Below, in pieces: positions 1-64,000 of a DNA stretch of 64,000 nt. Source of the stretch: Microbacterium sp. cx-55 (lineage in GTDB: Bacteria; Actinomycetota; Actinomycetes; Actinomycetales; Microbacteriaceae); NCBI RefSeq assembly GCF_021117345.1, contig NZ_CP088261.1:124001-188000 (forward strand), given 5' to 3'. The position numbers and the translations under genes are program-made. A model generated the notes under the pieces. It saw nothing but the letters and a program-made list of their open reading frames with translations. It was not told the DNA's origin and did not search any database. Position 1 is the first letter of the stretch. Each line of letters opens with the position of its first letter.

Positions 1-725
1 ACGCCGCCGAGGTCGAGGTCGCCGCGATGCGCCGCTTCGGCGTCACGAACCAGGCGCACTTCCTCGAGTCGCCGGAGGCGGTTCCGCTGCAGCAGTCCAA
101 GTTCGCGATGTACGCGGATGCGGGCGCCCTCGGCCCCGACATGATGTTCGGGCACTTCATCCAGACGACCCCAGAGATCATCGCGCAGGCCGCCGCCGGC
201 GGCGCCTCGATGTCGTGGCAGCCGGCTTCCAACGGGCGCCTCGCCTCGGGGGTCGCGCTCGTTCCGGAAATGATCGCGGAGGGCATGAAGGTCGGCATGG
301 GCCTGGACGACCAGGCGTGCACAGACGTGTCGGACCCCTGGCAGAACATGCGGATGGGCATCTCGATGCAGCGCGCCCGCACGAAGGACCCGCTGTCGAT
401 GATGCCCGAGCGCGTGCTGCGGCTGCACACGCTCGGCAGCGCCGAGATCATGGGCGTCGACGACCGCGTCGGCAGCCTCGAGGTCGGCAAGTTCGCGGAC
501 TTCGTCGTGGTCGATCCCCGGCAGCCCGACGTCGGCCCGCTCTGGCACCCGGTGCGCAGCTACGTGCTCGCGTGCGGTCTGCGAAACCTCGTCGGCGTGT
601 ACGTGGGGGGCGAACTCGTCAACGAACGCGGCGTCTCGACCAACCCGCTCGCCGCCGAGGCGACCGAGCGCATCCACGCCGACCTCCCGAAGGTCGCGGC
701 CCGCCTGGGCCACCACCCGCACTGA
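1..725 (+). CDS. Amidohydrolase (8-oxoguanine deaminase/chlorohydrolase type), 3' part
   Basis: The gene enters from the left edge; the first full codon is at position 3 and about 240 C-terminal residues are visible. The visible part covers the end of the TIM barrel and the closing beta-sandwich of the TrzN/SsnA/8-oxoguanine-deaminase branch. A late-barrel segment reads GMGLDDQACTDVSDPW, where the Asp corresponds to the metal-binding Asp of the family, followed by GVDDRVGSLEVGKFADFVVVD, the usual C-terminal strand pattern. Family enzymes are cytosolic zinc hydrolases that deaminate or dechlorinate N-heterocycles. It precedes an NMT1-type importer and two adenosine-deaminase homologues, which fits a nucleobase-like substrate (inference). 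The metal-binding HxH near the N terminus is outside the window, so substrate and start cannot be judged. Confidence 0.85.
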   Translation, partial: AAEVEVAAMRRFGVTNQAHFLESPEAVPLQQSKFAMYADAGALGPDMMFGHFIQTTPEIIAQAAAGGASMSWQPASNGRLASGVALVPEMIAEGMKVGMGLDDQACTDVSDPWQNMRMGISMQRARTKDPLSMMPERVLRLHTLGSAEIMGVDDRVGSLEVGKFADFVVVDPRQPDVGPLWHPVRSYVLACGLRNLVGVYVGGELVNERGVSTNPLAAEATERIHADLPKVAARLGHHPH

Positions 726-800
726 GCGCGGCACGCCTCACTCACTCGAAAAGAGGCGGCCTCTCTCACGCGACGAGAGGATGCCTCTCTCACGCGAAAA

Positions 801-865
801 GAGGATGATCGGCCGAGCCGAGGGCGATCCGTGCGGAAATGCCCTCGTCCCGGCCGATCATCCTC
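801..865. terminator. Nested palindrome between convergent genes, probable bidirectional terminator
   Basis: A perfect 15-bp inverted repeat, GAGGATGATCGGCCG at 801-815 and its complement at 851-865, encloses a second stem, CGAGGGC at 819-825 with GCCCTCG at 841-847. It lies between the ends of the convergent amidohydrolase and lipoprotein genes. Just upstream, at about 755-805, short direct repeats of CCTCTCTCACGCGA occur. No T-run follows. Confidence 0.6.
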
Positions 866-891
866 GTCTCAGCGACGGATGCGGCGGCTGC

Positions 892-1395
892 TCAGCGCGC
901 GACGCCCGCGAGCGAGCCGGTGGTCTGGGTCGACGGGTCGCCGATGAAGCACGACACGATGCGGTCGCTGCCCTCGTCCCAGCTCTGCTGCGTGGGGGCG
1001 TAGTACGAGAAGTCGAGGAGGGATTCCTCGTAGGACAGGCCGACGAACGTCGGGAACTCGTTGTAGCAGCCCTCTTCGGCGGCCGCGTAGACGGCTTCCT
1101 GATCCCATTCCCCATCCGGAATGGAGAAGTCGTAGTAGACCTCGTAGTCGTGCGGCTGGTCGCACGGCACGACGTTCACGTCGGTGACCTCTTCGGCGTC
1201 GGTGGTGTCGGACATGCAGTCACCGACCGAGAGGGTGAACACGTTGATCTCGCCGCTGCCGGTCACCTCGCCGCTCTCGGCGTCGCGCGTCGCCTGCGGC
1301 TTCGCCCCGACGAGGTCGGCGATCTGAGCGCATCCGCCCAGCAGGCCGATCGACGCAACCAGAAGGGTGACGGGGACAATACGGGGCACACGCAT
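892..1395 (-). CDS. Septum-formation-family lipoprotein
   Basis: This encodes a 167-residue exported lipoprotein. The ATG at 1395 is chosen because it gives a clean lipoprotein signal: basic start, hydrophobic stretch, lipobox LGGC with Cys22. In-frame sequence extends upstream but reads as non-protein. The mature part has the pattern LSVGDCMSD, then VVPCDQPHDYEV, typical of the septum-formation domain found in actinobacterial lipoproteins and membrane proteins, plus two later Cys that could form disulfides. Acidic residues are abundant. The family name comes from a weak association with septum formation and no biochemical role is established. It is transcribed alone, divergent from the importer operon and convergent with the amidohydrolase. 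Confidence 0.75.
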   Translation of the reverse strand: MRVPRIVPVTLLVASIGLLGGCAQIADLVGAKPQATRDAESGEVTGSGEINVFTLSVGDCMSDTTDAEEVTDVNVVPCDQPHDYEVYYDFSIPDGEWDQEAVYAAAEEGCYNEFPTFVGLSYEESLLDFSYYAPTQQSWDEGSDRIVSCFIGDPSTQTTGSLAGVAR

Positions 1396-1736
1396 CAGAG
1401 ACTCGCTTTCGTGGGCGTCGGACGCGCGGGGGATGGCATCCGAGGCATATGTCTGGGGAAGGCTGGAACGCGAACCCACCCTAGCGTTCTGATGAATCCG
1501 GTGCGAAAGCGATTGACAGCACCTGTGAACAATCGGAAGAACTCGTTCGCGTGTTAACTGCGCCGAAACACGAGCGCCAGTGTTCGTGAAATCTACATCG
1601 CCTAGCGTCAGACGGGTCGCGCCCCTCGAGCTCGCGACGCGGCAGAACACCCGGCACCCGGACACTCACCGCGACGACGCCCGAGACGCACACCACCCAC
1701 CCGAATGCACCACCCGACAAACGGGAGACACAGCAT
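1396..1736. promoter_or_regulatory. Divergent intergenic region upstream of importer operon
   Basis: This 341-bp gap separates the septum-family lipoprotein gene from the importer operon. A TTGACA hexamer lies at 1513-1518 on the plus strand, but no convincing -10 element sits 17 bp downstream, so the importer promoter is not assigned. No long palindrome or small gene is evident. Confidence 0.3.
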
Positions 1737-2813
1737 ATGTCCCGCTTTTCCACGCGCCGCGCCCGCGTCGCCGCATCCCTGGCAGCCATTGCCGTATCCG
1801 CTCTCGCCCTCTCCGCCTGCGCTGGCGGTGGCGGGTCGACCGAGTCCGCGTCATCCGGGAGCGGCGAGTCCGCCGGTTTCGGCGACATCACGCTCCAGCT
1901 CAGCTGGATCAAGAACGAAGAGTTCGCCGGCGAGTACTTCGCCGACAGCAAGGGCTACTACACCGAGGCCGGCTTCGACTCGGTGAACCTGGTGCCCGGC
2001 CCGTCCGGCGGCGTTGCCGAGCTTCTCAGCGGCAGCGCCGACATCGCGCTCAGCGACTCGGTCTCGATCGGCAGCGCCGTCGCGAACGAGGGCGCCCCGC
2101 TCAAGATCATCGGCGCGACGTTCCAGGCGAACCCGTTCACGGTGCTCTCGCTCGCCGACGGCGGCAACATCTCGAGCCCCCAGGACCTGATCGGCAAGAA
2201 GATCGGCGTGCAGGACTCGAACATGACGCTGTTCAACGCGCTGCTCGCGGCCAACGACATCGACCCCTCCGAGGTCACGATCGTTCCCGTGCAGTACGAC
2301 CCGGCGCCGCTGGTCAACGGTGAGGTCGACGGCTTCATCGCCTACCTGACCAACGAGGCCATCTCCGTCGAGATGGAGGGCCTGTCGACCACGAACCTGC
2401 CCTTCGCCGATAACGGCCTGCCGTTCGTCGCCGAGACCTTCACCGCCACCGACGACACCATCGCGTCGAACCGCGAGATGCTGAAGGCTTTCCTGGTCGC
2501 CGAGATCAAGGGCTGGACCGACGCTCTGGCCGACCCCCAGGCCGGTGCCGACCTCGCCATCAACGAGTACGGTGCAGACCTCGACCTCGACCCCGCCAAG
2601 ACGCTCGCCGGCGCCGAGGCGCAGAACAAGCTCATCGTCTCCGACGAGACCGAGGAGAACGGCCTGTTCACCATCTCCGACGCTCTGCAGAAGCTCACGA
2701 TCGACAGCCTCGCCGGCGCCGGGATCACTCTCGACGCGAGCGACCTGTTCGACCTGTCGCTCCTCGCCGAGGTCTACGAGGAGAACCCCGACCTGATCGC
2801 CTACGCGGGCTGA
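1737..2813 (+). CDS. NMT1/THI5-like ABC transporter substrate-binding lipoprotein
   Basis: A 358-residue periplasmic-type binding protein anchored as a lipoprotein (lipobox LSAC, Cys28). The start is preceded by GGGAG about 9 nt upstream. The segment [18 protein letters not shown], followed by a KGYYTEAGF motif and the [18 protein letters not shown] loop, is the signature of the NMT1/THI5/SsuA group, which captures pyrimidines, aliphatic sulfonates or related small molecules. It is the first gene of a four-gene importer operon (binding protein, ATPase, two permeases). A paralogue of similar length is encoded at 19397-20461. The neighbouring nucleobase enzymes favour a heterocyclic ligand over a sulfonate, but that is inference. 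Confidence 0.9.
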
Positions 2814-2842
2814 TCAGAACTGCACCAACCAGAAGGAACACT

Positions 2843-3667
2843 GTGACCGACGCGGCCACCCAGTCCGGTGCCCAGGGGACGACCCTGGGCACCGGCCTGC
2901 AGATCACCGGACTCAACAAGGTCTTCACCGTGGGACGCAAGAGCGTCGTCGCGTTGCAGGACGCCGACCTTCACACCGAGCAGGGCAGCTTCCTTGCCCT
3001 GCTCGGGCCCTCCGGATGCGGAAAGTCGACAATTCTCCGCATCCTCGCCGGGCTCGAGGATCCGACCAGCGGCACGACACGTGTCGATGGGAAGAGCCCC
3101 AAGCAGCTGCGTAAGGGCAACGAACTCGGCATCGCGTTCCAGGACTCCGCGCTGCTGCCCTGGCGCAGCGTGCAGTCCAACATCCAGCTTCCGTTCGAAG
3201 TCGCCGGCAAGCCGGTCGACAAGGCGTACGTGAAGGAGATGATCCAGCTCGTCGGGCTGAACGGCTTCGAGAAGGCCAAGCCGGCGCAGCTGTCGGGCGG
3301 GATGCGGCAGCGCGTCTCGATCGCCCGATCGCTGATCATGAAGCCGTCGGTGCTGCTGTTCGACGAGCCGTTCGGCGCCCTCGACGACATGACCCGGCAG
3401 AAGCTCAACCTCGAGCTGCTGCGGATCTGGACCGAGAAGCCCGCGACGACCCTGCTCGTCACGCACGGCATCTCGGAGGCGATCTTCCTCTCCGACCAGG
3501 TGGCGGTCATGAGCCCGCGCCCGGGACGCATCAAGGAGGTCATGAACATCGACCTGCCGCGTCCGCGCACGCCCGAGATGATGCGTACGCCCGAGTTCCA
3601 CGCGTACGTCGACCACGCATCAGAGCTGCTGTTCGGTGTCGGAGGGGCCGCCGCGGATGACCACTGA
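2843..3667 (+). CDS. ABC transporter ATP-binding protein (SsuB/TauB type)
   Basis: A 274-residue cytoplasmic ATPase. It has Walker [10 protein letters not shown] at residues 55-63, a Q-loop FQ at about 99-100, the signature LSGGMRQ at about 150-156, Walker B VLLFDEP at about 170-176 and the H-loop VTHG near 206. The LLPWR segment after the Q-loop is characteristic of the SsuB/TauB/ThiZ-like branch. It lies 29 bp after the binding-protein gene, with AAGGA ahead of its GTG start, and its 3' end overlaps the first permease gene. It energises import by the two following permeases. Confidence 0.93.
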
Positions 3668-4493
3668 GACTCCGGGTGGGCGCACCATCCGCTGGGAGGA
3701 CGTTCGTCTTCCCGCGTGGGTGACCGGTGCCATCGGCGCGATCGGCGTGATCGCGCTCTGGTGGATCCTCGCCACGACGGTGTTCTCGAACGTCGGGCCG
3801 GGTGGCGTGCAGGCGATCCCGACCCCGCTGCAGGTCGTGCAGGGATTCTTCGACAGCGGGTGGGAGTTCTACGTCCGCAACTTCCAGGTGACGCTCGCCG
3901 AAGCCGGCATCGGGTACTTCTGGGGCAACATCGTGGCGCTCCTGCTGTCGGCGGTCGTGCTGATCGTGCCGCGGCTCGAGGGCGTCGTCATGCAGCTCGC
4001 GATCATCACGTACTGCATCCCGATCGTCGCGATCGGCCTGCTGCTGGTCGTCGTGATCCCCGTACCGAAGCCCGGCGAACCCTCCGGGACCGCGGTCGTG
4101 CTGGCCGCGCTCAGTGTGTTCTTCACGACGGTCGTCGGGGCGCTCCTCGGGCTCAAGGCCGCGGATAAGGCGAGCCTCGACCTGATCAGCGTCTACGGCG
4201 GATCGCGGTTCACCCAGCTGCGCAAGGTGCGCCTGATCGCGGCACTGCCCGCCATCCTGAACGCCCTGCAGATCGCCGTTCCCGCCGCCTTCCTCGGCGC
4301 GGTGCTCGGTGAGTTCTTCGGCAAGGTCGAACTCGGTGTCGGTCCGTCGATGATCGCCGCGCAGCAGGCGCTGAACGCCCCGCTCGTGTGGGGCATCGCA
4401 TTCGTCTCGGGGGCCGTCGCCCTCGCCGGGTACGCGCTGCTGGGACTGCTGTCTCGCGCCGTCGCCCCGTGGTCGAAGGGAACAGCCCGATGA
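3657..4493 (+). CDS. ABC transporter permease 1 (SsuC/TauC type)
   Basis: A 278-residue inner-membrane permease with about six hydrophobic segments and the binding-protein-dependent transport domain. The EAA-like loop is around [21 protein letters not shown], the part that contacts the ATPase. The ATG at 3657 overlaps the end of the ATPase gene by 11 bp and has GGAGGGG upstream; a GTG seven codons earlier (3636) is an alternative. It pairs with the second permease, so the importer probably uses a heterodimeric channel rather than the homodimer usual for SsuC. Confidence 0.88.
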
Positions 4494-5362
4494 CTGAAGC
4501 AGCCGTTGCGGCGCTGAGCACACCTCGCTCCGCCGTTCAGCTCAATGCATCCGTCAAGCGCGAGACGCGTCGTGCCACCCTCCGTGCGGTGGGCAACTCG
4601 CTGCTCACGTTCGTGCTGACGCTCGTGGCGGTCGGCGTGATCTGGGTCGGCGCGCTCTGGGCCTTCAACGTCACGCCGTACGTGGGCAAGGGCCCGGTCG
4701 ACGTCTACAACTTCCTGTTCACGGTGCCGGCTGCCGAAGCGAACCGCACGCAGATGTTCTCGCAGCTGTGGGTCACGATCGGGCACTCCGCGGTCGGATT
4801 CTTCGCGGGCCTCGTCGTCGCGGTGATCGTCGCCGCGATCTTCCAGCTCAGCAAGGGCGCGGAGCACGCGCTCATGCCGCTCGCGATGCTGCTGCGCTCG
4901 GTGCCGCTCGTCGCGATGGCGCCCGTCATCATCCTCATCTTCGGACGCGACTTCTCGACCGTCGCGGTCATCGGTGGCATCGTCGTGCTCTTCCCGGCGC
5001 TCGTGAACATCGCGTTCGGTCTGAAGTCCGCCTCGCCGCAGATGAACGACCTGATCGCGGTGTACGGCGGTTCGTCGTGGACCGCGCTTCGCAAGGTCGC
5101 GCTGCCTTCGGCGCTGCCGTCGCTGCTCGCGGCCGTTCGCATCTCGGTTCCCGGAGCCATCACCGGTGCGCTCCTCGCCGAGTGGCTGGCGGTCGGTGGC
5201 GGGATCGGCGGAGCCGTCGGCGGCTACACCGCGGCCGCGCAGTTCTCGGCGCTGTGGACGGCGGTCGTGCTCGTCACGGTGACCGCCCTCGTGCTCTACA
5301 ACGTCGTGCAGCTGCTCGAAGCGGTGGTCCTCACCCGCATGGGAATGTCCGACCGGGCGTAG
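4490..5362 (+). CDS. ABC transporter permease 2 (SsuC/TauC type)
   Basis: A 290-residue permease of the same family as the preceding gene, with a longer cytoplasmic N terminus of about 35 residues. The conserved coupling loop reads MNDLIAVYGGSSWTALRKVAL. Its ATG overlaps the stop of permease 1 by 4 bp (ATGA), which decides the start and implies translational coupling. It is the last gene of the importer operon; the intergenic DNA after it holds short tandem repeats and a 73-bp palindrome. Two distinct permeases with one binding protein and one ATPase make a complete importer. Confidence 0.88.
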   Translation: MTEAAVAALSTPRSAVQLNASVKRETRRATLRAVGNSLLTFVLTLVAVGVIWVGALWAFNVTPYVGKGPVDVYNFLFTVPAAEANRTQMFSQLWVTIGHSAVGFFAGLVVAVIVAAIFQLSKGAEHALMPLAMLLRSVPLVAMAPVIILIFGRDFSTVAVIGGIVVLFPALVNIAFGLKSASPQMNDLIAVYGGSSWTALRKVALPSALPSLLAAVRISVPGAITGALLAEWLAVGGGIGGAVGGYTAAAQFSALWTAVVLVTVTALVLYNVVQLLEAVVLTRMGMSDRA

Positions 5363-5390
5363 CCCCCGCATCCGCCCGCGCCGCGCCCCC

Positions 5391-5446
5391 TGCACCACCC
5401 CGCATCCGCTGCACCACCCCCCATCCGCTGCACCACCCGCATCCGA
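5391..5446 (+). repeat. Three short tandem repeats, about 19 bp
   Basis: Three near-identical copies of TGCACCACCCCGCATCCGC run head to tail immediately before the 73-bp palindrome. They are non-coding and no function is evident. Confidence 0.6.
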
Positions 5447-5519
5447 CCGCGAGACGGGATCTTCGCGCCGAGACAGAGGGGTAACCCCCCGGTCTCGGCG
5501 CCCCGATCCCGTCTCGCGG
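5447..5519. repeat. 73-bp palindromic element, copy 1 of 2
   Basis: Arms CCGCGAGACGGGATC at 5447-5461 and the exact complement at 5505-5519 enclose a second stem (CGCCGAGAC pairing with GTCTCGGCG) and a short G/C loop. A second copy of exactly the same length with identical outer arms lies at 49993-50065. It lies after the importer operon and just ahead of the deaminase gene, so it may also act as a terminator. Confidence 0.8.
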
Positions 5520-5559
5520 GAACGGATGCGGATGACCCACCCCGACCCGAAGGACCGCC

Positions 5560-6591
5560 ATGACCGACCTGACCACCTTCGCTCACGGCCTGCCCAAAGC
5601 CGAGCTGCACCTGCACCTCGAGGGGACGCTCGAGCCCGAGCTGAAGTTCGCGCTCGCCGCCCGCAACGGCATCGAGCTCGCCGAGAAGACCGTCGACGAG
5701 GTGCGCGCGACGTACAACTTCACCGATCTCACGAGCTTCCTCGCGGTGTACTACCCCGCGATGCAGGTGCTGCAGACGGCAGAGGACTTCCACGACCTCG
5801 CCTGGGCCTACCTCGAGCGGGCGCACGCACAGGGCGTCGTGCACGTCGAGATGTTCTTCGACCCGCAGGCCCACACGAGCCGCGGTGTGCCGTTCGCCGA
5901 CGTCATCACCGGCTACCGTCGGGCGGCCGTCCGGGCCCAGGACGAGCTCGGGGTGTCGGCCGAACTCATCCTCTGCTTCCTGCGCGACTTCTCCGCCGAG
6001 TACGCGATGGCGACCCTCATGGAAGCGCTGCCGTACAAGGCGTGGATCGTCGGCGTCGGACTCGATTCGGATGAACGCGACAACCCGCCCGCGAAGTTCG
6101 CCGCCGTGTTCGCGCGGGCGAAGGCCGAGGGTTTCTTCCTCACGATGCACTGCGACATCGACCAGATCGGTTCGGTGGAGAACATCCGCTCGGTGCTGAC
6201 CGAGATCGGCGTCGACCGCATCGACCACGGCACCAACATCGTCGAGGACCCCGAGCTCGTCGCGCTGGCGATCGAGAAGGGCATCGGCTTCACGACCTGC
6301 CCGGTCTCGAACTCGTTCGTCACCGAGAAGATGAAGGCCGACGAGATCGTCGGGCTGCTGCGCCAGGGTGCGCGGGTCATGGTGAACTCCGACGACCCCG
6401 CGTACTTCGGGGCCTACGTCGGCGACAACTACGTCGCGCTCGCCGAGCAGGCGGGGCTCAGCACCACCGACCTCGTGCAGCTCGCGATCAACTCGTTCGA
6501 GGCATCGTGGCTGACGCCGGCGCGGCGGGCCGCGTTCATCGCGCGCGTCGAGGACTACGCCGCCGCGAACGACGTCGCTCTGCCGGTCTGA
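5560..6591 (+). CDS. Adenosine/adenine deaminase family protein
   Basis: A 343-residue cytosolic metal-dependent deaminase. AAGGA precedes the ATG. The N-terminal HxH is in KAELHLHLEGTLEPEL (His17, His19), the branch motif also seen in adenine deaminases; CPVSNSFV and VNSDDPAYFGAY (metal-binding Asp) follow in the C-terminal half. The usual HAGE motif, which supplies a metal-binding His and the proton-shuttling Glu, reads HCDID here (His197), so the Glu is replaced by Asp in a Cys-containing context. That may mark a subgroup with its own substrate. It is followed 5 bp later by the XRE-cupin regulator and then a second deaminase, forming a compact three-gene unit. Confidence 0.85.
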   Translation: MTDLTTFAHGLPKAELHLHLEGTLEPELKFALAARNGIELAEKTVDEVRATYNFTDLTSFLAVYYPAMQVLQTAEDFHDLAWAYLERAHAQGVVHVEMFFDPQAHTSRGVPFADVITGYRRAAVRAQDELGVSAELILCFLRDFSAEYAMATLMEALPYKAWIVGVGLDSDERDNPPAKFAAVFARAKAEGFFLTMHCDIDQIGSVENIRSVLTEIGVDRIDHGTNIVEDPELVALAIEKGIGFTTCPVSNSFVTEKMKADEIVGLLRQGARVMVNSDDPAYFGAYVGDNYVALAEQAGLSTTDLVQLAINSFEASWLTPARRAAFIARVEDYAAANDVALPV

Positions 6592-6596
6592 GCGCC

Positions 6597-7253
6597 GTGG
6601 GTCCCGTGCGTGATGCCCCGGTCGCCGTCCCTGCTCCGGTCGCCGTCCCTGCTCCGGTCGCCGTCTCGGCGGCGGGCGAATCGGTCGACGAGGATGCCGC
6701 GGGCCGCCGCCTGGGTGCCCGCATCCGCGAGATCCGCACGGCACGGCGGCTCACCCTCGTGCAGCTCGCCGCGGCGACCGAGCTGTCGCATCCGTTCCTG
6801 AGTCAGCTCGAACGCGGACTCGCCCAACCGAGCCTCGCGTCGCTGCGGCGCATCGCCGTCGCGCTGGAGACGAGTCCGATCGAGCTGATCGCCGCATCCG
6901 ACCCCACCGCGGACGCCCCCGGCACGATCGAGGTGCAGCGCGCGGGCGACGGTGTGCTGCCCGAGGGGTTCGCCGCGGGAGCCGCGCGGATGCTGGCGCA
7001 CGGCGCCCGCGCGTTTCATCCCCTGGTCGTCGAGGCCGACGTCTGCGAACCCGGAGAGCGTTACACGCACACCGACGAGGAGTTCGTCTACGTGGTGTCG
7101 GGCGGCATCCGGATCGAACTCGACGATCAGAGCTTCGACCTGGCGGAGGGCGACTCGCTCTACTACCCGGGCGGCACGACGCATCGCTGGTGGTCGCCGG
7201 ACGGCACGCGCTATCGGCTGCTCGTCGTGAAGAGCGCGGGACGCGCGCGATGA
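6597..7253 (+). CDS. XRE-family regulator with C-terminal cupin domain
   Basis: A regulator of about 218 residues. A GTG at 6597 (or 6606) fits the 5-bp gap after the deaminase gene. After a low-complexity Pro/Ala/Val leader encoded by a short DNA tandem repeat, a helix-turn-helix lies at about 40-95 (LAAATELSHPFLSQLERG is the HTH core). A cupin follows, with HTDEEFVYVVSGGIRIEL and YYPGGTTHRWWS. XRE-cupin proteins usually sense a small metabolite of the pathway they control. Its place between two deaminase genes suggests control of this unit or of the importer. A second XRE-cupin gene lies at 20612-21247. Confidence 0.88.
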   Translation: MGPVRDAPVAVPAPVAVPAPVAVSAAGESVDEDAAGRRLGARIREIRTARRLTLVQLAAATELSHPFLSQLERGLAQPSLASLRRIAVALETSPIELIAASDPTADAPGTIEVQRAGDGVLPEGFAAGAARMLAHGARAFHPLVVEADVCEPGERYTHTDEEFVYVVSGGIRIELDDQSFDLAEGDSLYYPGGTTHRWWSPDGTRYRLLVVKSAGRAR

Positions 7254-8290
7254 TCTCGTTCGCCGACTACCTGCAACTGCTGCCCAAGACCGAGCTGCAC
7301 TGCCACTTCGTCTCGACGATGGATGCGGCGCTGTTCCTCGAACTGGCCGACAAGCACCGCGTGACGCTCTGGCACGACGACCCGGAGCGGCTGTTCGACT
7401 TCGCGGATCTCGTCGACTTCCTGGTGGCGTTCCGGCTCGCGCACGATGTGCTCCGCGACCCCGCGGATTTCGAGCGCGTGGCCTATGAGGGTGTGCGGCG
7501 TGCGGTCGCCGACGGCAACCTGCGGTACCGCGAGTACGCCGTGAACCCGCAGTATTTCGCGGAGCGCGGCCTCGGTTACCTCGACGTCGTCGACCCGATC
7601 ATCGCCGGGCTCCGCGCGGCGGAGCGGGACTTCGGGGTGGGCTTCCGCATCGTGATCGCGGTCAACCGGCGTGCCTCCGCCGCATCCGCGGTCGCGCTCG
7701 TGCAGGAGATGATCGCGCACCCGCGCCCCGAGGTCGTGGCCCTCGGGCAGGACGACCTGACGCCGGAGAACACGGAGGACCCGACGCGGTTCGCGGAGGC
7801 CTTCGCGCTCGCGCGGGCGCACGGCTTCCGGCTCACCGCTCATGTCGGGGAGACGGATGCCGCCTCGGCCGCCGCGGTCCGGGACGCGATCGAGGTGCTC
7901 GGGGTCGACCGCATCGACCACGGGTACCGCATCACCGACGACCCGGAGCTGGTGCGGGTGGCGCGCGAGCGCGGCATCGGGTTCACCGTGACGCCGATCT
8001 CGACCACGATCTGCTCGGGGTGGACGCTGGATCCGGCGCACCGCATCCGGTCCATGGTCGACGCGGGACTGACGCTCGCGGTGTCGACGGACGACGCGAT
8101 GTTCTTCCGCACCGACCTGGGCCGGGAGTACCGCGAGGGACTGGCCGCGATGGGAGTGGATGCGGCGACCGCGCGGCGCGTGGCGATCGACGGCATCGAC
8201 GCGGCGTTCTGTTCGGATGCGGAGAAGGCGGCGCTGCGGGCGGACTTCCGCGCGCAGATTCTCGCGCTGGACGCCCTGCTCGTGCGGTGA
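7250..8290 (+). CDS. Adenosine deaminase family protein
   Basis: A 346-residue deaminase-superfamily enzyme. The ATG overlaps the regulator stop by 4 bp, which fixes the start. Metal ligands appear as HxH in KTELHCHFVSTM, His in LTAHVGETD (the catalytic HxGE is intact, unlike the gene at 5560), DRIDHGYRI with the third His, and VSTDDAMFF with the metal-binding Asp. HFVSTM replaces the more usual HLDGSL after the HxH, so the purine-pocket loop differs from classical adenosine deaminase. The reaction is expected to be hydrolytic removal of an amino group from a purine or related ring. It is the last gene of the unit; non-coding repeats follow. Confidence 0.85.
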   Translation: MISFADYLQLLPKTELHCHFVSTMDAALFLELADKHRVTLWHDDPERLFDFADLVDFLVAFRLAHDVLRDPADFERVAYEGVRRAVADGNLRYREYAVNPQYFAERGLGYLDVVDPIIAGLRAAERDFGVGFRIVIAVNRRASAASAVALVQEMIAHPRPEVVALGQDDLTPENTEDPTRFAEAFALARAHGFRLTAHVGETDAASAAAVRDAIEVLGVDRIDHGYRITDDPELVRVARERGIGFTVTPISTTICSGWTLDPAHRIRSMVDAGLTLAVSTDDAMFFRTDLGREYREGLAAMGVDAATARRVAIDGIDAAFCSDAEKAALRADFRAQILALDALLVR

Positions 8291-8368
8291 GCCGCGGGTG
8301 CGGGTGGCGGGTGCGGGGTGCGGGTGGCGGGTGCGGGTGCGGGGTGCGGGTTCGGCCCGCTTGGCCGT

Positions 8369-8610
8369 TCACGTGTCGCAATCCGTCGCGCGCGCCGGCC
8401 GATTGCGACACGTGAGCCGGCCCGTTGACCCGCCCGGGTAGCGGGCCCGGGCGGGCGGGCCCGTTCACGTGTCGCAATCCGTCGCCCGCGCTGGCCGATT
8501 GCGACACGTGAGCCGGCCCGTTGAGCCGCCCGGGTGCGGGTTCGGCCGGCGGGCTTGGCACGCTCACGTGTCGTAATCCGTCGCTCGCGCTGGCCGATTG
8601 CGACACCTGA
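8369..8610. repeat. Three copies of the 47-bp palindromic element (cluster 1)
   Basis: Copies lie at 8369-8415, 8465-8511 and 8564-8610, each exactly 47 bp and spaced 96 and 99 bp start to start. Left arm TCACGTGTCGCAATC, right arm GATTGCGACACGTGA, variable 17-bp centre rich in CGCG; the third copy has single changes in each arm (CGTAATC and CACCTGA). They fill the 444-bp gap between the deaminase and phosphatase genes. G-rich GCGGGTGCGGGTGGCG repeats precede them at about 8294-8350. No gene is seen in the gap. Confidence 0.92.
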
Positions 8611-8734
8611 GCATCATCGCCGGGCGCGGGACCGCATCCGTTCACCGGGAGGGCGCACGCCGGTCACCCGGGCGAGGTGAAATCGGTCGGGTGTGCGCTT
8701 TCGCGCGCGCGAACCCCCCGAGGAGACAAGCCAC

Positions 8735-11239
8735 ATGACCCGCATTTCTGCGCGCCGCCGCGCCGCCGCCGTGACGGCGACCGCGCTCGCCGGCGCTCTG
8801 GCCTTCGGCATCGCCGCGCCGGCGCACGCCGCCGGGACCGACCCGATCGCTCCGCATCCTGACGCATGGGGACGGTACTACGTCGACGCGTGGGCCACGA
8901 ACACCACCGCGAACACTTCGCCCGAGACGAACGCGGCGATCGGTCTGCTGACGCCCATGCTCGATTACTGGACGCCCGAGGTGCCGCCGACGGCCGCGTT
9001 CGACGCGAGCGGGCGGTTCATCCCCGACAGCGTCGGCACCGTGAAGAACGCCACCGTGCTGGATGCGAACATCGCCGAGGCCGCGCGGATCACCGCGGCG
9101 CGCACTCCCGAGCAGGCCGCCGCCGCCTACCGCTACGACCGGCGCAACCAGAACTACTCCGCGGTGCAGGGCCTCGGGCCCTGGGCGGATGCGTTCCGCA
9201 CCGGCACGAACGCGGGCACGACCATCCCCGACGAGATCCCGGCCGACGCGACGACGGTCAAATACGACGACAAGGGCAACGCCAACGGAGCGTGGGCCGA
9301 CGAGACCTCGACCTACGGGCCGATGGTCGCGCTCGTGAACCAGTTCCGCAACTCGTCCGCGTCGACCAACCCGTCCAAGGCGTACTACAACTACGCGCGC
9401 CCGTTCCGGTGGAGCACCGACGTGCAGGTGCTGCCGACGCTGATTCCGGCGAAGCAGCCCGACGCCAACGCGCTGAGCGACGGCGGCTACCCCAGCGGCC
9501 ACACGAACGCGGCGTATCTCGCGACCCTGGCGCTGGCGTATGCGGCGCCCGAGCGGTTCCAGGAACTGCTCACCAGCGCGTCCGACATCGGCAACAGCCG
9601 CATCGTCGCCGGAATGCACTCGCCGGGCGACGTGATCGGCGGGCGCATCATGGCGACCGCCGTCGCTGCCGCCGCCCTCAACCAGCCGGCCAACGCCGAC
9701 AAGATGGCGGCCGCGCGGACCGCCGCCGAGGCGCTGCTGGCGACCCCCGGTGTCGGGGCCGACGCCTACGCCGACCACGCCGGCAACGAGAAGCTCTACG
9801 CGGATCGGCTCACCTATGGCCTGCCGCGGGTGGGTGACACGACCCGCCCGGTCGTCGTGCCGAAGGGCGCCGAGGTGCTGCTCGCGTCGCGTCTGCCGTA
9901 CCTCACGGCTGACCAGCGCCGGTGGGTGCTGCAGTCGACGGGGCTGGGCTCCGGCTACGCGCTGCTCGACGACGCCGAAGGATGGGGACGCCTGAACCTG
10001 TACGCGGCGGCCGATGGCTACAGCGCCTTCGACACCGACGTCTCGGTCGACATGGATGCGGCGCAGGGCGGTTTCAGCGCGGCCGACTCGTGGCGGAACG
10101 ACATCGAGGGCGCGGGTTCGCTCACGAAGTCCGGCACCGGTGCGCTCACCCTGACCGGCGACAACACGTTCACCGGCGGCACGACGGTGAACGGCGGCAC
10201 GCTGGCCGCCGCATCCGCCGACGCGCTCGGCACCGGCTTGGTCTCGGTCGAGGGCGGCACGCTCACGGAATCCGCGACGGCGCCCGTGCAGATCGGCGGC
10301 GACCTGACGCTTGCCCCGACCAGCACGCTCGAGCTGACGGTCGAGGGACCTGCGCCCGCGCTCGTCGTGGCGGGCACCGCATCCGTCGACGGAACGGCGA
10401 AGATCTCGTTCGCGAACGGCACGGTGCCGAGCGACGACACCGTCATCGCGACCTTCGGGCGCGTGGGTGCGGGCACGAGCTTCGACGCGGTGCAGGTCGA
10501 CGGCCTGCCAGCCGGGTACACCCCCGCGCTCCGGATCACGGATGGTGCGCTGCACCTCGTGAACACGACGCCCGCCGTCGGGTCGCTGACGGCCGGAACC
10601 CCCGCCGTCGGCGGCACTCCGGTCGTGGGGCAGACCCTGACCGCGACGCCCGGTGCCTGGACGCCGACGCCCGTGACATTCGGGTACCAGTGGTTCCGCG
10701 GCTCCGCCGCGATCGCGGGCGCGACCTCGGCGGACTACACCGTCGGCTTCGCCGATGTGGGCCAGACGCTGAGCGTCGAAGTGACCGGGTCGAAGAGCGG
10801 ATATGTGCCGCAGACCCGGACGGCGACCGCATCCGGAATCGCCACCGCCGTCGTCACGCTCGATGACGCGAGCGTCACCGCGGGCGACCGCGTGACGGTG
10901 TCGGGAGCGGGCTTCGCGCCCGGCGAGACCGTCGGTATCGAGCTGCGATCGACGCCCGTCCAGGTCGGAACGGCCGTCGTCGGACCGACCGGGGCGTTCA
11001 TCGTGAGCATCACGATCCCGGTGAACATCCCGGCCGGGGCGCACACGATCGTGGTGACGGGTGCGACGAGTGCGGTCACCGCATCCGCTCCGCTCACCGT
11101 CGCCGCTGCACCGGGCATCGCCGCGCTCGCCGCCACGGGTGGCACCGCGCCGCTCCTGTTGGTGCCGTTCCTCGCGGGCGGGCTGCTGCTGACGGGCGCG
11201 GCCATGGTCATCGTGCGTCGCCGGATGCGGCGCGCCTGA
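8735..11239 (+). CDS. Secreted PAP2-family phosphatase with PATR-type repeat, Ig-like domains and cell-surface anchor
   Basis: An 834-residue exported protein. GAGGAG lies 10 nt before the ATG, and a signal peptide ends at about AHA (residue 32). The first third is a vanadium-haloperoxidase/PAP2 acid phosphatase: GYPSGHTNAAY holds the catalytic His and SRIVAGMHSPGDVIGGR the second His, with KAYYNYARPFRW as the first motif. About residues 465-510 resemble a passenger-associated transport repeat (GTGALTLTGDNTFTGGTT). Ig-like segments follow (GAWTPTPVTFGYQWFRG). The C terminus has LAATGG, a membrane span and RRRMRR, a sortase-like or membrane-retention signal. It is expected to release phosphate from extracellular organophosphates, possibly nucleotides. 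It is transcribed alone. Confidence 0.87.
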   Translation: MTRISARRRAAAVTATALAGALAFGIAAPAHAAGTDPIAPHPDAWGRYYVDAWATNTTANTSPETNAAIGLLTPMLDYWTPEVPPTAAFDASGRFIPDSVGTVKNATVLDANIAEAARITAARTPEQAAAAYRYDRRNQNYSAVQGLGPWADAFRTGTNAGTTIPDEIPADATTVKYDDKGNANGAWADETSTYGPMVALVNQFRNSSASTNPSKAYYNYARPFRWSTDVQVLPTLIPAKQPDANALSDGGYPSGHTNAAYLATLALAYAAPERFQELLTSASDIGNSRIVAGMHSPGDVIGGRIMATAVAAAALNQPANADKMAAARTAAEALLATPGVGADAYADHAGNEKLYADRLTYGLPRVGDTTRPVVVPKGAEVLLASRLPYLTADQRRWVLQSTGLGSGYALLDDAEGWGRLNLYAAADGYSAFDTDVSVDMDAAQGGFSAADSWRNDIEGAGSLTKSGTGALTLTGDNTFTGGTTVNGGTLAAASADALGTGLVSVEGGTLTESATAPVQIGGDLTLAPTSTLELTVEGPAPALVVAGTASVDGTAKISFANGTVPSDDTVIATFGRVGAGTSFDAVQVDGLPAGYTPALRITDGALHLVNTTPAVGSLTAGTPAVGGTPVVGQTLTATPGAWTPTPVTFGYQWFRGSAAIAGATSADYTVGFADVGQTLSVEVTGSKSGYVPQTRTATASGIATAVVTLDDASVTAGDRVTVSGAGFAPGETVGIELRSTPVQVGTAVVGPTGAFIVSITIPVNIPAGAHTIVVTGATSAVTASAPLTVAAAPGIAALAATGGTAPLLLVPFLAGGLLLTGAAMVIVRRRMRRA

Positions 11240-11246
11240 GCCACTC

Positions 11247-11287
11247 GCGGGCGGGGCTGTGTCGCGCAGCGGCGCGACCCCGCCCGC
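11247..11287 (+). terminator. Terminator-like hairpin after phosphatase gene
   Basis: GCGGGCGGGG at 11247-11256 pairs perfectly with CCCCGCCCGC at 11278-11287, starting 7 bp after the stop codon. There is no T-run, as is common in high-GC actinobacteria. Confidence 0.6.
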
Positions 11288-11489
11288 GGTGTTGTGCGGT
11301 GGTGGATTTCGCGGGCGGGTGTGTAGATGGCGCGGATTTCCGCGCGACGGGATGTCGGTCGGTGGCAAGTCAGTCGCCGAGTTTCGGTCCGATGCGGCGT
11401 AGCGGGGGCGGCCGTGCGGGTCTCCGACACGCGCGTCCGGCAAGTGTCAAGCCCTCGGCCGGTCGCATGCGCGGGTGTGGAGTGTGGGC

Positions 11490-11615
11490 ATGAGTACCGC
11501 AGATCCGCATCCCGCCCCGAACGACCCGACGCTACCTCCGCTGAACGACCCGTTCGAGGAGGATGACGACGCCGACGCGACCGCGACCGGCTCGCACCCG
11601 GCCGCGCTCGCCTGA
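11490..11615 (+). CDS. Possible 41-residue acidic peptide
   Basis: A short frame runs from ATG at 11490 to TGA at 11613-11615. The translation is acidic and Pro-rich (it starts MSTADPHPAPNDPTLPPL and contains FEEDDDADA), unlike the Arg/Ala-rich translations of neighbouring non-coding DNA. There is no clear Shine-Dalgarno, though GTGTGGAGTGTGGGC lies upstream. It could be a remnant of a longer gene. No family is recognised. It sits between the phosphatase terminator and the second cluster of 47-bp palindromes. Confidence 0.25.
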   Translation: MSTADPHPAPNDPTLPPLNDPFEEDDDADATATGSHPAALA

Positions 11616-11709
11616 CGCCTCGCGTCGCGTCGGGCGTCCCCCTCCTCACACCGCTCCGCCCCGCCCGCCCCGCGCCCCGCTCCGGCACGCTCACGTGTCG
11701 CCCGCCCGC

Positions 11710-12045
11710 TCAGGTGTCGCAATGCGTCGGCGACGCCAGCCGATTGCGACACGTGAGCAGCATCTCCTCGCGCTCACGTGGCGCAATCGGTGAGGTGAGG
11801 CGGCGGATTGCGACACGTGAGCATGGGTGCGGGCGCGTTGTCCCGTGCGGCATCCGGCTCAGGCCCCGGCGCGTCGCGCCAGCCGAGGCTCCGGCGCCGC
11901 GCGCCAGCCCGCTTCCGGCGCCGCATCCGCCCGCTCACGTGTCGCAATGCGTCGGCGGCGCCAGCCGATTGGGACACGTGAGCAGCATCTCCACGCACTC
12001 TGGTGACGCAATCGGTGTGGTGGGGCGGCGGATTGCGACACGTGA
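11710..12045. repeat. Four copies of the 47-bp palindromic element (cluster 2)
   Basis: Copies lie at 11710-11756, 11774-11820, 11935-11981 and 11999-12045, each exactly 47 bp. An isolated left arm, TCACGTGTCG, occurs at 11691-11700. They form two pairs with a 64-bp start-to-start offset (11710/11774 and 11935/11999), so a two-copy unit of about 110 bp appears duplicated 225 bp apart. The last copy has a decayed left arm (TCTGGTGACGCAATC) but an intact right arm. They lie in the 1.05-kb gap between the phosphatase and GMC oxidoreductase genes. Confidence 0.92.
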
Positions 12046-12070
12046 GCGTGGCAGCGCGGGGCGCGACCGC

Positions 12071-12290
12071 ACGCGCGACAGCGAACCGCGCGCGACAGCG
12101 AACCGCGCGCGACAGCGAACCGCGCGCGACAGCGAACCGCGCGCGACAGCGAACCGCGCGCGACAGTGCACGGGGAGCGACAGCGCAGCGCACCGGGGAG
12201 CGACAGTGCAGCGCACCGGGAGCGACAGCGCACCGGGAGCGACAGCGCAGCCCGAGCGACAGCGCAGCCCGCGCGACACCGCGCGCGGCG
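12071..12290. repeat. 17-bp tandem repeats abutting GMC gene end
   Basis: About five head-to-tail copies of a 17-bp unit (CGCGCGCGACAGCGAAC) run from about 12071 to 12160. They grade into degenerate copies built on GAGCGACAGCGCA up to about 12290, right beside the stop codon of the minus-strand GMC oxidoreductase at 12293. They are non-coding as far as can be seen. Such arrays can form by slippage and may vary in number between strains. Confidence 0.8.
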
Positions 12291-12292
12291 GG

Positions 12293-13855
12293 TCAGGGCG
12301 CGGTGAGGAGCTCGGCGGCGCGCTCGGCGATCGCCACCGTCGGGGCCTGCGTGTTGCAGGTCGGGATCGACGGCATCACCGAGGCATCTGCGACCCAGAG
12401 GCCCGACAGTCCCCGCACCCGCAGGCCAGGATCCACGACCGCGAGGTCGTCGGTGCCGATGCGCGCCGTGCCCGAGCAGTGGAAGAACGTGCCGATGTTC
12501 TCGCGCACGAACCGCACCTTGTCCGCGTGCGCCAACCCGTGCGGCGGCGTGATCGGGCCCTCCGCGAGCTCGCTGTACGCCTGCGTCGCGACGAGGTCGT
12601 GCACGGCGTCGACCGCCTCGACCATCGCGGCGAGGTCGGTCGGGTCGGCGAGGTAGTTCGGGTGCAGGTCGGCGGCCGCATCCGGATCCGCTGACCGCAC
12701 CCGCACCCATCCGACGCTCCGCGAACGGTACAGCCCGGGCACGATCGCGAACACGCGGCCGCCCGTCAGGTCGTGCGCGGCGTGCAGCTTCTCATCGCCC
12801 CGCGACCCGTGGGCGATGACCGCGTGCAGGTCGGGTCCGGTGTCGGCGTGGGTGCTCCGCCAGTTGAGCATCGCGCCGCCGCCATTGCCGATCACGGGCC
12901 CGAGCGACGCCCGTGCACGGAAGTTCATGCCGAGGATCAGCGGGTGGTCCTGGAAGTTCTCGCCGACGCCCGGCAGGTGATGCCGGGAACGGATGCCGGC
13001 CGCCGCGAGCCGCGTCGCGTCGCCGATGCCGGACAGCTGCAGCAGCCGCGGGGTGTCGAGCGCGCCCGCCGCCAGCACGACCTGCGCGGCGGAGGTCTCG
13101 CGGAGCGTGCCGTCGACGAGGTGCCGGATGCCGGTCACCCGGTCGCCGTCGAGCACGAGGGCGTGCACCGGGCTGCCCACGAGCACGTCGAGGTTCTCTC
13201 GGCCGAGGGCCGGTTCGAGGTATCCGCGGGCGGTGCTCCAGCGTTCGAACGCCCCGTCCTCCCCGACGATCGCGTTGTAATCCGCGTACACGGCGCCCTC
13301 GTTGTCGGCCGCATTGGCGTCCTCGAGCACCGGCAGGCCGCGTTCGGCCGTCGCGGCGATCAGCGCGTCGGCGATGGGATGCACGTCCGCGAGCGGACCG
13401 ACCCGCATCGGACCGTCGAGCCCCCGGTATGCGGGGTCGCCGCCCGGCCGCGCCTCGGAGCGGCGGAAGAAGGGCAGCAGGTCGTCGTAGCCCCAGCCGG
13501 TGGCACCCGCATCCGCCCACGCGTCGTAGTCGGCGCGGTTGCCGCGGTACCAGAGCATCGCGTTCGTGGAGGACGAGCCGCCGAGCACGCGGCCGCGGGG
13601 CATCGCGAGCGCCCGCCCGAGCACGTGCGGCGTGGGAGTGGATCGGTACCCGTAGTCGTACGGGCCGCCGATCATCGCATCCCAGTGCGCCGCGTCGAGC
13701 ACCTCCCGGATGCCGCGATGGTCGGGCCCCGCCTCCACGAGCAGCACGCGCCGCGCCGGATCCTCGGAGAGGCGGGCGGCGAGAACGCATCCCGCCGCGC
13801 CGCCGCCGACGACGAGCACGTCATAGCCGGCGGCGGGCGCGTGCACGATCGGCAT
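12293..13855 (-). CDS. GMC-family FAD-dependent oxidoreductase (choline dehydrogenase-like)
   Basis: A 520-residue flavoprotein, the last gene of the seven-gene operon. The FAD Rossmann motif is VVGGGAAGCVLAARLSE near residue 14. GMC signature 1 lies around RGRVLGGSSSTNAMLWYRG and signature 2 in GALDTPRLLQLSGIG. The catalytic His is in FFHCSGTARIG; the second position is in SIPTCNTQAPTVAIAE. GMC enzymes oxidise an alcohol to an aldehyde or ketone. The ATG at 13855 overlaps the previous gene's stop by one base (TGATG), so translation is probably coupled. An alcohol-oxidising step fits the aldehyde dehydrogenase in the same operon. Confidence 0.88.
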   Translation of the reverse strand: MPIVHAPAAGYDVLVVGGGAAGCVLAARLSEDPARRVLLVEAGPDHRGIREVLDAAHWDAMIGGPYDYGYRSTPTPHVLGRALAMPRGRVLGGSSSTNAMLWYRGNRADYDAWADAGATGWGYDDLLPFFRRSEARPGGDPAYRGLDGPMRVGPLADVHPIADALIAATAERGLPVLEDANAADNEGAVYADYNAIVGEDGAFERWSTARGYLEPALGRENLDVLVGSPVHALVLDGDRVTGIRHLVDGTLRETSAAQVVLAAGALDTPRLLQLSGIGDATRLAAAGIRSRHHLPGVGENFQDHPLILGMNFRARASLGPVIGNGGGAMLNWRSTHADTGPDLHAVIAHGSRGDEKLHAAHDLTGGRVFAIVPGLYRSRSVGWVRVRSADPDAAADLHPNYLADPTDLAAMVEAVDAVHDLVATQAYSELAEGPITPPHGLAHADKVRFVRENIGTFFHCSGTARIGTDDLAVVDPGLRVRGLSGLWVADASVMPSIPTCNTQAPTVAIAERAAELLTAP

Positions 13856-14469
13856 CAGTTGTGCTCGCTCGGTCCCATGATGGTTATGCCCTCGGTCTTC
13901 TCGACGTGGCGCACGAAGATGTACTTGTCTTCGCGGCCGTCGGAGTGCTTGCGCCCGATGCCGGGCTCGAGGATGCCGTCGGTCTTCGCGACGACGATGT
14001 AGGGCTCGGATGCGGCGAGCCCGGCCGCGCAGTGCGCGTCGAACTCTTCCAGGGTCTCGGCGGTGAACGCCTTCTCGACTCCCGCGCCGCGAGCGATCGC
14101 GGCGAGGTCGACGCGCCCCTTCGCCGTGTGGGTCGCGGGCCCTCCGATCGACTGGTACTGCTCGTTGTCCCAGACCACCACGAACAGGTTCGCGGGCCGC
14201 TCGTTGCCGAGGGTCGCGAGGATGCCGAGGTTGAACAGGAGTCCGCCGTCGGTGTCGAGCGACACGATGCGCCGGTGCGGCAGACCGACCGCGAGCCCGA
14301 AGGCTTCCGGGGTCACGCAGCCGAGCTGCTGCTGGAAGAGGCTCGCGTCCCGCATGTGCGGTGCCGCGTTGTACCACTCGTCGACGGCGCCGCCGAGGGA
14401 GAGGATGACGAGCTCGTCGGAGAGCCGGGCGCCCAGCATCCGCATGGCCTCGAATCTGCTGTAACTCAT
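13855..14469 (-). CDS. ThDP-dependent decarboxylase, beta subunit (sulfopyruvate/phosphonopyruvate decarboxylase-like)
   Basis: A 204-residue protein matching the C-terminal, cofactor-binding domain of thiamin-diphosphate enzymes. The ThDP/Mg motif appears as LDTDGGLLFNLGILATL, with the Asp-Gly and Asn expected for pyrophosphate and metal binding. It shares its split architecture with the two-subunit sulfopyruvate decarboxylase (ComDE) and the AepY-type phosphonopyruvate decarboxylases, where the partner supplies the N-terminal PYR domain. The partner is the next gene upstream in transcription, 43 bp away. The expected chemistry is decarboxylation of a 2-oxoacid to an aldehyde; the actual acid is unknown. 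Confidence 0.85.
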   Translation of the reverse strand: MSYSRFEAMRMLGARLSDELVILSLGGAVDEWYNAAPHMRDASLFQQQLGCVTPEAFGLAVGLPHRRIVSLDTDGGLLFNLGILATLGNERPANLFVVVWDNEQYQSIGGPATHTAKGRVDLAAIARGAGVEKAFTAETLEEFDAHCAAGLAASEPYIVVAKTDGILEPGIGRKHSDGREDKYIFVRHVEKTEGITIMGPSEHN

Positions 14470-14512
14470 CGGTTCGCCCCTTCCGGGCCGTGCGTGCGGG
14501 GTGCGTGGATGT

Positions 14513-15013
14513 TCATCGGACCAGACCTCCGCCGAGGACGATGGCCGCGTGGTGGTACGAGGCGTAGGCGGTCTCGTAGGCGTCGACCACGGCCTGCTCG
14601 ATCTCGTCGACCTCGCGGACGATCCGGTACGGCGTGCGGAGCGTCTGCAGGAGCGGCTCCATCGTGATCCCGTGCGGGATCGCCCACCAGTTGTTCTCGC
14701 CGAGCTCGCCCCGGTAGCTCATGATCATGACGACCGGGATGCCGGCGCCGAACCCCATCCGGGCGAGGTGCTCGGTGGCGGCGCGGAGGCCGGAGTTCTC
14801 CATCACGAGCACGGCACGTTTGCCGGAGAGGAACACGCCGCCGGCGATCGCGGCACCTTCGCCCTCGTTCGTGACGGGGATGGTGCGGATGTCGGCATCC
14901 GCATCCAGCGCCGGATAGAGCTCCTTCAGGAGCGAATCCGGCAGGTAGGTGGCGACGCTGACCCCGGCCCGTTTCAGGCCCCGGATCACCGCCTCGACGG
15001 CGTCAGCTCTCAT
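14513..15013 (-). CDS. ThDP-dependent decarboxylase, alpha subunit (PYR domain)
   Basis: A 166-residue protein equivalent to the N-terminal PYR half of a ThDP decarboxylase. The catalytic Glu is probably in TNEGEGAAIAGGVFLSG, and PVVMIMSYRGELGENNWW resembles ComD/AepY alpha subunits. ATG at 15013 is preferred because AGAGAG then sits about 7 nt upstream; an ATG two codons earlier (15019) would leave no room for it. The start overlaps the monooxygenase gene by 11 bp. With the beta subunit it should form an alpha/beta enzyme with active sites at the subunit interface. Confidence 0.83.
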   Translation of the reverse strand: MRADAVEAVIRGLKRAGVSVATYLPDSLLKELYPALDADADIRTIPVTNEGEGAAIAGGVFLSGKRAVLVMENSGLRAATEHLARMGFGAGIPVVMIMSYRGELGENNWWAIPHGITMEPLLQTLRTPYRIVREVDEIEQAVVDAYETAYASYHHAAIVLGGGLVR

Positions 15014-16415
15014 CGGCATCTCTCTCTGTGTGCGTGGGGATGATCGGGTCGTCGGCCGCGCGGGCGGCGAGGCGGTGGGCGCGGTGCGTGGGAGCGAGCC
15101 GCGGGGAGCCCGAGAACCGCTCGCGGAGGGTCTGGCCCTCGGGGCGGCCCACCCGACCGCGCTCCGCGAGGATCGGCACGACCAGCTCGATGAACGCGCG
15201 ATACGCCCCCGGCCCACCGAATGTCGGCTCCAGCATGATGCCGTCGATGCCCGAGCCGTCGACGATCGCTTCGATCTCATCGGCGACCTCCTCGGGGGAG
15301 CCGGTGATCTGGAACCCACGGATCGCCTTCGTGCGGAACTGGTCGAGGATCTCGCCCACCCGCATGTCGGGGTTCTGCCGCGCATATCGCTGCACGAGCG
15401 TCTGGCCGAGGTCGGTCTTCAGGTCGACGACCCGCGACTCGGGGTCGAGTCCGGTGAGGTCGAGCCCCGTGATGCCGGCGAACATGACGGCCGCGTCGTC
15501 CAGGCCCAGCAGCGCCTCGTACTCCGCGCGCAGCGCCTCGGCCTCGGCGCGGGTCGGGGCGACCGTCACCGTCAGGCCGGTGACCACGGCGACGTCCTCC
15601 GGATGGCGTCCGCCCTGCACGGCCTGCTCCCGGATGTCGCGAACGTGCGCGGCCGCCGATGCGATGGTCTGGCCCTGGATGAAGACGGCCTCCGCGTTCC
15701 GCGCGGCGTAGGCCCGGCCGCGATCGGACGTGCCCGCCTGGAACAGCACGGGGGTGCGCTGCGGGGTGGGGGGCACCGCGAAGATCCCGCGCGAGCGCTG
15801 GTGCGCGTCGGCCACCTCGACCCGGTGCAGTTTCGCCGGGTCGGCGAACACGCCGCGGTCGCGGTCGCGCACCTCGGCGTCGTCGTCCCAGCTGTGCTCC
15901 CAGTAGCGCAGGCACGTGTCGAGAAAGGAGTCGGCGGCGTCGTACTTCGCGTCGTGCGACAGCTGCTCCGTCACACCGAACAGCTCGTCGGTGGTCGACT
16001 GCGAGCTGCCCGTGACGACGTTCCAGCCGATGCGTCCGCCGGTCAACCGGTCGAGCGTGGCGAACCGGCGGGCGGTGCCGTACGGGCGCTCCACCGTGGT
16101 CGGCGACGTCACGACGAACCCGAGGGTCTCGGTCTCGCGGGCGAGCGCGGCGATCGCGAGCATCGGGTCGAGCGCGGGGAACTGGATGCCGTGCGCCGCG
16201 ACCTCGTCGGGCATCCGCCCGTCCAGCGTCGCGTACCCGTAGGTGTCGGCGAAGAACAGGAAGTCGAACCCCGCGGCGTCGAGCTCTTTCGCGAGGTCGA
16301 CCCAGTAATCGAGTCGGTCCCAGTCGTCTCCTCGGCCATCCGGATGCGTCCACGTCGGCATCCCGTTGGAGGGGTTCATCATCTCGAACACCCCGAGGCG
16401 GATTCGTTTGCTCAC
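15003..16415 (-). CDS. LLM-class FMN-dependent monooxygenase (NtaA/SnaA/DszA family)
   Basis: A 470-residue bacterial-luciferase-like TIM-barrel enzyme. Family marks are FFADTYGYATLDG near the N terminus, RIGWNVVTGSSQ in the middle and VLFQAGTSDRGRAYAARNAEAVF, which binds FMN phosphate in NtaA-type enzymes. These two-component monooxygenases use FMNH2 from a separate reductase to hydroxylate or cleave C-N or C-S bonds; no flavin reductase gene is visible nearby. Its ATG overlaps the end of the aldehyde dehydrogenase gene by 4 bp. In the operon it is the likely oxygen-activating step after the amidohydrolase. Confidence 0.88.
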   Translation of the reverse strand: MSKRIRLGVFEMMNPSNGMPTWTHPDGRGDDWDRLDYWVDLAKELDAAGFDFLFFADTYGYATLDGRMPDEVAAHGIQFPALDPMLAIAALARETETLGFVVTSPTTVERPYGTARRFATLDRLTGGRIGWNVVTGSSQSTTDELFGVTEQLSHDAKYDAADSFLDTCLRYWEHSWDDDAEVRDRDRGVFADPAKLHRVEVADAHQRSRGIFAVPPTPQRTPVLFQAGTSDRGRAYAARNAEAVFIQGQTIASAAAHVRDIREQAVQGGRHPEDVAVVTGLTVTVAPTRAEAEALRAEYEALLGLDDAAVMFAGITGLDLTGLDPESRVVDLKTDLGQTLVQRYARQNPDMRVGEILDQFRTKAIRGFQITGSPEEVADEIEAIVDGSGIDGIMLEPTFGGPGAYRAFIELVVPILAERGRVGRPEGQTLRERFSGSPRLAPTHRAHRLAARAADDPIIPTHTERDADES

Positions 16416-17917
16416 AGGACCATCACCACCGATTTCGTCTCCAGATAGTTCTCCAGCCCCTGCGGGCCGTTCTCGTAGCCCCAGCCCGACTCCTTATGGC
16501 CGCCCTTGGGCAGCTCGGGTCCGAGGAAGGAATGGCAGTTCACCCATACCGTGCCCGCCTGCAGTCGTGCGGCGATCCGGTGGCCGTTGCTGAGGCCCTC
16601 GGTCCAGACGCTGGCGGCGAGGCCGTAGTCGCTGTCGTTCGCCCAGCCGACGACCTCGTCGAGGTCATCGAAGGGTGTGACGACGGCGACCGGGCCGAAG
16701 ATCTCTTCGCGCATGAGGCGCATGTCGGCGGTGACGTCGGTGAGGACGGTCGGGGTGAAGAACGTGCCGGCCGCGCCGTCGCGCTCGCCGCCGGTTACGA
16801 CGGTCACCCCTTCGGCCACGCCCTCGTCGACGAACGCGGCGACGCGTTCGGCCTGCGCGGCGCTGACCAGCGGGCCGAGGTCGGTCGCGGCGCCCAGGCC
16901 GTGCCCGAGACGCAGCCTGCGCCCGGCGTCGGCCATGCCGCCGACGACCTCGTCGTACACGTCGCGGTGCGCGTAGATGCGGGCGCTCGCGACGCAGACC
17001 TGGCCACCGTTGTCGAAGATGCCGCGGGAGACGCCCTCGATAGCGGCCGGCAGATCCGCATCCGGCATGATGATCGACGGCGACTTGCCGCCGAGCTCGA
17101 GGGTGAGCCGGGCGAGGCGGGAGGATGCGGACTGCACGAGCCGCTTTCCGACGGCCGTCGACCCCGTGAACGCGATCTTCGCGACGCCGCGGTGCTCGAC
17201 GAGCGCCTGACCTGCCTCCGCGCCGAACCCGGTGAGGATGTTGACGACGCCAGCCGGAACACCCGCTTCCTGCAGCAGGCGCCCGAGGTAGAGGGCCGTG
17301 AGCGAGGTGTTCTCGGCCGGTTTCAGCACGATCGTGCACCCGGCGGCGAGAGCGGGTGCGAGCTTCATCGCCGTCATGATCATGGGCGAGTTCCACGGCA
17401 CGATCGCCGCGACCACACCGACCGGTTCGCGGCGCGTGTACGCGAACACCTCCTTGCCCTCGGGCGTGCGCGAGAGCGAGGTCGGGATCGTCTCGCCGAG
17501 GATCTTGGTCGGCCACCCCGCGTAGTACCGGAACTGGTTGATGGCGGCGGGGATCTCACCGAACCGCGAGGTGCGCAGGCTCTTGCCCTGGTCGAGCGTC
17601 TCGAGCTCGGCGAGGGCGTCGAGGTGCTCCTCCATGACGTCGGCGATCCGCCAGAGCAGACGCGAGCGGTCGGCGGGCCGCATCGCGGACCATGCCGGCA
17701 GAGCCTCGGATGCGGCGGCGACGGCGCGGTCGGCGTCGGTCGCGTCACCGCGGGCGATGCGCGCGAGCTCTTCGCCGGTCGCCGGGTCGAGCGTCGCGAA
17801 ATCGGCCCCGCTCGCGGCGGCGATCCAGCGCCCGCCGATGAGCAGGCGTCCGGGATCGTCGTCGAGGAAGCGCTGGGCGCGTTCACCGAGCGGTGCGCGA
17901 TCGAGGTCGATCGTCAT
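16412..17917 (-). CDS. Aldehyde dehydrogenase (NAD(P)-dependent)
   Basis: A 501-residue ALDH, full length for the family. The general-base Glu is in LELGGKSP (about residue 274) and the nucleophilic Cys in NGGQVCVAS (about residue 308). The NAD-binding segment FTGSTAVGKRL and the oxyanion Asn in VPWNSP are present. It oxidises an aldehyde to the acid in the cytosol. It follows the amidohydrolase by 30 bp and overlaps the monooxygenase by 4 bp. The aldehyde could come from the ThDP decarboxylase or the GMC oxidoreductase of the same operon, which makes a decarboxylate-then-oxidise or alcohol-to-acid sequence plausible. Confidence 0.92.
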   Translation of the reverse strand: MTIDLDRAPLGERAQRFLDDDPGRLLIGGRWIAAASGADFATLDPATGEELARIARGDATDADRAVAAASEALPAWSAMRPADRSRLLWRIADVMEEHLDALAELETLDQGKSLRTSRFGEIPAAINQFRYYAGWPTKILGETIPTSLSRTPEGKEVFAYTRREPVGVVAAIVPWNSPMIMTAMKLAPALAAGCTIVLKPAENTSLTALYLGRLLQEAGVPAGVVNILTGFGAEAGQALVEHRGVAKIAFTGSTAVGKRLVQSASSRLARLTLELGGKSPSIIMPDADLPAAIEGVSRGIFDNGGQVCVASARIYAHRDVYDEVVGGMADAGRRLRLGHGLGAATDLGPLVSAAQAERVAAFVDEGVAEGVTVVTGGERDGAAGTFFTPTVLTDVTADMRLMREEIFGPVAVVTPFDDLDEVVGWANDSDYGLAASVWTEGLSNGHRIAARLQAGTVWVNCHSFLGPELPKGGHKESGWGYENGPQGLENYLETKSVVMVL

Positions 17918-17947
17918 GGTGTGGGCCTCTCGTGAGGGTGGGGATGA

Positions 17948-19321
17948 TCAGTGGGGGAAGAGCCCGGTGAGTTCGTCCTGCGCGGCGATCCAGTCGGCGC
18001 GCCGGGCGAAGAGGCCGGGAACGAGGTGGCGGACGCGGGCGATCAGCTCCTGCAGATCGGCGCCCACGAGCTGCCCGTCCCGCACGACGATCGAACCCGC
18101 CACGACCGTCATGTCGACGTCGGAGCCGCGCACCGCGTGGACGAGGTTGTGGTGGATGTTGGCGTGGCCGCCCTCCGGCAGCAGCGGTGTCATCCGGGGG
18201 GTGTCGGTGCGGACGGCGACGAAGTCGGCCTTCCGCCCCACCGTGATCGCGCCGAGTTCATCGCCGCGACCGATCGCCGCCGCCCCGCCCCGGGTCGCCA
18301 TGTGCAGAACCTGCCACGAATCCATCGCGGCCGCATCCATCGTCCGGAGCTTGCCGAGCAGCGACGCGACCTTCATCTCCTCGAACATGTCGAGGTTGTT
18401 GTTCTCCTTCTCGCCGTCGGTGCCGAGCCCCACGGCGACGCCCGCCGCGAGCATCTCGGCGATCGGGGCCATCCCGCTGGCGAGCTTCATGTTCGAGACC
18501 GGGTTGTGCGAGACGCCCACGCCGCGCGCGGCGATCAGGTCGATCTCGTCCTGATCGAGCCACACCGCGTGCGCGATCATCGCGCGCGGAACGTCGAAGA
18601 AGCCGAGCCGCTCGAGCGCGACCATCGGCCGCGCGCCGTGCCGGTCGCGGAAGTCGGCGATCTCGATCTCGGACTCGCTGCAGTGTGTGTACAGGCCGGT
18701 GCCGTACTCACGCGCCATGCCGATCGCCCGCTGCTGGCCGGCCGCATCCGCGTAGAACGGATGCTCGAGCCCCACCCACGGCATGATGCGACCGCCGGCG
18801 GCGCCCGTCCACTCCCGCAGCATGCGCTCGTTGTCGTCGAGCGTGTCGAAGTAGTCGAACTCGGGGTGCTCGCCGACGTAGTTGACGCTGACGAGTCGGT
18901 TTCCGAGGGCGGATGCGGCGCGCGCCGCGCCATCCATGAACCGCCACATGTCGACCACCGTGGTCGTTCCCGACAGGAGTCCCTCCGCGTAGCAGAGCCA
19001 CGCGGCGGCCTCGGCCTCGTCGGGACGCAGCACCCGGTGCATCGGGTCGATGTGGATGCGGAGCCACTCCCAGACGGGCAGGTGCTCGGCCGTGCCGCGC
19101 AGCATCCCGGAATGGTGGTGGGCGTTGATCAGTCCCGGCATCAGGACCCGGTTCGGCAGGTCGACGTGCTCGGCCTCGGGATGGCGCGCGAGCAGGTCGG
19201 CGCGCGGGCCGATGTCGGTGATCGTGTCGCCGATGACGAGCACGGCGGTTTCGGTGAGCACCGTGCGGGCGTCGTCCATCGTGACGAGGATGTCGGGGGT
19301 GAACAGCTGGGTGTGACTCAT
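17948..19321 (-). CDS. Amidohydrolase (MTA/SAH deaminase, TrzA/AtzB-like family)
   Basis: A 457-residue metal-dependent hydrolase. ATG at 19321 is chosen because MSHTQLFTPDILVTMDD matches the usual first beta-strand. Metal ligands: HxH at His68/His70 in GLINAHHHSGM, His in THCSESEIEIA, His in IAHAVWLDQDEIDLIA and Asp in GLGTDGEKENNN; SHNPVSNMKLASG is the substrate-loop motif. Relatives deaminate or dechlorinate purines, triazines and 5'-deoxyadenosines. It follows the binding-protein gene by 75 bp and should catalyse the first intracellular hydrolysis in this operon. The truncated gene at the left edge belongs to a neighbouring branch. Confidence 0.88.
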   Translation of the reverse strand: MSHTQLFTPDILVTMDDARTVLTETAVLVIGDTITDIGPRADLLARHPEAEHVDLPNRVLMPGLINAHHHSGMLRGTAEHLPVWEWLRIHIDPMHRVLRPDEAEAAAWLCYAEGLLSGTTTVVDMWRFMDGAARAASALGNRLVSVNYVGEHPEFDYFDTLDDNERMLREWTGAAGGRIMPWVGLEHPFYADAAGQQRAIGMAREYGTGLYTHCSESEIEIADFRDRHGARPMVALERLGFFDVPRAMIAHAVWLDQDEIDLIAARGVGVSHNPVSNMKLASGMAPIAEMLAAGVAVGLGTDGEKENNNLDMFEEMKVASLLGKLRTMDAAAMDSWQVLHMATRGGAAAIGRGDELGAITVGRKADFVAVRTDTPRMTPLLPEGGHANIHHNLVHAVRGSDVDMTVVAGSIVVRDGQLVGADLQELIARVRHLVPGLFARRADWIAAQDELTGLFPH

Positions 19322-19396
19322 GGTGCCTCGGGGGAGTTGCGGTGGTGCGGGCGGATCCGCTGTGCGCACGGCCGAGCGGATCCGCCGTGCGGGGGA

Positions 19397-20461
19397 TCAG
19401 CTCTGTGCGGTGAGGAGGTCGGGGTTCTCGTCGTAGAGCTCGGTCAGCAGGCTGAGGTCGAACAGGTCCGTGACGTCCAGGTCGTAGCCGGCGGCGGCGA
19501 GGCTCTGGATCGTCTGCTGCTGCAGGTCGTCCGAGATGGTGAAGAGGCCGTTCTCGGCGGTCTCGGCGGAGGTCACGAGCAGTTCGGCCTGCGCCGTCGC
19601 GCTCGCGAGGGACCCCTCGAGCGTGAGTCCGAGGTCGGCGCCGTACTGGTCGACAGCCAGGGTCGCGCCCTCGGACGGGTCGGCGACCGCATCCTGCCAT
19701 CCGAGGATCTCCGCGTGCAGGAAGTCCTTCAGGGCGTCGCGGTGCGCGGCGATGGTCTCGTCGGTCGCCGTCACGACGTGACCGACGAAGGGCAGGTTGT
19801 TGTCGGCGAAGAGCAGGTCGGTGACGGGCGTGCCCGAGAGCTCGATCGTGGTGGACTGGCTCGTCACGAACGCGATCATGCCGTCGACCTCGCCGGTCGT
19901 GAGCGGAGCCGGGTCGTACTGGATCGGCACGATGTCGACGTCGGCCTGGTCGATGTCGTTCGCCGCGAGGAACGCGTTGAAGACGGCGCGGTTGGAATCC
20001 TGCACGCCGATCTTCTTGCCGACCATCTGCTCGGGCGTGGTGATGTTCGCGCCCTCGGTCAGGGAGGCGATCGTGAAGGGATTCTTCTGGAACGTCGCAC
20101 CGATGACCTTGAGGGGGGCCGACTCGTTCGCGACCGCAGCGCCCACCGACAGGGCGTCGGTCAGCGACACGTCGGCGGTGCCGCTGAGGAGCTCGGCGAT
20201 TCCGCTGGAGGGACCGGGGATCAGGTTCACCGCGGAGAACCCGGCGTCTGCGAAGTAGCCCTCGTGCTCGGCGATGAACTCGCCCGACCACTCCTCGTTG
20301 AGGATCCAGGCGAGCTGCACGTTGAGTTCGCCGTTGCCGGCGTCGGTTGCCGCGTCGCTCGCGGGGGTCGCGGAGCTCGTACCGGCGCAGGCGCTCAGGG
20401 CGAGGACTCCCGCGGCGAGGATGACGGCCGCGCGGATGCGGGTGAAGGATCGGGATGCCAT
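19397..20461 (-). CDS. NMT1/THI5-like substrate-binding lipoprotein, first operon gene
   Basis: A 354-residue lipoprotein with lipobox LSAC and the NMT1 signature VQLAWILNEEWSGEF, followed by GYFADAGF and GPSSGIAELLSGTADVSL. It resembles the binding protein at 1737-2813 along its whole length. Unlike that gene, no ATPase or permease is next to it; it may share the ATPase and permeases at 2843-5362, or its partners lie elsewhere. It heads the minus-strand operon and has a 19-bp dyad 84 bp upstream of its start. It probably captures the compound that the operon breaks down. Confidence 0.9.
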   Translation of the reverse strand: MASRSFTRIRAAVILAAGVLALSACAGTSSATPASDAATDAGNGELNVQLAWILNEEWSGEFIAEHEGYFADAGFSAVNLIPGPSSGIAELLSGTADVSLTDALSVGAAVANESAPLKVIGATFQKNPFTIASLTEGANITTPEQMVGKKIGVQDSNRAVFNAFLAANDIDQADVDIVPIQYDPAPLTTGEVDGMIAFVTSQSTTIELSGTPVTDLLFADNNLPFVGHVVTATDETIAAHRDALKDFLHAEILGWQDAVADPSEGATLAVDQYGADLGLTLEGSLASATAQAELLVTSAETAENGLFTISDDLQQQTIQSLAAAGYDLDVTDLFDLSLLTELYDENPDLLTAQS

Positions 20462-20544
20462 GACGATTCTCTCTGGTGCGCCGGGTGCGGCCGGTGCCGG
20501 TCGCGCTCGAGGGGCGCGTCAGAGTGATCGTATGGAGTAATCAT

Positions 20545-20563
20545 TGATTGCACATGGCAATCA
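20545..20563. promoter_or_regulatory. Perfect dyad, candidate operator of the seven-gene operon
   Basis: TGATTGC-ACATG-GCAATCA has perfect 7-bp arms in an otherwise GC-rich gap between the XRE-cupin gene and the first operon gene. XRE-family regulators typically bind such dyads. The AT-rich context (GTATGGAGTAATCAT just before) suggests a promoter at the same place. No second exact copy was noticed in the window. Confidence 0.6.
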
Positions 20564-20611
20564 CGTTTCGGCGGTGTTACTCCTCGCTGAAGATGACCGG
20601 GTCTGGCGCGA

Positions 20612-21247
20612 TCAGCCGCCGAACGCGTACGAGAGCAGCATCCGCGCGCGTCCTTCGCCGTGCACCGACCACCGGTTGCGGATGGCGCCGGGGTGCGCGA
20701 TCGCGTCGCCGGCGGCGAGAGTCCACGTGCCGTGGCCCTCGATGTCGACGTTGATGGCCCCCTCGATCACGTAGACCGTGAGCTCGCCGTCGGACTGGAA
20801 CCAGTCGCCCATGTACTGACCGGGCTCGACGATGTACTCCTGCACGGTCGCGTGGCGCGCGGTGCCCGAGGAGAGCACGCGGGTCGTGGCGGAATCCGGG
20901 TTGTCGGCGATCGGCACCCAGACGCCCTCATCGTGTCGCGAGACGTGCACGAGCTCGGGTTCTTCGAGCGTGGGCAAGAGCGCCGAAGGCGACAGCTCGA
21001 GGGCCTTCGCGAGTCGGTACAGCGTGACCAGCGAGGGCATGGTCTGCCCGCTCTCGATCTGGCTGAGGAACGGCTGGCTGATGTCGGATGCGGTCGCGAG
21101 CGCGCGCATCGACAGCTTCTTCGCGGCGCGTGCCTCACGGATGGCCCGGCCGAGCGAGACGCCGATCTGGGCTTCGCCCGTCGCGGCGGATGCGGTCGCG
21201 GCGTCGGAGGGCGCGGCGGATGCGGTCGCGGCGTCGGAGGGAGTCAC
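20612..21247 (-). CDS. XRE-family regulator with cupin domain
   Basis: A 211-residue regulator. The GTG at 21247 is supported by a -10-like TAGGGT exactly 6 nt upstream (21254-21259), which implies a leaderless mRNA. The N terminus carries a degenerate repeat (TPSDAATASAAPSDAATASA) encoded by duplicated DNA. The HTH lies in LATASDISQPFLSQIESG. The cupin part has EYIVEPGQYMGDWFQSDGE and DAIAHPGAIRNRW. It resembles the regulator at 6597-7253 in layout. It lies directly upstream of the catabolic operon on the same strand, with the dyad at 20545-20563 between them, so it is the prime candidate for its regulator and may respond to a pathway compound bound in the cupin. Confidence 0.9.
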   Translation of the reverse strand: MTPSDAATASAAPSDAATASAATGEAQIGVSLGRAIREARAAKKLSMRALATASDISQPFLSQIESGQTMPSLVTLYRLAKALELSPSALLPTLEEPELVHVSRHDEGVWVPIADNPDSATTRVLSSGTARHATVQEYIVEPGQYMGDWFQSDGELTVYVIEGAINVDIEGHGTWTLAAGDAIAHPGAIRNRWSVHGEGRARMLLSYAFGG

Positions 21248-21284
21248 GCGCCCACCCTAATCCTGGCCGGCGCAGCCCCCGCAC

Positions 21285-21647
21285 TCACGTGTCGCAATCC
21301 GCCCGCCCCGGCGGCAGTTTGCGCCACGTGAGCGGGTGTCTTGTGGGCGGGTGTCTTGTGGCTCACGTGTCGCGATCGGTCGTGTCGCGTGGCGGTTTGC
21401 GCCACGTGAGCGTCGGACCACCCGGCTCACGTGTCGCGATCGGTCGTGTCGCGCGGCAGTTTGCGCCACGTGAGCGGGGTGTCTTGTGGGCGGGTGTCGC
21501 ACTCCGCCCACGTCGACGGCCGAGCGCGCCGCGTGCTCACGTGTCGCAATCGGCCCACCCCGGCGGCAGTTTGCGCAACGTGAGCGTCGGACCACCCGGC
21601 TCACGTGTCGCAATCGGTCGTGTCACGCGGCAGTTTGCGCCACGTGA
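21285..21647. repeat. Five copies of the 47-bp palindromic element (cluster 3)
   Basis: Copies lie at 21285-21331, 21363-21409, 21427-21473, 21537-21583 and 21601-21647, all exactly 47 bp. Here the right arm is mostly TTTGCGCCACGTGA (one copy GCGCAACGTGA) instead of GATTGCGACACGTGA, a distinct subfamily. Copies 21363/21427 and 21537/21601 are again pairs 64 bp apart, like cluster 2. They occupy most of the 485-bp gap between the XRE-cupin and molybdenum hydroxylase genes. After the last copy, short GGGCGTCGGCGGAGC repeats run to about 21720. Confidence 0.92.
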
Positions 21648-21732
21648 GCGGGCGTCGGCGGAGCGGGCGTCGGCGGAGCGTCCTCAGCCCGGCGGGGCGC
21701 CCTCAGCCGGAGGGCGCGCTCAGCGGGCGCGC

Positions 21733-24699
21733 TCAGCCCTGCGTGAGGCGCCAGACGCGCTGCCGGGTGAACGGCTGCACGAAGGGCCGGGTGCCGAGCG
21801 CTCGCGCGATCGCGTTGCCGATCGCCGGGGCGACCGGGTTGTAAGGCGACTCGCTCATCGACTTCGCGCCGAAGGGGCCGACGTCATCGCTCGTCTCGGC
21901 GAAATAGACCTCGGTCTCGGGCACGTCGGCGAACTGCGGCACCCGGTACGTGCGGAACACGGGGTTCACGACCCGCCCCTCCGGATCGATGAGCACCTCC
22001 TCGTACAGGGCGCTGCCGATGCCCTGCGCTGCACCGCCCTCGACCTGTCCGCGACACTGCGCGGGGTTCATGACGAAACCCGCATCCGCCGACTGGATCG
22101 ACTGCAGGATCCGCACGGTGCCGGTCGTCGGGTCGACCGCGACGCGGGCGGCGTGCACGTTGAAAGCGAGCGAACGGAGGTCGCCGAGTTCGCTGCCGTC
22201 CGCCACCAGTGCGTCACCCTCGCGCTCGTCCGCGGGGGCCGCCGCGACGATCTCCGCGAACGCGACCGTGCGGGCCGGGGTCTCGACGCCGTCGGGGCCG
22301 ACGACGGCATCGGCCGCATCCGTCTCCGTGAGGGCGGCCGCGACGGTCCGCATCCGCCCCTCGAGGGCCAGGCATGCGGCGTGCAGCGCCTTGCCCGCGA
22401 CCGTGATTCCGGCCGACGCGAAGGCGCCGGTGTCGTGCGCCACGGCGTCGGTGTCGGCGTTCCAGAGCTCGAGCCGCTCGTGCGGCACGCGGAACACGGA
22501 TGCGGCGATCTGCCGGTGCACCGTCGTCGTGCCGTTGCCGAACTCGGCCGTGCCGACCCGCAACAGGTAGGTGCCGTCGGGGCGGAGCGCGGCCGAGGTC
22601 TGCGCGATGTGACCTCGGGGAGCCATCGTCGCGATCATCGAGGCCGCCATCCCCTCGCCCACGAGCCATCCGTCGGGCGCGTCCACACCGTTTCCGCGGC
22701 GGAGCGCGGCCTCGGTCAGGTCGAGGCACTGGTCGAGCCCGTAACTGCCCCAGACCAGGTCTTCTTCGTACTTATCGGCGTCGGGATGCAGCGGGTCGCC
22801 CTCGCGCACCATGTTGATGCGGCGCAGCTCGAACGGGTCGATCCCGAGCTTGTCGGACAGCATGTCCATCGCGGACTCGACGCCGAGGATCACCTGCCCG
22901 AGGCCGTAGCCGCGGAACGCGCCCGAGGGCACGTTGTTCGTGTACACGGCCTCCGCGTCGAGTCGTCGGGTCGGGGCGCGGTAGATCGTCGTCGACTCGG
23001 CGAGCGAGTGGAACATCACGCCGATCGCGTGGTTGCCGTACGCGCCGGTGTCGCTGAGAAGATCGACGCTGAGCGCGGTGAGGCGCCCGTCGGCGGTCGC
23101 GCCGAGGTCGACGGCGACGCGCATCGGATGGCGCACCGACGCCCGATGGAACTGCTCGGTGCGCGAGAACTCGTACGCGACGGGGCGTCCGGTGCGCAGC
23201 ACCGCGAGGGCGACCAGGTCTTCCGTGAAGATCTCCTGCTTGCCGCCGAACCCGCCGCCCACGCGCGCCGCGTGCACCCGGACCCGGTCGCGGTCGAGCT
23301 CGAGGACGCGACTCAGCTCGTCGCGGGTCAGGAACGGCACCTGGGTCGAGGAACGGATCACCAGGCGGCCGTCGTCGTCGAGCCAGCCCACGGCGCCGTG
23401 CGTCTCGAGCTGCGCGTGCGTGACGCGCGAGGTCTGCCACGTGCCCGAGACGGTGACCGCGCTCGCCGCGAGCGCCGCATCGACGTCGCCGTGGGTCTCG
23501 TGCATCGCCGCGACGACGTTGCGCGACGCGTCGGTGACGCGGTCTTCGGGCGTGCGGTCCGGATGCAGCAGCGGCGCGCCGGGGCGGCGGGACGCATCCG
23601 GATCGAACACCGCCGGAAGCACGTCGTAGGTCACCCGGATCGCCCGGCAGGCGGCGTCGGCGGCTGCGGCGTTCTCGGCGATCACGGCGGCGACGCGCTG
23701 GCCCACGAAGCGGACCGTGTCGTCGAGGATGCGGGTGTCGTCGGGATCGTCCTCGCGGTGCTCGTGGCGCCCGGTGGAGAACCGCGTGGCGGGAGCGTCA
23801 TGGTGCGTGAGGATGACGACGACCCCGGGGATCGCGTCGGCCGCGGACGTATCGATCGCGGTAATGCGCGCGTGCGCGTGCGGTGAGCCGAGCACCCGCA
23901 GCACGAGCGCGCCGGGCACGGGCTCGTCGAAGGTGAACGGCTCCGTGCCCTGCACGACCCGCCGGCCCGCCGCAGGGCGGGCTGAGGTACCCACGCCCTG
24001 CCCGCCGGGCGCGTGTGCGGGTGCGGGTGCGGATGCTGGCGCTGCGGGTGCGGACGCCTGTGCTGCGGATGCTGGCGCTGGCGCTGCGGCCGTGGGTGCT
24101 GCCGAGACCGTGTCCCACTTTTCGCGGTGCGTGTCCCCATTTTTGCCGCTATCCGGGTCGGAAAGCGGCAAAAAGTGGGACATGCTGGGGTCCGACAGGC
24201 TGGGGTCCGACAGGCTGGGGTCCGACGCGCGGGGGCCCGACACGGCGCGGCCGGTCTCGCGCACCGGGCCGAGCACCGACTCGCGGATCGCGGCGCGGAT
24301 GGGGCGGTACCCCGTGCAGCGGCACAGGTTTCCCTTCATCCGGCGGTCGAGGTCGTCGAGGTCGTCGGCGCAGAGGGTCGAGGCGGTGACGCTCATGCCC
24401 GGCGTGCAGAAGCCGCACTGGAACCCGAAGTTCTCCACGATCGCCTCTTGCACCGGATGCAGCTCGTCACCCGGAGCGAGCCCGGATGCGGTGACGATCG
24501 ACGCGCCCTCCATGCGGACGGCGGGGATGATGCACGAGTGCACCGGTTCGCCGTCGAGGATCACCGAGCATGCGCCGCAGTCGCCGGCGTCGCAGCCCTT
24601 CTTCACCTCGGTGTGGCCGTGCTCGCGCAGCAGCGTGCGCAGGCACTGGCCGGGTGCCGGATCGGCCTCGACGGGCTCCCCGTTGACCTCGAACCTCAT
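21733..24699 (-). CDS. Molybdenum hydroxylase: fused [2Fe-2S] and molybdopterin subunits (XdhD-like)
   Basis: A 988-residue fusion. Residues 1-140 form the iron-sulfur part: C36, C41, C44 and C56 for the ferredoxin-type cluster; C95, C98, C126 and C128 (CGFCTPG, CRCTGY) for the second. From about 258 the molybdopterin domains follow: [31 protein letters not shown], and [15 protein letters not shown] with the active-site Glu. The linker (about 141-257) is Ser/Pro/Ala-rich and contains a 72-bp palindrome. ATG at 24699 overlaps the FAD-subunit stop by 4 bp. FAD subunit plus FeS-Mo fusion resembles E. coli YgfM/XdhD, a purine-related pair near the aminohydrolase SsnA. The likely reaction is hydroxylation of a purine-like ring. 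Confidence 0.9.
24111..24182. repeat. 72-bp palindrome inside coding sequence
   Basis: TGTCCCACTTTT at 24111-24122 pairs with AAAAGTGGGACA at 24171-24182; an inner stem pairs TTTTTGCCGCT (24140-24150) with AGCGGCAAAA (24164-24173). It encodes linker residues of about 173-197 of the molybdenum hydroxylase and is much richer in A/T runs than the rest of the gene. Its size and nested design match the intergenic palindromes of this window. Confidence 0.85.
24184..24228. repeat. 15-bp tandem triplication in linker
   Basis: Three in-frame copies of GCTGGGGTCCGACAG adjoin the coding palindrome and encode the repeated linker motif [15 protein letters not shown]. They keep the frame, so they lengthen the linker without breaking the enzyme. 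Confidence 0.8.
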
Positions 24700-25535
24700 G
24701 CCGCGTCCTCCTCGAGACTGCGCCGGATGCGTTCCGCCAGCTCGGCGCTCACGGCGCGCCGCCAGTCGGCCTCGCCCAGCGGATCCGTGTAGTAGCCGTC
24801 GGCGGCGAGGACGGATGCGGCGAGCGTCGCCGCATCCGGAATCCCCTCGAACCGCAGCACGGTCGGGGTCAACGTCGCCGCCGTGACGACGAAGGTCGTG
24901 GAGTCGTCCTCGTCGTGGCGACCGGTCACGACTGCGCCGGACCGGCCGAGCTCGGCGAGGGCGATCTTCCGCAGCAGCGCGCGCGAGCGGAGAGCGGGGG
25001 CGGGGATCTCGATCGCGCGCAGCACCTCGCCGCGGGCGAGGACGTTCGTGCCGTTGCCCGAGGGGAGGCTCGCCACGGGCATGCGCCGTTCGCCGCCGTC
25101 GGGCGTCCAGATCACGGCCACGCCGTCGAGCGCCACGGTGAACGAGAGAAGCGACCCGGCCGAGAACGTCTGGCACAGGTTGCCGCCGACGGTCGCGGTG
25201 TTCCAGATCTTGAACGAGGCCAGGAGGGCGTTCGCCGCATCCGGGATCATGCCGATGGCGTGCCAGTCGGGCGGCGGCGACGGCAGGTCGCTCGCGCGGC
25301 CTTCGGCCCAGGCGAGCAGGCGTGCGATCGTGCAGGTCGCGCCGATGCGGAGGCCGTGCTCGTCGATCTCGAGGTCGGCCCAGCCCATGGTGGTGAGATC
25401 CACGAAACCCGTCGTATCGGGTTGCGGCTCACTCATCAGCCAGGTGCCGCCGGCGATGTAGCGCTCGCCCGGCGTCAACGCCAGATCGCCGCGCGTGCGT
25501 GCGGCGCGGAAGCTCGTGATGGTGGTGATGTCCAC
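24696..25535 (-). CDS. Molybdenum hydroxylase FAD-binding subunit
   Basis: A 279-residue protein of the CoxM/XdhB family. The FAD pyrophosphate loop is YIAGGTWLM (about residues 26-34) and the second FAD motif is [16 protein letters not shown]. The C-terminal CO_deh_flav_C-like domain ends in a charged helix. It passes electrons from the iron-sulfur clusters of the partner encoded downstream to NAD+ or another acceptor. Its stop overlaps the start of the fused FeS-Mo gene by 4 bp. An AGGAAACACAGG motif 65 bp upstream also occurs before xdhC. A GTTCA-G-TGAAC dyad at 25574-25584 may be an operator. Confidence 0.9.
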
Positions 25536-25573
25536 GGCTCTGCCTCGGGATGTTGGTCACATGAACAGGGTGC

Positions 25574-25584
25574 GTTCAGTGAAC
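25574..25584. promoter_or_regulatory. GTTCAGTGAAC dyad upstream of molybdenum hydroxylase
   Basis: A perfect 5-bp-arm dyad, GTTCA-G-TGAAC, lies 39 bp upstream of the FAD-subunit start, with another TGAACA at 25562-25567. It is a plausible operator, but the arms are short. Confidence 0.35.
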
Positions 25585-25599
25585 CAGGCACGGATTTCG

Positions 25600-25618
25600 C
25601 CTGTGTTTCCTCAGCGTA
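25600..25618 (-). promoter_or_regulatory. Shared AGGAAACACAGG motif and -10 candidate of molybdenum hydroxylase genes
   Basis: On the minus strand, TACGCT (25613-25618) is followed by AGGAAACACAGG (25600-25611). The same dodecamer occurs at 29714-29725 in the xdhC/MocA-like promoter region, with flanking similarity (CGMAATCCGTG-like against CGATTAGCGTG). It could be a common regulatory site for the molybdenum enzyme and its maturation genes. Confidence 0.5.
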
Positions 25619-25677
25619 TGCGCGCTGTCGGCGAACGGGCCGCGCCCGCGACAATCCGGCGGGCGTAGGCTCGATCG

Positions 25678-26685
25678 GTGAGCAACAACTCGGAGAACTC
25701 GACCACTATGCGCGCCGTCATGCACGACGCTTTCGGCAACCCCGCCGACGTCCTGCACGTCGCGGAGACCCCGCTGCCCGAGCCCGGCCCCGGCGCCGTG
25801 CGCGTGCGCGTGCTGCTGTCTCCCATCCACAACCACGACCTCTGGACCGTGCGCGGAACCTACGGCTACAAGCCCGACCTTCCCGCCCGCGCCGGCACCG
25901 AAGCGCTCGGTGTCGTGGATGCGGTCGGTGCGGGCGTCGACACCCTGCAGCCCGGCCAGCGCGTCGTCACCGGCGGCACGTTCGGCGTCTGGGCCGAGTA
26001 CTTCGTCGCGCCCGCGGCGGGCCTCATCCCGGTGCCGGACGGCATCGACGACGCCGCCGCGTCGCAACTCGTCTCGATGCCGTTCAGTGCGCTCAGCCTG
26101 ATCGAGTTCCTCGATCTCGAGCCCGGCGACTGGATCGCGCAGAACACCGCGAACGGTGCCGTCGGTCGGCTGGTCGCGCAGCTCGCGGTCGCGCGCGGCC
26201 TCAACGTGCTGGGGCTCGTCCGTCGTGACGCGGGTGTGGCAGAGCTCGCAGGTCTCGGCATCGGCAACGTCGTCTCGACCGAGTCCGACGACTGGCGCGA
26301 GCGGGCGGCGGCGATCACCCAGGGCGCGCCCATTCGCGCGGGTGTCGACTCCGTCGGCGGGTCCGCCAGCGGCGAAGTGCTGTCGCTTCTCGCTGAGAAC
26401 GGCACGCTCGTCGCGTTCGGTGCGATGTCGTCTCCGATTATGGAGATCGCCTCGGGCGACGTCATCTTCAAGCAGGCCACCGTCAAGGGATTCTGGGGCA
26501 GCAAGGTGAGCTCGTCGATGGAGCCGGCTCGCCGCGCCGCGCTCCTCGGTGAACTCGTCACCCGGGTCGCCGACGGCACGATCACCCTGCCGGTCGCCGC
26601 CACGTACTCGTTCGATCAGATCGCGGATGCCGCGAACGCCAACGGCGAAGCCGGTCGCGTGGGCAAGGTGCTGCTGCGCCCCTGA
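25678..26685 (+). CDS. Zinc-independent MDR oxidoreductase (quinone/2-enoyl reductase-like)
   Basis: A 335-residue medium-chain dehydrogenase/reductase. Residues 11-20 start the GroES-like fold (MRAVMHDAFG). The nucleotide-binding motif is QNTANGAVGRLVAQLAVARG, closest in style to trans-2-enoyl thioester reductases, and the VVRDR-like position reads LGLVRRD, which suggests NADPH. No structural zinc Cys cluster is seen. The GTG at 25678 is chosen over the internal ATG at 25708 because TAGGCT lies exactly 6 nt upstream (25666-25671), the leaderless arrangement seen repeatedly in this window. It is divergent from the molybdenum hydroxylase and stands alone. Confidence 0.85.
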   Translation: MSNNSENSTTMRAVMHDAFGNPADVLHVAETPLPEPGPGAVRVRVLLSPIHNHDLWTVRGTYGYKPDLPARAGTEALGVVDAVGAGVDTLQPGQRVVTGGTFGVWAEYFVAPAAGLIPVPDGIDDAAASQLVSMPFSALSLIEFLDLEPGDWIAQNTANGAVGRLVAQLAVARGLNVLGLVRRDAGVAELAGLGIGNVVSTESDDWRERAAAITQGAPIRAGVDSVGGSASGEVLSLLAENGTLVAFGAMSSPIMEIASGDVIFKQATVKGFWGSKVSSSMEPARRAALLGELVTRVADGTITLPVAATYSFDQIADAANANGEAGRVGKVLLRP

Positions 26686-26700
26686 CGCGCACCGGTGTTC

Positions 26701-26743
26701 GGTCGGATGCGGAGCTTCGGCGCCGCATCCGACCGTCATTTTT
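26701..26743 (+). terminator. Rho-independent terminator after MDR gene
   Basis: GGTCGGATGCGG at 26701-26712 pairs with CCGCATCCGACC at 26723-26734, followed by GTCATTTTT. The 12-bp stem plus T-run is a classical intrinsic terminator. Its stem is formed by an inverted pair of the abundant GGATGCGG octamer. Confidence 0.85.
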
Positions 26744-26762
26744 GGCCGCAGTCCATGAACGC

Positions 26763-26811
26763 ATCGTGAGAGTGTTCTCACGATTGCCCTGTCCGCCATT
26801 TGGTGGACAGG
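26763..26811. promoter_or_regulatory. Two consecutive dyads in orphan intergenic region
   Basis: ATCGTGAGA (26763-26771) and TCTCACGAT (26776-26784) are perfect 9-bp arms with a GTGT spacer. Directly after, CCTGTCCGCC (26788-26797) pairs with GGTGGACAGG (26802-26811). An AT-richer stretch TGTTACGTTAGCTT follows at about 26817-26830. It looks like an operator/promoter region, but no plus-strand gene follows. Confidence 0.45.
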
Positions 26812-26929
26812 AGTGGTGTTACGTTAGCTTCCGTTCCGAACGAGTACTGGGGGTACTGGAACGGGACAACTGGGGGGTTGACCGGGGGAAATGGTCGCGC
26901 ATGGGGACGCAGACCAACTTTTTTCTGGG

Positions 26930-26975
26930 GGTTCCCTCGCGATGCGGGGACTCGAGCCCGCATCGCGAGGGAACC
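26930..26975 (-). terminator. Perfect 19-bp inverted repeat after nucleoside phosphorylase gene
   Basis: GGTTCCCTCGCGATGCGGG at 26930-26948 pairs perfectly with 26957-26975 across an 8-nt loop. It lies 68 bp beyond the minus-strand phosphorylase stop. A T6 run on the plus strand (26919-26924) is on the wrong strand for a U-tail, so termination would be of the tail-less type. Confidence 0.55.
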
Positions 26976-27043
26976 AAGAACCCCGCCATCCGGGGTCGCC
27001 GACAGGGTCGTCCGACTTCCGCGCAGACGACCCGCGTGAGCGT

Positions 27044-27811
27044 CTACAGCTCCAGGTCGACAGCCGTCTCGAGCGCCGCCTCGATCGACCGCATCCACCC
27101 GTCCTTCAGGGCCGTGTTCTTCTCGTCGTAGAGCGACGATCCGTCGACGAGGTTGCTGGAGCACGCGCACACCATGCCGGCGCGCAGGCCGCGCATCCGG
27201 GCGACGATGTAGAGGGCGGATGCCTCCATCTCGACGTTGAGGATCCCCATACGCTGCAGCTGGTCGATCCACTCGGGGGTTTCGGCGTAGAAGGCGTCGT
27301 CGCTCACGCTGATGCCGGTGTGCGACCGCGTGCCGGCCGCATCCGCCAGCCGCGCGGAGTGTCCCGCGAGCGCGAGCGTGAGGCCCAGGTCGGGCACGGC
27401 CGGGAAACCCTTCGGCAGATACGCGTCGGTCGTGCCGTCGTTGCGGAAGCTGCCCTCGCTCACGAGCAGGTCGCCCGGCTCGATTCCGGGCTGCACGGCG
27501 GCCGAACTGCCGACGCGGATGAAGCTCGTGACTCCGACGCGGGCCAGCTCCTCCACCGCGATCGCGGTCGACGGGCACCCCATGCCGGTGGACGTCGCGG
27601 TGATGTGGCGACCCTTGTAGTAGCCCGTCATCGTGCGGTGCTCGCGGTTGTGCGCGACCTCGCGGACGTCGGTCAGGAACTCGGCGACGAGCGGAACGCG
27701 GAACGGATCGCCGGGCAGCAGGGCGACGGATGAGACCTCGCCCGGCGCGATGCCGATATGGTACTGACGGGCCGTGAGGCCGGCCTGGGATTTGTCGACG
27801 GGTGCGGACAT
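27044..27811 (-). CDS. Nucleoside phosphorylase (uridine phosphorylase-like)
   Basis: A 255-residue enzyme of the PNP/UDP phosphorylase family I. AAGGAG sits 9 nt before the ATG. Phosphate-binding motifs are LLPGDPFRV near residue 32 and VRVGSSAAVQPGIEPGDLLV. The ribose/base-binding segment NVEMEASALYIVARM has the Glu-Met-Glu triad. It cleaves a nucleoside with phosphate to ribose-1-phosphate and free base in the cytosol. PGDPFR and RVGSS favour the uridine phosphorylase side over trimeric PNP, but purine activity cannot be excluded. It is monocistronic and fits the nucleobase-processing theme of this region. Confidence 0.9.
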   Translation of the reverse strand: MSAPVDKSQAGLTARQYHIGIAPGEVSSVALLPGDPFRVPLVAEFLTDVREVAHNREHRTMTGYYKGRHITATSTGMGCPSTAIAVEELARVGVTSFIRVGSSAAVQPGIEPGDLLVSEGSFRNDGTTDAYLPKGFPAVPDLGLTLALAGHSARLADAAGTRSHTGISVSDDAFYAETPEWIDQLQRMGILNVEMEASALYIVARMRGLRAGMVCACSSNLVDGSSLYDEKNTALKDGWMRSIEAALETAVDLEL

Positions 27812-28001
27812 AGTCGCTCTCCTTGCGGGTCTGGACGATTCGGATTCGTCGCAGTCCCCGCCCTGACCCGTCGAGGTCATGGTGATAGGACACGCTTCGC
27901 CGGCGAGATTAGCACCGCCTATGTCCTGGGGGACGCGGGCGCGGTCGGGCGCGGTCGTGTGGCGCGGTGGGGCGGGGTCTCTGGCGCGGTCGGTGCAAGC
28001 T

Positions 28002-28065
28002 AACTCCTCCACATCGCGTCGGCTGCGGCGTGTGGGTGCGTCTCGGGGTGCATTTTGGAGGAGTT
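28002..28065. repeat. CTCCTCC/GGAGGAG palindromic element, copy 1
   Basis: AACTCCTCCA at 28002-28011 pairs with TGGAGGAGTT at 28056-28065. Total length is 64 bp. The left arm is followed by CATCGCGTCGG, which is conserved in copy 2. Confidence 0.8.
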
Positions 28066-28150
28066 GTCCCGTCGGCTGCGGGGTGGTGTGGTGCGGTGGG
28101 TCGCGGTCGGGATCGTCTGGCGCGGTCGTCTGGCGCCGTCTGCGGAGGCT

Positions 28151-28213
28151 AAATCCTCCACATCGCGTCGGTCGCGGCATGCGGGCGGGCCCAGGGCGAC
28201 TTTTGGAGGAGTT
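28151..28213. repeat. CTCCTCC/GGAGGAG palindromic element, copy 2
   Basis: AAATCCTCCA at 28151-28160 with TGGAGGAGTT at 28204-28213, 63 bp in all. It shares GCTAA-TCCTCCACATCGCG with copy 1. A third copy is at 55464-55526. Confidence 0.8.
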
Positions 28214-28385
28214 ATCGCATCGGTTGCGGGGGTGCCGTGCTGCGAGCATCGGCCGGGGGTGCGGTTCCGCGAGCGCTGGCGCGGATGCTGTGGGCGCGGG
28301 CGCCGACGCGGATGCTGCGAACCGCCCCGGCTCGACGCGCGCTGCGCTAGTGCGAGCCGCGCTGCCGTAGTGCGAGCCGCGCCCG

Positions 28386-29696
28386 CTAGGCGTGTACGAC
28401 CGCGCAGGACGCGGAGCCGACGGCGGTGGCCGGGGCGCCGGGTGCAGCGGCGGAGCCGACGGTGGTGCTCGGCGCGTCCTGGGCGGTGGTCGATGACGCC
28501 GCGTCTAGCACCACGCCCTCGGGCGCCGCGGGGCGCCGGTGCAGCGGTCCGCGGAGTTCGCCGAGCGGACGACCCGAGCCGCCGTGCCGCGCGGCCACGA
28601 TCTCGGCAATGGCGGCGACGGCGGTCTCATCCGGGGTGGCGCCGCCGAGGTCGAGGCCGAGCGGGGAATGGAGGCGGGCGATGTCCGCATCCGGAACTCC
28701 GGCGTCTCGCAGCAGGTCCGCGCGACGCGCGACCGTAGACCGGGCACCGAGCGCGCCGACGAAGCCGATCGGCAGTGCCAGCGCGGCCTGAAGCGCGGGG
28801 ATGTCGAGGCGCACATCGTGGGTGAGGACGACGACCGCGGTGCGCTCATCGATGTCGTCGGGCCCGAGCGCGGCGAGGTACTCGTGCGGCATTCCGGTGT
28901 GCAGTTCGTGGGCGTCGGGGAAGCGTTCGGGGGTGACGAGCAACTCCCACACGTCGCACACGGTGACGGCGAACCCGGCGGACGTCGCGATCCGGCTGAG
29001 GGCGGCGGCGTGCTCGCCCGCGCCCATCAGCAGCAGGCGCGGACGCGGCGCCGAGACGACGACCAGGATCGGGGTGCCCGACGCGTCCACGGTGAGTTCG
29101 CTCTGGCCGCGGGTGCTCTGCGCCGAGGCGCGCGGGGCGGCAGTGTGCTGGCCGGAGGTGATCTGCACGGTGGGGTTCTGTGCGGGGGTGCTCTGCGGAG
29201 CACCGTCCGGAATGGCGGAGTTCTGGAGGGCGACGATCTCGCCGGCCCGGGGGCCTGCCGCGATGATCCCGACGCTGCTGCGACGGTCGGCGGCGGCGCG
29301 CTCGAGCGCGTCGATCGCGACGTGGTCGTCGGGGCGGAGCACGCTGATCACGGCGTCGATCGATCCGCCGCAGGCAAGTCCCGTCGCGAAGGCTTGATCG
29401 TCGCTGAAGCCGAAGCTGGCGGCAGTGCCGCTGCGAGTGTCGCCGCTGCGGGCGATGCCGCGGCGACCGCCCCGAGCGATGTCGTCGGACCCGGCGAGCG
29501 TGGCGAGCGAGAGCGCGACGGCGTCGGCTTCGACGCATCCGCCCGAGATCGAACCGATCACGCGGGCGTCCCGTGTGACGGCCATCGCCGAGCCGACGCC
29601 GCGGGGCGCGCTTCGGGCCACTCCGGTGACGGTCACGGTGGCGACGGTCTCTCCGGCACGCAGCAGCGGCAGCAGGTCGCGGGCGAGTTCGAGCAT
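28386..29696 (-). CDS. xdhC: XdhC/CoxI-family molybdenum enzyme maturation protein
   Basis: A 436-residue protein. The N-terminal XdhC/CoxI domain includes ARSAPRGVGSAMAV and SISGGCVEADAV. The C-terminal XdhC Rossmann domain includes LLMGAGEHAAALSRIA, VVLTHDVRLDIPALQAAL and GFVGALGARSTVARR. The middle (about residues 165-215) is a Ser/Thr/Gln-rich insert. XdhC proteins bind and sulfurate the molybdenum cofactor before insertion into xanthine-dehydrogenase-type enzymes, so the client is probably the hydroxylase at 21733-25535. ATG at 29696 is chosen because TAGCGT lies exactly 6 nt upstream; a GTG at 29702 would abut that hexamer. It is divergent from the MocA-like gene. Confidence 0.88.
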   Translation of the reverse strand: MLELARDLLPLLRAGETVATVTVTGVARSAPRGVGSAMAVTRDARVIGSISGGCVEADAVALSLATLAGSDDIARGGRRGIARSGDTRSGTAASFGFSDDQAFATGLACGGSIDAVISVLRPDDHVAIDALERAAADRRSSVGIIAAGPRAGEIVALQNSAIPDGAPQSTPAQNPTVQITSGQHTAAPRASAQSTRGQSELTVDASGTPILVVVSAPRPRLLLMGAGEHAAALSRIATSAGFAVTVCDVWELLVTPERFPDAHELHTGMPHEYLAALGPDDIDERTAVVVLTHDVRLDIPALQAALALPIGFVGALGARSTVARRADLLRDAGVPDADIARLHSPLGLDLGGATPDETAVAAIAEIVAARHGGSGRPLGELRGPLHRRPAAPEGVVLDAASSTTAQDAPSTTVGSAAAPGAPATAVGSASCAVVHA

Positions 29697-29702
29697 GCTC
29701 AC

Positions 29703-29737
29703 ACGCTAATCGCCCTGTGTTTCCTGCGCGCTACGCT
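29703..29737. promoter_or_regulatory. Compact divergent promoter of xdhC and MocA-like gene
   Basis: For xdhC (minus strand), TAGCGT at 29703-29708 lies 6 nt before the ATG. For the MocA-like gene (plus strand), TACGCT at 29732-29737 lies 9 nt before the ATG. Between them sits the 12-bp motif AGGAAACACAGG (minus strand, 29714-29725), shared with the molybdenum hydroxylase promoter region. Confidence 0.6.
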
Positions 29738-29746
29738 GTGCGAACC

Positions 29747-30586
29747 ATGCATCCGGCGCCCTCCGACACCCGTGTCGTCGGGTTGGTGCTGGCGGCCGGG
29801 GCGGGCTCGCGATTCGGCGGACCCAAGGGCCTCGCGCGCACCACCGAAGGCGAAGCGTGGGTGGCCCGCGCGGTGCGGACCCTGCGGGACGGCGGATGCG
29901 GAACGGTGCTCGTGGCGGTCGGCGCCGCCGCCGAGGAGGTCGCGGCGCTCGTGCCGCCGGACGCGACCGTCGTGCGGGCCGAGGATTGGGCGGTGGGGCT
30001 TTCCGCGTCGCTTCGCGCGGGCCTGCGGGCGGCGATTCCCGAGCCGGAGCGGGATGCGGAGTGGGAGCAGGCGGCCGAGTCGGAGCAGGCGGCCGAGCCG
30101 GAGCCGGCGGCCAAGCCGGAGGGGGCGGCGGAGCGAGAGCAAGCGACCGGGCCGGAGCGGGATGCGGAGCCGACGCCGAATGCGGCGCCGGAGCAGGCGG
30201 CGGAGCCGACGCCGGATGCGGAGCGAGAGCAGGCGGTGGACCGTCGCCGCGAGGCGGTGCCCGCCGAGCGGCGGGTGTCGTACCGCGGCCCGGACGCGGT
30301 GCTCGTCGTGACGGTGGATACCCCTGAGCTGCCCGCGTCGGCGGTCGCGCGGGTGATCCGAGCCGGCGGGCGGGGTGACGCTGGTCTGGGCCTCGAATCC
30401 GCGCTCGTGCAGGCGGCGTACGCCGGCCGTCCCGGTCACCCCGTGTTGATCGGTCGCGCGCACGTGCCCGCGGTCGTTGCCGCGCTCCGTGGCGATCGCG
30501 GCGCAGGCCCGTTCCTCGCTGCGCACGGAGCCGTTGCCGTCGAATGCAGTGACCTCTGGTCGGGCGCGGACGTCGATCGCCGCTGA
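29747..30586 (+). CDS. MocA-like molybdenum cofactor nucleotidyltransferase with low-complexity insert
   Basis: A 279-residue nucleotidyltransferase. The signature LAAGAGSRFGGPK is at residues 15-27, the usual loop for NTP binding in MobA/MocA enzymes, and VTVDTPELPASAV (189-201) carries the metal-binding Asp. GRPGHPVLIGR (227-237) is typical of MocA/YgfJ-like cytidylyltransferases. Residues of about 99-172 are an Ala/Glu/Pro insert of degenerate repeats (ERDAEWEQAAESEQAAEPEP) between conserved blocks, absent from typical family members of about 190-200 residues. It should convert molybdopterin to its CMP form for the nearby molybdenum hydroxylase (inference from context). It is divergent from xdhC. 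Confidence 0.82.
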   Translation: MHPAPSDTRVVGLVLAAGAGSRFGGPKGLARTTEGEAWVARAVRTLRDGGCGTVLVAVGAAAEEVAALVPPDATVVRAEDWAVGLSASLRAGLRAAIPEPERDAEWEQAAESEQAAEPEPAAKPEGAAEREQATGPERDAEPTPNAAPEQAAEPTPDAEREQAVDRRREAVPAERRVSYRGPDAVLVVTVDTPELPASAVARVIRAGGRGDAGLGLESALVQAAYAGRPGHPVLIGRAHVPAVVAALRGDRGAGPFLAAHGAVAVECSDLWSGADVDRR

Positions 30587-30779
30587 GCGGGATGGTGCCG
30601 ACGAGCGGTCGGTGTGCGCGGTCGGCGGCTGCGATGCCGGACGTCCGGTCGTCGTTGCCGGCCTCTCGAGTGCGGTCTCCCACTTGTCCTCCACAGGCCC
30701 GATATGTGGGGACTTATACACAGCTGACCGGGAATTTCTCCTGCAACCCGATGTCGGAGGCTCTCTGCAGAATGGAGTC
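30587..30779. other. Intergenic region, no gene seen
   Basis: A 193-bp gap between the MocA-like and HNH genes. It contains an AT-richer stretch (TGTGGGGACTTATACACAGCTG at 30706-30727) that may hold the promoter of the HNH gene. A CAGAAT hexamer lies 6 nt before the ATG at 30780. Confidence 0.35.
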
Positions 30780-32318
30780 ATGGCCCTCACCGCTCTCGAC
30801 CCGACCGACACGCACCTGGCTGCGCTCGTCCGACTGTCGAGCCATGCCGACGACGTCGCCGGCGCGCTGCTGGCGGACAACGGACCATCGGCGCTCGCCG
30901 ATCCGGACCTCGTGCAGGCGCTCACGGTTGCCGGCGGCATCCTCCGGCGCGTCGAGTCGATGCTCGTCGAAGTGACGGGCGAGGCGTCGCGGCGCTCCGC
31001 CACCGCGGTGAGAGAGGCGCGGCTGACGACGCGGTGGGGGTGCCACGATGTCAGCGAGCTGGTTCAGCGCGCGACGCTCGTCGCCCCTGCGACGGCCGGT
31101 CGGTGGCAGCGTGCCGCACGATCCGTTGTTCGCGATGTTTCGCCGTCGACGGGCGAGTGGCTTCCCGCGCCGCTCCCGGCCACGCGAGAGGCGCTCCTCG
31201 AGGGGGTGATCGGTGTCGACGGCATCCTGGCGATCGCCGCGCCGCTCGCCGATCTCGACCGCCGGGTGTCCCGCGACGCGGTACTCGACGCGGATGCGGC
31301 GCTCGCCGCATCCGCCCGCGGGTGCGGTTCTGATTCGGCGCCGCCCGCCTCTGCCGATCTCCTGCGCTTGCAGGCGGCCGCGTGGTCGATGATGCTCGAC
31401 CAAGACGGTGCGGAGCCGCGCGAGAGTCGGGCGCTTCGCCGCCGGGGCGTGAGCCTGGGTTCCCAGCGGGAGGGGCTCGTGCCCATCCGCGGGGAGCTAC
31501 TGCCCGAGGTTGCCGCGCAGCTCCAGCGCATCTTCGACGCCCTGTGCTCGCCGCGCGCCGACGACTCTGCGGGTGGCGTGAGGTTTCGACCCGAGGGAGT
31601 GGATGCCGGCGATCCCGCCGGCGATCCGCTGGGCGAGCAGTCTGCCGGCGAGACGCGGGCCGACCAGTCCGCCGCCGAGATGCCGGGCGATGAGGTGTGG
31701 ACGTCCGGCGTGCCGATCGATGACCGCCGGGCGCCGCAGAAGCGTCACGACGCGCTCGCCACCGCGCTGTTCGCGGCAGCGGCCAGCGGAGAACTGCCCA
31801 CGGTCGGAGGAGCCGCGCCGACCCTGGTCGTCTCGGTGCGAGAAGACGACCTCGTGAGCGGCCGCGGGTGGGCGCACGCTGCCGGCACGGATGAGCCGCT
31901 GTCGATGGCGGCGGCTCGATGGGTGGCGTGCGCGGGAGTCCTGCAGCGTGTGGCGATGAACGGCGAAGGGCGCATTCTCCGACTCGGCACGGAGGAGCGG
32001 GTGTTCAACCGCCACCAGCGTCGGGCGATCGCGCTTCGCGACGGCGGATGCCTCACACCCGGATGCGGAGTACCCGCGGCCTGGTGCGAAGTTCATCACG
32101 TGACCGAGCACGCGCGGGGAGGGCCCACGCACACCGACAACGGGGTGTTGTTGTGCTGGTTTCATCATCGATTCCTCGATGCGAGCGGATGGGAGATCCG
32201 TATGAACCGCGGTGTTCCCGAGCTGCGGGCGCCCGGATGGATCGATGCGCAGCGCCGCTGGCGGCGCGTGACGTCTTCGAAGACCCGGCTGGCGGACCGG
32301 ATCGTCCGGCGGACGTGA
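30780..32318 (+). CDS. DUF222 / 13E12-repeat protein with HNH endonuclease domain
   Basis: A 512-residue protein. The first roughly 380 residues form the helical DUF222 region of actinobacterial 13E12-family proteins. The C terminus holds an HNH nuclease: CGVPAAWCEVHHVTEHARGG gives the zinc-like Cys and the H-H, followed by HTDNGVLLCWFHHR. ATG at 30780 is chosen because it begins a good N-terminal helix and the sequence upstream does not read as protein. Such genes are multicopy in actinobacteria and their role is unknown; some are considered mobile-element related. A less conserved Ala/Gly/Glu-rich spacer lies at about residues 275-315. Confidence 0.88.
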   Translation: MALTALDPTDTHLAALVRLSSHADDVAGALLADNGPSALADPDLVQALTVAGGILRRVESMLVEVTGEASRRSATAVREARLTTRWGCHDVSELVQRATLVAPATAGRWQRAARSVVRDVSPSTGEWLPAPLPATREALLEGVIGVDGILAIAAPLADLDRRVSRDAVLDADAALAASARGCGSDSAPPASADLLRLQAAAWSMMLDQDGAEPRESRALRRRGVSLGSQREGLVPIRGELLPEVAAQLQRIFDALCSPRADDSAGGVRFRPEGVDAGDPAGDPLGEQSAGETRADQSAAEMPGDEVWTSGVPIDDRRAPQKRHDALATALFAAAASGELPTVGGAAPTLVVSVREDDLVSGRGWAHAAGTDEPLSMAAARWVACAGVLQRVAMNGEGRILRLGTEERVFNRHQRRAIALRDGGCLTPGCGVPAAWCEVHHVTEHARGGPTHTDNGVLLCWFHHRFLDASGWEIRMNRGVPELRAPGWIDAQRRWRRVTSSKTRLADRIVRRT

Positions 32319-32555
32319 GCGGAGGGAGCGGATGTGAGCGGCCGGAGCGGTCGCGCACGGATGGTGCGGCGGAGCGGGCGGAGCGAACGCGCGCGGGTGG
32401 AGTGGGCGGAGCGAACAAGCCCGGGCGGAGCATGCGTGCGCGGGGCGAGGAGTGGGGTCCGCCACGTCGCAGTGAGCGGCATGCCGGAACGATGGCTGCC
32501 GGCGACGCGCTCATCCACCCTGCCCGGAAAGCTCGTGGGATGGCACGCTGGGTTC
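32319..32555. other. Intergenic low-complexity DNA
   Basis: A 237-bp gap with purine-rich degenerate repeats of GGAGCGGGCGGAGCGAAC type (32319-32450). No gene or clear hairpin was found. CACGCT lies 6 nt before the next ATG. Confidence 0.4.
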
Positions 32556-32924
32556 ATGATCCTCGAGCACGCGATCCTGCCGGTGCGCGCCGGTGCCGCA
32601 TCCGACTTCGAGGCGGCGTTCGCGGCGGCGCGCCCGCTCATCGCCGCGCAGCCCGGATTCCGGTCGCTGCGACTCTCGCGATCCGTCGAGACGCCGCAGC
32701 ACTATCTGCTGCTCGTGGAGTGGGATTCCGTGGCGGCGCACACCGAGGGGTTCCGGGAGTCGGCGGCGTACGAGGAATGGAAAGGTCTCCTGCACCACTT
32801 CTACGAGCCGTTCCCGGTCGTCGAGCACTTCGTTCCGGTCGACGTCGATGGCGCGCGGGCAGAGTCGTCGTCCGGCGACACTGCCACCCCCGCGCACGCG
32901 GCGATCGCGCCCGAAGGAGTGTGA
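32556..32924 (+). CDS. Antibiotic-biosynthesis-monooxygenase (ABM) domain protein
   Basis: A 122-residue protein with a ferredoxin-like ABM dimer fold. ILEHAILPVRAGAASDFEAAF starts the domain, followed by LRLSRSVETPQHYLLLVEW with a Trp typical of the family, and FYEPFPVVEHFVPV at its end. The last roughly 20 residues are a disordered Ser/Ala tail. Relatives include small monooxygenases and haem-degrading enzymes, but most are uncharacterised; haem ligation is not evident here. Its stop is 2 bp before the start of the next gene, so the two are probably cotranscribed. Confidence 0.8.
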   Translation: MILEHAILPVRAGAASDFEAAFAAARPLIAAQPGFRSLRLSRSVETPQHYLLLVEWDSVAAHTEGFRESAAYEEWKGLLHHFYEPFPVVEHFVPVDVDGARAESSSGDTATPAHAAIAPEGV

Positions 32925-32926
32925 CG

Positions 32927-33997
32927 ATGAGCACGATCGACGACGAGCTCGCGGCGCTCCGGAGTCGCGCGTACGGGCCGGCAGCCGACATCTGGTCAGA
33001 CCCGGCCGCGGTAGCGCGCTTGAAGGAACTGGAGGACGCCGCCCGCCAGGATGCGCTCCCCGGCACCCTGGAGATGCAGGAGCCGGCAGATGACCTCGAG
33101 GCGCTCTTCGGTGCGCCCGGATCGGCAACCGTTCCCTCCGGTACGCGCGAGCCCGTGGTGCCGCCGCGCCCGTCCCTCCCCGCACCCGTGTCCGTGCCGG
33201 TGCAGGCGTCCGCATCCGGGTCCGCGTCCGTGGGGTCTCCCTTCTCCGGCGCGATCAAGCACGCGGCTCTCGCCGAGCCGAGCTCCGCCGGTCCGAGCTC
33301 CGCCGATCCCGCCTTCAGCGACCCGACCGCGAGCAGCCGCCGTGCCGCCCGCGCTGCGATCCGCACGACTGACCGCGCGGACCCTGCAGCCGAGCTCGCC
33401 GAGCCGGCAGATTCCGCCGACCCCGCCGAGCAGGCCGAGCCGGCCACGGCCGAGCCGCCCCCCGCCCCCGCGCTGAGTCCTCGCACGCGATGGGCGTGGG
33501 TCGCCAGCCTCGTCGCGGCGGTCGTGATCACGGCGGGTCTGACGGCGTGGCTGTTCCCCTTCGGTGTTCGGGACAGCGCGCACGTAGACGCGCGGCTGTC
33601 GGCGCAGCCCGGAGGCGGTGACTCCGCGGTCACCCGACAGCTCGAGCAGTTCGGGACGCAACGCGACATGACCGCGGCCGACGCGATCTACTTCGGCGAG
33701 TACAAGGGGCTCGGGGTCTACGCCGTCGGGGACTGCCTCTATACGGCGATCACCTCCGACAACGACGGAGAGGGGCCGGGGCTGTTTTCCTCCGGATGCG
33801 GCGTCGGCCCGTTGCCGGCCACGATGGACGTGTTCCTTCCGGATGAGTCCTCGAACACCCAGTACTACGGAGGCACCTACCCCGCGCAGTTGGCGGAGGA
33901 ATTTCCGGATGGCGGCATCATCCGCTTCACGCGCGACGGCGACAACGTCCTGGTGACGGAGGCGAAGAACCCGGCGCCGACCGGAGAGCCGAGCTGA
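32927..33997 (+). CDS. Single-pass membrane protein with conserved cytoplasmic N-terminal motif
   Basis: A 356-residue protein. GAAGGAG lies 7 nt before the ATG. The N terminus reads IDDELAALRSRAYGPAADIW, then a helix (VARLKELEDAARQ). A long Pro/Ser/Ala-rich cytoplasmic stretch follows, a membrane span at about residues 188-210 (VASLVAAVVITAGLTAWLF), and an extracellular domain of about 140 residues with two Cys (GDCLYT, SSGCGV). No named family is recognised. The gene at 34935-35759 has the same layout and N-terminal motif, and a corresponding extracellular segment. The extracellular Cys pair may form a disulfide. Confidence 0.7.
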   Translation: MSTIDDELAALRSRAYGPAADIWSDPAAVARLKELEDAARQDALPGTLEMQEPADDLEALFGAPGSATVPSGTREPVVPPRPSLPAPVSVPVQASASGSASVGSPFSGAIKHAALAEPSSAGPSSADPAFSDPTASSRRAARAAIRTTDRADPAAELAEPADSADPAEQAEPATAEPPPAPALSPRTRWAWVASLVAAVVITAGLTAWLFPFGVRDSAHVDARLSAQPGGGDSAVTRQLEQFGTQRDMTAADAIYFGEYKGLGVYAVGDCLYTAITSDNDGEGPGLFSSGCGVGPLPATMDVFLPDESSNTQYYGGTYPAQLAEEFPDGGIIRFTRDGDNVLVTEAKNPAPTGEPS

Positions 33998-34019
33998 ACC
34001 CGAACGGTGCCGTTCAGCT
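33992..34019. terminator. Bidirectional terminator overlapping convergent stop codons
   Basis: AGCTGAAC (33992-33999) pairs with GTTCAGCT (34012-34019); an alternative inner hairpin pairs GAACGG (34002-34007) with CCGTTC (34010-34015). The element overlaps the stop codons of both convergent genes, only 16 bp apart. Confidence 0.6.
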
Positions 34020-34925
34020 GCGGAGGACGATGTTCTCGGGCTCTTCCCCGCGCAGCAGATGATCGATCTGGCGGCGAACGAGTCGCGCGATGCGCGGCTG
34101 CATGGCCGTCGTCGCCCCACCCACGTGCGGGGCGATGAGAACCCCCGGAAGCGTCCACAGCGGGTGGCCTTCGGGCAGCGGTTCGGGGTCGGTCACATCG
34201 AGTGCCGCACGGATGCGGCCGCGTCGCACGTGGTCCACGAGGGCGTCGGTGTCGATGAGCGGTCCGCGTCCGACGTTCACGATGAGCGCGCCGTCGGGGA
34301 GCGCAGCGAGTTCCGCATCCGAGATCACATGCCGGGTGCTGTCGGATCCGGGCAGCGCGAGGAAAAGGATCTCGGTGTCGGCGAGCACCGCGTGCAGATC
34401 GGCGAGGGCGGATACGGCGATGCCGTCCTCGACGCGCTCTCGGGAGGCGACCGCCCGAAGCTCCACCTCGAAGGGGGCGAGTCGCGCGGCGATCGCCTTA
34501 CCGACGCCGCCGTATCCGAGCACGGTCACGCGGCGGTCGGCGAGGCTCTCGGCGAAGACGGGCGTCCACGTGCGGTCGCGCGCGAAGTCATCGAGGTGGC
34601 GCTGCACCGCGAGCGCGAGCCCGACGGCGAGTTCGGCGGTCGACGTCTCGTGCACGGTCGCGGCGTTCGCGAAGACGACACCGGCGGGCAGGTGCTCGGC
34701 GGCATCCTCGTACCCGATCGACTGACTCTGCACGAGCCGGGTGCGAACGCCCGAGAGGTGCTTCATCACGCTCCGCGCGCTCATATACGGCGGCACCACC
34801 AGGTCGATGTTGTCGCGCGGCGCGCTCTGCTGCATATCCCAGACGATCACCTCGACCCCGTTCGGCAGAGGTTCGAGATCGGCGGCGAGTTCGGGCGAGG
34901 GGACGGTCACGACGAGGGTGCTCAC
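34014..34925 (-). CDS. D-isomer-specific 2-hydroxyacid dehydrogenase
   Basis: A 303-residue NAD(P)-dependent dehydrogenase. The nucleotide-binding motif is VLGYGGVGKAIAARLAPF and the catalytic Arg lies in NVGRGPLID. The Glu is in ALDVTDPEPLPEGHPLW and the His in LIAPHVGG. It reduces a 2-oxoacid to the D-2-hydroxyacid or the reverse; the specific acid is not apparent. GTG at 34925 lies exactly 6 nt after TAGCGT (34932-34937), so the mRNA is probably leaderless. It is convergent with the membrane-protein gene at 32927 and reads away from its paralogue at 34935. Confidence 0.9.
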   Translation of the reverse strand: MSTLVVTVPSPELAADLEPLPNGVEVIVWDMQQSAPRDNIDLVVPPYMSARSVMKHLSGVRTRLVQSQSIGYEDAAEHLPAGVVFANAATVHETSTAELAVGLALAVQRHLDDFARDRTWTPVFAESLADRRVTVLGYGGVGKAIAARLAPFEVELRAVASRERVEDGIAVSALADLHAVLADTEILFLALPGSDSTRHVISDAELAALPDGALIVNVGRGPLIDTDALVDHVRRGRIRAALDVTDPEPLPEGHPLWTLPGVLIAPHVGGATTAMQPRIARLVRRQIDHLLRGEEPENIVLRS

Positions 34926-34934
34926 CCCTCGACG

Positions 34935-35759
34935 CTAACCCCGCGAGGCGAATCGCGGTGCCGATTGCGGTTCGGTAATCGTCTCACCGGGATCGCTGGC
35001 GCGAACGACGACCTGACCCCCTGTGTGGGTAAAACGGAGGACCGCGTTGTCGCCGTGACGTTCGCGCAGCCGCGCCCACCTCACCCCGCTCCCTTCGCCG
35101 ATCGTGATCTCCGCGAACGCCTCGAAGTCGTCGGCCGTGCATCCGCCCTGAAAGAAGTTGTCGATCTTGACCATGACGCAGTTGCCCGTAGGCGTGTCGC
35201 CGGTGCCAGGTGCGTGACTGGTGACCACCGTGACGCCGAGGTAGTCCTCGAATCGCGTCACTTCGCCGTCGAAATCGTCGAGGTCCGGCGGAACTCCCAG
35301 TTCGCTCGCTTCAGACAGGGTCGCCACCACGGTGGGGTCGTACTGGAGGGCGGCAACGCTGATCGCCGCCCCAGCGACGCCCGCGATCAGCAGCGAGACG
35401 ATCCAGGTCGCGATCGCACGGGGGCGTCGACGAGAAGCGGGTAAGACCGCGACGGATGCGGCGCTGCCGGCGGTCGCGCGCGTCAACGCATCCGCGCTCG
35501 CGTCCTCATCGGGGCGTCCCGAGTAAACTGGATGTGGTTCCGCTGTCGCACCCGGCGCGTGACCCTGACTCGTCGTCGGCTCGCCCGCGTCCGGGGCGAC
35601 CACTGCCGAGTCACCTGCTGCCGACCTCCGGCGCGCGCGCCGTGTGGCCTCCAATTCTTGCAGGCGCGTCCGCGCGGCCGGGTCGTCGGCGATGTCCGGG
35701 TGGGGTCCATACGCGCGCTCGCGCAGCATCGCCAACTCATCATCCGGGGCGATGTTCAC
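34935..35759 (-). CDS. Single-pass membrane protein, paralogue of 32927-33997
   Basis: A protein of about 274 residues. The N terminus PDDELAMLRERAYGPHPDI and following helix TRLQELEATRRARRR match the gene at 32927. A Pro/Ala-rich stretch, one membrane span (AIATWIVSLLIAGVAGAAIS) and an extracellular domain with two Cys (GNCVMV, QGGCTA) follow. The GTG at 35759 aligns with the paralogue's start; GATAAT at 35779-35784 on the minus strand could be its -10, giving a short leader. Earlier starts (GTG 35777, TTG 35795) cannot be excluded. The paralogues sit either side of the dehydrogenase gene. Confidence 0.65.
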   Translation of the reverse strand: MNIAPDDELAMLRERAYGPHPDIADDPAARTRLQELEATRRARRRSAAGDSAVVAPDAGEPTTSQGHAPGATAEPHPVYSGRPDEDASADALTRATAGSAASVAVLPASRRRPRAIATWIVSLLIAGVAGAAISVAALQYDPTVVATLSEASELGVPPDLDDFDGEVTRFEDYLGVTVVTSHAPGTGDTPTGNCVMVKIDNFFQGGCTADDFEAFAEITIGEGSGVRWARLRERHGDNAVLRFTHTGGQVVVRASDPGETITEPQSAPRFASRG

Positions 35760-35862
35760 CCGCCCAGGATGTTCCACAATTATCGCCGCCCGCAACCCAT
35801 CCCCGCCGCCCGCGCCTCGCCCCGCCGAGGCGGAGACGAGACGCGGGCGGCGGAACGCGGGC

Positions 35863-37068
35863 TCAGCCGGCGGCGACGGCGACCTCGTTCGGCTGCACGT
35901 CGAGCGTGGTCGTCGCGACGATCTCGCCGGTCGTGAGGTTCACGGCGTGCACCGCGTTCGCGGCGGGCTCGGTGACGTAGGCGATGTCGCCCGACACGAC
36001 GATGGCCGGATGCGGATCCTGCCATTCGACCGGACCCTCCCAGGCGCCGATCACCGGGTACTCTGCGGTCAGGTCGCCGGTGGCCGGGTCGAGCACGTGG
36101 ATCGCCCCGTCGGTGCCGAGGACGTAAGCGAGGTCGCCCGGGCCGCGGGCGATATCGCGGAAGGTGTATTCGACGCCCTCCGGCAGCGGCACGACGTCGA
36201 GGGTCTTCGCTTCCGTGTCGATCAGCGTGACGCGAGAGAGCAGGTAGCCCTCCGCATCCGGGTCGTCCTTGTAGTCGCCGACGACGAGCGGGCTCGTCTC
36301 GCTGACGTACGCGTTGCCCATGCGTCCGTAAGGCTGATCGGGTGACGCGAGCTTCGTGATCTCGCCGTCCCGGTAGATCAGTGCGCCGTTCTCGCAGCCG
36401 AACACGACGGCTTCGTTGGCGGCCGTGCCCTCGCCGTGCACGCCGGGGCAGTCGGCGCTGGTCGCGAGGACCCTGCCGTCCGCGCCCGTGACGGAGATCC
36501 CGGTGCGACCGTCGGCGTTTCCGACGGTCGTCAGAAAGGTGCCGTCCTCGAGCATGACCGAGACGCCGTGGTGCGCCTCGACGCCCGGCACCGTGGTGCT
36601 CGGCGGCAGCACGTCGTCGGCGTTCGCGAAATCGGACGTGTCGACGATCGTCGTGTCGCTCGTGCCGTCGGCGTACATGAGCGTCTTGCCGCCGTGACGC
36701 ACGACGTGTCCGGGCGCCTCGGCGGCGAAGATCTGATCGGTGAACGACGGGGCGGATGCGGCCGCCGCGCCCGTATCGAGCACCTGGAACCCCTCGCTCA
36801 TCGTCACGAGAACGTGACTGCCGTCGCCGGCGGCGCTCAGCCGGGTGAACTCCTCGGACGGCAGATCGGCGACGGTGTCGAGGCTCGCACCGTCGAGCAC
36901 GAGGATGCCGCCGGCGTAGCTGATCGCGAGACGTTCGACGCCGGCCGACGCATCCGCCGATGCGCTGTCGGTGGAGGTGCCGGATGCGGGGGAGCACGCG
37001 GCGAGTGCCGCGACGGCCGTGAGGCTCAGCGCGATCAGGCCCGCGCGGGCCAGGGGGGTGCGATGCAT
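35863..37068 (-). CDS. aztD: AztD-like zinc metallochaperone lipoprotein
   Basis: A 401-residue secreted lipoprotein (lipobox ALAAC, Cys25) with a beta-propeller-type body. Candidate zinc ligands include EAPGHVVRHGGK, GVEAHHGVSV, CPGVHGEG and DPHPAIV. In characterised azt systems AztD is a beta-propeller chaperone that passes zinc to the binding protein AztC. It is the last gene of the aztB-aztD-like-aztC-aztD operon, 57 bp after aztC. A related but distinct copy lies at 38049-39260. Regulation is expected through the Zur-type box at 40127-40141. Confidence 0.85.
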   Translation of the reverse strand: MHRTPLARAGLIALSLTAVAALAACSPASGTSTDSASADASAGVERLAISYAGGILVLDGASLDTVADLPSEEFTRLSAAGDGSHVLVTMSEGFQVLDTGAAAASAPSFTDQIFAAEAPGHVVRHGGKTLMYADGTSDTTIVDTSDFANADDVLPPSTTVPGVEAHHGVSVMLEDGTFLTTVGNADGRTGISVTGADGRVLATSADCPGVHGEGTAANEAVVFGCENGALIYRDGEITKLASPDQPYGRMGNAYVSETSPLVVGDYKDDPDAEGYLLSRVTLIDTEAKTLDVVPLPEGVEYTFRDIARGPGDLAYVLGTDGAIHVLDPATGDLTAEYPVIGAWEGPVEWQDPHPAIVVSGDIAYVTEPAANAVHAVNLTTGEIVATTTLDVQPNEVAVAAG

Positions 37069-37125
37069 GGAGGGTGTGCTTCTCTCTCTCGGGGTGGCAC
37101 CGACCCGGTGGGCCGGTGGCCGGGC

Positions 37126-38052
37126 TCAGGGGGAGAGCCCGGTGGCGATGCGCTCGGTGTTGACGCGCATCATGGTCAGGTAGTCGGGTGCACCGCCGTC
37201 GGCGTCGGTCAGTGACTCGGTGAAGAGCTCGACGACGGAGATGTGCACATCGGCCTCCTCCGCGAGAGCGCGGACGAGGCGGTCGGGCGACGAGGATTCG
37301 GCGAACACGGTCGTGACGCCCGCGTCTTCCACGGCCGACACGAGATCGGCGAGGTCGGACGCACTCGGCGCCGCGAGCGTCCTGCCGCCGGGGATCACCG
37401 TGCCGACGATCCGGAACCCGAACCGATCGGCGAGGTAGCCGAACACGTGATGGTTCGTCACGAGCGCCCGCCGTTCCGGGGGGATCCCGGCGAACGCCGT
37501 GGTCATCTCCGCGTCCAGTGCGGTGAGCTCAGCGCGGTAGGTCGCGACGGCGGCGGCGACCGCATCCGCATCCATCCCGTCGATCGCGATGAGGCGCGGT
37601 TCGAGCGCGTCGACGACGGCGATCATGCGTGCCGGGTCGGTCCAGAAGTGCGGGTCGGGGGTGCCCGCCGCATCTCCCGACGCGTACGGGAGCACCTCGA
37701 TCGCGTCGCCGGCGATGAATGACTCGACACCGGATGCGGCCGCGCCATCGAGGTGCTGCTGCAACCCCTCCTCAAGCCCGAGGCCGTTCGACACGACCAG
37801 ATCCGCGCTCTGCAGCCGCGCCGCCTCCTGTGCGGAGATCTCGAACGAGTGCGGATCGGCGTTCGGCTTCATGAGCGTGACGACCTGCGCGTCATCGCCG
37901 ACGAGCTCCGCCACGACGTCGCCCATGATGTTGGTCGAGACGACGATGAGGGGGCGATCGTCGGATGCGGACCCGGCCGCGCATCCGGTGAGAGCGATCA
38001 CGGCGAGGGCCGCCAGGGCGCCCACACTCCGCAGCAATCGGGTCGTGCTCAT
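37126..38052 (-). CDS. aztC: Zinc ABC transporter substrate-binding lipoprotein AztC
   Basis: A 308-residue cluster A-I (ZnuA-like) metal-binding lipoprotein (lipobox LTGC). Zinc ligands are expected at His in NADPHSFE, His in DPHFWTDP region, His in LVTNHHVFGY and an Asp/Glu near VFAESSSPD. The long His-rich loop of ZnuA is missing, as is usual for AztC. The GGRTLAAPSASDL segment and the long linker helix fit the fold. Its ATG overlaps the stop of the upstream AztD-like gene by 4 bp. Confidence 0.9.
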   Translation of the reverse strand: MSTTRLLRSVGALAALAVIALTGCAAGSASDDRPLIVVSTNIMGDVVAELVGDDAQVVTLMKPNADPHSFEISAQEAARLQSADLVVSNGLGLEEGLQQHLDGAAASGVESFIAGDAIEVLPYASGDAAGTPDPHFWTDPARMIAVVDALEPRLIAIDGMDADAVAAAVATYRAELTALDAEMTTAFAGIPPERRALVTNHHVFGYLADRFGFRIVGTVIPGGRTLAAPSASDLADLVSAVEDAGVTTVFAESSSPDRLVRALAEEADVHISVVELFTESLTDADGGAPDYLTMMRVNTERIATGLSP

Positions 38053-39260
38053 CGTCCGGTCTCCACGAGGTGGACGGGGGCGGTCGGGGTCACGAACGTG
38101 CGCGCGATTCGCGCGGCGTCGGCGTAGTCGATCTCGTACAGCAGCCGTTCGACGGGGGCGTTCAGGTAGGCGCGATGGTCGTCGGCGATGAGACGCACAC
38201 CGGATGCCGAACCCGCGGCGATCGTGTCGGCGACGAGCGGTTCGGTGGCGGCGAGGAGAGCGCCGGACGCCCCATCGATGACGAGCACGCGTCCGTCGGC
38301 GCCCAGCCCGAGAACGTGCTCGGCTGCGTCATCCACCGCGGTGACGGTCAGGAGCGGAGCCGGTGACGGCAGCACTCGCCACGAGCGTTCCCGGGTGTCG
38401 AGCAGCAGAATGCGTCCGGCGGCGTCGAGTCCCGCGACGGTCGGGCGACCCTCCCGGTTCGCGAAGCCCGTGACGGGACCCACTCCCTCGGGGTACGGGA
38501 TGCGCTCGATGCGGACGGTGTCGGCCGTGACCGTCGCGAGCAGCGCGCCGTCTCGGCATCCGAGAACGGCGCCGACCCGCGTCGTGATCGTGCCGCGCGG
38601 GTCGACGCACGGCACGGTCGATTCGGCAACCGTGTCGCCGGTCGACTCGTGCACGGTCACCGCACCGGCTCCGTCGGTCACGAGCGCGAACGATCCGACG
38701 GGCACGACGTAACCCGCGTGCGGAGTCGTGTTCAGCCGGAACGACTCGACGATCTCGCCCTTCGACAGCGAGGCCGTGTCGAGGAGCACGGCGGCGCCGG
38801 TCTCGGCGAAGAACAGCCCGATTCCCCCGGTCGTCGACGAGTTCGTGGTCGCCACCGCGACGGCGCCCGCATCCGGGACGGTGCCGAGAATCCGCGGTTC
38901 TGCGCGGTAGTAGTGGAAGTGGTCGACGTGATCCCAGGTCCACACGCCGCTGTCGACGATGCGCACACCGTCGCCCGCGGCGAAGAGGTAGCGCCCGTCG
39001 CTGGCGGTCGTCGTGACCGAACCGATCCCGCCGATGTCGGTGGATTCTTCCGTCAGCAGGTCGAGGTGGGCGACCGCGCCGGTCGGGTCGACGGTCATCA
39101 GGTGCAGCTGCGGTTCGCTCATCTCGGCCGCCCCGCTGACAGCGCCGTGGGTGTCGGTGCCGTCGGTGGGCGCGTCGGGGGCGCTCGCCGGTCCGGCGCA
39201 GGCCGTGAGAGCGAGGAGCGCGGCGGCGATCGTCGGGATCAGGATCGGATGCGGACGCAC
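38049..39260 (-). CDS. Second AztD-like zinc-binding lipoprotein
   Basis: A 403-residue lipoprotein (lipobox LTAC) with the same beta-propeller character as AztD. The His-rich motif WDHVDHFHYYRAEPRI, NTTPHAGYVV and CRDGALLATV recall AztD-family repeats. The GTG at 39260 is preceded by AAAGGA and overlaps the end of aztB by 22 bp. It lies between aztB and aztC, so the locus encodes two different AztD-type proteins. It may be an alternative zinc chaperone or a partner of the first; sequence alone does not say. Confidence 0.78.
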   Translation of the reverse strand: MRPHPILIPTIAAALLALTACAGPASAPDAPTDGTDTHGAVSGAAEMSEPQLHLMTVDPTGAVAHLDLLTEESTDIGGIGSVTTTASDGRYLFAAGDGVRIVDSGVWTWDHVDHFHYYRAEPRILGTVPDAGAVAVATTNSSTTGGIGLFFAETGAAVLLDTASLSKGEIVESFRLNTTPHAGYVVPVGSFALVTDGAGAVTVHESTGDTVAESTVPCVDPRGTITTRVGAVLGCRDGALLATVTADTVRIERIPYPEGVGPVTGFANREGRPTVAGLDAAGRILLLDTRERSWRVLPSPAPLLTVTAVDDAAEHVLGLGADGRVLVIDGASGALLAATEPLVADTIAAGSASGVRLIADDHRAYLNAPVERLLYEIDYADAARIARTFVTPTAPVHLVETGR

Positions 39261-40105
39261 GGGGTCCTTTCGAGAGCGGGGCGGGAGTGCAGGTGCCGCG
39301 CTGCGCCGCGGATCGTGCACGACAGGGCGGCGAAGGCGATGGCGACGGCGGCGACCCCGGCGCCCGCGGCGGTGCCGGCGTGCCACGACAGTGCGAGGCC
39401 GGTCGCGACGGCGGCGATGCCGAGAACGGCGGCGAGCAGCATCGTGGGCAGGATGCGGTGGGTCCACTGCCGCGCCGCGACGGCCGGGGCCAGCAGCAGG
39501 CCCACGACGAGAAGCGAACCGACCGCCTGGTAGGACGCGACGACGGCGAGGGTGACGAGGCCGACCAGCGCACCGTTGGCGATCGCTGGTCGGAGCCCGA
39601 GCACGTGGGCGACCCGCACATCGAACGCCGCGGCGACGAGCGCCCGGTGCGCGAGCGCGGCGACCCCGGTGCCGACGGCCGCCGCGGCGGCGAGGAGGGC
39701 GACGTCAGCCCAGGTGATGGCGAGGATGTCGCCGAACAGGATGGCGGTCGCGTCGGTGGCGAAACTGCCCGAATGCGAGATCACGATGACCCCGAGCGCC
39801 AGCATCGCCACGAAGAGCAGTCCGATGCTGGTGTCGTACGAGAGACGCCCACGGCGCTGCAGTGCGCCGATCCCCGCGCTCATGGCGACCGCGCTGAGCG
39901 CCGCGCCGACGAGTACCGGGAGCCCCCAGACCGTCGCGAGGGCGACGCCGGGCAGCATGCCGTGGGCGAGGGCCTCGCCGAGGAACGCCATGCCCCGGAT
40001 GACGACCCAGGTGCCGACGACGCCGCACAGCACCGCGACGAGCGAGCCGCCGACGAGGGCGCGCTGCATGAAATCGACCTCGAGCGGGGCGAGCAAGGGG
40101 GGCAT
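39239..40105 (-). CDS. aztB: Zinc ABC transporter permease AztB
   Basis: A 288-residue permease of the ABC-3 (ZnuB/MntB) family with about eight hydrophobic segments. The conserved early block is VIRGMAFLGEALAHGMLPGVAL, and YDTSIGLLFVAMLALGV follows. First gene of the minus-strand azt operon. TACGGT at 40114-40119 (minus strand) lies 8 nt before the ATG, so the transcript may be leaderless or nearly so; a Zur-type box is 22 bp upstream of the start. Confidence 0.9.
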   Translation of the reverse strand: MPPLLAPLEVDFMQRALVGGSLVAVLCGVVGTWVVIRGMAFLGEALAHGMLPGVALATVWGLPVLVGAALSAVAMSAGIGALQRRGRLSYDTSIGLLFVAMLALGVIVISHSGSFATDATAILFGDILAITWADVALLAAAAAVGTGVAALAHRALVAAAFDVRVAHVLGLRPAIANGALVGLVTLAVVASYQAVGSLLVVGLLLAPAVAARQWTHRILPTMLLAAVLGIAAVATGLALSWHAGTAAGAGVAAVAIAFAALSCTIRGAARHLHSRPALERTPCVRIRS

Positions 40106-40126
40106 GGGAGTCGACCGTAACGTTAA

Positions 40127-40141
40127 TGAGAATGGTTCTCA
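40127..40141. promoter_or_regulatory. Zur-type operator between aztB and aztA
   Basis: TGAGAATGGTTCTCA has perfect 6-bp arms around TGG and closely matches the actinobacterial Zur consensus TGAAAATGATTTTCA. It sits between both divergent -10 candidates (40114-40119 minus, 40149-40154 plus), so one repressor dimer could silence both arms when zinc is plentiful. Confidence 0.85.
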
Positions 40142-40160
40142 AATCGGTTAGGCTCGGATC

Positions 40161-40823
40161 ATGCTGCTCGTCGACGACCTCATGTGCGCCGCCCGATTGG
40201 ACGGCGTCACCGTGACGATCGGGGGCGTCAGGGTGCTGCATCCGCTCGATCTTCGCGTGCGTCGCGGGGTGCTCACCATGATCTCCGGACCGAACGGGGC
40301 CGGCAAGACAACGCTGCTCGAGACCCTCGCGGGCGTTCGAAGGCCGACGGCGGGCACGGTCGATCGCGCGGGTGTCGCCGCGTTCGTGCCGCAGCGCACG
40401 GCGATTCCCGACACGCTGCCGCTCACGGTCGGAGAGGTCGCCGCGATGGGGACGTGGGGGCGACGGGGCCGCGCCGCGCCCCGCGCCCTATCCCGGTCCG
40501 CTCGTCGGACGGCGATCGAGCGGGCGCTCGGTGCGCTCGATCTCGCCGCGCTGCGGAGGACTCCGTTCGCCGCGCTCTCGGGCGGGCAACGTCAGCGTGC
40601 GCTTCTCGCGCAGGCCCTCGCCCGCCGCGCCGACCTCGTTCTGCTCGACGAGCCGACGACGGGTCTCGACGACGAGAGCGCCACCCGCATCGAACGGGCG
40701 ATGGATGCGGAGCTCGCCCGCGGCGCGACGGTCGTCTGCGTCAGCCACGACGCGGCGCTCCGTGCGCGCGCGCACGACACCGTCCGGATCGAGGACGGCC
40801 GCATTCTGCGCGCGGCGTTGTAG
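40161..40823 (+). CDS. aztA: Zinc ABC transporter ATP-binding protein AztA
   Basis: A 220-residue ABC ATPase. Walker A is GPNGAGKTT (about 44-52), the Q-loop VPQRTAIP, the signature LSGGQRQR (about 142-149), Walker B LVLLDEPTTGLDD and the H-loop CVSHD. ATG at 40161 lies exactly 6 nt after TAGGCT (40149-40154), indicating leaderless initiation; a second ATG at 40182 is less likely. It is divergent from aztB and drives the AztBC zinc importer. It is short but complete. Confidence 0.9.
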   Translation: MLLVDDLMCAARLDGVTVTIGGVRVLHPLDLRVRRGVLTMISGPNGAGKTTLLETLAGVRRPTAGTVDRAGVAAFVPQRTAIPDTLPLTVGEVAAMGTWGRRGRAAPRALSRSARRTAIERALGALDLAALRRTPFAALSGGQRQRALLAQALARRADLVLLDEPTTGLDDESATRIERAMDAELARGATVVCVSHDAALRARAHDTVRIEDGRILRAAL

Positions 40824-40885
40824 AACTGCAGGGTCCTAGAACCGCCTGGTCGGAAACGTGAACGGACCGACGCGCCAAACCCGGC

Positions 40886-41589
<704 letters not shown>

Positions 41590-41593
<4 letters not shown>

Positions 41594-41838
41594 TCGACCA
41601 CCTCGATACCCACGACGTCTTCGATCACGGAGTTCGAGAGCACTTCGTCGGCGATCCGGCGGGCCTCGGCGAGCACGCTCTCATCGACCTCTCCGTCGAC
41701 GGTCAGTTCGAAGCGCTTGCCGATCCTCACCTGCGAGAAGGCGTCGGTTCCCATGCGCGCGAGTGCGCCCGAGACGGCCTTCCCCTGCGGGTCCAGAAGT
41801 TCGGCCTTGGGCATGACGTCGACGACGATCGTGGGCAT
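41590..41838 (-). CDS. purS: Phosphoribosylformylglycinamidine synthase subunit PurS
   Basis: An 82-residue protein matching the small dimeric PurS subunit. [21 protein letters not shown] and KRFEL are the conserved blocks. It bridges PurQ and PurL. ACGGAG lies about 9 nt before the ATG. It is the first gene of the purSQ pair. Some longer upstream in-frame sequence exists, but the family length fits this start. Confidence 0.93.
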
Positions 41839-41876
41839 GAAACGCTCCGTGGGTGCGCGGTCGGGCGGGCGTTCCC

Positions 41877-42281
41877 ATGCTACCGGCCGCGCCCGCCGTC
41901 GCCGCGTCGTGGCGCTTCGAGCCCGAATCCGGCGCATCCTCGATCACCCGCACCGCGGGATGCTCCGTCTTCTGGGCTGTGGGCGTCACCGCGCTTCGGG
42001 ATGGAGCCGGACTCTCGGCCGAGCTCGCCTCCGATCTTGCCCGCGACGCCCGTGCCCCGCGCGTCTATCTCGTGGAGCCCACCGGCGCCTTCGAAGACGA
42101 CCCCAATGTCACCGACAAGAAGTTCCCGGGCAACCCCACCCGTTCCTACCGCAGCGTCGCGCCGCTCCGTGTCGTCGGGGAGGTCACCGACTGGACGCCG
42201 TTGACTCCCGAGGCGCGGCAACAGTGGCGCAGTCGGATCGTGGACCGTCCGCCGCACGAGCGCGGCGAGATCATCAACTGA
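41877..42281 (+). CDS. Arr-like (rifampin ADP-ribosyltransferase-type) protein lacking the usual N terminus
   Basis: A protein of about 134 residues. The second half has the Arr hallmark VEPTGAFEDDPNVTDKKFP followed by GNPTRSYRS and PLRVVGEVTDW, with a preceding segment (LARDARAPRVYL) that aligns with Arr. The N-terminal FYHGTKAD-type motif that binds NAD in Arr is absent; instead the start reads LPAAPAVAASWRFEPESG. It is therefore either a divergent family member with another NAD-site sequence or a decayed gene. No frameshift restoring the motif was found in the other plus-strand frames. Start choice (ATG 41877; GTG 41853 possible) is uncertain. It is divergent from purS. Confidence 0.6.
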   Translation: MLPAAPAVAASWRFEPESGASSITRTAGCSVFWAVGVTALRDGAGLSAELASDLARDARAPRVYLVEPTGAFEDDPNVTDKKFPGNPTRSYRSVAPLRVVGEVTDWTPLTPEARQQWRSRIVDRPPHERGEIIN

Positions 42282-42387
42282 CCGGGACGGACTCGGCGAA
42301 CGTCTCAGGCGTGAGCAACGGTACGTGAGCTGAGGCTCGGCCGCGGAGCGTGACCGAACCGTTACGTCGCGCATTCATAGGAAATCC

Positions 42388-42416
42388 TTGACCTCGTGAG
42401 AGCGGTCCCATAGGTT
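42388..42416 (+). promoter_or_regulatory. Promoter of cebEFG-bglC operon
   Basis: TTGACC (-35, 42388-42393) and TAGGTT (-10, 42411-42416) are separated by 17 bp. The CebR-type box at 42397-42410 fills the spacer, an ideal position for repression. Confidence 0.75.
42397..42410. promoter_or_regulatory. CebR-type operator 1
   Basis: TGAGAGCGGTCCCA matches the CebR box TGGGAGCGCTCCCA at 12 of 14 positions and lies between the -35 and -10 elements. Confidence 0.75.
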
Positions 42417-42431
42417 GGCGTGAACCCGGAT

Positions 42432-42445
42432 TGGGAGCGCTCTCA
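42432..42445. promoter_or_regulatory. CebR-type operator 2
   Basis: TGGGAGCGCTCTCA matches the CebR box at 13 of 14 positions. It lies downstream of the -10 element, 35 bp centre to centre from operator 1. Confidence 0.8.
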
Positions 42446-42504
42446 CAAGTCGCGAGGCGACACCGCATCCGGGTCACGAATCCCACACCACAAAGGAGTG
42501 ACCT

Positions 42505-43812
42505 GTGCTTTCACGCGCCCTGCGACGCGTTGCCATCGTGGCAACCGCCGCTTCCACCACCGCTCTCGTCCTCGCCGGATGCTCCGGCGGAGGCGGCGAC
42601 ACCGCTGACGGATCGGATGGCGACGTCACGTTGACCGTGACGACCTTCGGCACCTTCGGATACGAAGACCTCTACACCGAGTACGAAGAGGCGAACCCCG
42701 GCGTCACGATCGAGGCGACCAACATCGACACCGGCGGCAACGCCCGCACCGACGCCTTCACGAAGATCGCCGCGGGGTCCGGCCTCTCCGATGTGGTCGC
42801 CCTCGAAGAGGGATGGCTCGGCGCCATCATGGAGGTCTCCGACCAGTTCGTCGACCTGAAGGACTACGGGATCGAAGACCGCAAGGACGACTGGGTCCCG
42901 TGGAAGTACGACCAGGGCACCGACGCACAGGGCCGGGTCATCGGCTACGGCACCGACATCGGCCCGGAGGGGCTCTGCTACAACAAGCCCGCGTTCGAGG
43001 CGGCCGGACTCCCGACCGACCGCGCAGAGGTCGCGGCGCTGTTCGACGGCGACTGGGAGAACTACTTCGACATCGGCCGCGAGTACCACGAGGCCACCGG
43101 CAAGGCCTTCTACGACCACTCCGGGTTCGTGTGGAACGCGATGGTGAACCAGCTCGAGGAGGGCTACTACACCAAGGACGGCGAGCTGAACGTCGCCGAC
43201 AACCCCGAACTCAAGGAGCGCTTCGAGCTTCTCGGAGCGGCCACCGAAGACGGACTGTCTGCGGCGCAGGCCGCATGGGACTGGAACAAGGGCGAGTCGT
43301 TCCTCGACGGCACCTTCGCCACGTTCGTCTGCCCCGGATGGATGCTCGGCACCATGCAGGGCGCGATCGAAGGCGCGGGCGGCACCGCCGACAACGGCTG
43401 GGACTTCGCCGACGTCTTCCCCGGTGGCCCGGCGAACTGGGGCGGCGCATTCCTCGCCGTGTCGGAGAGCTCGGAGCACAAGGAAGCCGCAGCGAAGCTC
43501 GCCGACTGGCTGACGCAGCCGGAGCAGCAGGTCAAGCAGTCCGCCGCGGCGAACAACTTCCCCAGCACCGTCGAAGCGCAGGAGACCCTGGCCGCGGAGG
43601 CAACGCCGAACGAGTTCTTCAGCGGAGCCCCGACCGGCGCGATCCTGGCCGAGCGCGCCAAGGGCGTCGTCGCCCAGTTCAAGGGCCCGGATGACTCGGT
43701 CATCCAGGAGAACGTCTTCGGTCCCGCGCTGAAGTCCCTCGACCTCGGCGAGGCCGACACGCAGGCCGCGTGGCAGAAGGCCCAGGACCTCCTCGGAGAA
43801 CTGGTCGGCTGA
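42505..43812 (+). CDS. cebE: Cellobiose-type ABC transporter substrate-binding lipoprotein
   Basis: A 435-residue cluster B/D sugar-binding lipoprotein (lipobox LAGC, about Cys29). The TTFGTFGYEDLYTEYEEANP opening, GTDIGPEGLCYNKPAFEAAGL and CPGWMLGTM blocks are typical of family 1 solute-binding proteins for oligosaccharides. AAAGGAG precedes the GTG start. First gene of an operon with two permeases, a family 1 beta-glucosidase and a LacI regulator; the CebR-like boxes in front support a cellobiose/cello-oligosaccharide ligand, though other beta-glucosides are possible. Confidence 0.85.
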   Translation: MLSRALRRVAIVATAASTTALVLAGCSGGGGDTADGSDGDVTLTVTTFGTFGYEDLYTEYEEANPGVTIEATNIDTGGNARTDAFTKIAAGSGLSDVVALEEGWLGAIMEVSDQFVDLKDYGIEDRKDDWVPWKYDQGTDAQGRVIGYGTDIGPEGLCYNKPAFEAAGLPTDRAEVAALFDGDWENYFDIGREYHEATGKAFYDHSGFVWNAMVNQLEEGYYTKDGELNVADNPELKERFELLGAATEDGLSAAQAAWDWNKGESFLDGTFATFVCPGWMLGTMQGAIEGAGGTADNGWDFADVFPGGPANWGGAFLAVSESSEHKEAAAKLADWLTQPEQQVKQSAAANNFPSTVEAQETLAAEATPNEFFSGAPTGAILAERAKGVVAQFKGPDDSVIQENVFGPALKSLDLGEADTQAAWQKAQDLLGELVG

Positions 43813-43879
43813 TCCGTTGCGACGGTCGGGGTCTGCGCGAAATGGCAGGCCCCGACCGCCGCTCAGTGAGAGGACTCAC

Positions 43880-44917
43880 ATGACCGCGACATTGCCGTCG
43901 GTGGATGCGTCATCCGCCGCTCCGTCCGCACGCCGACCCGCAACCCCCGAACGCCCCGCCTGGCGCACGCGCCTGTCGCGCGCCGACTACCGAGGTGCCC
44001 CGTATCTCTACGTCGCGCCGTTCTTCCTGCTCTTCGGACTCGTGGGGCTCTTCCCCCTCGTCTACACGCTCGTCGTCTCGCTCTACGAGTGGGATCTCTT
44101 GAAGGGTCAGGGCGAGTTCGTCGGCTTCGGCAACTTCGTCGAGATCCTCGGCGACGGGATGTTCTGGAACTCGGTGTCGAACACGATCAGCATCTTCCTG
44201 CTGTCCTCGGTGCCGCAGCTGGCGGTCGCCCTCGTCGTGGCGTACCTCCTCGACCGCGGACTGCGCGCCCCCACCTTCTGGCGGATGAGCGTGCTGGTGC
44301 CGTTCGTCGTCACCCCCGTGGCGACCGCCCTGATCTTCTCCAGCATCTTCAGCGACGCCGACGGGCTGGTCAACAACATCCTGAACGTCTTCGGCATCGC
44401 CGATCAGGCCTGGAAACAGGACCGCTTCCTCAGCCACCTGGCGATCGCCACGATGGTGAACTTCCGCTGGACGGGCTACAACGCGCTGATCCTGCTCGCC
44501 GCGATGCAGGCGGTGCCGCGCGACCTGTACGAATCCGCCGCCATCGACGGCGCCGGCCCGGTCCGCCGTTTCTTCAGCATCACGATCCCCACCATCCGGC
44601 CCACGCTGATCTTCGTGATCATCACGGCCACGATCGGTGGACTGCAGATCTTCGCCGAACCACGGTTGTTCGACGTCTCGACCGCCGGCGGCATCGGCGG
44701 CAGCGATCGGCAGTTCCAAACGACCGTGCTGTTCATGTGGGAGCTCGCGTTCTTCCGTCGGAACTTCGGTGAAGCATCCGCCGTGGCCTGGCTCCTGTTC
44801 CTCCTCATCGTCGGGTTCGGTCTCGTGAACTTCCTGATCGCGCGCCGCATCTCGACAACCGACTCCCGGCGCGCCGCGAAAGCGCGCCGCGCCCGAACCC
44901 GCGGAGGCGACGCATGA
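43880..44917 (+). CDS. cebF: Sugar ABC transporter permease, MalF-like
   Basis: A 345-residue permease with a cytoplasmic N terminus of about 45 residues and six main membrane segments. The EAA loop is YESAAIDGAGPVRRFFSIT, the hallmark of carbohydrate ABC permeases that contact a MsiK-type ATPase. No ATPase gene is in the operon, as usual for actinobacterial CebEFG systems, which share MsiK. The ATG at 43880 has AGAGGA upstream; the previous gene ends 67 bp earlier. Confidence 0.87.
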   Translation: MTATLPSVDASSAAPSARRPATPERPAWRTRLSRADYRGAPYLYVAPFFLLFGLVGLFPLVYTLVVSLYEWDLLKGQGEFVGFGNFVEILGDGMFWNSVSNTISIFLLSSVPQLAVALVVAYLLDRGLRAPTFWRMSVLVPFVVTPVATALIFSSIFSDADGLVNNILNVFGIADQAWKQDRFLSHLAIATMVNFRWTGYNALILLAAMQAVPRDLYESAAIDGAGPVRRFFSITIPTIRPTLIFVIITATIGGLQIFAEPRLFDVSTAGGIGGSDRQFQTTVLFMWELAFFRRNFGEASAVAWLLFLLIVGFGLVNFLIARRISTTDSRRAAKARRARTRGGDA

Positions 44918-45840
44918 GCATCAGCATCCCCGAACCCCTTCCCGCCCAGCAGGTCGACACCGTCGAACCCGATCCGCCGCGGTCGCCGCGACGGCGACGG
45001 CCCCGAGAGACCGGCAGCGCCGGCATCGGCAGCCGTCCGGGATTTCTCACCTACGGGCTGCTCGCCGCGTTCATCATCGGCAGTGTCTACCCGCTCTGGT
45101 GGTCGTTCGTCATCGGCAGCGGCACCAACGCGACCCGCAGCGAGACCGTTCCGCTCATCCCCGGCGGCAACTTCCTCGCGAACGCCGCGAAGGTGCTCGA
45201 CGCCATCCCGTTCTGGCTGGCGCTCGGCAACTCCGTCGTGATCTCGGCCATCATCACGGTGTCGGTCGTCTCGTTCGCCACGATCGCGGGCTACGCGTTC
45301 GCGAAGCTCCGGTTCCGCGGCCGCGACGGCCTGATGCTGTTCGTCATCGCGACGATGGCCATCCCGACCCAGCTCGGCATCATCCCGCTCTTCATGGTGA
45401 TGCGCCAGCTCGGCTGGACCGGCACCATCGGGGCTGTGATCGTCCCGACGCTCGTGACGGCGTTCGGTGTCTTCTTCATGCGGCAGTACCTGGTGGATGT
45501 GATCCCCGACGAACTGATCGAAGCCGCACGCGTGGACGGCGCCAGCCAGTTCCGCACCTTCCTCACTGTCGGCGTGCCCGCGGCCCGGCCCGCCATGGCG
45601 ATCCTCGGCCTCTTCACCTTCATGACGGCGTGGACCGACTACCTGTGGCCGCTCATCGTGCTGAGCCCCTCGAACCCCACCCTGCAGACGGCGCTCAGCC
45701 AATTGCAGTCGGGCTACTACATTGATTACTCGATCGTGCTCACCGGTGCCGTCATGGCCACCATCCCGCTCCTGGTGCTGTTCATCGTCGCGGGGAAGCA
45801 GCTCATCTCCGGGATCATGGCCGGCGCTGTGAAGGGGTGA
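44914..45840 (+). CDS. cebG: Sugar ABC transporter permease, MalG-like
   Basis: A 308-residue permease, partner of the preceding one. The EAA loop reads IEAARVDGASQFRTFLTVG, and MTAWTDYLWPL is typical of the MalG group. Its ATG overlaps the upstream stop by 4 bp. The first 40 residues are Pro/Arg-rich and cytoplasmic. Its end lies 50 bp before the preferred bglC start. Confidence 0.87.
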   Translation: MSISIPEPLPAQQVDTVEPDPPRSPRRRRPRETGSAGIGSRPGFLTYGLLAAFIIGSVYPLWWSFVIGSGTNATRSETVPLIPGGNFLANAAKVLDAIPFWLALGNSVVISAIITVSVVSFATIAGYAFAKLRFRGRDGLMLFVIATMAIPTQLGIIPLFMVMRQLGWTGTIGAVIVPTLVTAFGVFFMRQYLVDVIPDELIEAARVDGASQFRTFLTVGVPAARPAMAILGLFTFMTAWTDYLWPLIVLSPSNPTLQTALSQLQSGYYIDYSIVLTGAVMATIPLLVLFIVAGKQLISGIMAGAVKG

Positions 45841-45890
45841 CGGGCGGTATCGACACCATGATCTCCGCACTTCGAGAGGACCTCCGTTCC

Positions 45891-47336
45891 ATGCCGCACA
45901 CCAGTACCCCCCGGTCATTCCCCCAGGACTTCCTCTTCGGAGCCGCGACCGCCGCGTACCAGATCGAGGGTGCCGCCCACGAAGACGGACGCACCGACTC
46001 GATCTGGGACGCGTTCGCCCGCGTCCCCGGCGCCGTCATCAACGGCGACAACGGCGACGTCGCCTGCGACCATTACCACCGCTACGGCGACGACGTGGCC
46101 CTGATGAAGTCCCTCGGGCTGCAGACCTACCGGTTCTCGACCTCGTGGGCGCGCGTGCGCCCGGACGGCGGGGCGCTGAACCCGAAGGGCGTGGACTTCT
46201 ACAAGCGCCTGGTCGACGAGCTGCTGGATGCGGACATCCTGCCGTGGCTGACGCTGTACCACTGGGACCTGCCGCAGGCGCTGGAGGAGCGCGGCGGATG
46301 GACGAACCGCGACACCGCCGACCGGTTCACGGAGTACGCGCTCGACATGCACGACGCGCTCGGCGACCGGGTGGGCGTGTGGACGACCCTCAACGAGCCG
46401 TGGTGCTCGTCGTTCCTGAGCTACACCGCCGGCGTGCACGCGCCGGGGCACTACTCGCCGACGGAGGGTGTGCTCGCGGCGCACCACCTGCTCCTCGGCC
46501 ACGGTCAGACGATCCGGGCGCTGCGGGCGCGCGACGAGAACCTCAACCTCGGTCTGACGCTGAACCTGACCGTCGCCGACCCGGTCGACCCGGAGAACGC
46601 CGCCGACGTCGACGCCGCGCGCCGCATCGATGGCCAGTTCAACCGGTGGTTCCTCGACCCGGTGTTCCGCGGGGAGTACCCGGCCGACATCCTCTCGGAC
46701 TTCGCGACCCACATTCCGGATGCGGCCGCCGCCCTCGAGCAGGCGATCCGCCCCGGTGACCTCGAGATCATCTCCACGCCGATCGACACGCTGGGCGTCA
46801 ACTATTACCACGGCGAGTACGTCGGCGGCGCGCCGCCCGCGCACCCGCCCATGGGCGGCGACGCCCCGACCGACCGCCGGGGCGAGTCGGCGTTCCCCGT
46901 GTGGCACGACCTCTACTGGCACGATCGTGGCCTGCCGCGCACCTCGATGCACTGGGAGGTCGACGCGCCCACCCTCACCCGCCTGCTGTCGCGGGTGTCG
47001 AGCGAATACTCGGACGCCGCCGGCACGCGCTTGTTCGTGACCGAGAACGGCGCCGCGTTCGACGACGAGGCCGTGGTCGAAGACGGCGAGACGCACGTGC
47101 ACGACAGTCACCGCGCGCACTTCCTCAGCGCGCACCTGACGGCGATCCTCGACGCGATCGACGCCGGGGTCGACGTCGGGGGCTACTTCTACTGGTCGTT
47201 CCTCGACAATTACGAATGGGCGTGGGGGTACGAGAAGCGCTTCGGCATCGTGCGAGTCGACTACGAGACGCAGGAGCGCATTCTCAAAGACAGTGCACAC
47301 GGATACCGCCGCATCATCGACGCTCGCGCGTTGTAG
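45891..47336 (+). CDS. bglC: Family 1 glycoside hydrolase (beta-glucosidase)
   Basis: A 481-residue GH1 enzyme. The acid/base Glu is in TTLNEPWCSS and the nucleophile Glu in LFVTENGAAF. FPQDFLFGAATAAYQIEG at the N terminus is the family signature, and YFYWSFLDNYEWAWGYEKRFG closes the barrel. No signal peptide is seen, so it acts in the cytosol on imported cello-oligosaccharides. ATG at 45891 is chosen because it precedes FPQDF by the usual distance and has GAGAGG about 11 nt upstream; earlier in-frame starts (GTG 45837, ATG 45858) overlap the permease end. Confidence 0.93.
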   Translation: MPHTSTPRSFPQDFLFGAATAAYQIEGAAHEDGRTDSIWDAFARVPGAVINGDNGDVACDHYHRYGDDVALMKSLGLQTYRFSTSWARVRPDGGALNPKGVDFYKRLVDELLDADILPWLTLYHWDLPQALEERGGWTNRDTADRFTEYALDMHDALGDRVGVWTTLNEPWCSSFLSYTAGVHAPGHYSPTEGVLAAHHLLLGHGQTIRALRARDENLNLGLTLNLTVADPVDPENAADVDAARRIDGQFNRWFLDPVFRGEYPADILSDFATHIPDAAAALEQAIRPGDLEIISTPIDTLGVNYYHGEYVGGAPPAHPPMGGDAPTDRRGESAFPVWHDLYWHDRGLPRTSMHWEVDAPTLTRLLSRVSSEYSDAAGTRLFVTENGAAFDDEAVVEDGETHVHDSHRAHFLSAHLTAILDAIDAGVDVGGYFYWSFLDNYEWAWGYEKRFGIVRVDYETQERILKDSAHGYRRIIDARAL

Positions 47337-47346
47337 TCTCGGCTGA

Positions 47347-47371
47347 CGCTCCCCCGTACCGCGGGGGAGCG
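47347..47371 (+). terminator. Hairpin between bglC and cebR
   Basis: CGCTCCCCC at 47347-47355 pairs with GGGGGAGCG at 47363-47371. It lies 10 bp after the bglC stop and may lower read-through into the regulator gene. Confidence 0.7.
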
Positions 47372-47442
47372 TGGTGCGCACCCCCGCCATCCGCCCCTCC
47401 GGGCGTCGGATGCCGCGGCGGCGCGGGGGAGAAGGAGTCATC

Positions 47443-48438
47443 ATGGCCGGATCGGTGACGATCGAGGAAGTCGCTCGGGTCGCGGGCGTCTCACGATCGA
47501 CCGTGTCGCGGGTGGTCAACGGGTCGACCGCGGTCAGTCCGGAGGCACTCGACGCCGTCCGGCAGGCGATCGATTCGCTGAACTACGTGCCCAACCGCGC
47601 GGCACGATCGCTGGCGAGCAGCCGCACCCTCGCGGTCGCCGTGATCGTGCCCGAAGACGTGCACCGTTTCTTCGGGGACCCGTTCTTCGCCTCGATCATC
47701 GCGGGCATCAACGCGACGATCTCCGCATCCGACTACGTGCTGACCCTCGCCATCGCGAGCAACGATCCCGACGACAAGATGATCGGCTACGTGCGCAGCG
47801 GCGCCGTCGACGGGGCGATCATCGTGTCGCACCACGAGGGCGACACGTTCGTCGACCGCATCGCCGCGTCGGTGCCCGTCGTGTTCGGCGGCCGCCCGAC
47901 CTCGCTGACGCCCGAGACCTACTTCGTCGACGTCGACAACGTGCGCGGTGCGCGCGACGCCGTCGAGTACCTGCTCGGCCAGGGCCATCGGTCGATCGCG
48001 ACGATCACCGGACCCCACACGATGGTCGCGAGCAACGACCGCCTCGACGGCTATCGGCAAGCGCTCGCCGCCGCGGGCGTGAAGCCGGGCGTGATCGCCG
48101 ACGGCGACTTCACGATCCAGGGCGGAGCGGCCGCGATGCGCAGCATCCTGGCCCAGAGCACTCCGGATGCGGTGTTCGTCGCGAGCGACCTGATGGCCCG
48201 CGGCGCGCTGGGCGTGCTCGAGTCGGCGGGGCTCCGCGTGCCCGAGGACGTCGCGGTCGTCGGATACGACGACTCGCTGCTCGCGACCAGCGCCGCGCCG
48301 ATGCTCACCACGATGCGCCAGCCGTCGTTCGGTCAGGGCAAGCGGATGGCGCAGGTGCTGCTCGAGCGCCTCGAGGGCCACGAGCCTCCCCACGCCACGG
48401 TCATGCCGACCGAGCTGATCGTCCGCGACTCCGCCTGA
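47443..48438 (+). CDS. cebR: LacI-family regulator, CebR-like
   Basis: A 331-residue repressor. The DNA-binding domain VTIEEVARVAGVSRSTVSRVV (residues 5-25) is followed by the hinge helix NRAARSLASSRT. The periplasmic-binding-like sensor has YFVDVDNVRGARDAV, GYDDSLLATSAAPMLTT and TELIVRDSA at its end. AGAAGGAG precedes the ATG. It lies at the end of the cebEFG-bglC cluster, behind a hairpin, so it probably has its own transcript. The two CebR-type boxes at 42397-42445 are its expected targets, with cellobiose as likely inducer. Confidence 0.87.
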   Translation: MAGSVTIEEVARVAGVSRSTVSRVVNGSTAVSPEALDAVRQAIDSLNYVPNRAARSLASSRTLAVAVIVPEDVHRFFGDPFFASIIAGINATISASDYVLTLAIASNDPDDKMIGYVRSGAVDGAIIVSHHEGDTFVDRIAASVPVVFGGRPTSLTPETYFVDVDNVRGARDAVEYLLGQGHRSIATITGPHTMVASNDRLDGYRQALAAAGVKPGVIADGDFTIQGGAAAMRSILAQSTPDAVFVASDLMARGALGVLESAGLRVPEDVAVVGYDDSLLATSAAPMLTTMRQPSFGQGKRMAQVLLERLEGHEPPHATVMPTELIVRDSA

Positions 48439-48512
48439 GCCCGGGTGGCGGCTGCGTGCCGCCCGCCCGGCTGGGTGCCGCCTGCCCAACCGGCCCGTGC
48501 GCCCTTCCCTCT

Positions 48513-48593
48513 GGGTTTGGGGCACATTCCTGCGTTTGGGGCGCGAATATTGCGCCCCAAACGAAGAATCGTGCCCCAAACCCGCGCCTCGGT
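48513..48593. terminator. Nested 81-bp palindrome between convergent genes
   Basis: Outer arms GGGTTTGGGGCAC (48513-48525) pair with 48581-48593; inner arms CGTTTGGGGCGC (48533-48544) pair with 48552-48563 around GAATATT. Each arm carries TTTGGGGC, so the left half is itself a direct repeat. It lies between the ends of cebR and the permease gene and probably acts as a bidirectional terminator, while resembling the other long palindromes of the window. Confidence 0.75.
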
Positions 48594-48613
48594 GGGTGCG
48601 GTGCCGCCAGGGG

Positions 48614-49933
48614 TCAGGTCGGGTCGCCGCCGAGCGGACCGACGGCGGGGATGGGGCCGCCATCGTCCGCGCCGGTCTTCCGCCATCGGGCGATCGCGTT
48701 GCCGAGGTGGTAGATCACGAGCGCGGCAGCGGAGGCGAGCACGATCGCGCCGAGTTCGAACGCGCCCCAGCTCATCGTGAATCCGGCGACTGCCATGACG
48801 AGCGCGACGGCGGCGGTGTACTGGTTCACCGGTCGCGAGAAGTCGACGCGGTTGTCGACCCAGATCTTGATGCCGATGATGCCGATCAGGCCGTAGAGCG
48901 CGGTGGTCGCCCCACCCAGCACGCCGGCGGGGATCGAGTTGAAGACCGCCCCGACCTTGGGTGAGAGGCTGAGCAGCACCGCCACGATGCCCGCGACCCA
49001 GTACGCGGCCGTCGAGTACACGCGGGTCGCGGCCATGACGCCGATGTTCTCGCCGTACGTCGTGGTGCCCGATCCGCCGAACATGCCCGCGACCGTCGTC
49101 GAGACGCCGTCGGCGATCAGCGCCCGGCCGGTCGACCGGTTGGCGGAGGCATCCGTCATCGTGGCGACTCCGCGCACGTGCCCGACGTTCTCGGCGATCA
49201 GCACCAGCACGACGGGCAGGAACATCGCGATGGCCGACCACGTACCCGGCTCGGTGAAGTTCGCGAGCTCGAACGTCGGGAGGCCGACCCACGCCGCATC
49301 CGCGACCGAACTGAAGTCGAGCTGGCCGAGGACGGCGGCGGTGACGTAGCCGACCACGACGCCGAGGAAGATCGAGATGCGGCCGAGGAACCCGCGGAAC
49401 AGCACGCTGAACAGGATGATCGACCCGAGCGTGATGCCGGCCACGACCGGACCCTGCTGGAAATTGCCCCACGCGGCGGGCGCGAGGTTGAAGCCGATCA
49501 GCGCGACGATCGCGCCGGCGACCACCGGGGGCATCAGACGGTCGATCCAGCCGAGACCGGCGACCTGCACGATGACGCCGACGAGTGCCAGCAGGATGCC
49601 GACGGCCACGATGCCGGCGAGCGCCGAACCCATGCCGGCGCTCGCTGTGGCCGCCGTCACGGGCGCGATGAAGGCGAACGACGATCCGAGGTAGCTCGGC
49701 AGCTTGTTCTTCGTGATGACCAGGAAGAGCAGCGTGCCGATGCCCGAGAACAGCAGGGTCGTCGAGACGGGGAACCCCGTGATCGTCGGCACCAGGAAGG
49801 TCGCGCCGAACATCGCGACGACGTGCTGCGCGCCGATCGCGATGGTCGCCGGCCAGTTCAGGCGTTCGTCGGGTCTGACGACCGCGCCCGGTGCGACGGT
49901 CCGGCCGTTGCCGTGCAGTTTCCAGATGGGCAT
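48614..49933 (-). CDS. Uracil/xanthine permease (NCS2 family)
   Basis: A 439-residue integral membrane transporter with about 14 hydrophobic segments. The NCS2 signature region is ENVGHVRGVATMTD, followed by SGTTTYGENIGVMAATRVYS, typical of the uracil-transporting UraA/PyrP group. The start at 49933 follows AAGGAGCACC. It imports a nucleobase by proton symport. Convergent with cebR; a 73-bp palindrome lies about 60 bp upstream of its start. It complements the nucleobase enzymes further left in the window. Confidence 0.92.
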   Translation of the reverse strand: MPIWKLHGNGRTVAPGAVVRPDERLNWPATIAIGAQHVVAMFGATFLVPTITGFPVSTTLLFSGIGTLLFLVITKNKLPSYLGSSFAFIAPVTAATASAGMGSALAGIVAVGILLALVGVIVQVAGLGWIDRLMPPVVAGAIVALIGFNLAPAAWGNFQQGPVVAGITLGSIILFSVLFRGFLGRISIFLGVVVGYVTAAVLGQLDFSSVADAAWVGLPTFELANFTEPGTWSAIAMFLPVVLVLIAENVGHVRGVATMTDASANRSTGRALIADGVSTTVAGMFGGSGTTTYGENIGVMAATRVYSTAAYWVAGIVAVLLSLSPKVGAVFNSIPAGVLGGATTALYGLIGIIGIKIWVDNRVDFSRPVNQYTAAVALVMAVAGFTMSWGAFELGAIVLASAAALVIYHLGNAIARWRKTGADDGGPIPAVGPLGGDPT

Positions 49934-49992
49934 GGTGCTCCTTTGTCGTCGCGGGCGAGGCATCCGCACTCACCGCGGGCCCCGCCTATTCT

Positions 49993-50065
49993 CCGCGAGA
50001 CGGGATCTGTGCGCCGAGACTGCGGGTTTACCCCACTGTCTCGGCGCGAAGATCCCGTCTCGCGG
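49993..50065. repeat. 73-bp palindromic element, copy 2 of 2
   Basis: Same outer arms as 5447-5519 (CCGCGAGACGGGATC and complement) and the same 73-bp length; the second stem CGCCGAGAC/GTCTCGGCG is also kept, while the loop differs. It sits between the permease start and the purC end. Confidence 0.85.
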
Positions 50066-50129
50066 ACGTGGGGCGGATGCGGGTTACGGGCCCGGGTGCG
50101 GCGCGCGGGCGGATGCGGCGGGCGCCGGG

Positions 50130-51146
50130 TCAGGCGGTGAGGCGCTGCAGCAGCTCGGCGTAGCGGGCAGCCGTGCGAGCGACGACATCGTCGGGCAGCG
50201 CGGGCGGGGTGCCTTCTTTCTCCGGCCAGGCTGCAGCGAGCCAGTCGCGCACGATCTGCTTGTCGAAGCTCGCCATCCGCGACTCGGGCGTCGTTCCCTC
50301 GGCCCACGCGGCGGCGTCCCAGTACCGCGACGAATCCGGCGTGAGCACCTCGTCGGCGAGCGTCAGGACGCCATCCGCGTCGATGCCGAACTCGAACTTC
50401 GTGTCGGCGAGGATCAGACCCCGCTTCTCCGCGGTCGCCGCGGCGCGCGCGTAGATCTCCAGCGACAGGTCGCGCAGCTCCGCCGCGCGTTCGGCGCCGA
50501 CCAGCTCGACGGTCTGCGCAAACGAGATGTTCTCGTCGTGCTCGCCCATCGGAGCCTTATACGCGGGCGTGAAGATCGGTTCCGGAAGACGGCCGCCGTT
50601 ACCGAGACCCTCGACGAGCCGGATGCCGCACACCGTCCCGCTCTCCTGGTACTCGGCCCAGCCCGAACCTGTCAGGTATCCGCGTACGACGCATTCCACC
50701 GGCAGCATATTCAGATTGCGCACCACCATCGCGCGCCCCGAGACCGCATCCGGGATTAGCGAGTACGCCGCGGCGGCGTCGTCGGCGGACGCGCTGAGCC
50801 GGTGGTCGGCGGCCAAGTGATTCGGGATGCGGCGGCCACCGTCGGCGCCGGCGAGCCGGTCGAACCACCAGAGGCTCAGCGTGGTCAGCAGCTCGCCCTT
50901 GCCGGGAACTCCCGGCTCGAGCACGTGGTCGAACGCGCTCACCCGGTCGCTCGCGACGACCAGCATCCGGCCGGGGGTGGCGCGGGGGTCAGCCGACGCA
51001 CCGGCATCCGACGCCCCCGCATCCGACGCATCGTCATCCGCCGCAACGGCACCGCCCGCGTCCGCGTCGTCGCCGGATACGTACAGGTCGCGCACCTTGC
51101 CGGAATAGACGTGGTGCCAGCCGGGAAGAGAGAGAGCGTCGGTCAC
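50130..51146 (-). CDS. purC: Phosphoribosylaminoimidazole-succinocarboxamide synthase
   Basis: A 338-residue SAICAR synthetase. YSGKVRDLY, VVASDRVSAFDHVLEPGVPGKG, VVRNLNMLPVECVVRGYLTGSG and DTKFEFGIDADG are the family blocks. An Ala/Asp/Gly-rich insert of about 35 residues (from [10 protein letters not shown]) lies after the first strand, encoded by GCATCCGACGCC-type repeats. GATAAT (51153-51158) lies exactly 6 nt before the GTG at 51146, so the mRNA is probably leaderless. It ligates aspartate to CAIR in purine synthesis. Divergent from the PadR gene. Confidence 0.95.
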   Translation of the reverse strand: MTDALSLPGWHHVYSGKVRDLYVSGDDADAGGAVAADDDASDAGASDAGASADPRATPGRMLVVASDRVSAFDHVLEPGVPGKGELLTTLSLWWFDRLAGADGGRRIPNHLAADHRLSASADDAAAAYSLIPDAVSGRAMVVRNLNMLPVECVVRGYLTGSGWAEYQESGTVCGIRLVEGLGNGGRLPEPIFTPAYKAPMGEHDENISFAQTVELVGAERAAELRDLSLEIYARAAATAEKRGLILADTKFEFGIDADGVLTLADEVLTPDSSRYWDAAAWAEGTTPESRMASFDKQIVRDWLAAAWPEKEGTPPALPDDVVARTAARYAELLQRLTA

Positions 51147-51183
51147 CCGCCCATTATCGCGAGAAAGCGCAGCGAAGAAGCGC

Positions 51184-51201
51184 TATAGTCCATCTGGACT
51201 A
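51184..51201. promoter_or_regulatory. PadR operator overlapping -10 element
   Basis: TAGTCC-ATCT-GGACTA (51186-51201) is a perfect dyad overlapping a -10 candidate TATAGT at 51184-51189, 18 bp before the PadR gene start. This is the expected layout for autorepression. Confidence 0.75.
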
Positions 51202-51218
51202 GTTCATGAGGAGTACCC

Positions 51219-51845
51219 GTGCCCACCCCGACCCCGCGTCTCACGCCGCTCAGCGTCATGCTGCTCGCGTTGCTGCGCGAAGACGACATGCATCCGTACG
51301 AGATGATCCGGCTGATGCGTATCCGACGCGATGACCGCATCATCCCCCTCACGAACGGCACGATCTACCACACGGTCGAGCGCCTCGAGCGGGCGGGGCT
51401 CGTCACCGAGGTCGGCGTGGATCGTGACGGCAATCGCCCCGAACGAACGACGTACGCATTGACGGATGCGGGTTCTGCCGCGGTCGAAGCGTGGGTGCGA
51501 CACGAACTGCCGCGCATCGATCGCCCCCTGGAGTTCCGGGTCGCGCTGTCGGAGGCCCACGAACTCGACCGCGCGACGGTCGCACAGCTGCTCACCGAAC
51601 GCCGCGACGGGCTCGAGGCCGACGCGGCGCGGTTGCAGAACGAGGTCGACACCTCGCGCCGCGGCGGAACCCCCGAGCAGTACCTCATCGAGGTGGATCG
51701 TCATCTGGCGCTCGTCGCCGCGGACATCGCCTGGCTCGACGCCTTCCTGGTGCGCCTGCAGAACCCCGATCTCGCGTGGGGCGCCGACCCGTCGGCATCC
51801 CGCAGCGACCGCTATCTCTCGCAACGAAAGGCCGCACGGCTATGA
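51219..51845 (+). CDS. PadR-family transcriptional regulator
   Basis: A 208-residue repressor with an N-terminal winged helix (LSVMLLALLREDDMHPYEMIRLM through GTIYHTVERLERAGLV) and a C-terminal VirR-like helical domain for dimerisation. GAGGAG lies 5-6 nt before the GTG start. It overlaps the downstream MFS gene by 4 bp. PadR-transporter pairs usually form drug-inducible efflux units in which the regulator blocks its own promoter until a ligand binds. Confidence 0.9.
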   Translation: MPTPTPRLTPLSVMLLALLREDDMHPYEMIRLMRIRRDDRIIPLTNGTIYHTVERLERAGLVTEVGVDRDGNRPERTTYALTDAGSAAVEAWVRHELPRIDRPLEFRVALSEAHELDRATVAQLLTERRDGLEADAARLQNEVDTSRRGGTPEQYLIEVDRHLALVAADIAWLDAFLVRLQNPDLAWGADPSASRSDRYLSQRKAARL

Positions 51846-53338
51846 CATCCCCCACCGCCCCCGGCACCGGTACGACTTCCACCGGCAGCCGGCCGGAACG
51901 CAGTCCGTGGCCCGCCCTGTGGGCTCTCGTGATCGGGTTCTTCATGATCCTGGTCGACACCACGATCGTCTCGGTCGCCAATCCCGCGATCAAGGCGGCG
52001 CTCGACCCGGCCACGGCCAACCTCGACAATGTGGTGTGGGTCACGAGCGCGTACCTGCTCGCCTACGCGGTTCCGCTGCTGATCACGGGTCGGCTCGGTG
52101 ACCGCTTCGGTCCCAAGAACATCTACCTGATCGGCCTCGCGATCTTCACGATCGCGTCGATCGGATGCGGACTGTCGGGCTCGCTCGGCATGCTGATCGC
52201 GATGCGGGCCGTGCAGGGTCTCGGCGCCGCGCTGATGACGCCGCAGACCATGGCGGTCATCACGCGGACCTTCCCGCCCCAGCATCGCGGCGCCGCGATG
52301 GGCTTGTGGGGGGCGACGTCGGGCGTCGCGATGCTCGTCGGTCCCTTGGCCGGCGGACTCCTCGTCGACGGACTCGGCTGGCAGTGGATCTTCTTTGTCA
52401 ACGTGCCCGTGGGCGTTATCGGGTTCGTGCTGGCGTGGATTCTCGTGCCGAAGCTCGCGACGCATCCGCATCGCTTCGACTTGGTCGGCGTCGTCCTGAG
52501 CGCCACGGCGATGTTCCTCATCGTGTTCGGCCTGCAGGAGGGCGAGCGCTACGACTGGGGGCAGATCTGGGGACCGATCACGATCTGGATGCTGATCGGC
52601 GCGGGCGTCGTCGTGCTGGCGATCTTCATCTGGCAGCAGTTCCACACGCGCAGCGAGCCGCTCGTGCCGATGTCGCTCTTCCGCGACCGCAACTTCTCGG
52701 TGTCGAGTCTCGCGATCTCCACGGTGGGCTTCACGGTCACGTCGATGACGCTGCCGTTGATGTTCTTCCTGCAGCTCGCGCGCGGCCTGTCGCCGACCGA
52801 GTCGGCGCTGCTGCTGGTGCCGATGGCGATCGCGGCGGGCATCCTCTCGCCGATCGCGGGCCGCATCCTGGACCGCACCGACCCGCGATACCTGCTCGTT
52901 CCCGGCATGCTGGCGGTCGCCGGAGCGCTCGTCTGGTACTCGGCGCTGCTGCGCGTCGATACTCCGGTCTGGATGTTCCTGCTGCCCTCGGCGCTGCTCG
53001 GCATCGGGCAGGCGGGAATGTGGGGGCCGCTGGCCACGACCGCCACCCGCAACCTCGCGCCGCAGCAGGCCGGCGCGGGCGCGGGCATCTACAACACGAC
53101 CCGCACGATCGGCTCGGTGCTCGGGTCGGCGGCGATCGCGGTGCTCATGCAGAGCCGCCTCGAGGCCAACCTGCCCGGAGCGTCCGGAGGCGCGTCGGAG
53201 TTCGCGGGCGGAACGCTCCCGGATGCGGTCGCCGGCTCCTTCTCGTCGGCGATGGCGCAGTCGATCCTGCTGCCCGCGGCGGTGATGCTCGTCGGCGTCG
53301 TGTCGGTGCTGTTCCTCCGCCGCACCCCCACCCGCTGA
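51842..53338 (+). CDS. MFS multidrug efflux transporter (DHA2, EmrB/QacA type)
   Basis: A 498-residue membrane transporter with 14 predicted segments. FMILVDTTIVSVANPAIK carries the DHA2 motif D1, GRLGDRFGPKNIYL is motif A and GPLAGGLLVDGLGWQWIFF is motif C of antiporters. ATG at 51842 overlaps the PadR stop (ATGA). It is expected to export hydrophobic compounds using proton motive force; which compound is unknown. Short CCCGCTGATCCCGCC repeats follow the stop. Confidence 0.92.
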   Translation: MTSPTAPGTGTTSTGSRPERSPWPALWALVIGFFMILVDTTIVSVANPAIKAALDPATANLDNVVWVTSAYLLAYAVPLLITGRLGDRFGPKNIYLIGLAIFTIASIGCGLSGSLGMLIAMRAVQGLGAALMTPQTMAVITRTFPPQHRGAAMGLWGATSGVAMLVGPLAGGLLVDGLGWQWIFFVNVPVGVIGFVLAWILVPKLATHPHRFDLVGVVLSATAMFLIVFGLQEGERYDWGQIWGPITIWMLIGAGVVVLAIFIWQQFHTRSEPLVPMSLFRDRNFSVSSLAISTVGFTVTSMTLPLMFFLQLARGLSPTESALLLVPMAIAAGILSPIAGRILDRTDPRYLLVPGMLAVAGALVWYSALLRVDTPVWMFLLPSALLGIGQAGMWGPLATTATRNLAPQQAGAGAGIYNTTRTIGSVLGSAAIAVLMQSRLEANLPGASGGASEFAGGTLPDAVAGSFSSAMAQSILLPAAVMLVGVVSVLFLRRTPTR

Positions 53339-53381
53339 TCCCGCCCCGCTGATCCCGCCCCCGCTGTTCCCGCCCTGCGAT

Positions 53382-53458
53382 GACCGCGAGACTGCATTCG
53401 GGCAACGAGACGTTGGTCGGGAGCCGACGTCTCGCCGCGAAACTGCTGTCTCGCGGTC
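53382..53458. repeat. 77-bp palindromic element
   Basis: GACCGCGAGAC (53382-53392) pairs with GTCTCGCGGTC (53448-53458); an inner stem pairs GAGACG with CGTCTC. The GCGAGAC arm core is shared with the 73-bp family, but the interior differs. It lies between the MFS gene and the lipoprotein gene. Confidence 0.75.
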
Positions 53459-53542
53459 GATCGCAGGCGGGACGGTAGGCGAGGGGTGGCGATCCCGCAA
53501 GGCGGGGGACGAGCGGATGCGGCGCTGCGTACCGTGGCCCGC

Positions 53543-54091
53543 ATGGCTCACGCACACTCGATCCCCCGCACCTTCGTGCTCTTCGGTGCCGTAGCCCTCG
53601 CGGGCCTCGGCCTCACGGCGTGCGCGCCGGAGGCCGCGCCGACCGCGCCGACCGCGACCGCGACCGCGACCGCATCCGCATCCGCATCCCCGACCGGGTC
53701 CTCGGAAGCCTCGCCCGCGCCGACAGACGCGGCCGCGAGTCTCGACTGGCCCGACACTGCGCTCGCGTCACAGATCGGCGTCGCGCTGTTCAACCCGCCG
53801 GGTTCCGACCCCGCGATCTCCACCGGGCAATCCATCGCCGGCCCGGCATTGGCGGAGGCGGGACGCACCATCCGCATCACGGCGGAGTGCGCCGGGTCCC
53901 GGATGCAGTACGAACTCCGCACGGCTCAGGTCGATGAGGACCAGCGCGTCCTCTTTACCGACACCGTCGCCTGCGGCACGCCGTCGACCGCGACCTTTAC
54001 GGGCCTCAGTTACTCCGGACCGGTGCAGCTCGCCATCACGAACGCGGACGCCGCCGATGCCGGATGGGTGCAGGCGACGCTCGCCCCGTAG
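53543..54091 (+). CDS. Lipoprotein of unknown function
   Basis: A 182-residue exported lipoprotein. ATG at 53543 gives a lipoprotein signal (lipobox LTAC, Cys27), then a low-complexity Ala/Thr/Ser/Pro spacer, then a domain of about 115 residues with two Cys (TAECAG, TVACGT) and a beta-rich pattern ending in AGWVQATLAP. TACCGT sits 7 nt before the ATG, suggesting a leaderless mRNA. No named family is recognised. It stands alone, convergent with purD. Confidence 0.7.
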   Translation: MAHAHSIPRTFVLFGAVALAGLGLTACAPEAAPTAPTATATATASASASPTGSSEASPAPTDAAASLDWPDTALASQIGVALFNPPGSDPAISTGQSIAGPALAEAGRTIRITAECAGSRMQYELRTAQVDEDQRVLFTDTVACGTPSTATFTGLSYSGPVQLAITNADAADAGWVQATLAP

Positions 54092-54134
54092 CGCGCACGG
54101 TGCACCCCAGGCCCGCCTCACGCCGCCCCGCGCG

Positions 54135-55406
54135 TCAGCCGGTGACGGCCCGGGCGGCGATGTCGGTGCGGAACTGCCCGCCGTCGAGGTCGATCTCCGC
54201 CAGCGCGCGGTAGGCGCGGTCGCGGGCGTCGGCGGCGTCCGCGCCGATGCCGACGACGCTCAGCACGCGGCCACCCGTGGCGATCAGGGCGTCGCCGTCG
54301 GTGGCGGTCGCGGCGTGCGCGACGTGCGTGCCGGGCACGGCGGATGCCGCATCCACCCCGGTGAGCACGCGGCCCGTCAGGGGCGCCGCGGGGTATCCCT
54401 CGCTCGCGAGCACCACGGTCACGGCCGTCTCCGCGGTGAATCGGGGGCGGGGTTCGTCTTCGAGGGTGCCGGATGCGGCGGCCAGCAGCAGCTGCGACAG
54501 CGGATCGATGAGCCGCGGCAGCACGACCTGCGTCTCGGGGTCGCCGAAGCGCGCGTTGAACTCGATGACCTTCACGCCGCGGTCGGTCAGGATCAGGCCC
54601 GCGTATAGCAGTCCGATGAACGGGGTGCCCTCCGCATCCAGGTGCCGGATGACGGGCTCCGCGACCTCGCGGGTGACCTGGTCGACGAATGCCTCTTCGC
54701 TGCCGAATCGGTCGGCGAGCCAGGGGAGGGGCGAGTACGCGCCCATGCCGCCGGTGTTGGGGCCGGCGTCGCCGTCGGCGAGGCGCTTGAAGTCCTGTGC
54801 GGGGCTGAGCGGGCGCACCGTGTCGCCGTCGCTGACGAAGAAGAGCGACACCTCGGGCCCGGCGAGGAACTCCTCCACGAGCACCGGGCCCGTCGTCAGG
54901 TACGTGGCGGCGTGGGCGAGCGCAGCGTCGCGGTCATTGGTCACGATGACGCCCTTGCCGGCGGCGAGACCGTCGGCCTTGACGACGTGCGGTGCGCCCA
55001 GATCGTCGAGGGCAGCCGCCACCTCGTCGAGCGTGCGCGCCCGGCGTGCGCGGCCCGTCGGCACGCCGGCCGCTTCCATGACGCGCTTCGCGAAGGCCTT
55101 CGAGCCCTCCAGCTGGGCGGCGGCGCGACCGGGGCCGAACACCGGGATGCCTTGCGCCCGGAGTCGATCCGCAACGCCCGCGACGAGGGGGGCTTCGGGG
55201 CCGATGATGACCAGGTCGACCGCGTTCGCGTGGGCGAAGCCCGTGACCGCACCGGGATCGTTCTGATCGAGGTCGACGAGTGTCGCGTCGCGACCGATGC
55301 CCGCGTTGCCCGGCGCGGCGAACAGCTCGTGAGGCGCCGCCTCCGCACGGAGCGCGAGGATGATGGCGTGCTCGCGCGCGCCCGAACCGAGGACCAGGAT
55401 TCTCAC
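54135..55406 (-). CDS. purD: Phosphoribosylamine--glycine ligase
   Basis: A 423-residue ATP-grasp enzyme. The start RILVLGSGAREHAI matches the family, and GPEAPLVAGVADRLRAQGIPVFGP, VKADGLAAGKGVI and FNARFGDPETQV follow. GTG at 55406 is chosen because it gives the standard N terminus and lies exactly 6 nt after TAGGCT (55413-55418). It catalyses the second step of purine synthesis. Between it and the sterol-carrier gene lies a CTCCTCC palindrome. Confidence 0.95.
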   Translation of the reverse strand: MRILVLGSGAREHAIILALRAEAAPHELFAAPGNAGIGRDATLVDLDQNDPGAVTGFAHANAVDLVIIGPEAPLVAGVADRLRAQGIPVFGPGRAAAQLEGSKAFAKRVMEAAGVPTGRARRARTLDEVAAALDDLGAPHVVKADGLAAGKGVIVTNDRDAALAHAATYLTTGPVLVEEFLAGPEVSLFFVSDGDTVRPLSPAQDFKRLADGDAGPNTGGMGAYSPLPWLADRFGSEEAFVDQVTREVAEPVIRHLDAEGTPFIGLLYAGLILTDRGVKVIEFNARFGDPETQVVLPRLIDPLSQLLLAAASGTLEDEPRPRFTAETAVTVVLASEGYPAAPLTGRVLTGVDAASAVPGTHVAHAATATDGDALIATGGRVLSVVGIGADAADARDRAYRALAEIDLDGGQFRTDIAARAVTG

Positions 55407-55463
55407 CCGCACAGCCTACCGACGGGCCATCGTTCGCGCCGGTGGCCGGCGCGTGCCCGGCAC

Positions 55464-55526
55464 AACTCCTCCACCTTCGGCCCTCCGGCGCGTATCGGGC
55501 GGGTTCGGGCCAGGATTGGAGGAGTT
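55464..55526. repeat. CTCCTCC/GGAGGAG palindromic element, copy 3
   Basis: AACTCCTCCA (55464-55473) pairs with TGGAGGAGTT (55517-55526); the arms extend outward to 13 bp (CACAACTCCTCCA). The same family occurs at 28002-28065 and 28151-28213. The right arm lies 24 bp before a start codon, too far to serve as its ribosome binding site. Confidence 0.8.
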
Positions 55527-55549
55527 GTGCGACGAAGTACCGTGGAGAC

Positions 55550-55906
55550 ATGGCCCGCCGCATCTCCACCGAAGAGGGACGAGCGGCGCTCGCCGGCGTC
55601 TCCGCGGCCGAAAACCCGAGTCGCACCGATCTCGCCACCGCCGTGCGCTATCTGCTGCAGCTGCTGGTTGAGAAGGCGCCCGGCCACACGGTCGAGGTGC
55701 GGGTTCCCCCTTTCGGCGCGGTGCAGGTCATCGAAGGCCCGCGGCACACCCGCGGCACGCCCCCGAACGTCGTCGAGACGGATGCGCGCACGTGGATTGC
55801 GGTCGCGACGGGTGCCGAGCAGTGGGCGGATGCGGCATCCGCCGGTCGCATCGTGGCCTCGGGCACGCGCGCCGACATCTCCGATCTGCTGCCGCTGCGC
55901 CCGTGA
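55550..55906 (+). CDS. Sterol-carrier-family protein
   Basis: A 118-residue protein matching the short actinobacterial sterol-carrier-family proteins. Its blocks are RTDLATAVRYLLQLLVEKAPG, then VEVRVPPFGAVQVIEGP, RGTPPNVVETDARTWIAVATG and a C-terminal SGTRADISDLLPL. TACCGT (55538-55543) lies exactly 6 nt before the ATG, so the mRNA is probably leaderless. The family may bind a lipid or other hydrophobic ligand; no enzymatic residues are apparent. It is divergent from purD. Confidence 0.82.
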   Translation: MARRISTEEGRAALAGVSAAENPSRTDLATAVRYLLQLLVEKAPGHTVEVRVPPFGAVQVIEGPRHTRGTPPNVVETDARTWIAVATGAEQWADAASAGRIVASGTRADISDLLPLRP

Positions 55907-55979
55907 CGCGTCGAGCCCGTCGCGGGTAACACGTTCGACGTTCGGGTTTGGCGGGCGAACTCGCGTGGCCTAACGTAGA

Positions 55980-56000
55980 AAAGGTTAGGCTTTCCTAACC
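55980..56000. promoter_or_regulatory. DtxR/IdeR-type iron box upstream of haem locus
   Basis: AAAGGTTAGGCTTTCCTAA (55980-55998) matches the consensus TTAGGTTAGGCTAACCTAA at 15 of 19 positions; the dyad GGTTAGG-CTTT-CCTAACC spans 55983-56000. TAACGT at 55971-55976 may be the -10 element. It predicts repression of the haem genes by iron-loaded DtxR. Confidence 0.85.
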
Positions 56001-56091
56001 AACCCGCGCCGGAGTCACCTTGACGTCTCCGCGACCGCCCCGACGGTCAGCGCCGGATGCCACGCCACTGCTCGCCGAGAGGTGCCCTCCC

Positions 56092-57162
56092 GTGTCACAG
56101 CGCTCTGCCCGCCCCGGTTCGTCCGCCCGCGCGGGATGGACGGCCGCACTCGCGCTGGCACTCGCGCCGATGGCACTGACCGGTGCCGCCTCCCCGGCGA
56201 TCGCGGCCGTCCCGGCTGTCGTTGACGCCAACGCCGCTGCCTCGAGCGCCGCTGTCTCGAGCGCGGCAGCGACCCCCGCCGCGTCGTGCACGATCACCGC
56301 GGGCACCCTGACGTGGGGATTCAAGGAGTCGTTCCGCTCCTATATCTCCGGCACGATCGCGAAGGGCGCGTGGGAACCGACCGGCGGCGCCACCTACGAG
56401 ACCCCGAACTTCGGATGGTCGGCGGCCACGGGGGAGTTCGATCCCGCGACCCTCGTCGGTGACGTGCACTACGTGGGCGGGGTGCACTTCACGGGGCACA
56501 ACGGACTCCTCGACACCACCATCGCGAACCCGACTCTGCGCTTCGCCGCCGATGGCTCAGGTGCCCTCCTTCTCGACATCACGTCGCTCAGCATGGACGA
56601 TGCGATGGCCGGCAACACCGAGAACGTGGCCTCTCTCGCGCAGGTGCCGATCGTGTCGCTCGACCTGGCCGCCGCGCCGCTCCAGTCGTCGGGCGACTCG
56701 CTCACCGTGACCGGCACGGCGGTGCCGACGACGATGACGGCCGAGGGCTTCGCTGCGTTCGGAAGCTACGACGCCGGCACCCCGTTCGACCCGGTGACCT
56801 TCTCGTTCACGGTCGAGTGCCCCGAACCCGAGCCGACGCCGGAACCGACCACGGAGGCATCCGCCGCGACCACGCCGACCCCGGTCGCGGCCTCCGCTGA
56901 CGGCCCCGCCGACCTCTCGTGGATCCCCTGGCTCGGTGGCGGTATCCTCGCGGCGGCCATCATCGTCTGGGCTGTGCTGCGGCGCCGCACCTCCGGTGCG
57001 ACCGGTGCTGAGACGGGCCCCGCCAACGCGGGCGACCCCGCGGGCCCCGCCAGCGCGGGGGACAACGGCGCCCCCTCCAACGCGGGCGACAACGCCGCCC
57101 CCTCCGGCGCAGACGCCCCCGCGACCCCGGACGACCCGCGCACTCCGGACGGTTCCGCGTGA
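56092..57162 (+). CDS. htaA: HtaA-domain haem-binding surface protein
   Basis: A 356-residue protein. The GTG at 56092 has GAGAGG about 10 nt upstream and gives a standard signal peptide ending near AIAA; a TTG at 56020 would add 24 non-signal-like residues. Residues of about 66-240 form one HtaA domain. LTWGFKESFRSYISG has the Tyr that ligates haem in corynebacterial HtaA, and GGVHFTGHNGLLDTTIANP is the second hallmark. A Pro/Glu/Thr linker, one membrane span (LGGGILAAAIIVWAVL) and a cytoplasmic tail of NAGD/SAGD repeats follow. It should capture haem at the surface for HmuTUV. Its stop overlaps hmuT by 4 bp. Confidence 0.87.
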   Translation: MSQRSARPGSSARAGWTAALALALAPMALTGAASPAIAAVPAVVDANAAASSAAVSSAAATPAASCTITAGTLTWGFKESFRSYISGTIAKGAWEPTGGATYETPNFGWSAATGEFDPATLVGDVHYVGGVHFTGHNGLLDTTIANPTLRFAADGSGALLLDITSLSMDDAMAGNTENVASLAQVPIVSLDLAAAPLQSSGDSLTVTGTAVPTTMTAEGFAAFGSYDAGTPFDPVTFSFTVECPEPEPTPEPTTEASAATTPTPVAASADGPADLSWIPWLGGGILAAAIIVWAVLRRRTSGATGAETGPANAGDPAGPASAGDNGAPSNAGDNAAPSGADAPATPDDPRTPDGSA

Positions 57163-58271
57163 GACGCCGCATCCGCCTCGCGGCCGCTCTGGCGCTGGCA
57201 GCCCTCGCGCTGTCGGGGTGCGCCGGGGTGACGCCGGCTCCGACGGCGAGCTCGGTCGTCGCCGATGCGAGCACGCCGCTGTCTGCGCTCGACCTCGTCG
57301 ACGACCCGCGCGGGTACGTCGGCGAGTCGACGGCCGTGATGGCGGATGCGGGCATCGATCCGGTCGCGGATGACCCCGCGCAGGCGCTGCCCGCGACGGT
57401 CGTCTCACACGATTCCGCGGGTGACTCCTCGGTCACGGTCGACGACACGTCTCGCGTCGTGGCGATGGACCTGTCGGGCTCGATCGCGGCGACGGTTTGG
57501 GGGCTCGGGTTCGGCGACACCCTCGTCGGCGTCGATCAGGCCGTCACCTTCCCGGGCACGGAAGACATCCCGGTCGTGACGTCGGGCGGGCACACGGTGA
57601 ACGCTGAATCGGTCATCGCCCTGCGGCCGACGCTCGTGCTCACGGACGGCAGCATCGGCCCCCGCGACGTCGTCGAGCAGTTGCGCGACGTGGGCATCGC
57701 GGTCGTCTTCGTCGCGAACGAGCCGTCGTTCGCCGGCGCCGCGCAGTTGGCGCACGACGTGGCGGCGGTCTACGGCGCTCCGGATGCGGGCACCCTGCTG
57801 GCCGATCGCGTTGAGGCGGACGTCGACGCGAAGATCGCCGAGATCGCGGCCATCGCACCGCGCGAGGACGGCGAGAAGCTGCGGATGCTGTTCCTCTACC
57901 TCCGTGGCAGCGCGGGGGTCTACTACCTCTTCGGCGAGGAATCGGGCGCCGACCAGCTCATCGAGGGCCTCGGCGGGATCGACGTCGCCGGCGAGCTGGG
58001 CTGGGACGGCATGAAACCGATGACGGATGAGGCGATGGTCGCCGCCGATCCCGATCTGGTGCTCGTGATGACGCACGGCATCGAGTCCGTCGGCGGAGTC
58101 GACGGACTGCTCGCCGACAAGCCCGCGATCGCTCTCACGGCCGCGGGCGAGCACCGCCGCTTCGTCGACATGGACGACGGCCAGATCCTGTCGTTCGGTC
58201 CGCGTTCCGCGCTCGTGCTCGACGCGCTGGCGCGGGCGATCTACGCGCCCGCATCCGGATCCGGCTCGTGA
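57159..58271 (+). CDS. hmuT: Haem ABC transporter substrate-binding lipoprotein
   Basis: A 370-residue class III (helical backbone) binding protein with lipobox LSGC. VVAMDLSGSIAATVWGLGFGDTLVGVDQ opens the PeripBP domain and RMLFLYLRGSAGVYYLFGEESG lies near the site where haem-binding family members carry Tyr. GTG at 57159 overlaps the HtaA stop. It receives haem from HtaA-type proteins and delivers it to HmuUV. Its N-terminal extension of about 100 residues between the lipobox and the PeripBP domain is longer than in siderophore-binding relatives. Confidence 0.87.
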   Translation: MRRRIRLAAALALAALALSGCAGVTPAPTASSVVADASTPLSALDLVDDPRGYVGESTAVMADAGIDPVADDPAQALPATVVSHDSAGDSSVTVDDTSRVVAMDLSGSIAATVWGLGFGDTLVGVDQAVTFPGTEDIPVVTSGGHTVNAESVIALRPTLVLTDGSIGPRDVVEQLRDVGIAVVFVANEPSFAGAAQLAHDVAAVYGAPDAGTLLADRVEADVDAKIAEIAAIAPREDGEKLRMLFLYLRGSAGVYYLFGEESGADQLIEGLGGIDVAGELGWDGMKPMTDEAMVAADPDLVLVMTHGIESVGGVDGLLADKPAIALTAAGEHRRFVDMDDGQILSFGPRSALVLDALARAIYAPASGSGS

Positions 58272-59332
58272 GCGCAGAGGTCGCGCCCGCCCGCGGACTC
58301 CCGGGGCGCCGGGTCGCGGTGTACGCGACCGGAGCGGTGCTGCTCGTCGTCGGCGTCATCGTGTCGGCCGGCCTCGGGCAGCTCGCGATCGCACCGCAGG
58401 AGGTCGTCGGCTCGGTGCTGCGGGCGATCGGCATCGACAATGGCTGGGCGCCGACCGATCCGCTCATCGAGCAGACCCTGTGGCAGATCCGCTTCCCGCG
58501 GATCGCCATGTCGCTGCTCGTCGGCGCGCTGCTGGCCGTCGCCGGCGCGGTGATGCAGGCCATCTTCGGCAACCCGCTCGCGGAGCCCGGCGTGGTCGGG
58601 GTCTCGTCGGGTGCCGCGTTGGGCGCGGCGGCCGCCATCGCCCTGGGCCTGTCGTTCTTCGGTTCGTGGACGACGGCGCTTCTCGCGTTCGCCGGCGGAC
58701 TCGGGGCGACGCTGCTCGTCTACGGCGCCGCGCGCGCCCAGGGACGCACCGAGTCGGTCACGCTGATCCTGACCGGAATCGCGGTGAACGCCTTCGCGGG
58801 CGCGGGCCTGGCGATCCTCATGTTCCTCGGCGATACCTCCTCGCGCGAGCAGATCGTGTTCTGGCAGCTCGGGTCCATGAACGGATCGCGCTGGCCCGAG
58901 GTCGGGATCGTCGCCGTCGTCGGCGCGGTGGGGGTCGCGGTCGCGATCGGCCTGGCGCGTCGCTACGACCTGCTGGCGCTCGGCGATCGCACCGCCGCGC
59001 ACCTCGGTGTGCACGTGGAGCGGCTCCGGATCGTCTCCATCGTGCTCGTCGCGCTCCTCACCGGAGTCGCGGTCGCGTTCGTGGGCATCATCGCGTTCGT
59101 CGGGCTCGTCATCCCGCACCTGGTCCGGATGCTGATCGGCCCCGCGAACCGTCCACTGCTCATCGCGTCGGCTCTCGGCGGCGGAGCGCTTCTCGTGTAC
59201 GCCGACGTGCTCGCCCGCACCCTGATGCCGTCGGCGGACCTGCCGATCGGCATCCTCACCTCGCTGATCGGCGGACCGTTCTTCTACTGGCTGATCCGGC
59301 GCAGCCGCCGGCAGGGCGGGGGGTGGGCGTGA
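58268..59332 (+). CDS. hmuU: Haem ABC transporter permease (FecCD family)
   Basis: A 354-residue permease with about ten membrane segments. RIAMSLLVGALLAVAGAVMQ, FGNPLAEPGVVGVSSGAALG and GDRTAAHLGVHVERLR are FecCD blocks, the last contacting the ATPase. GTG at 58268 overlaps the hmuT stop by 4 bp. Confidence 0.92.
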   Translation: MSAEVAPARGLPGRRVAVYATGAVLLVVGVIVSAGLGQLAIAPQEVVGSVLRAIGIDNGWAPTDPLIEQTLWQIRFPRIAMSLLVGALLAVAGAVMQAIFGNPLAEPGVVGVSSGAALGAAAAIALGLSFFGSWTTALLAFAGGLGATLLVYGAARAQGRTESVTLILTGIAVNAFAGAGLAILMFLGDTSSREQIVFWQLGSMNGSRWPEVGIVAVVGAVGVAVAIGLARRYDLLALGDRTAAHLGVHVERLRIVSIVLVALLTGVAVAFVGIIAFVGLVIPHLVRMLIGPANRPLLIASALGGGALLVYADVLARTLMPSADLPIGILTSLIGGPFFYWLIRRSRRQGGGWA

Positions 59333-60108
59333 GTCGCATCGCATATTCCCTCTCCGGCGTCGGGTATCGCGTCGGCGGCGCCACGATCCTCGAAGACGTG
59401 ACGCTCGAGGTCGCCTACGGGCGCGTCCTCGCGCTCGTCGGGCCGAACGGTGCCGGCAAGTCGAGCCTGCTCGGCATTCTGACCGGCGACGCGTCCCGCT
59501 CCTCGGGAACCGTGACCCTCGACGGCCGCCCGATCGAGGGGTTCCGGGCGCGCGAGTTGTCCCGCATCCGTTCCGTGCTGCTGCAGACGAATCAGGTGTC
59601 GTTCGGGTACACCGCCGCCGAGGTCGTCGAGATGGGACGCACGCCCTGGGTGGGGTCGGAAACGGCCGGACCCGACGACGTGGCGATCCCGCGCGCCCTG
59701 GAGCGAGCGGATGTGGCGCACCTCGCGTCACGCGTCTTCTCGTCGCTCTCGGGTGGGGAGCGCGCCCGCGTATCGCTCGCGCGGGTGCTGGCGCAGGACA
59801 CCCCGATCGTGCTCCTCGACGAGCCCACGGCGGCGCTCGATCTGCGCCACCAGGAGGATGTGCTGCGTATCGCGCGCGATCTTGCCGCGCAGGGGAGGGC
59901 CATCGTCGTCGTGCTGCACGATCTGTCGCTCGCGGCCGCGTACGCCGATGACATCGCGATCCTGCACGAGGGGCGGATGCAGGCGATGGGCGCCCCGTCG
60001 GACGTTCTGACCGCGGAGCGCATCGAGCGCGTGTACGGCACGCCGGTGCGGGTTCTCGACGATCCCGACACGGGCCGCCCGGTCGTTCTGCCGCGCCGCT
60101 CTCGATAA
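59329..60108 (+). CDS. hmuV: Haem ABC transporter ATP-binding protein
   Basis: A 259-residue ATPase of the FecE/HmuV type. Walker A is GPNGAGKSS (about 39-47), the Q-loop LLQTNQ, the signature LSGGERARVSLARVLAQ, Walker B IVLLDEPTAALD and the H-loop VLHDLSLAAAYAD. GTG at 59329 overlaps the hmuU stop by 4 bp. It completes the haem importer. Confidence 0.92.
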   Translation: MSRIAYSLSGVGYRVGGATILEDVTLEVAYGRVLALVGPNGAGKSSLLGILTGDASRSSGTVTLDGRPIEGFRARELSRIRSVLLQTNQVSFGYTAAEVVEMGRTPWVGSETAGPDDVAIPRALERADVAHLASRVFSSLSGGERARVSLARVLAQDTPIVLLDEPTAALDLRHQEDVLRIARDLAAQGRAIVVVLHDLSLAAAYADDIAILHEGRMQAMGAPSDVLTAERIERVYGTPVRVLDDPDTGRPVVLPRRSR

Positions 60109-60143
60109 CGAATTGCGAACAACACTCACAGTTCGCGATCAGG

Positions 60144-60162
60144 TAAGGATAGGCTTTCCTAA
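60144..60162. promoter_or_regulatory. DtxR/IdeR-type iron box before large HtaA protein
   Basis: TAAGGATAGGCTTTCCTAA matches the DtxR consensus at 15 of 19 positions. TAGGCT inside it (60150-60155) could be the -10 element. It indicates that the downstream gene has its own iron-regulated promoter. Confidence 0.82.
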
Positions 60163-60225
60163 GTTTGGCGATGTTCCGCCTCGCGTCTTCCCTGGCGCAT
60201 CCGCCCCTTTCGAGGAGTCCTACCC

Positions 60226-63345
<3,120 letters not shown>

Positions 63346-63350
63346 GCGAA

Positions 63351-63417
63351 CGGATGCGGCGCGCTCCGGCCGCCGCATCCGACCGAAGCGCCGGTCCCTT
63401 CGGGGGCCGGCGCTTCG
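63351..63417 (+). terminator. Double hairpin after haem locus
   Basis: CGGATGCGGCG (63351-63361) pairs with CGCCGCATCCG (63371-63381), and CGAAGCGCCGG (63384-63394) pairs with CCGGCGCTTCG (63407-63417). The tandem strong stems end the haem locus; the first again uses an inverted pair of the GGATGCGG octamer. Confidence 0.8.
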
Positions 63418-63440
63418 TCGCAGGTGAGACAATGGGGGTT

Positions 63441-63791
63441 ATGGCCGAAGAGCCGCAGGACCTCCCCCTTCCCCGCACCGTCGTCGACGACCGGATCGAG
63501 ACCGTGCGTGTGCGCCGCGCCCCCAAGTACGGCGTGTTCCTTGTGCTCGGTGCCGCGCTCGGCGTCCTCGTGGCCATGATCCTGACCTTCGCGTTCGGCG
63601 GCACGGAGCGAGCCAGTGCATCCGGCGTCGAGTACGGCCAGATGCAGGTCTTCGGCTTCCTCGCCCTCATCGGCATCGCCGTCGGCGGCACCCTCGGCGG
63701 CGTCGTCGCGCTGCTGTTCGACCGGATTCTCAGCCCGCGCGCGCGCCAGGTATCGGTCGATCACGAGCGCACCCGCGTCGACGAGGTCTGA
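63441..63791 (+). CDS. Small two-span membrane protein
   Basis: A 116-residue protein with a charged cytoplasmic N terminus, two membrane segments (VFLVLGAALGVLVAMILTF and FGFLALIGIAVGGTLGGVVALLF) and a charged C-terminal tail. It is a common type of conserved actinobacterial membrane protein with no assigned role. The ATG at 63441 is followed directly by EEPQDLPL; an ATG at 63432 adds three residues. GACAAT at 63429-63434 lies close before the start and may be a -10. Confidence 0.7.
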   Translation: MAEEPQDLPLPRTVVDDRIETVRVRRAPKYGVFLVLGAALGVLVAMILTFAFGGTERASASGVEYGQMQVFGFLALIGIAVGGTLGGVVALLFDRILSPRARQVSVDHERTRVDEV

Positions 63792-63838
63792 CGTCCCACG
63801 CCACCGACGGCCGCGATGATGCGGTGGGGAGAGGCGCG

Positions 63839-64000
63839 TCAGCTGCGGGGCTTGGCCTTCGCCTTGTTCCGGTTGTGGTGGACGATGCCGAAGATCAGAG
63901 TGCCGAGAAACAGCACGACCCCGATGATCCCGAGCCAGAGCAGGCCCTCGAGCGCGAAGCCGACGACAGCGAGGATCGCCCAGATGACGAGCAGAACGAT
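63839..64000 (-). CDS. Small membrane protein, 3' part (cut by window edge)
   Basis: The last 53 codons of a minus-strand gene are visible; the stop is at 63839-63841. The translation holds a hydrophobic segment, a Glu-containing turn, a second hydrophobic segment (LWLGIIGVVLFLGTLIFGIV) and a basic tail HHNRNKAKAKPRS. This is the pattern of small actinobacterial membrane proteins. The start is outside the window. Convergent with the gene at 63441; the 47-bp gap shows no hairpin. Confidence 0.7.
   Translation of the reverse strand: MVLLVIWAILAVVGFALEGLLWLGIIGVVLFLGTLIFGIVHHNRNKAKAKPRS

What the first reader, a model, noticed from the sequence alone, without database searches (positions are those of the whole stretch)
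8369..21647. Twelve copies of an exactly 47-bp palindromic element confined to three gaps of the catabolic region
Copies start at 8369, 8465, 8564, 11710, 11774, 11935, 11999, 21285, 21363, 21427, 21537 and 21601; each spans 47 bp. Arms are TCACGTGTCGCAATC and GATTGCGACACGTGA, or a subfamily with TTTGCGCCACGTGA, around a variable 17-bp centre. Fixed length with a variable centre argues for selection or copying as a unit. Both ends carry CACGTG. Pairs 64 bp apart recur in clusters 2 and 3. None was seen outside 8-22 kb of this window. They could be REP/MITE-like elements, or binding sites for a pathway regulator or nucleoid protein.
Basis: seen in the sequence. Interest (0 to 1): 0.75.

Follow-up and report, generated by a model that had tools for sequence, protein, structure and literature searches.

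The report
Palindromic repeats paired with a nuclease
The repeated DNA palindrome belongs to a family of about a hundred scattered copies in this bacterium that also brackets a nuclease-like gene on both sides, and many related genes are bracketed by palindromes of their own, which looks like a repeat-plus-enzyme system similar to the known REP elements but with an unrelated enzyme.

Summary
In detail: 12 copies, none expected by chance. They are not local: the genome holds 86-97 pattern matches in 26 intergenic clusters beside genes of diverse function. No RAYT-type transposase (PF01797) was found. Between clusters the arms are conserved, the centres much less.

The key finding lies outside the window. 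A 315-aa gene with a Vsr/DUF559-type nuclease domain has element arrays on both sides. In the best homologue of 30 genus genomes (own included) the two flanks match each other in 29; windows further out 0 of 30; ftsZ 1 of 29. Of 40 small relatives across the class, 23-24 match. Flank similarity follows protein relatedness. The palindrome around a second own gene has 25 copies here and 0 in 7 relatives; that of a third was not seen elsewhere in the tenth of the genome held.

Best reading: each palindrome is the binding, perhaps copying, site of its adjacent nuclease, a REP/RAYT-like layout with an unrelated enzyme. Binding, cutting and movement are inferred, not shown.

The parts
8369..8415 (.). 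element copy 1 (cluster 1, between two + strand genes)
   Evidence: 0 mismatches
8465..8511 (.). element copy 2
   Evidence: 0 mismatches
8564..8610 (.). element copy 3
   Evidence: 2 mismatches
11691..11701 (.). lone half-site TCACGTGTCGC beside cluster 2
   Evidence: read
11710..11756 (.). element copy 4 (cluster 2, convergent gap)
   Evidence: 2 mismatches
11774..11820 (.). element copy 5, 64 bp after copy 4
   Evidence: 0 mismatches
11935..11981 (.). element copy 6 (copies 4-5 and 6-7 repeat at 225 bp, 90% alike)
   Evidence: family D4; 2 mismatches
11999..12045 (.). element copy 7, 64 bp after copy 6
   Evidence: 2 mismatches
21285..21331 (.). element copy 8 (cluster 3, 37 bp before the start of the XRE-cupin-like gene on the - strand)
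   Evidence: 1 mismatch
21363..21409 (.). element copy 9
   Evidence: 2 mismatches
21427..21473 (.). element copy 10, 64 bp after copy 9
   Evidence: 2 mismatches
21537..21583 (.). element copy 11
   Evidence: 2 mismatches
21601..21647 (.). element copy 12, 64 bp after copy 11
   Evidence: 1 mismatch. The candidate partner gene lies outside the window, at genome C1:274497-275444 (+), between clusters C1:274137-274382 and C1:275460-275756.

Best explanation
The 47-bp palindromes are dispersed copies of the recognition site of one DNA-binding nuclease encoded in the same genome (315 aa, C1:274497-275444), whose gene is bracketed by the same palindromes. Its C-terminus is of the Vsr type (DUF559/MTES_1575); its N-terminus is probably an AbiEi-like DNA-binding region, to judge by relatives. 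It most likely binds the two arms of the dyad as a pair of subunits. The family spread as non-autonomous copies, possibly because the enzyme cuts at or near a palindrome and repair copies it, and then grew locally by tandem duplication of 64-bp and larger units. This is the logic of REP elements and RAYT transposases with an unrelated enzyme. Shown: dispersed copies, conserved arms, bracketing of this gene, flank-to-flank matching around most of its relatives, similarity of palindromes tracking protein relatedness, and a second gene-palindrome pair whose palindrome is also dispersed. Inferred: binding, cleavage, copying.
For: Genome-wide intergenic clusters. Arrays on both sides of the gene here and in G104, G017 and G319; those genomes hold 20, 26 and 25 dispersed copies of the same arm type (for G319 only four of the 25 were seen). 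Flank match (450 bp up against 450 bp down, z>5): 29 of 30 genus loci, own included; windows 500-950 bp out 0 of 30; up-flank of one genome against down-flank of another 5 of 30; ftsZ 1 of 29; own-genome genes 2 of 135, one of them this gene. Class-wide small DUF559 genes 24 of 40, 23 of 40 on repeat, far 1 of 40, crossed 1 of 40. Plasmid-borne homologues 4 of 5. Palindrome groups labelled by eye need 13 changes on the protein tree (minimum 11; shuffled mean 21.8, as low in 0 of 200); relabelled, 9 (minimum 9; mean 16.4; 0 of 200). Without labels, cross-side flank similarity correlates with protein identity (rho 0.39; 0.27 for pairs under 60% identity; each reached in 0 of 300 permutations). 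Second own family: 25 copies, 3 of them at its gene, and 0 in 7 relatives. E215, D247, E258, H264 and others invariant in 18 homologues. AbiEi binds two 23-bp inverted repeats 3 bp apart (PMC7319586, passages), about the size of this dyad.
Against: No binding or cleavage data and no captured movement. In G283 and G327 the dispersed 47-bp families do not match the palindromes of the DUF559 genes fetched there. The repeat of a third own gene (C1:881436) was not seen as a dispersed family in the 327 kb held. 16-17 of 40 class loci show no flank match, and of the 24 that do only 8 list a palindrome scoring 11 or more on both sides. In the genus set such palindromes are on both sides in 16 of 30, one side in 10, neither in 4, and five of the 29 matches are modest (z 5.7-6.9). 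Chance bracketing happens: a tilS-like gene lies between two copies of the second family. 0 of 4397 between-cluster pairs are 90% alike in the centre, so no sign of recent dispersal. AbiEi similarity of this exact protein is not significant. 27 of 366 genus genomes show no homologue.
Confidence: 0.6

Rival explanations
1. Operators: the protein is an autoregulator that binds inverted repeats at its own promoter, as AbiEi antitoxins do, and the dispersed copies are sites of a wider regulon or of nucleoid-like binding. No cutting or copying is involved.
For: AbiEi and Rv2827c bind inverted repeats in their promoters (PMC7319586, passages). Palindromes lie roughly 30-330 bp upstream of the start codon. 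Arms are conserved while centres drift, as for binding sites.
Against: Matching palindromes also follow the stop codon, in several loci within 100 bp. Clusters are few in divergent gaps, where promoters lie (3 of 26; other gaps 11 of 58), and many in convergent ones (12 of 26; 9 of 58). Neighbouring genes are of diverse function. The putative nuclease residues are invariant.
Confidence: 0.2
2. Hairpins kept for their fold (terminators or mRNA-end stabilisers), mobilised by something else or not at all.
For: Strong single-strand folds (z -4.3 to -7.3 for the five copies folded). Preference for convergent gaps.
Against: No compensatory pairing among 96 copies; pairs 8/40 and 16/32 pair less often than chance (27 against 42.0; 8 against 29.7). 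Downstream consensus is G+C-rich (the terminator scan was not run). No Rfam match up to E 0.1. Does not explain gene-specific palindromes around different DUF559 genes.
Confidence: 0.1
3. Ordinary REP/MITE family mobilised by an unseen transposase; the DUF559 gene is bracketed only because its surroundings tolerate insertions.
For: Dispersed palindromes can bracket other genes by chance (tilS-like gene). Only PF01797 was sought as a transposase family. Orphan dispersed families in G283 and G327.
Against: Different DUF559 genes of one genome carry different palindromes, in many species, while far and crossed controls are low. Only 1 of 135 tested own genes has this element on both sides.
Confidence: 0.1

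Closest known systems
REP/REPIN elements with RAYT (REP-associated tyrosine) transposases
   Same: Extragenic palindromes in many copies, clusters of repeats duplicated together with their flanks; gene flanked by two repeats; several such genes per genome each with its own repeat; repeat and protein thought to co-evolve (PMC2817692, passages; PMC3116915, passages; PMC3733652, passages).
   Different: No Y1/HUH transposase found; no GTAG or CGTC tag at the conserved ends; 47-51 bp rather than 20-40 bp; partner is a Vsr-type DUF559 protein.
EDxHD (I-Bth0305I) homing endonucleases
   Same: Weak profile match of the C-terminal domain to 3r3p 'Mobile intron protein' (E 0.15); I-Bth0305I dimerises on a target of nearly 60 bp (PMC3943268, passages).
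   Different: Free-standing gene between intergenic arrays; many target-like copies in the genome; the match is weak. That 3r3p is I-Bth0305I is recalled.
AbiE type IV toxin-antitoxin regulators (AbiEi)
   Same: N-terminal region of a relative matches AbiEi models (L135, E 3e-9); AbiEi binds two 23-bp inverted repeats 3 bp apart.
   Different: Joined to a nuclease-type domain; palindromes on both sides of the gene and dispersed. The own protein gives no AbiEi match.
Large MTES_1575-type HEPN/Vsr proteins
   Same: The name-giving Vsr-REase domain comes from Microbacterium testaceum MTES_1575 (PMC3710099, passages).
   Different: MTES_1575 runs past residue 2100 with transglutaminase, helicase and wHTH regions; the proteins here have about 300 aa.

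Membership tests
REP/RAYT | Extragenic palindromic repeat in high copy | tested here: met
   86-97 pattern matches; 26 clusters, 0 overlapping a gene of my own gene caller
REP/RAYT | GTAG or CGTC tag at one end | tested here: not met
   Conserved flanks are GC...GC; no tag in the column counts
REP/RAYT | Y1 (IS200/IS605-like) transposase gene in the genome | tested here: not met
   PF01797: 0 matches at E 0.001; 5 of 14 control genomes ring
REP/RAYT | Cognate gene bracketed by the repeats | tested here: met
   Met by a DUF559-type gene, not by a RAYT
REP/RAYT | Repeat is excised or copied by the enzyme | not testable with these tools
   No population reads or assay
MITE | Terminal inverted repeats of a transposase-bearing parent, with target duplication | tested here: inconclusive
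   ftsQ-ftsZ gap is about 410-430 bp longer here than in G327 and G082, by the array; no clean empty site aligned, no duplication read
EDxHD homing endonuclease | Vsr-like catalytic domain | tested here: inconclusive
   3hrl E 0.002, 3r3p E 0.15; no structure model made
EDxHD homing endonuclease | Carried in an intron or intein | tested here: not met
   By position: free-standing gene between intergenic arrays; no intron search was run
AbiE toxin-antitoxin | AbiEii (nucleotidyltransferase) toxin gene next door | not tested
   Neighbour genes were not scanned for it specifically
Pathway-regulator operator | Sites confined to one pathway | tested here: not met
   26 clusters beside genes of diverse function; 20 of 50 flanking genes scanned, 4 of them without a family

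The most novel reading that the evidence does not exclude
Actinomycetes carry a large, undescribed class of repeat-enzyme pairs: small AbiEi-DUF559 nuclease genes are each bracketed by a private palindrome, recognise it, and drive its spread through the genome. The class arose independently of REP/RAYT and uses a Vsr-type nuclease instead of an HUH transposase.
Probability: 0.45. Interest if true: 0.88.

Novelty: new variant of a known kind. Interest (0 to 1): 0.77.

Why it matters
It would explain where many species-specific palindromic repeats of high-GC genomes come from, suggest a role for a common family of unknown nucleases, and provide many natural enzyme-site pairs in which recognition of long DNA sites can be read from co-divergence. 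It would also show that the REP/RAYT strategy arose more than once. In the open-access library, the listings for DUF559 (12 of 12 papers shown), DUF559 with palindrom* (2 of 2), MTES_1575 and similar terms (9 of 9), palindromic repeats with Vsr, nuclease genes or Microbacterium (20 of 183, 10 of 19 and 0 of 0) and REP terms with actinobacterial names (20 of 247 and 12 of 554) showed no description of this pairing. Most of those papers were seen as titles and abstract starts only; subscription papers were not searchable.

Tried and rejected
Rejected: local duplication only; RAYT partner; pathway regulon; known RNA family; hairpin kept by compensatory change.

Led nowhere: a scan of the species-genome collection with exact relaxed arms gave one stretch, in Bifidobacterium jacchi, 46 bp, probably chance (the own genome is left out there). 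Viral contigs with the protein alignment gave no relative. The 30 loci supplied by the class search (L183-L212) are mostly large helicase-size proteins and were not analysed; I picked 40 of the other listed matches by hand (open frame up to about 520 aa; one is from the own genus, one from the own family; the list itself was cut). mis-oriented several loci and is superseded. (strict arms, a drawn sample, 0 of 58 others) would have suggested a species-private repeat; with looser arms corrected that. In the paralogue control, 23 of 24 loci were counted (L143 too short); 8 of 23 exceeded z 5, and on reading ten of the loci I saw palindromes of their own in or near the flanks, so this is not a clean negative control. 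I took two second-family copies around C1:258 kb for a second gene unit; the gene between them looks like tilS. In one search the label of G051 was doubtful (one search shows TCxCCTGTC-type arms there) and the two TCxCCTGTC groups and TTCRCCCGCG were not single clades (4, 3 and 2 changes); one search repeats the count with G051 moved and those arms merged.

Gene names clpC, ftsQ, ftsZ, topoisomerase, tilS and XRE-cupin were given by eye or taken from the finding, not from a family search. No call names the genus or class of the window; 'actinomycete' is inferred from the named homologues.
Full report
OBSERVATION. The 12 copies are real and at the given places; 100 shuffles of the window give none. 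The genome (one contig of 3,271,299 bases; the window is C1:124001-188000) has 91 matches to one pattern, 86 to a stricter and 97 to a looser one, with 0 for the backward control. I took stretches around the clusters listed and found 96 copies with up to 5 arm mismatches in 26 clusters; by my own gene caller 0 of 26 clusters overlap a gene. Two further copies of 46 bp are visible in the ftsQ-ftsZ gap (own sequence), so these counts are lower bounds.

ANATOMY. The dyad reads about GC-TCACGTGKCGCAATCNGYCG-N7-CNRCNGATTGCGMCACGTGA-GC. T6, C9, G39, G46 and A47 are invariant in 96 copies. Many clusters hold pairs exactly 64 bp apart, and larger blocks are repeated in place. Pairs of copies from different clusters are on average 86% alike in the arms and 56% in the centre (letter-shuffled centres 41%); 0 of 4397 such pairs reach 90% in the centre, against 31 of 163 pairs within clusters. 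So copies multiplied locally by duplication, there is no sign of recent dispersal, and the arms are held by something that reads their sequence. The arms do not co-vary: no symmetric position pairs clearly more often than in shuffles, and 8/40 (27 against 42.0 expected) and 16/32 (8 against 29.7) pair less often; with one copy per cluster the direction is the same (0.28 against 0.45; 0.11 against 0.33). The five copies folded as single strands still fold strongly.

PLACEMENT. Convergent, divergent and same-direction gaps hold 12, 3 and 11 clusters, against 9, 11 and 38 for other gaps of at least 150 bp in the same stretches (convergent against the rest, Fisher p 0.005). dnaA is at C1:521; 19 of 26 clusters lie in the origin half (post hoc; KS p 0.024). 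Twenty of 50 distinct flanking genes were scanned against Pfam; 16 matched a family, among them PEPCK, LigD, GntR and ABC-transporter types, with no common theme. In the ftsQ-ftsZ gap the array here is missing in G327 and G082.

RELATIVES. Own-type arms were found in 0 of 58 other sampled genus genomes and in one stretch, likely chance, of the species-genome collection. With looser arms 156 of 366 genus genomes (own included) have a match, mostly 1-3, a level like the backward control; five others stand out: G327 14, G283 13, G319 8, G104 7, G017 6. With the middle base of the arm freed (TCACNTG) and 2 mismatches they have 16, 28, 25, 20 and 26 copies, control 0. G104 and G017 read about TCACCTGTCRCGAAGYGCCG-N7-..., and G283 has other arms but again pairs 64 bp apart. 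One architecture therefore exists with lineage-specific arms.

THE GENE. Between clusters C1:274137-274382 and C1:275460-275756 lies a 315-aa gene with an MTES_1575/DUF559 domain (DUF559 above its Pfam cut-off, MTES_1575 just below). Of 31 PF18741 matches in six genomes, 30 became loci; elements of the TCNCSTG type were found in 4 of the 30, and these are the four homologues of this gene in own, G104, G017 and G319. In G283 and G327 the homologue is bracketed by quite different palindromes. Homologues occur in 339 of 366 genus genomes. The search supplied 30 loci, the best match of the 30 best genomes, own included. I compared the 450 bp before the start with the 450 bp after the stop: 29 of 30 have z>5, median 18.1, again 29 of 30; five of the 29 are modest (z 5.7-6.9) and G240 fails (2.3). 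A palindrome scoring 11 or more was listed on both sides in 16 of 30, on one side in 10, on neither in 4. Controls: windows 500-950 bp out 0 of 30; up-flank of one genome against down-flank of another 5 of 30; ftsZ 1 of 29; own-genome genes of 200-500 aa 2 of 135, one of them this gene. By single linkage of the outer flanks, 23 (up) and 24 (down) of the 30 share a neighbourhood and the rest lie elsewhere, so most look like vertical orthologues whose palindromes have changed.

GENERALITY. Other DUF559 genes carry palindromes of their own. In the own genome the four small PF18741 genes have four different ones: C1:274497, the domain matches at C1:881436 and C1:3154049, and C1:837959, where the downstream copy is only a half (by eye); the fifth match is part of a long helicase-like frame. 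Forty small genes chosen by hand from the class-wide list give 24 of 40 with z>5, 23 of 40 on repeat, with 1 of 40 far and 1 of 40 crossed; z measures flank similarity, and only 8 of the 24 list palindromes scoring 11 or more on both sides. Five plasmid-borne homologues in named actinomycetes give 4 of 5, for example Arthrobacter sp. ERGS1:01 WP_054009319.1 and Tsukamurella tyrosinosolvens WP_170181035.1; Nonomuraea does not match. Two more fetched genes (G283 C70, G327 C68) have matching palindromes on both sides, by eye.

CO-DIVERGENCE AND A SECOND FAMILY. With palindrome types labelled by eye before the tree was seen, 12 groups need 13 changes on the 30-protein tree (minimum 11; shuffled mean 21.8; 0 of 200 as low). 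The two largest groups are not single clades (4 and 3 changes) and one pair is no better than chance. With one doubtful label moved and related arms merged, 10 groups need 9 changes, the minimum (shuffled mean 16.4; 0 of 200). Without labels, similarity between the up-flank of one locus and the down-flank of another rises with protein identity (rho 0.39, 435 pairs; 0.27 for 404 pairs under 60% identity; 0 of 300 permutations reach either). The idea predicts that palindromes of other own DUF559 genes may be dispersed. For the gene at C1:3154049 three copies away from it were in the DNA already held, and the genome has 25 copies, 3 of them at the gene, with 0 in seven relatives and control 0. 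For the gene at C1:881436 the short patterns tried were confined to its own locus but for one 10-base match. A tilS-like gene is bracketed by two second-family copies, so bracketing alone can be chance.

PROTEIN. In 18 aligned homologues E215, D247, E258, H264, D267, Q270, W271 and D274 are invariant; that they form the active site is inference. Profile matches to solved structures are 3hrl 'Endonuclease-Like Protein' (E 0.002) and 3r3p 'Mobile intron protein' (E 0.15). The N-terminus matches AbiEi models in relatives only. MTES_1575 was described as a Vsr-type REase domain from Microbacterium testaceum (PMC3710099, passages).

MECHANISM AND LIMITS. AbiEi binds two 23-bp inverted repeats 3 bp apart (PMC7319586, passages); two such half-sites make 49 bp, close to this dyad. 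The EDxHD nuclease I-Bth0305I dimerises on nearly 60 bp (PMC3943268, passages). I therefore commit to: the adjacent protein binds its palindrome as a pair (about 0.8), and cuts it in a way that once spread copies (about 0.5). Against this stand the orphan dispersed families of G283 and G327, the class loci without a match, the third own gene, the absence of recent dispersal, and the lack of any assay. REP/RAYT papers describe the same layout with an unrelated enzyme (passages). The mended counts did not change my odds.

Noticed in passing
window 12061-12280: 17-bp tandem repeat (CGACAGCGAACCGCGCG-like) directly after cluster 2, up to the 3' end of the next gene.
   Followed up: no
genome C1, 25 places (e.g. 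257599, 1118796, 1987083, 3154471): Second palindrome family of 68 bp (GCGAGGNGATNTGCC-N38-GGCANATCNCCTCGC) that brackets the DUF559 gene at C1:3154049; a tilS-like gene lies between two copies at 257.6 and 258.9 kb.
   Followed up: partly
L153-L182 and L213-L252, within 150 bp upstream of the DUF559 start: Motif TCC(A/C)CAG or its complement in 19 of 30 genus loci and 12 of 40 class loci, against 8 of 243 own-genome genes.
   Followed up: partly
own elements, positions 8/40 and 16/32 of the 47-mer: These symmetric pairs form Watson-Crick pairs less often than chance, as if a perfect hairpin were avoided.
   Followed up: partly
L146 (G319), downstream of the DUF559 gene: Long tandem array of a TTTTGGCGAGTCGCC-bearing unit that shares sequence with the upstream palindrome.
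   Followed up: no
genome C1: Clusters concentrate in the origin half (19 of 26), none within about 130 kb of dnaA.
   Followed up: partly
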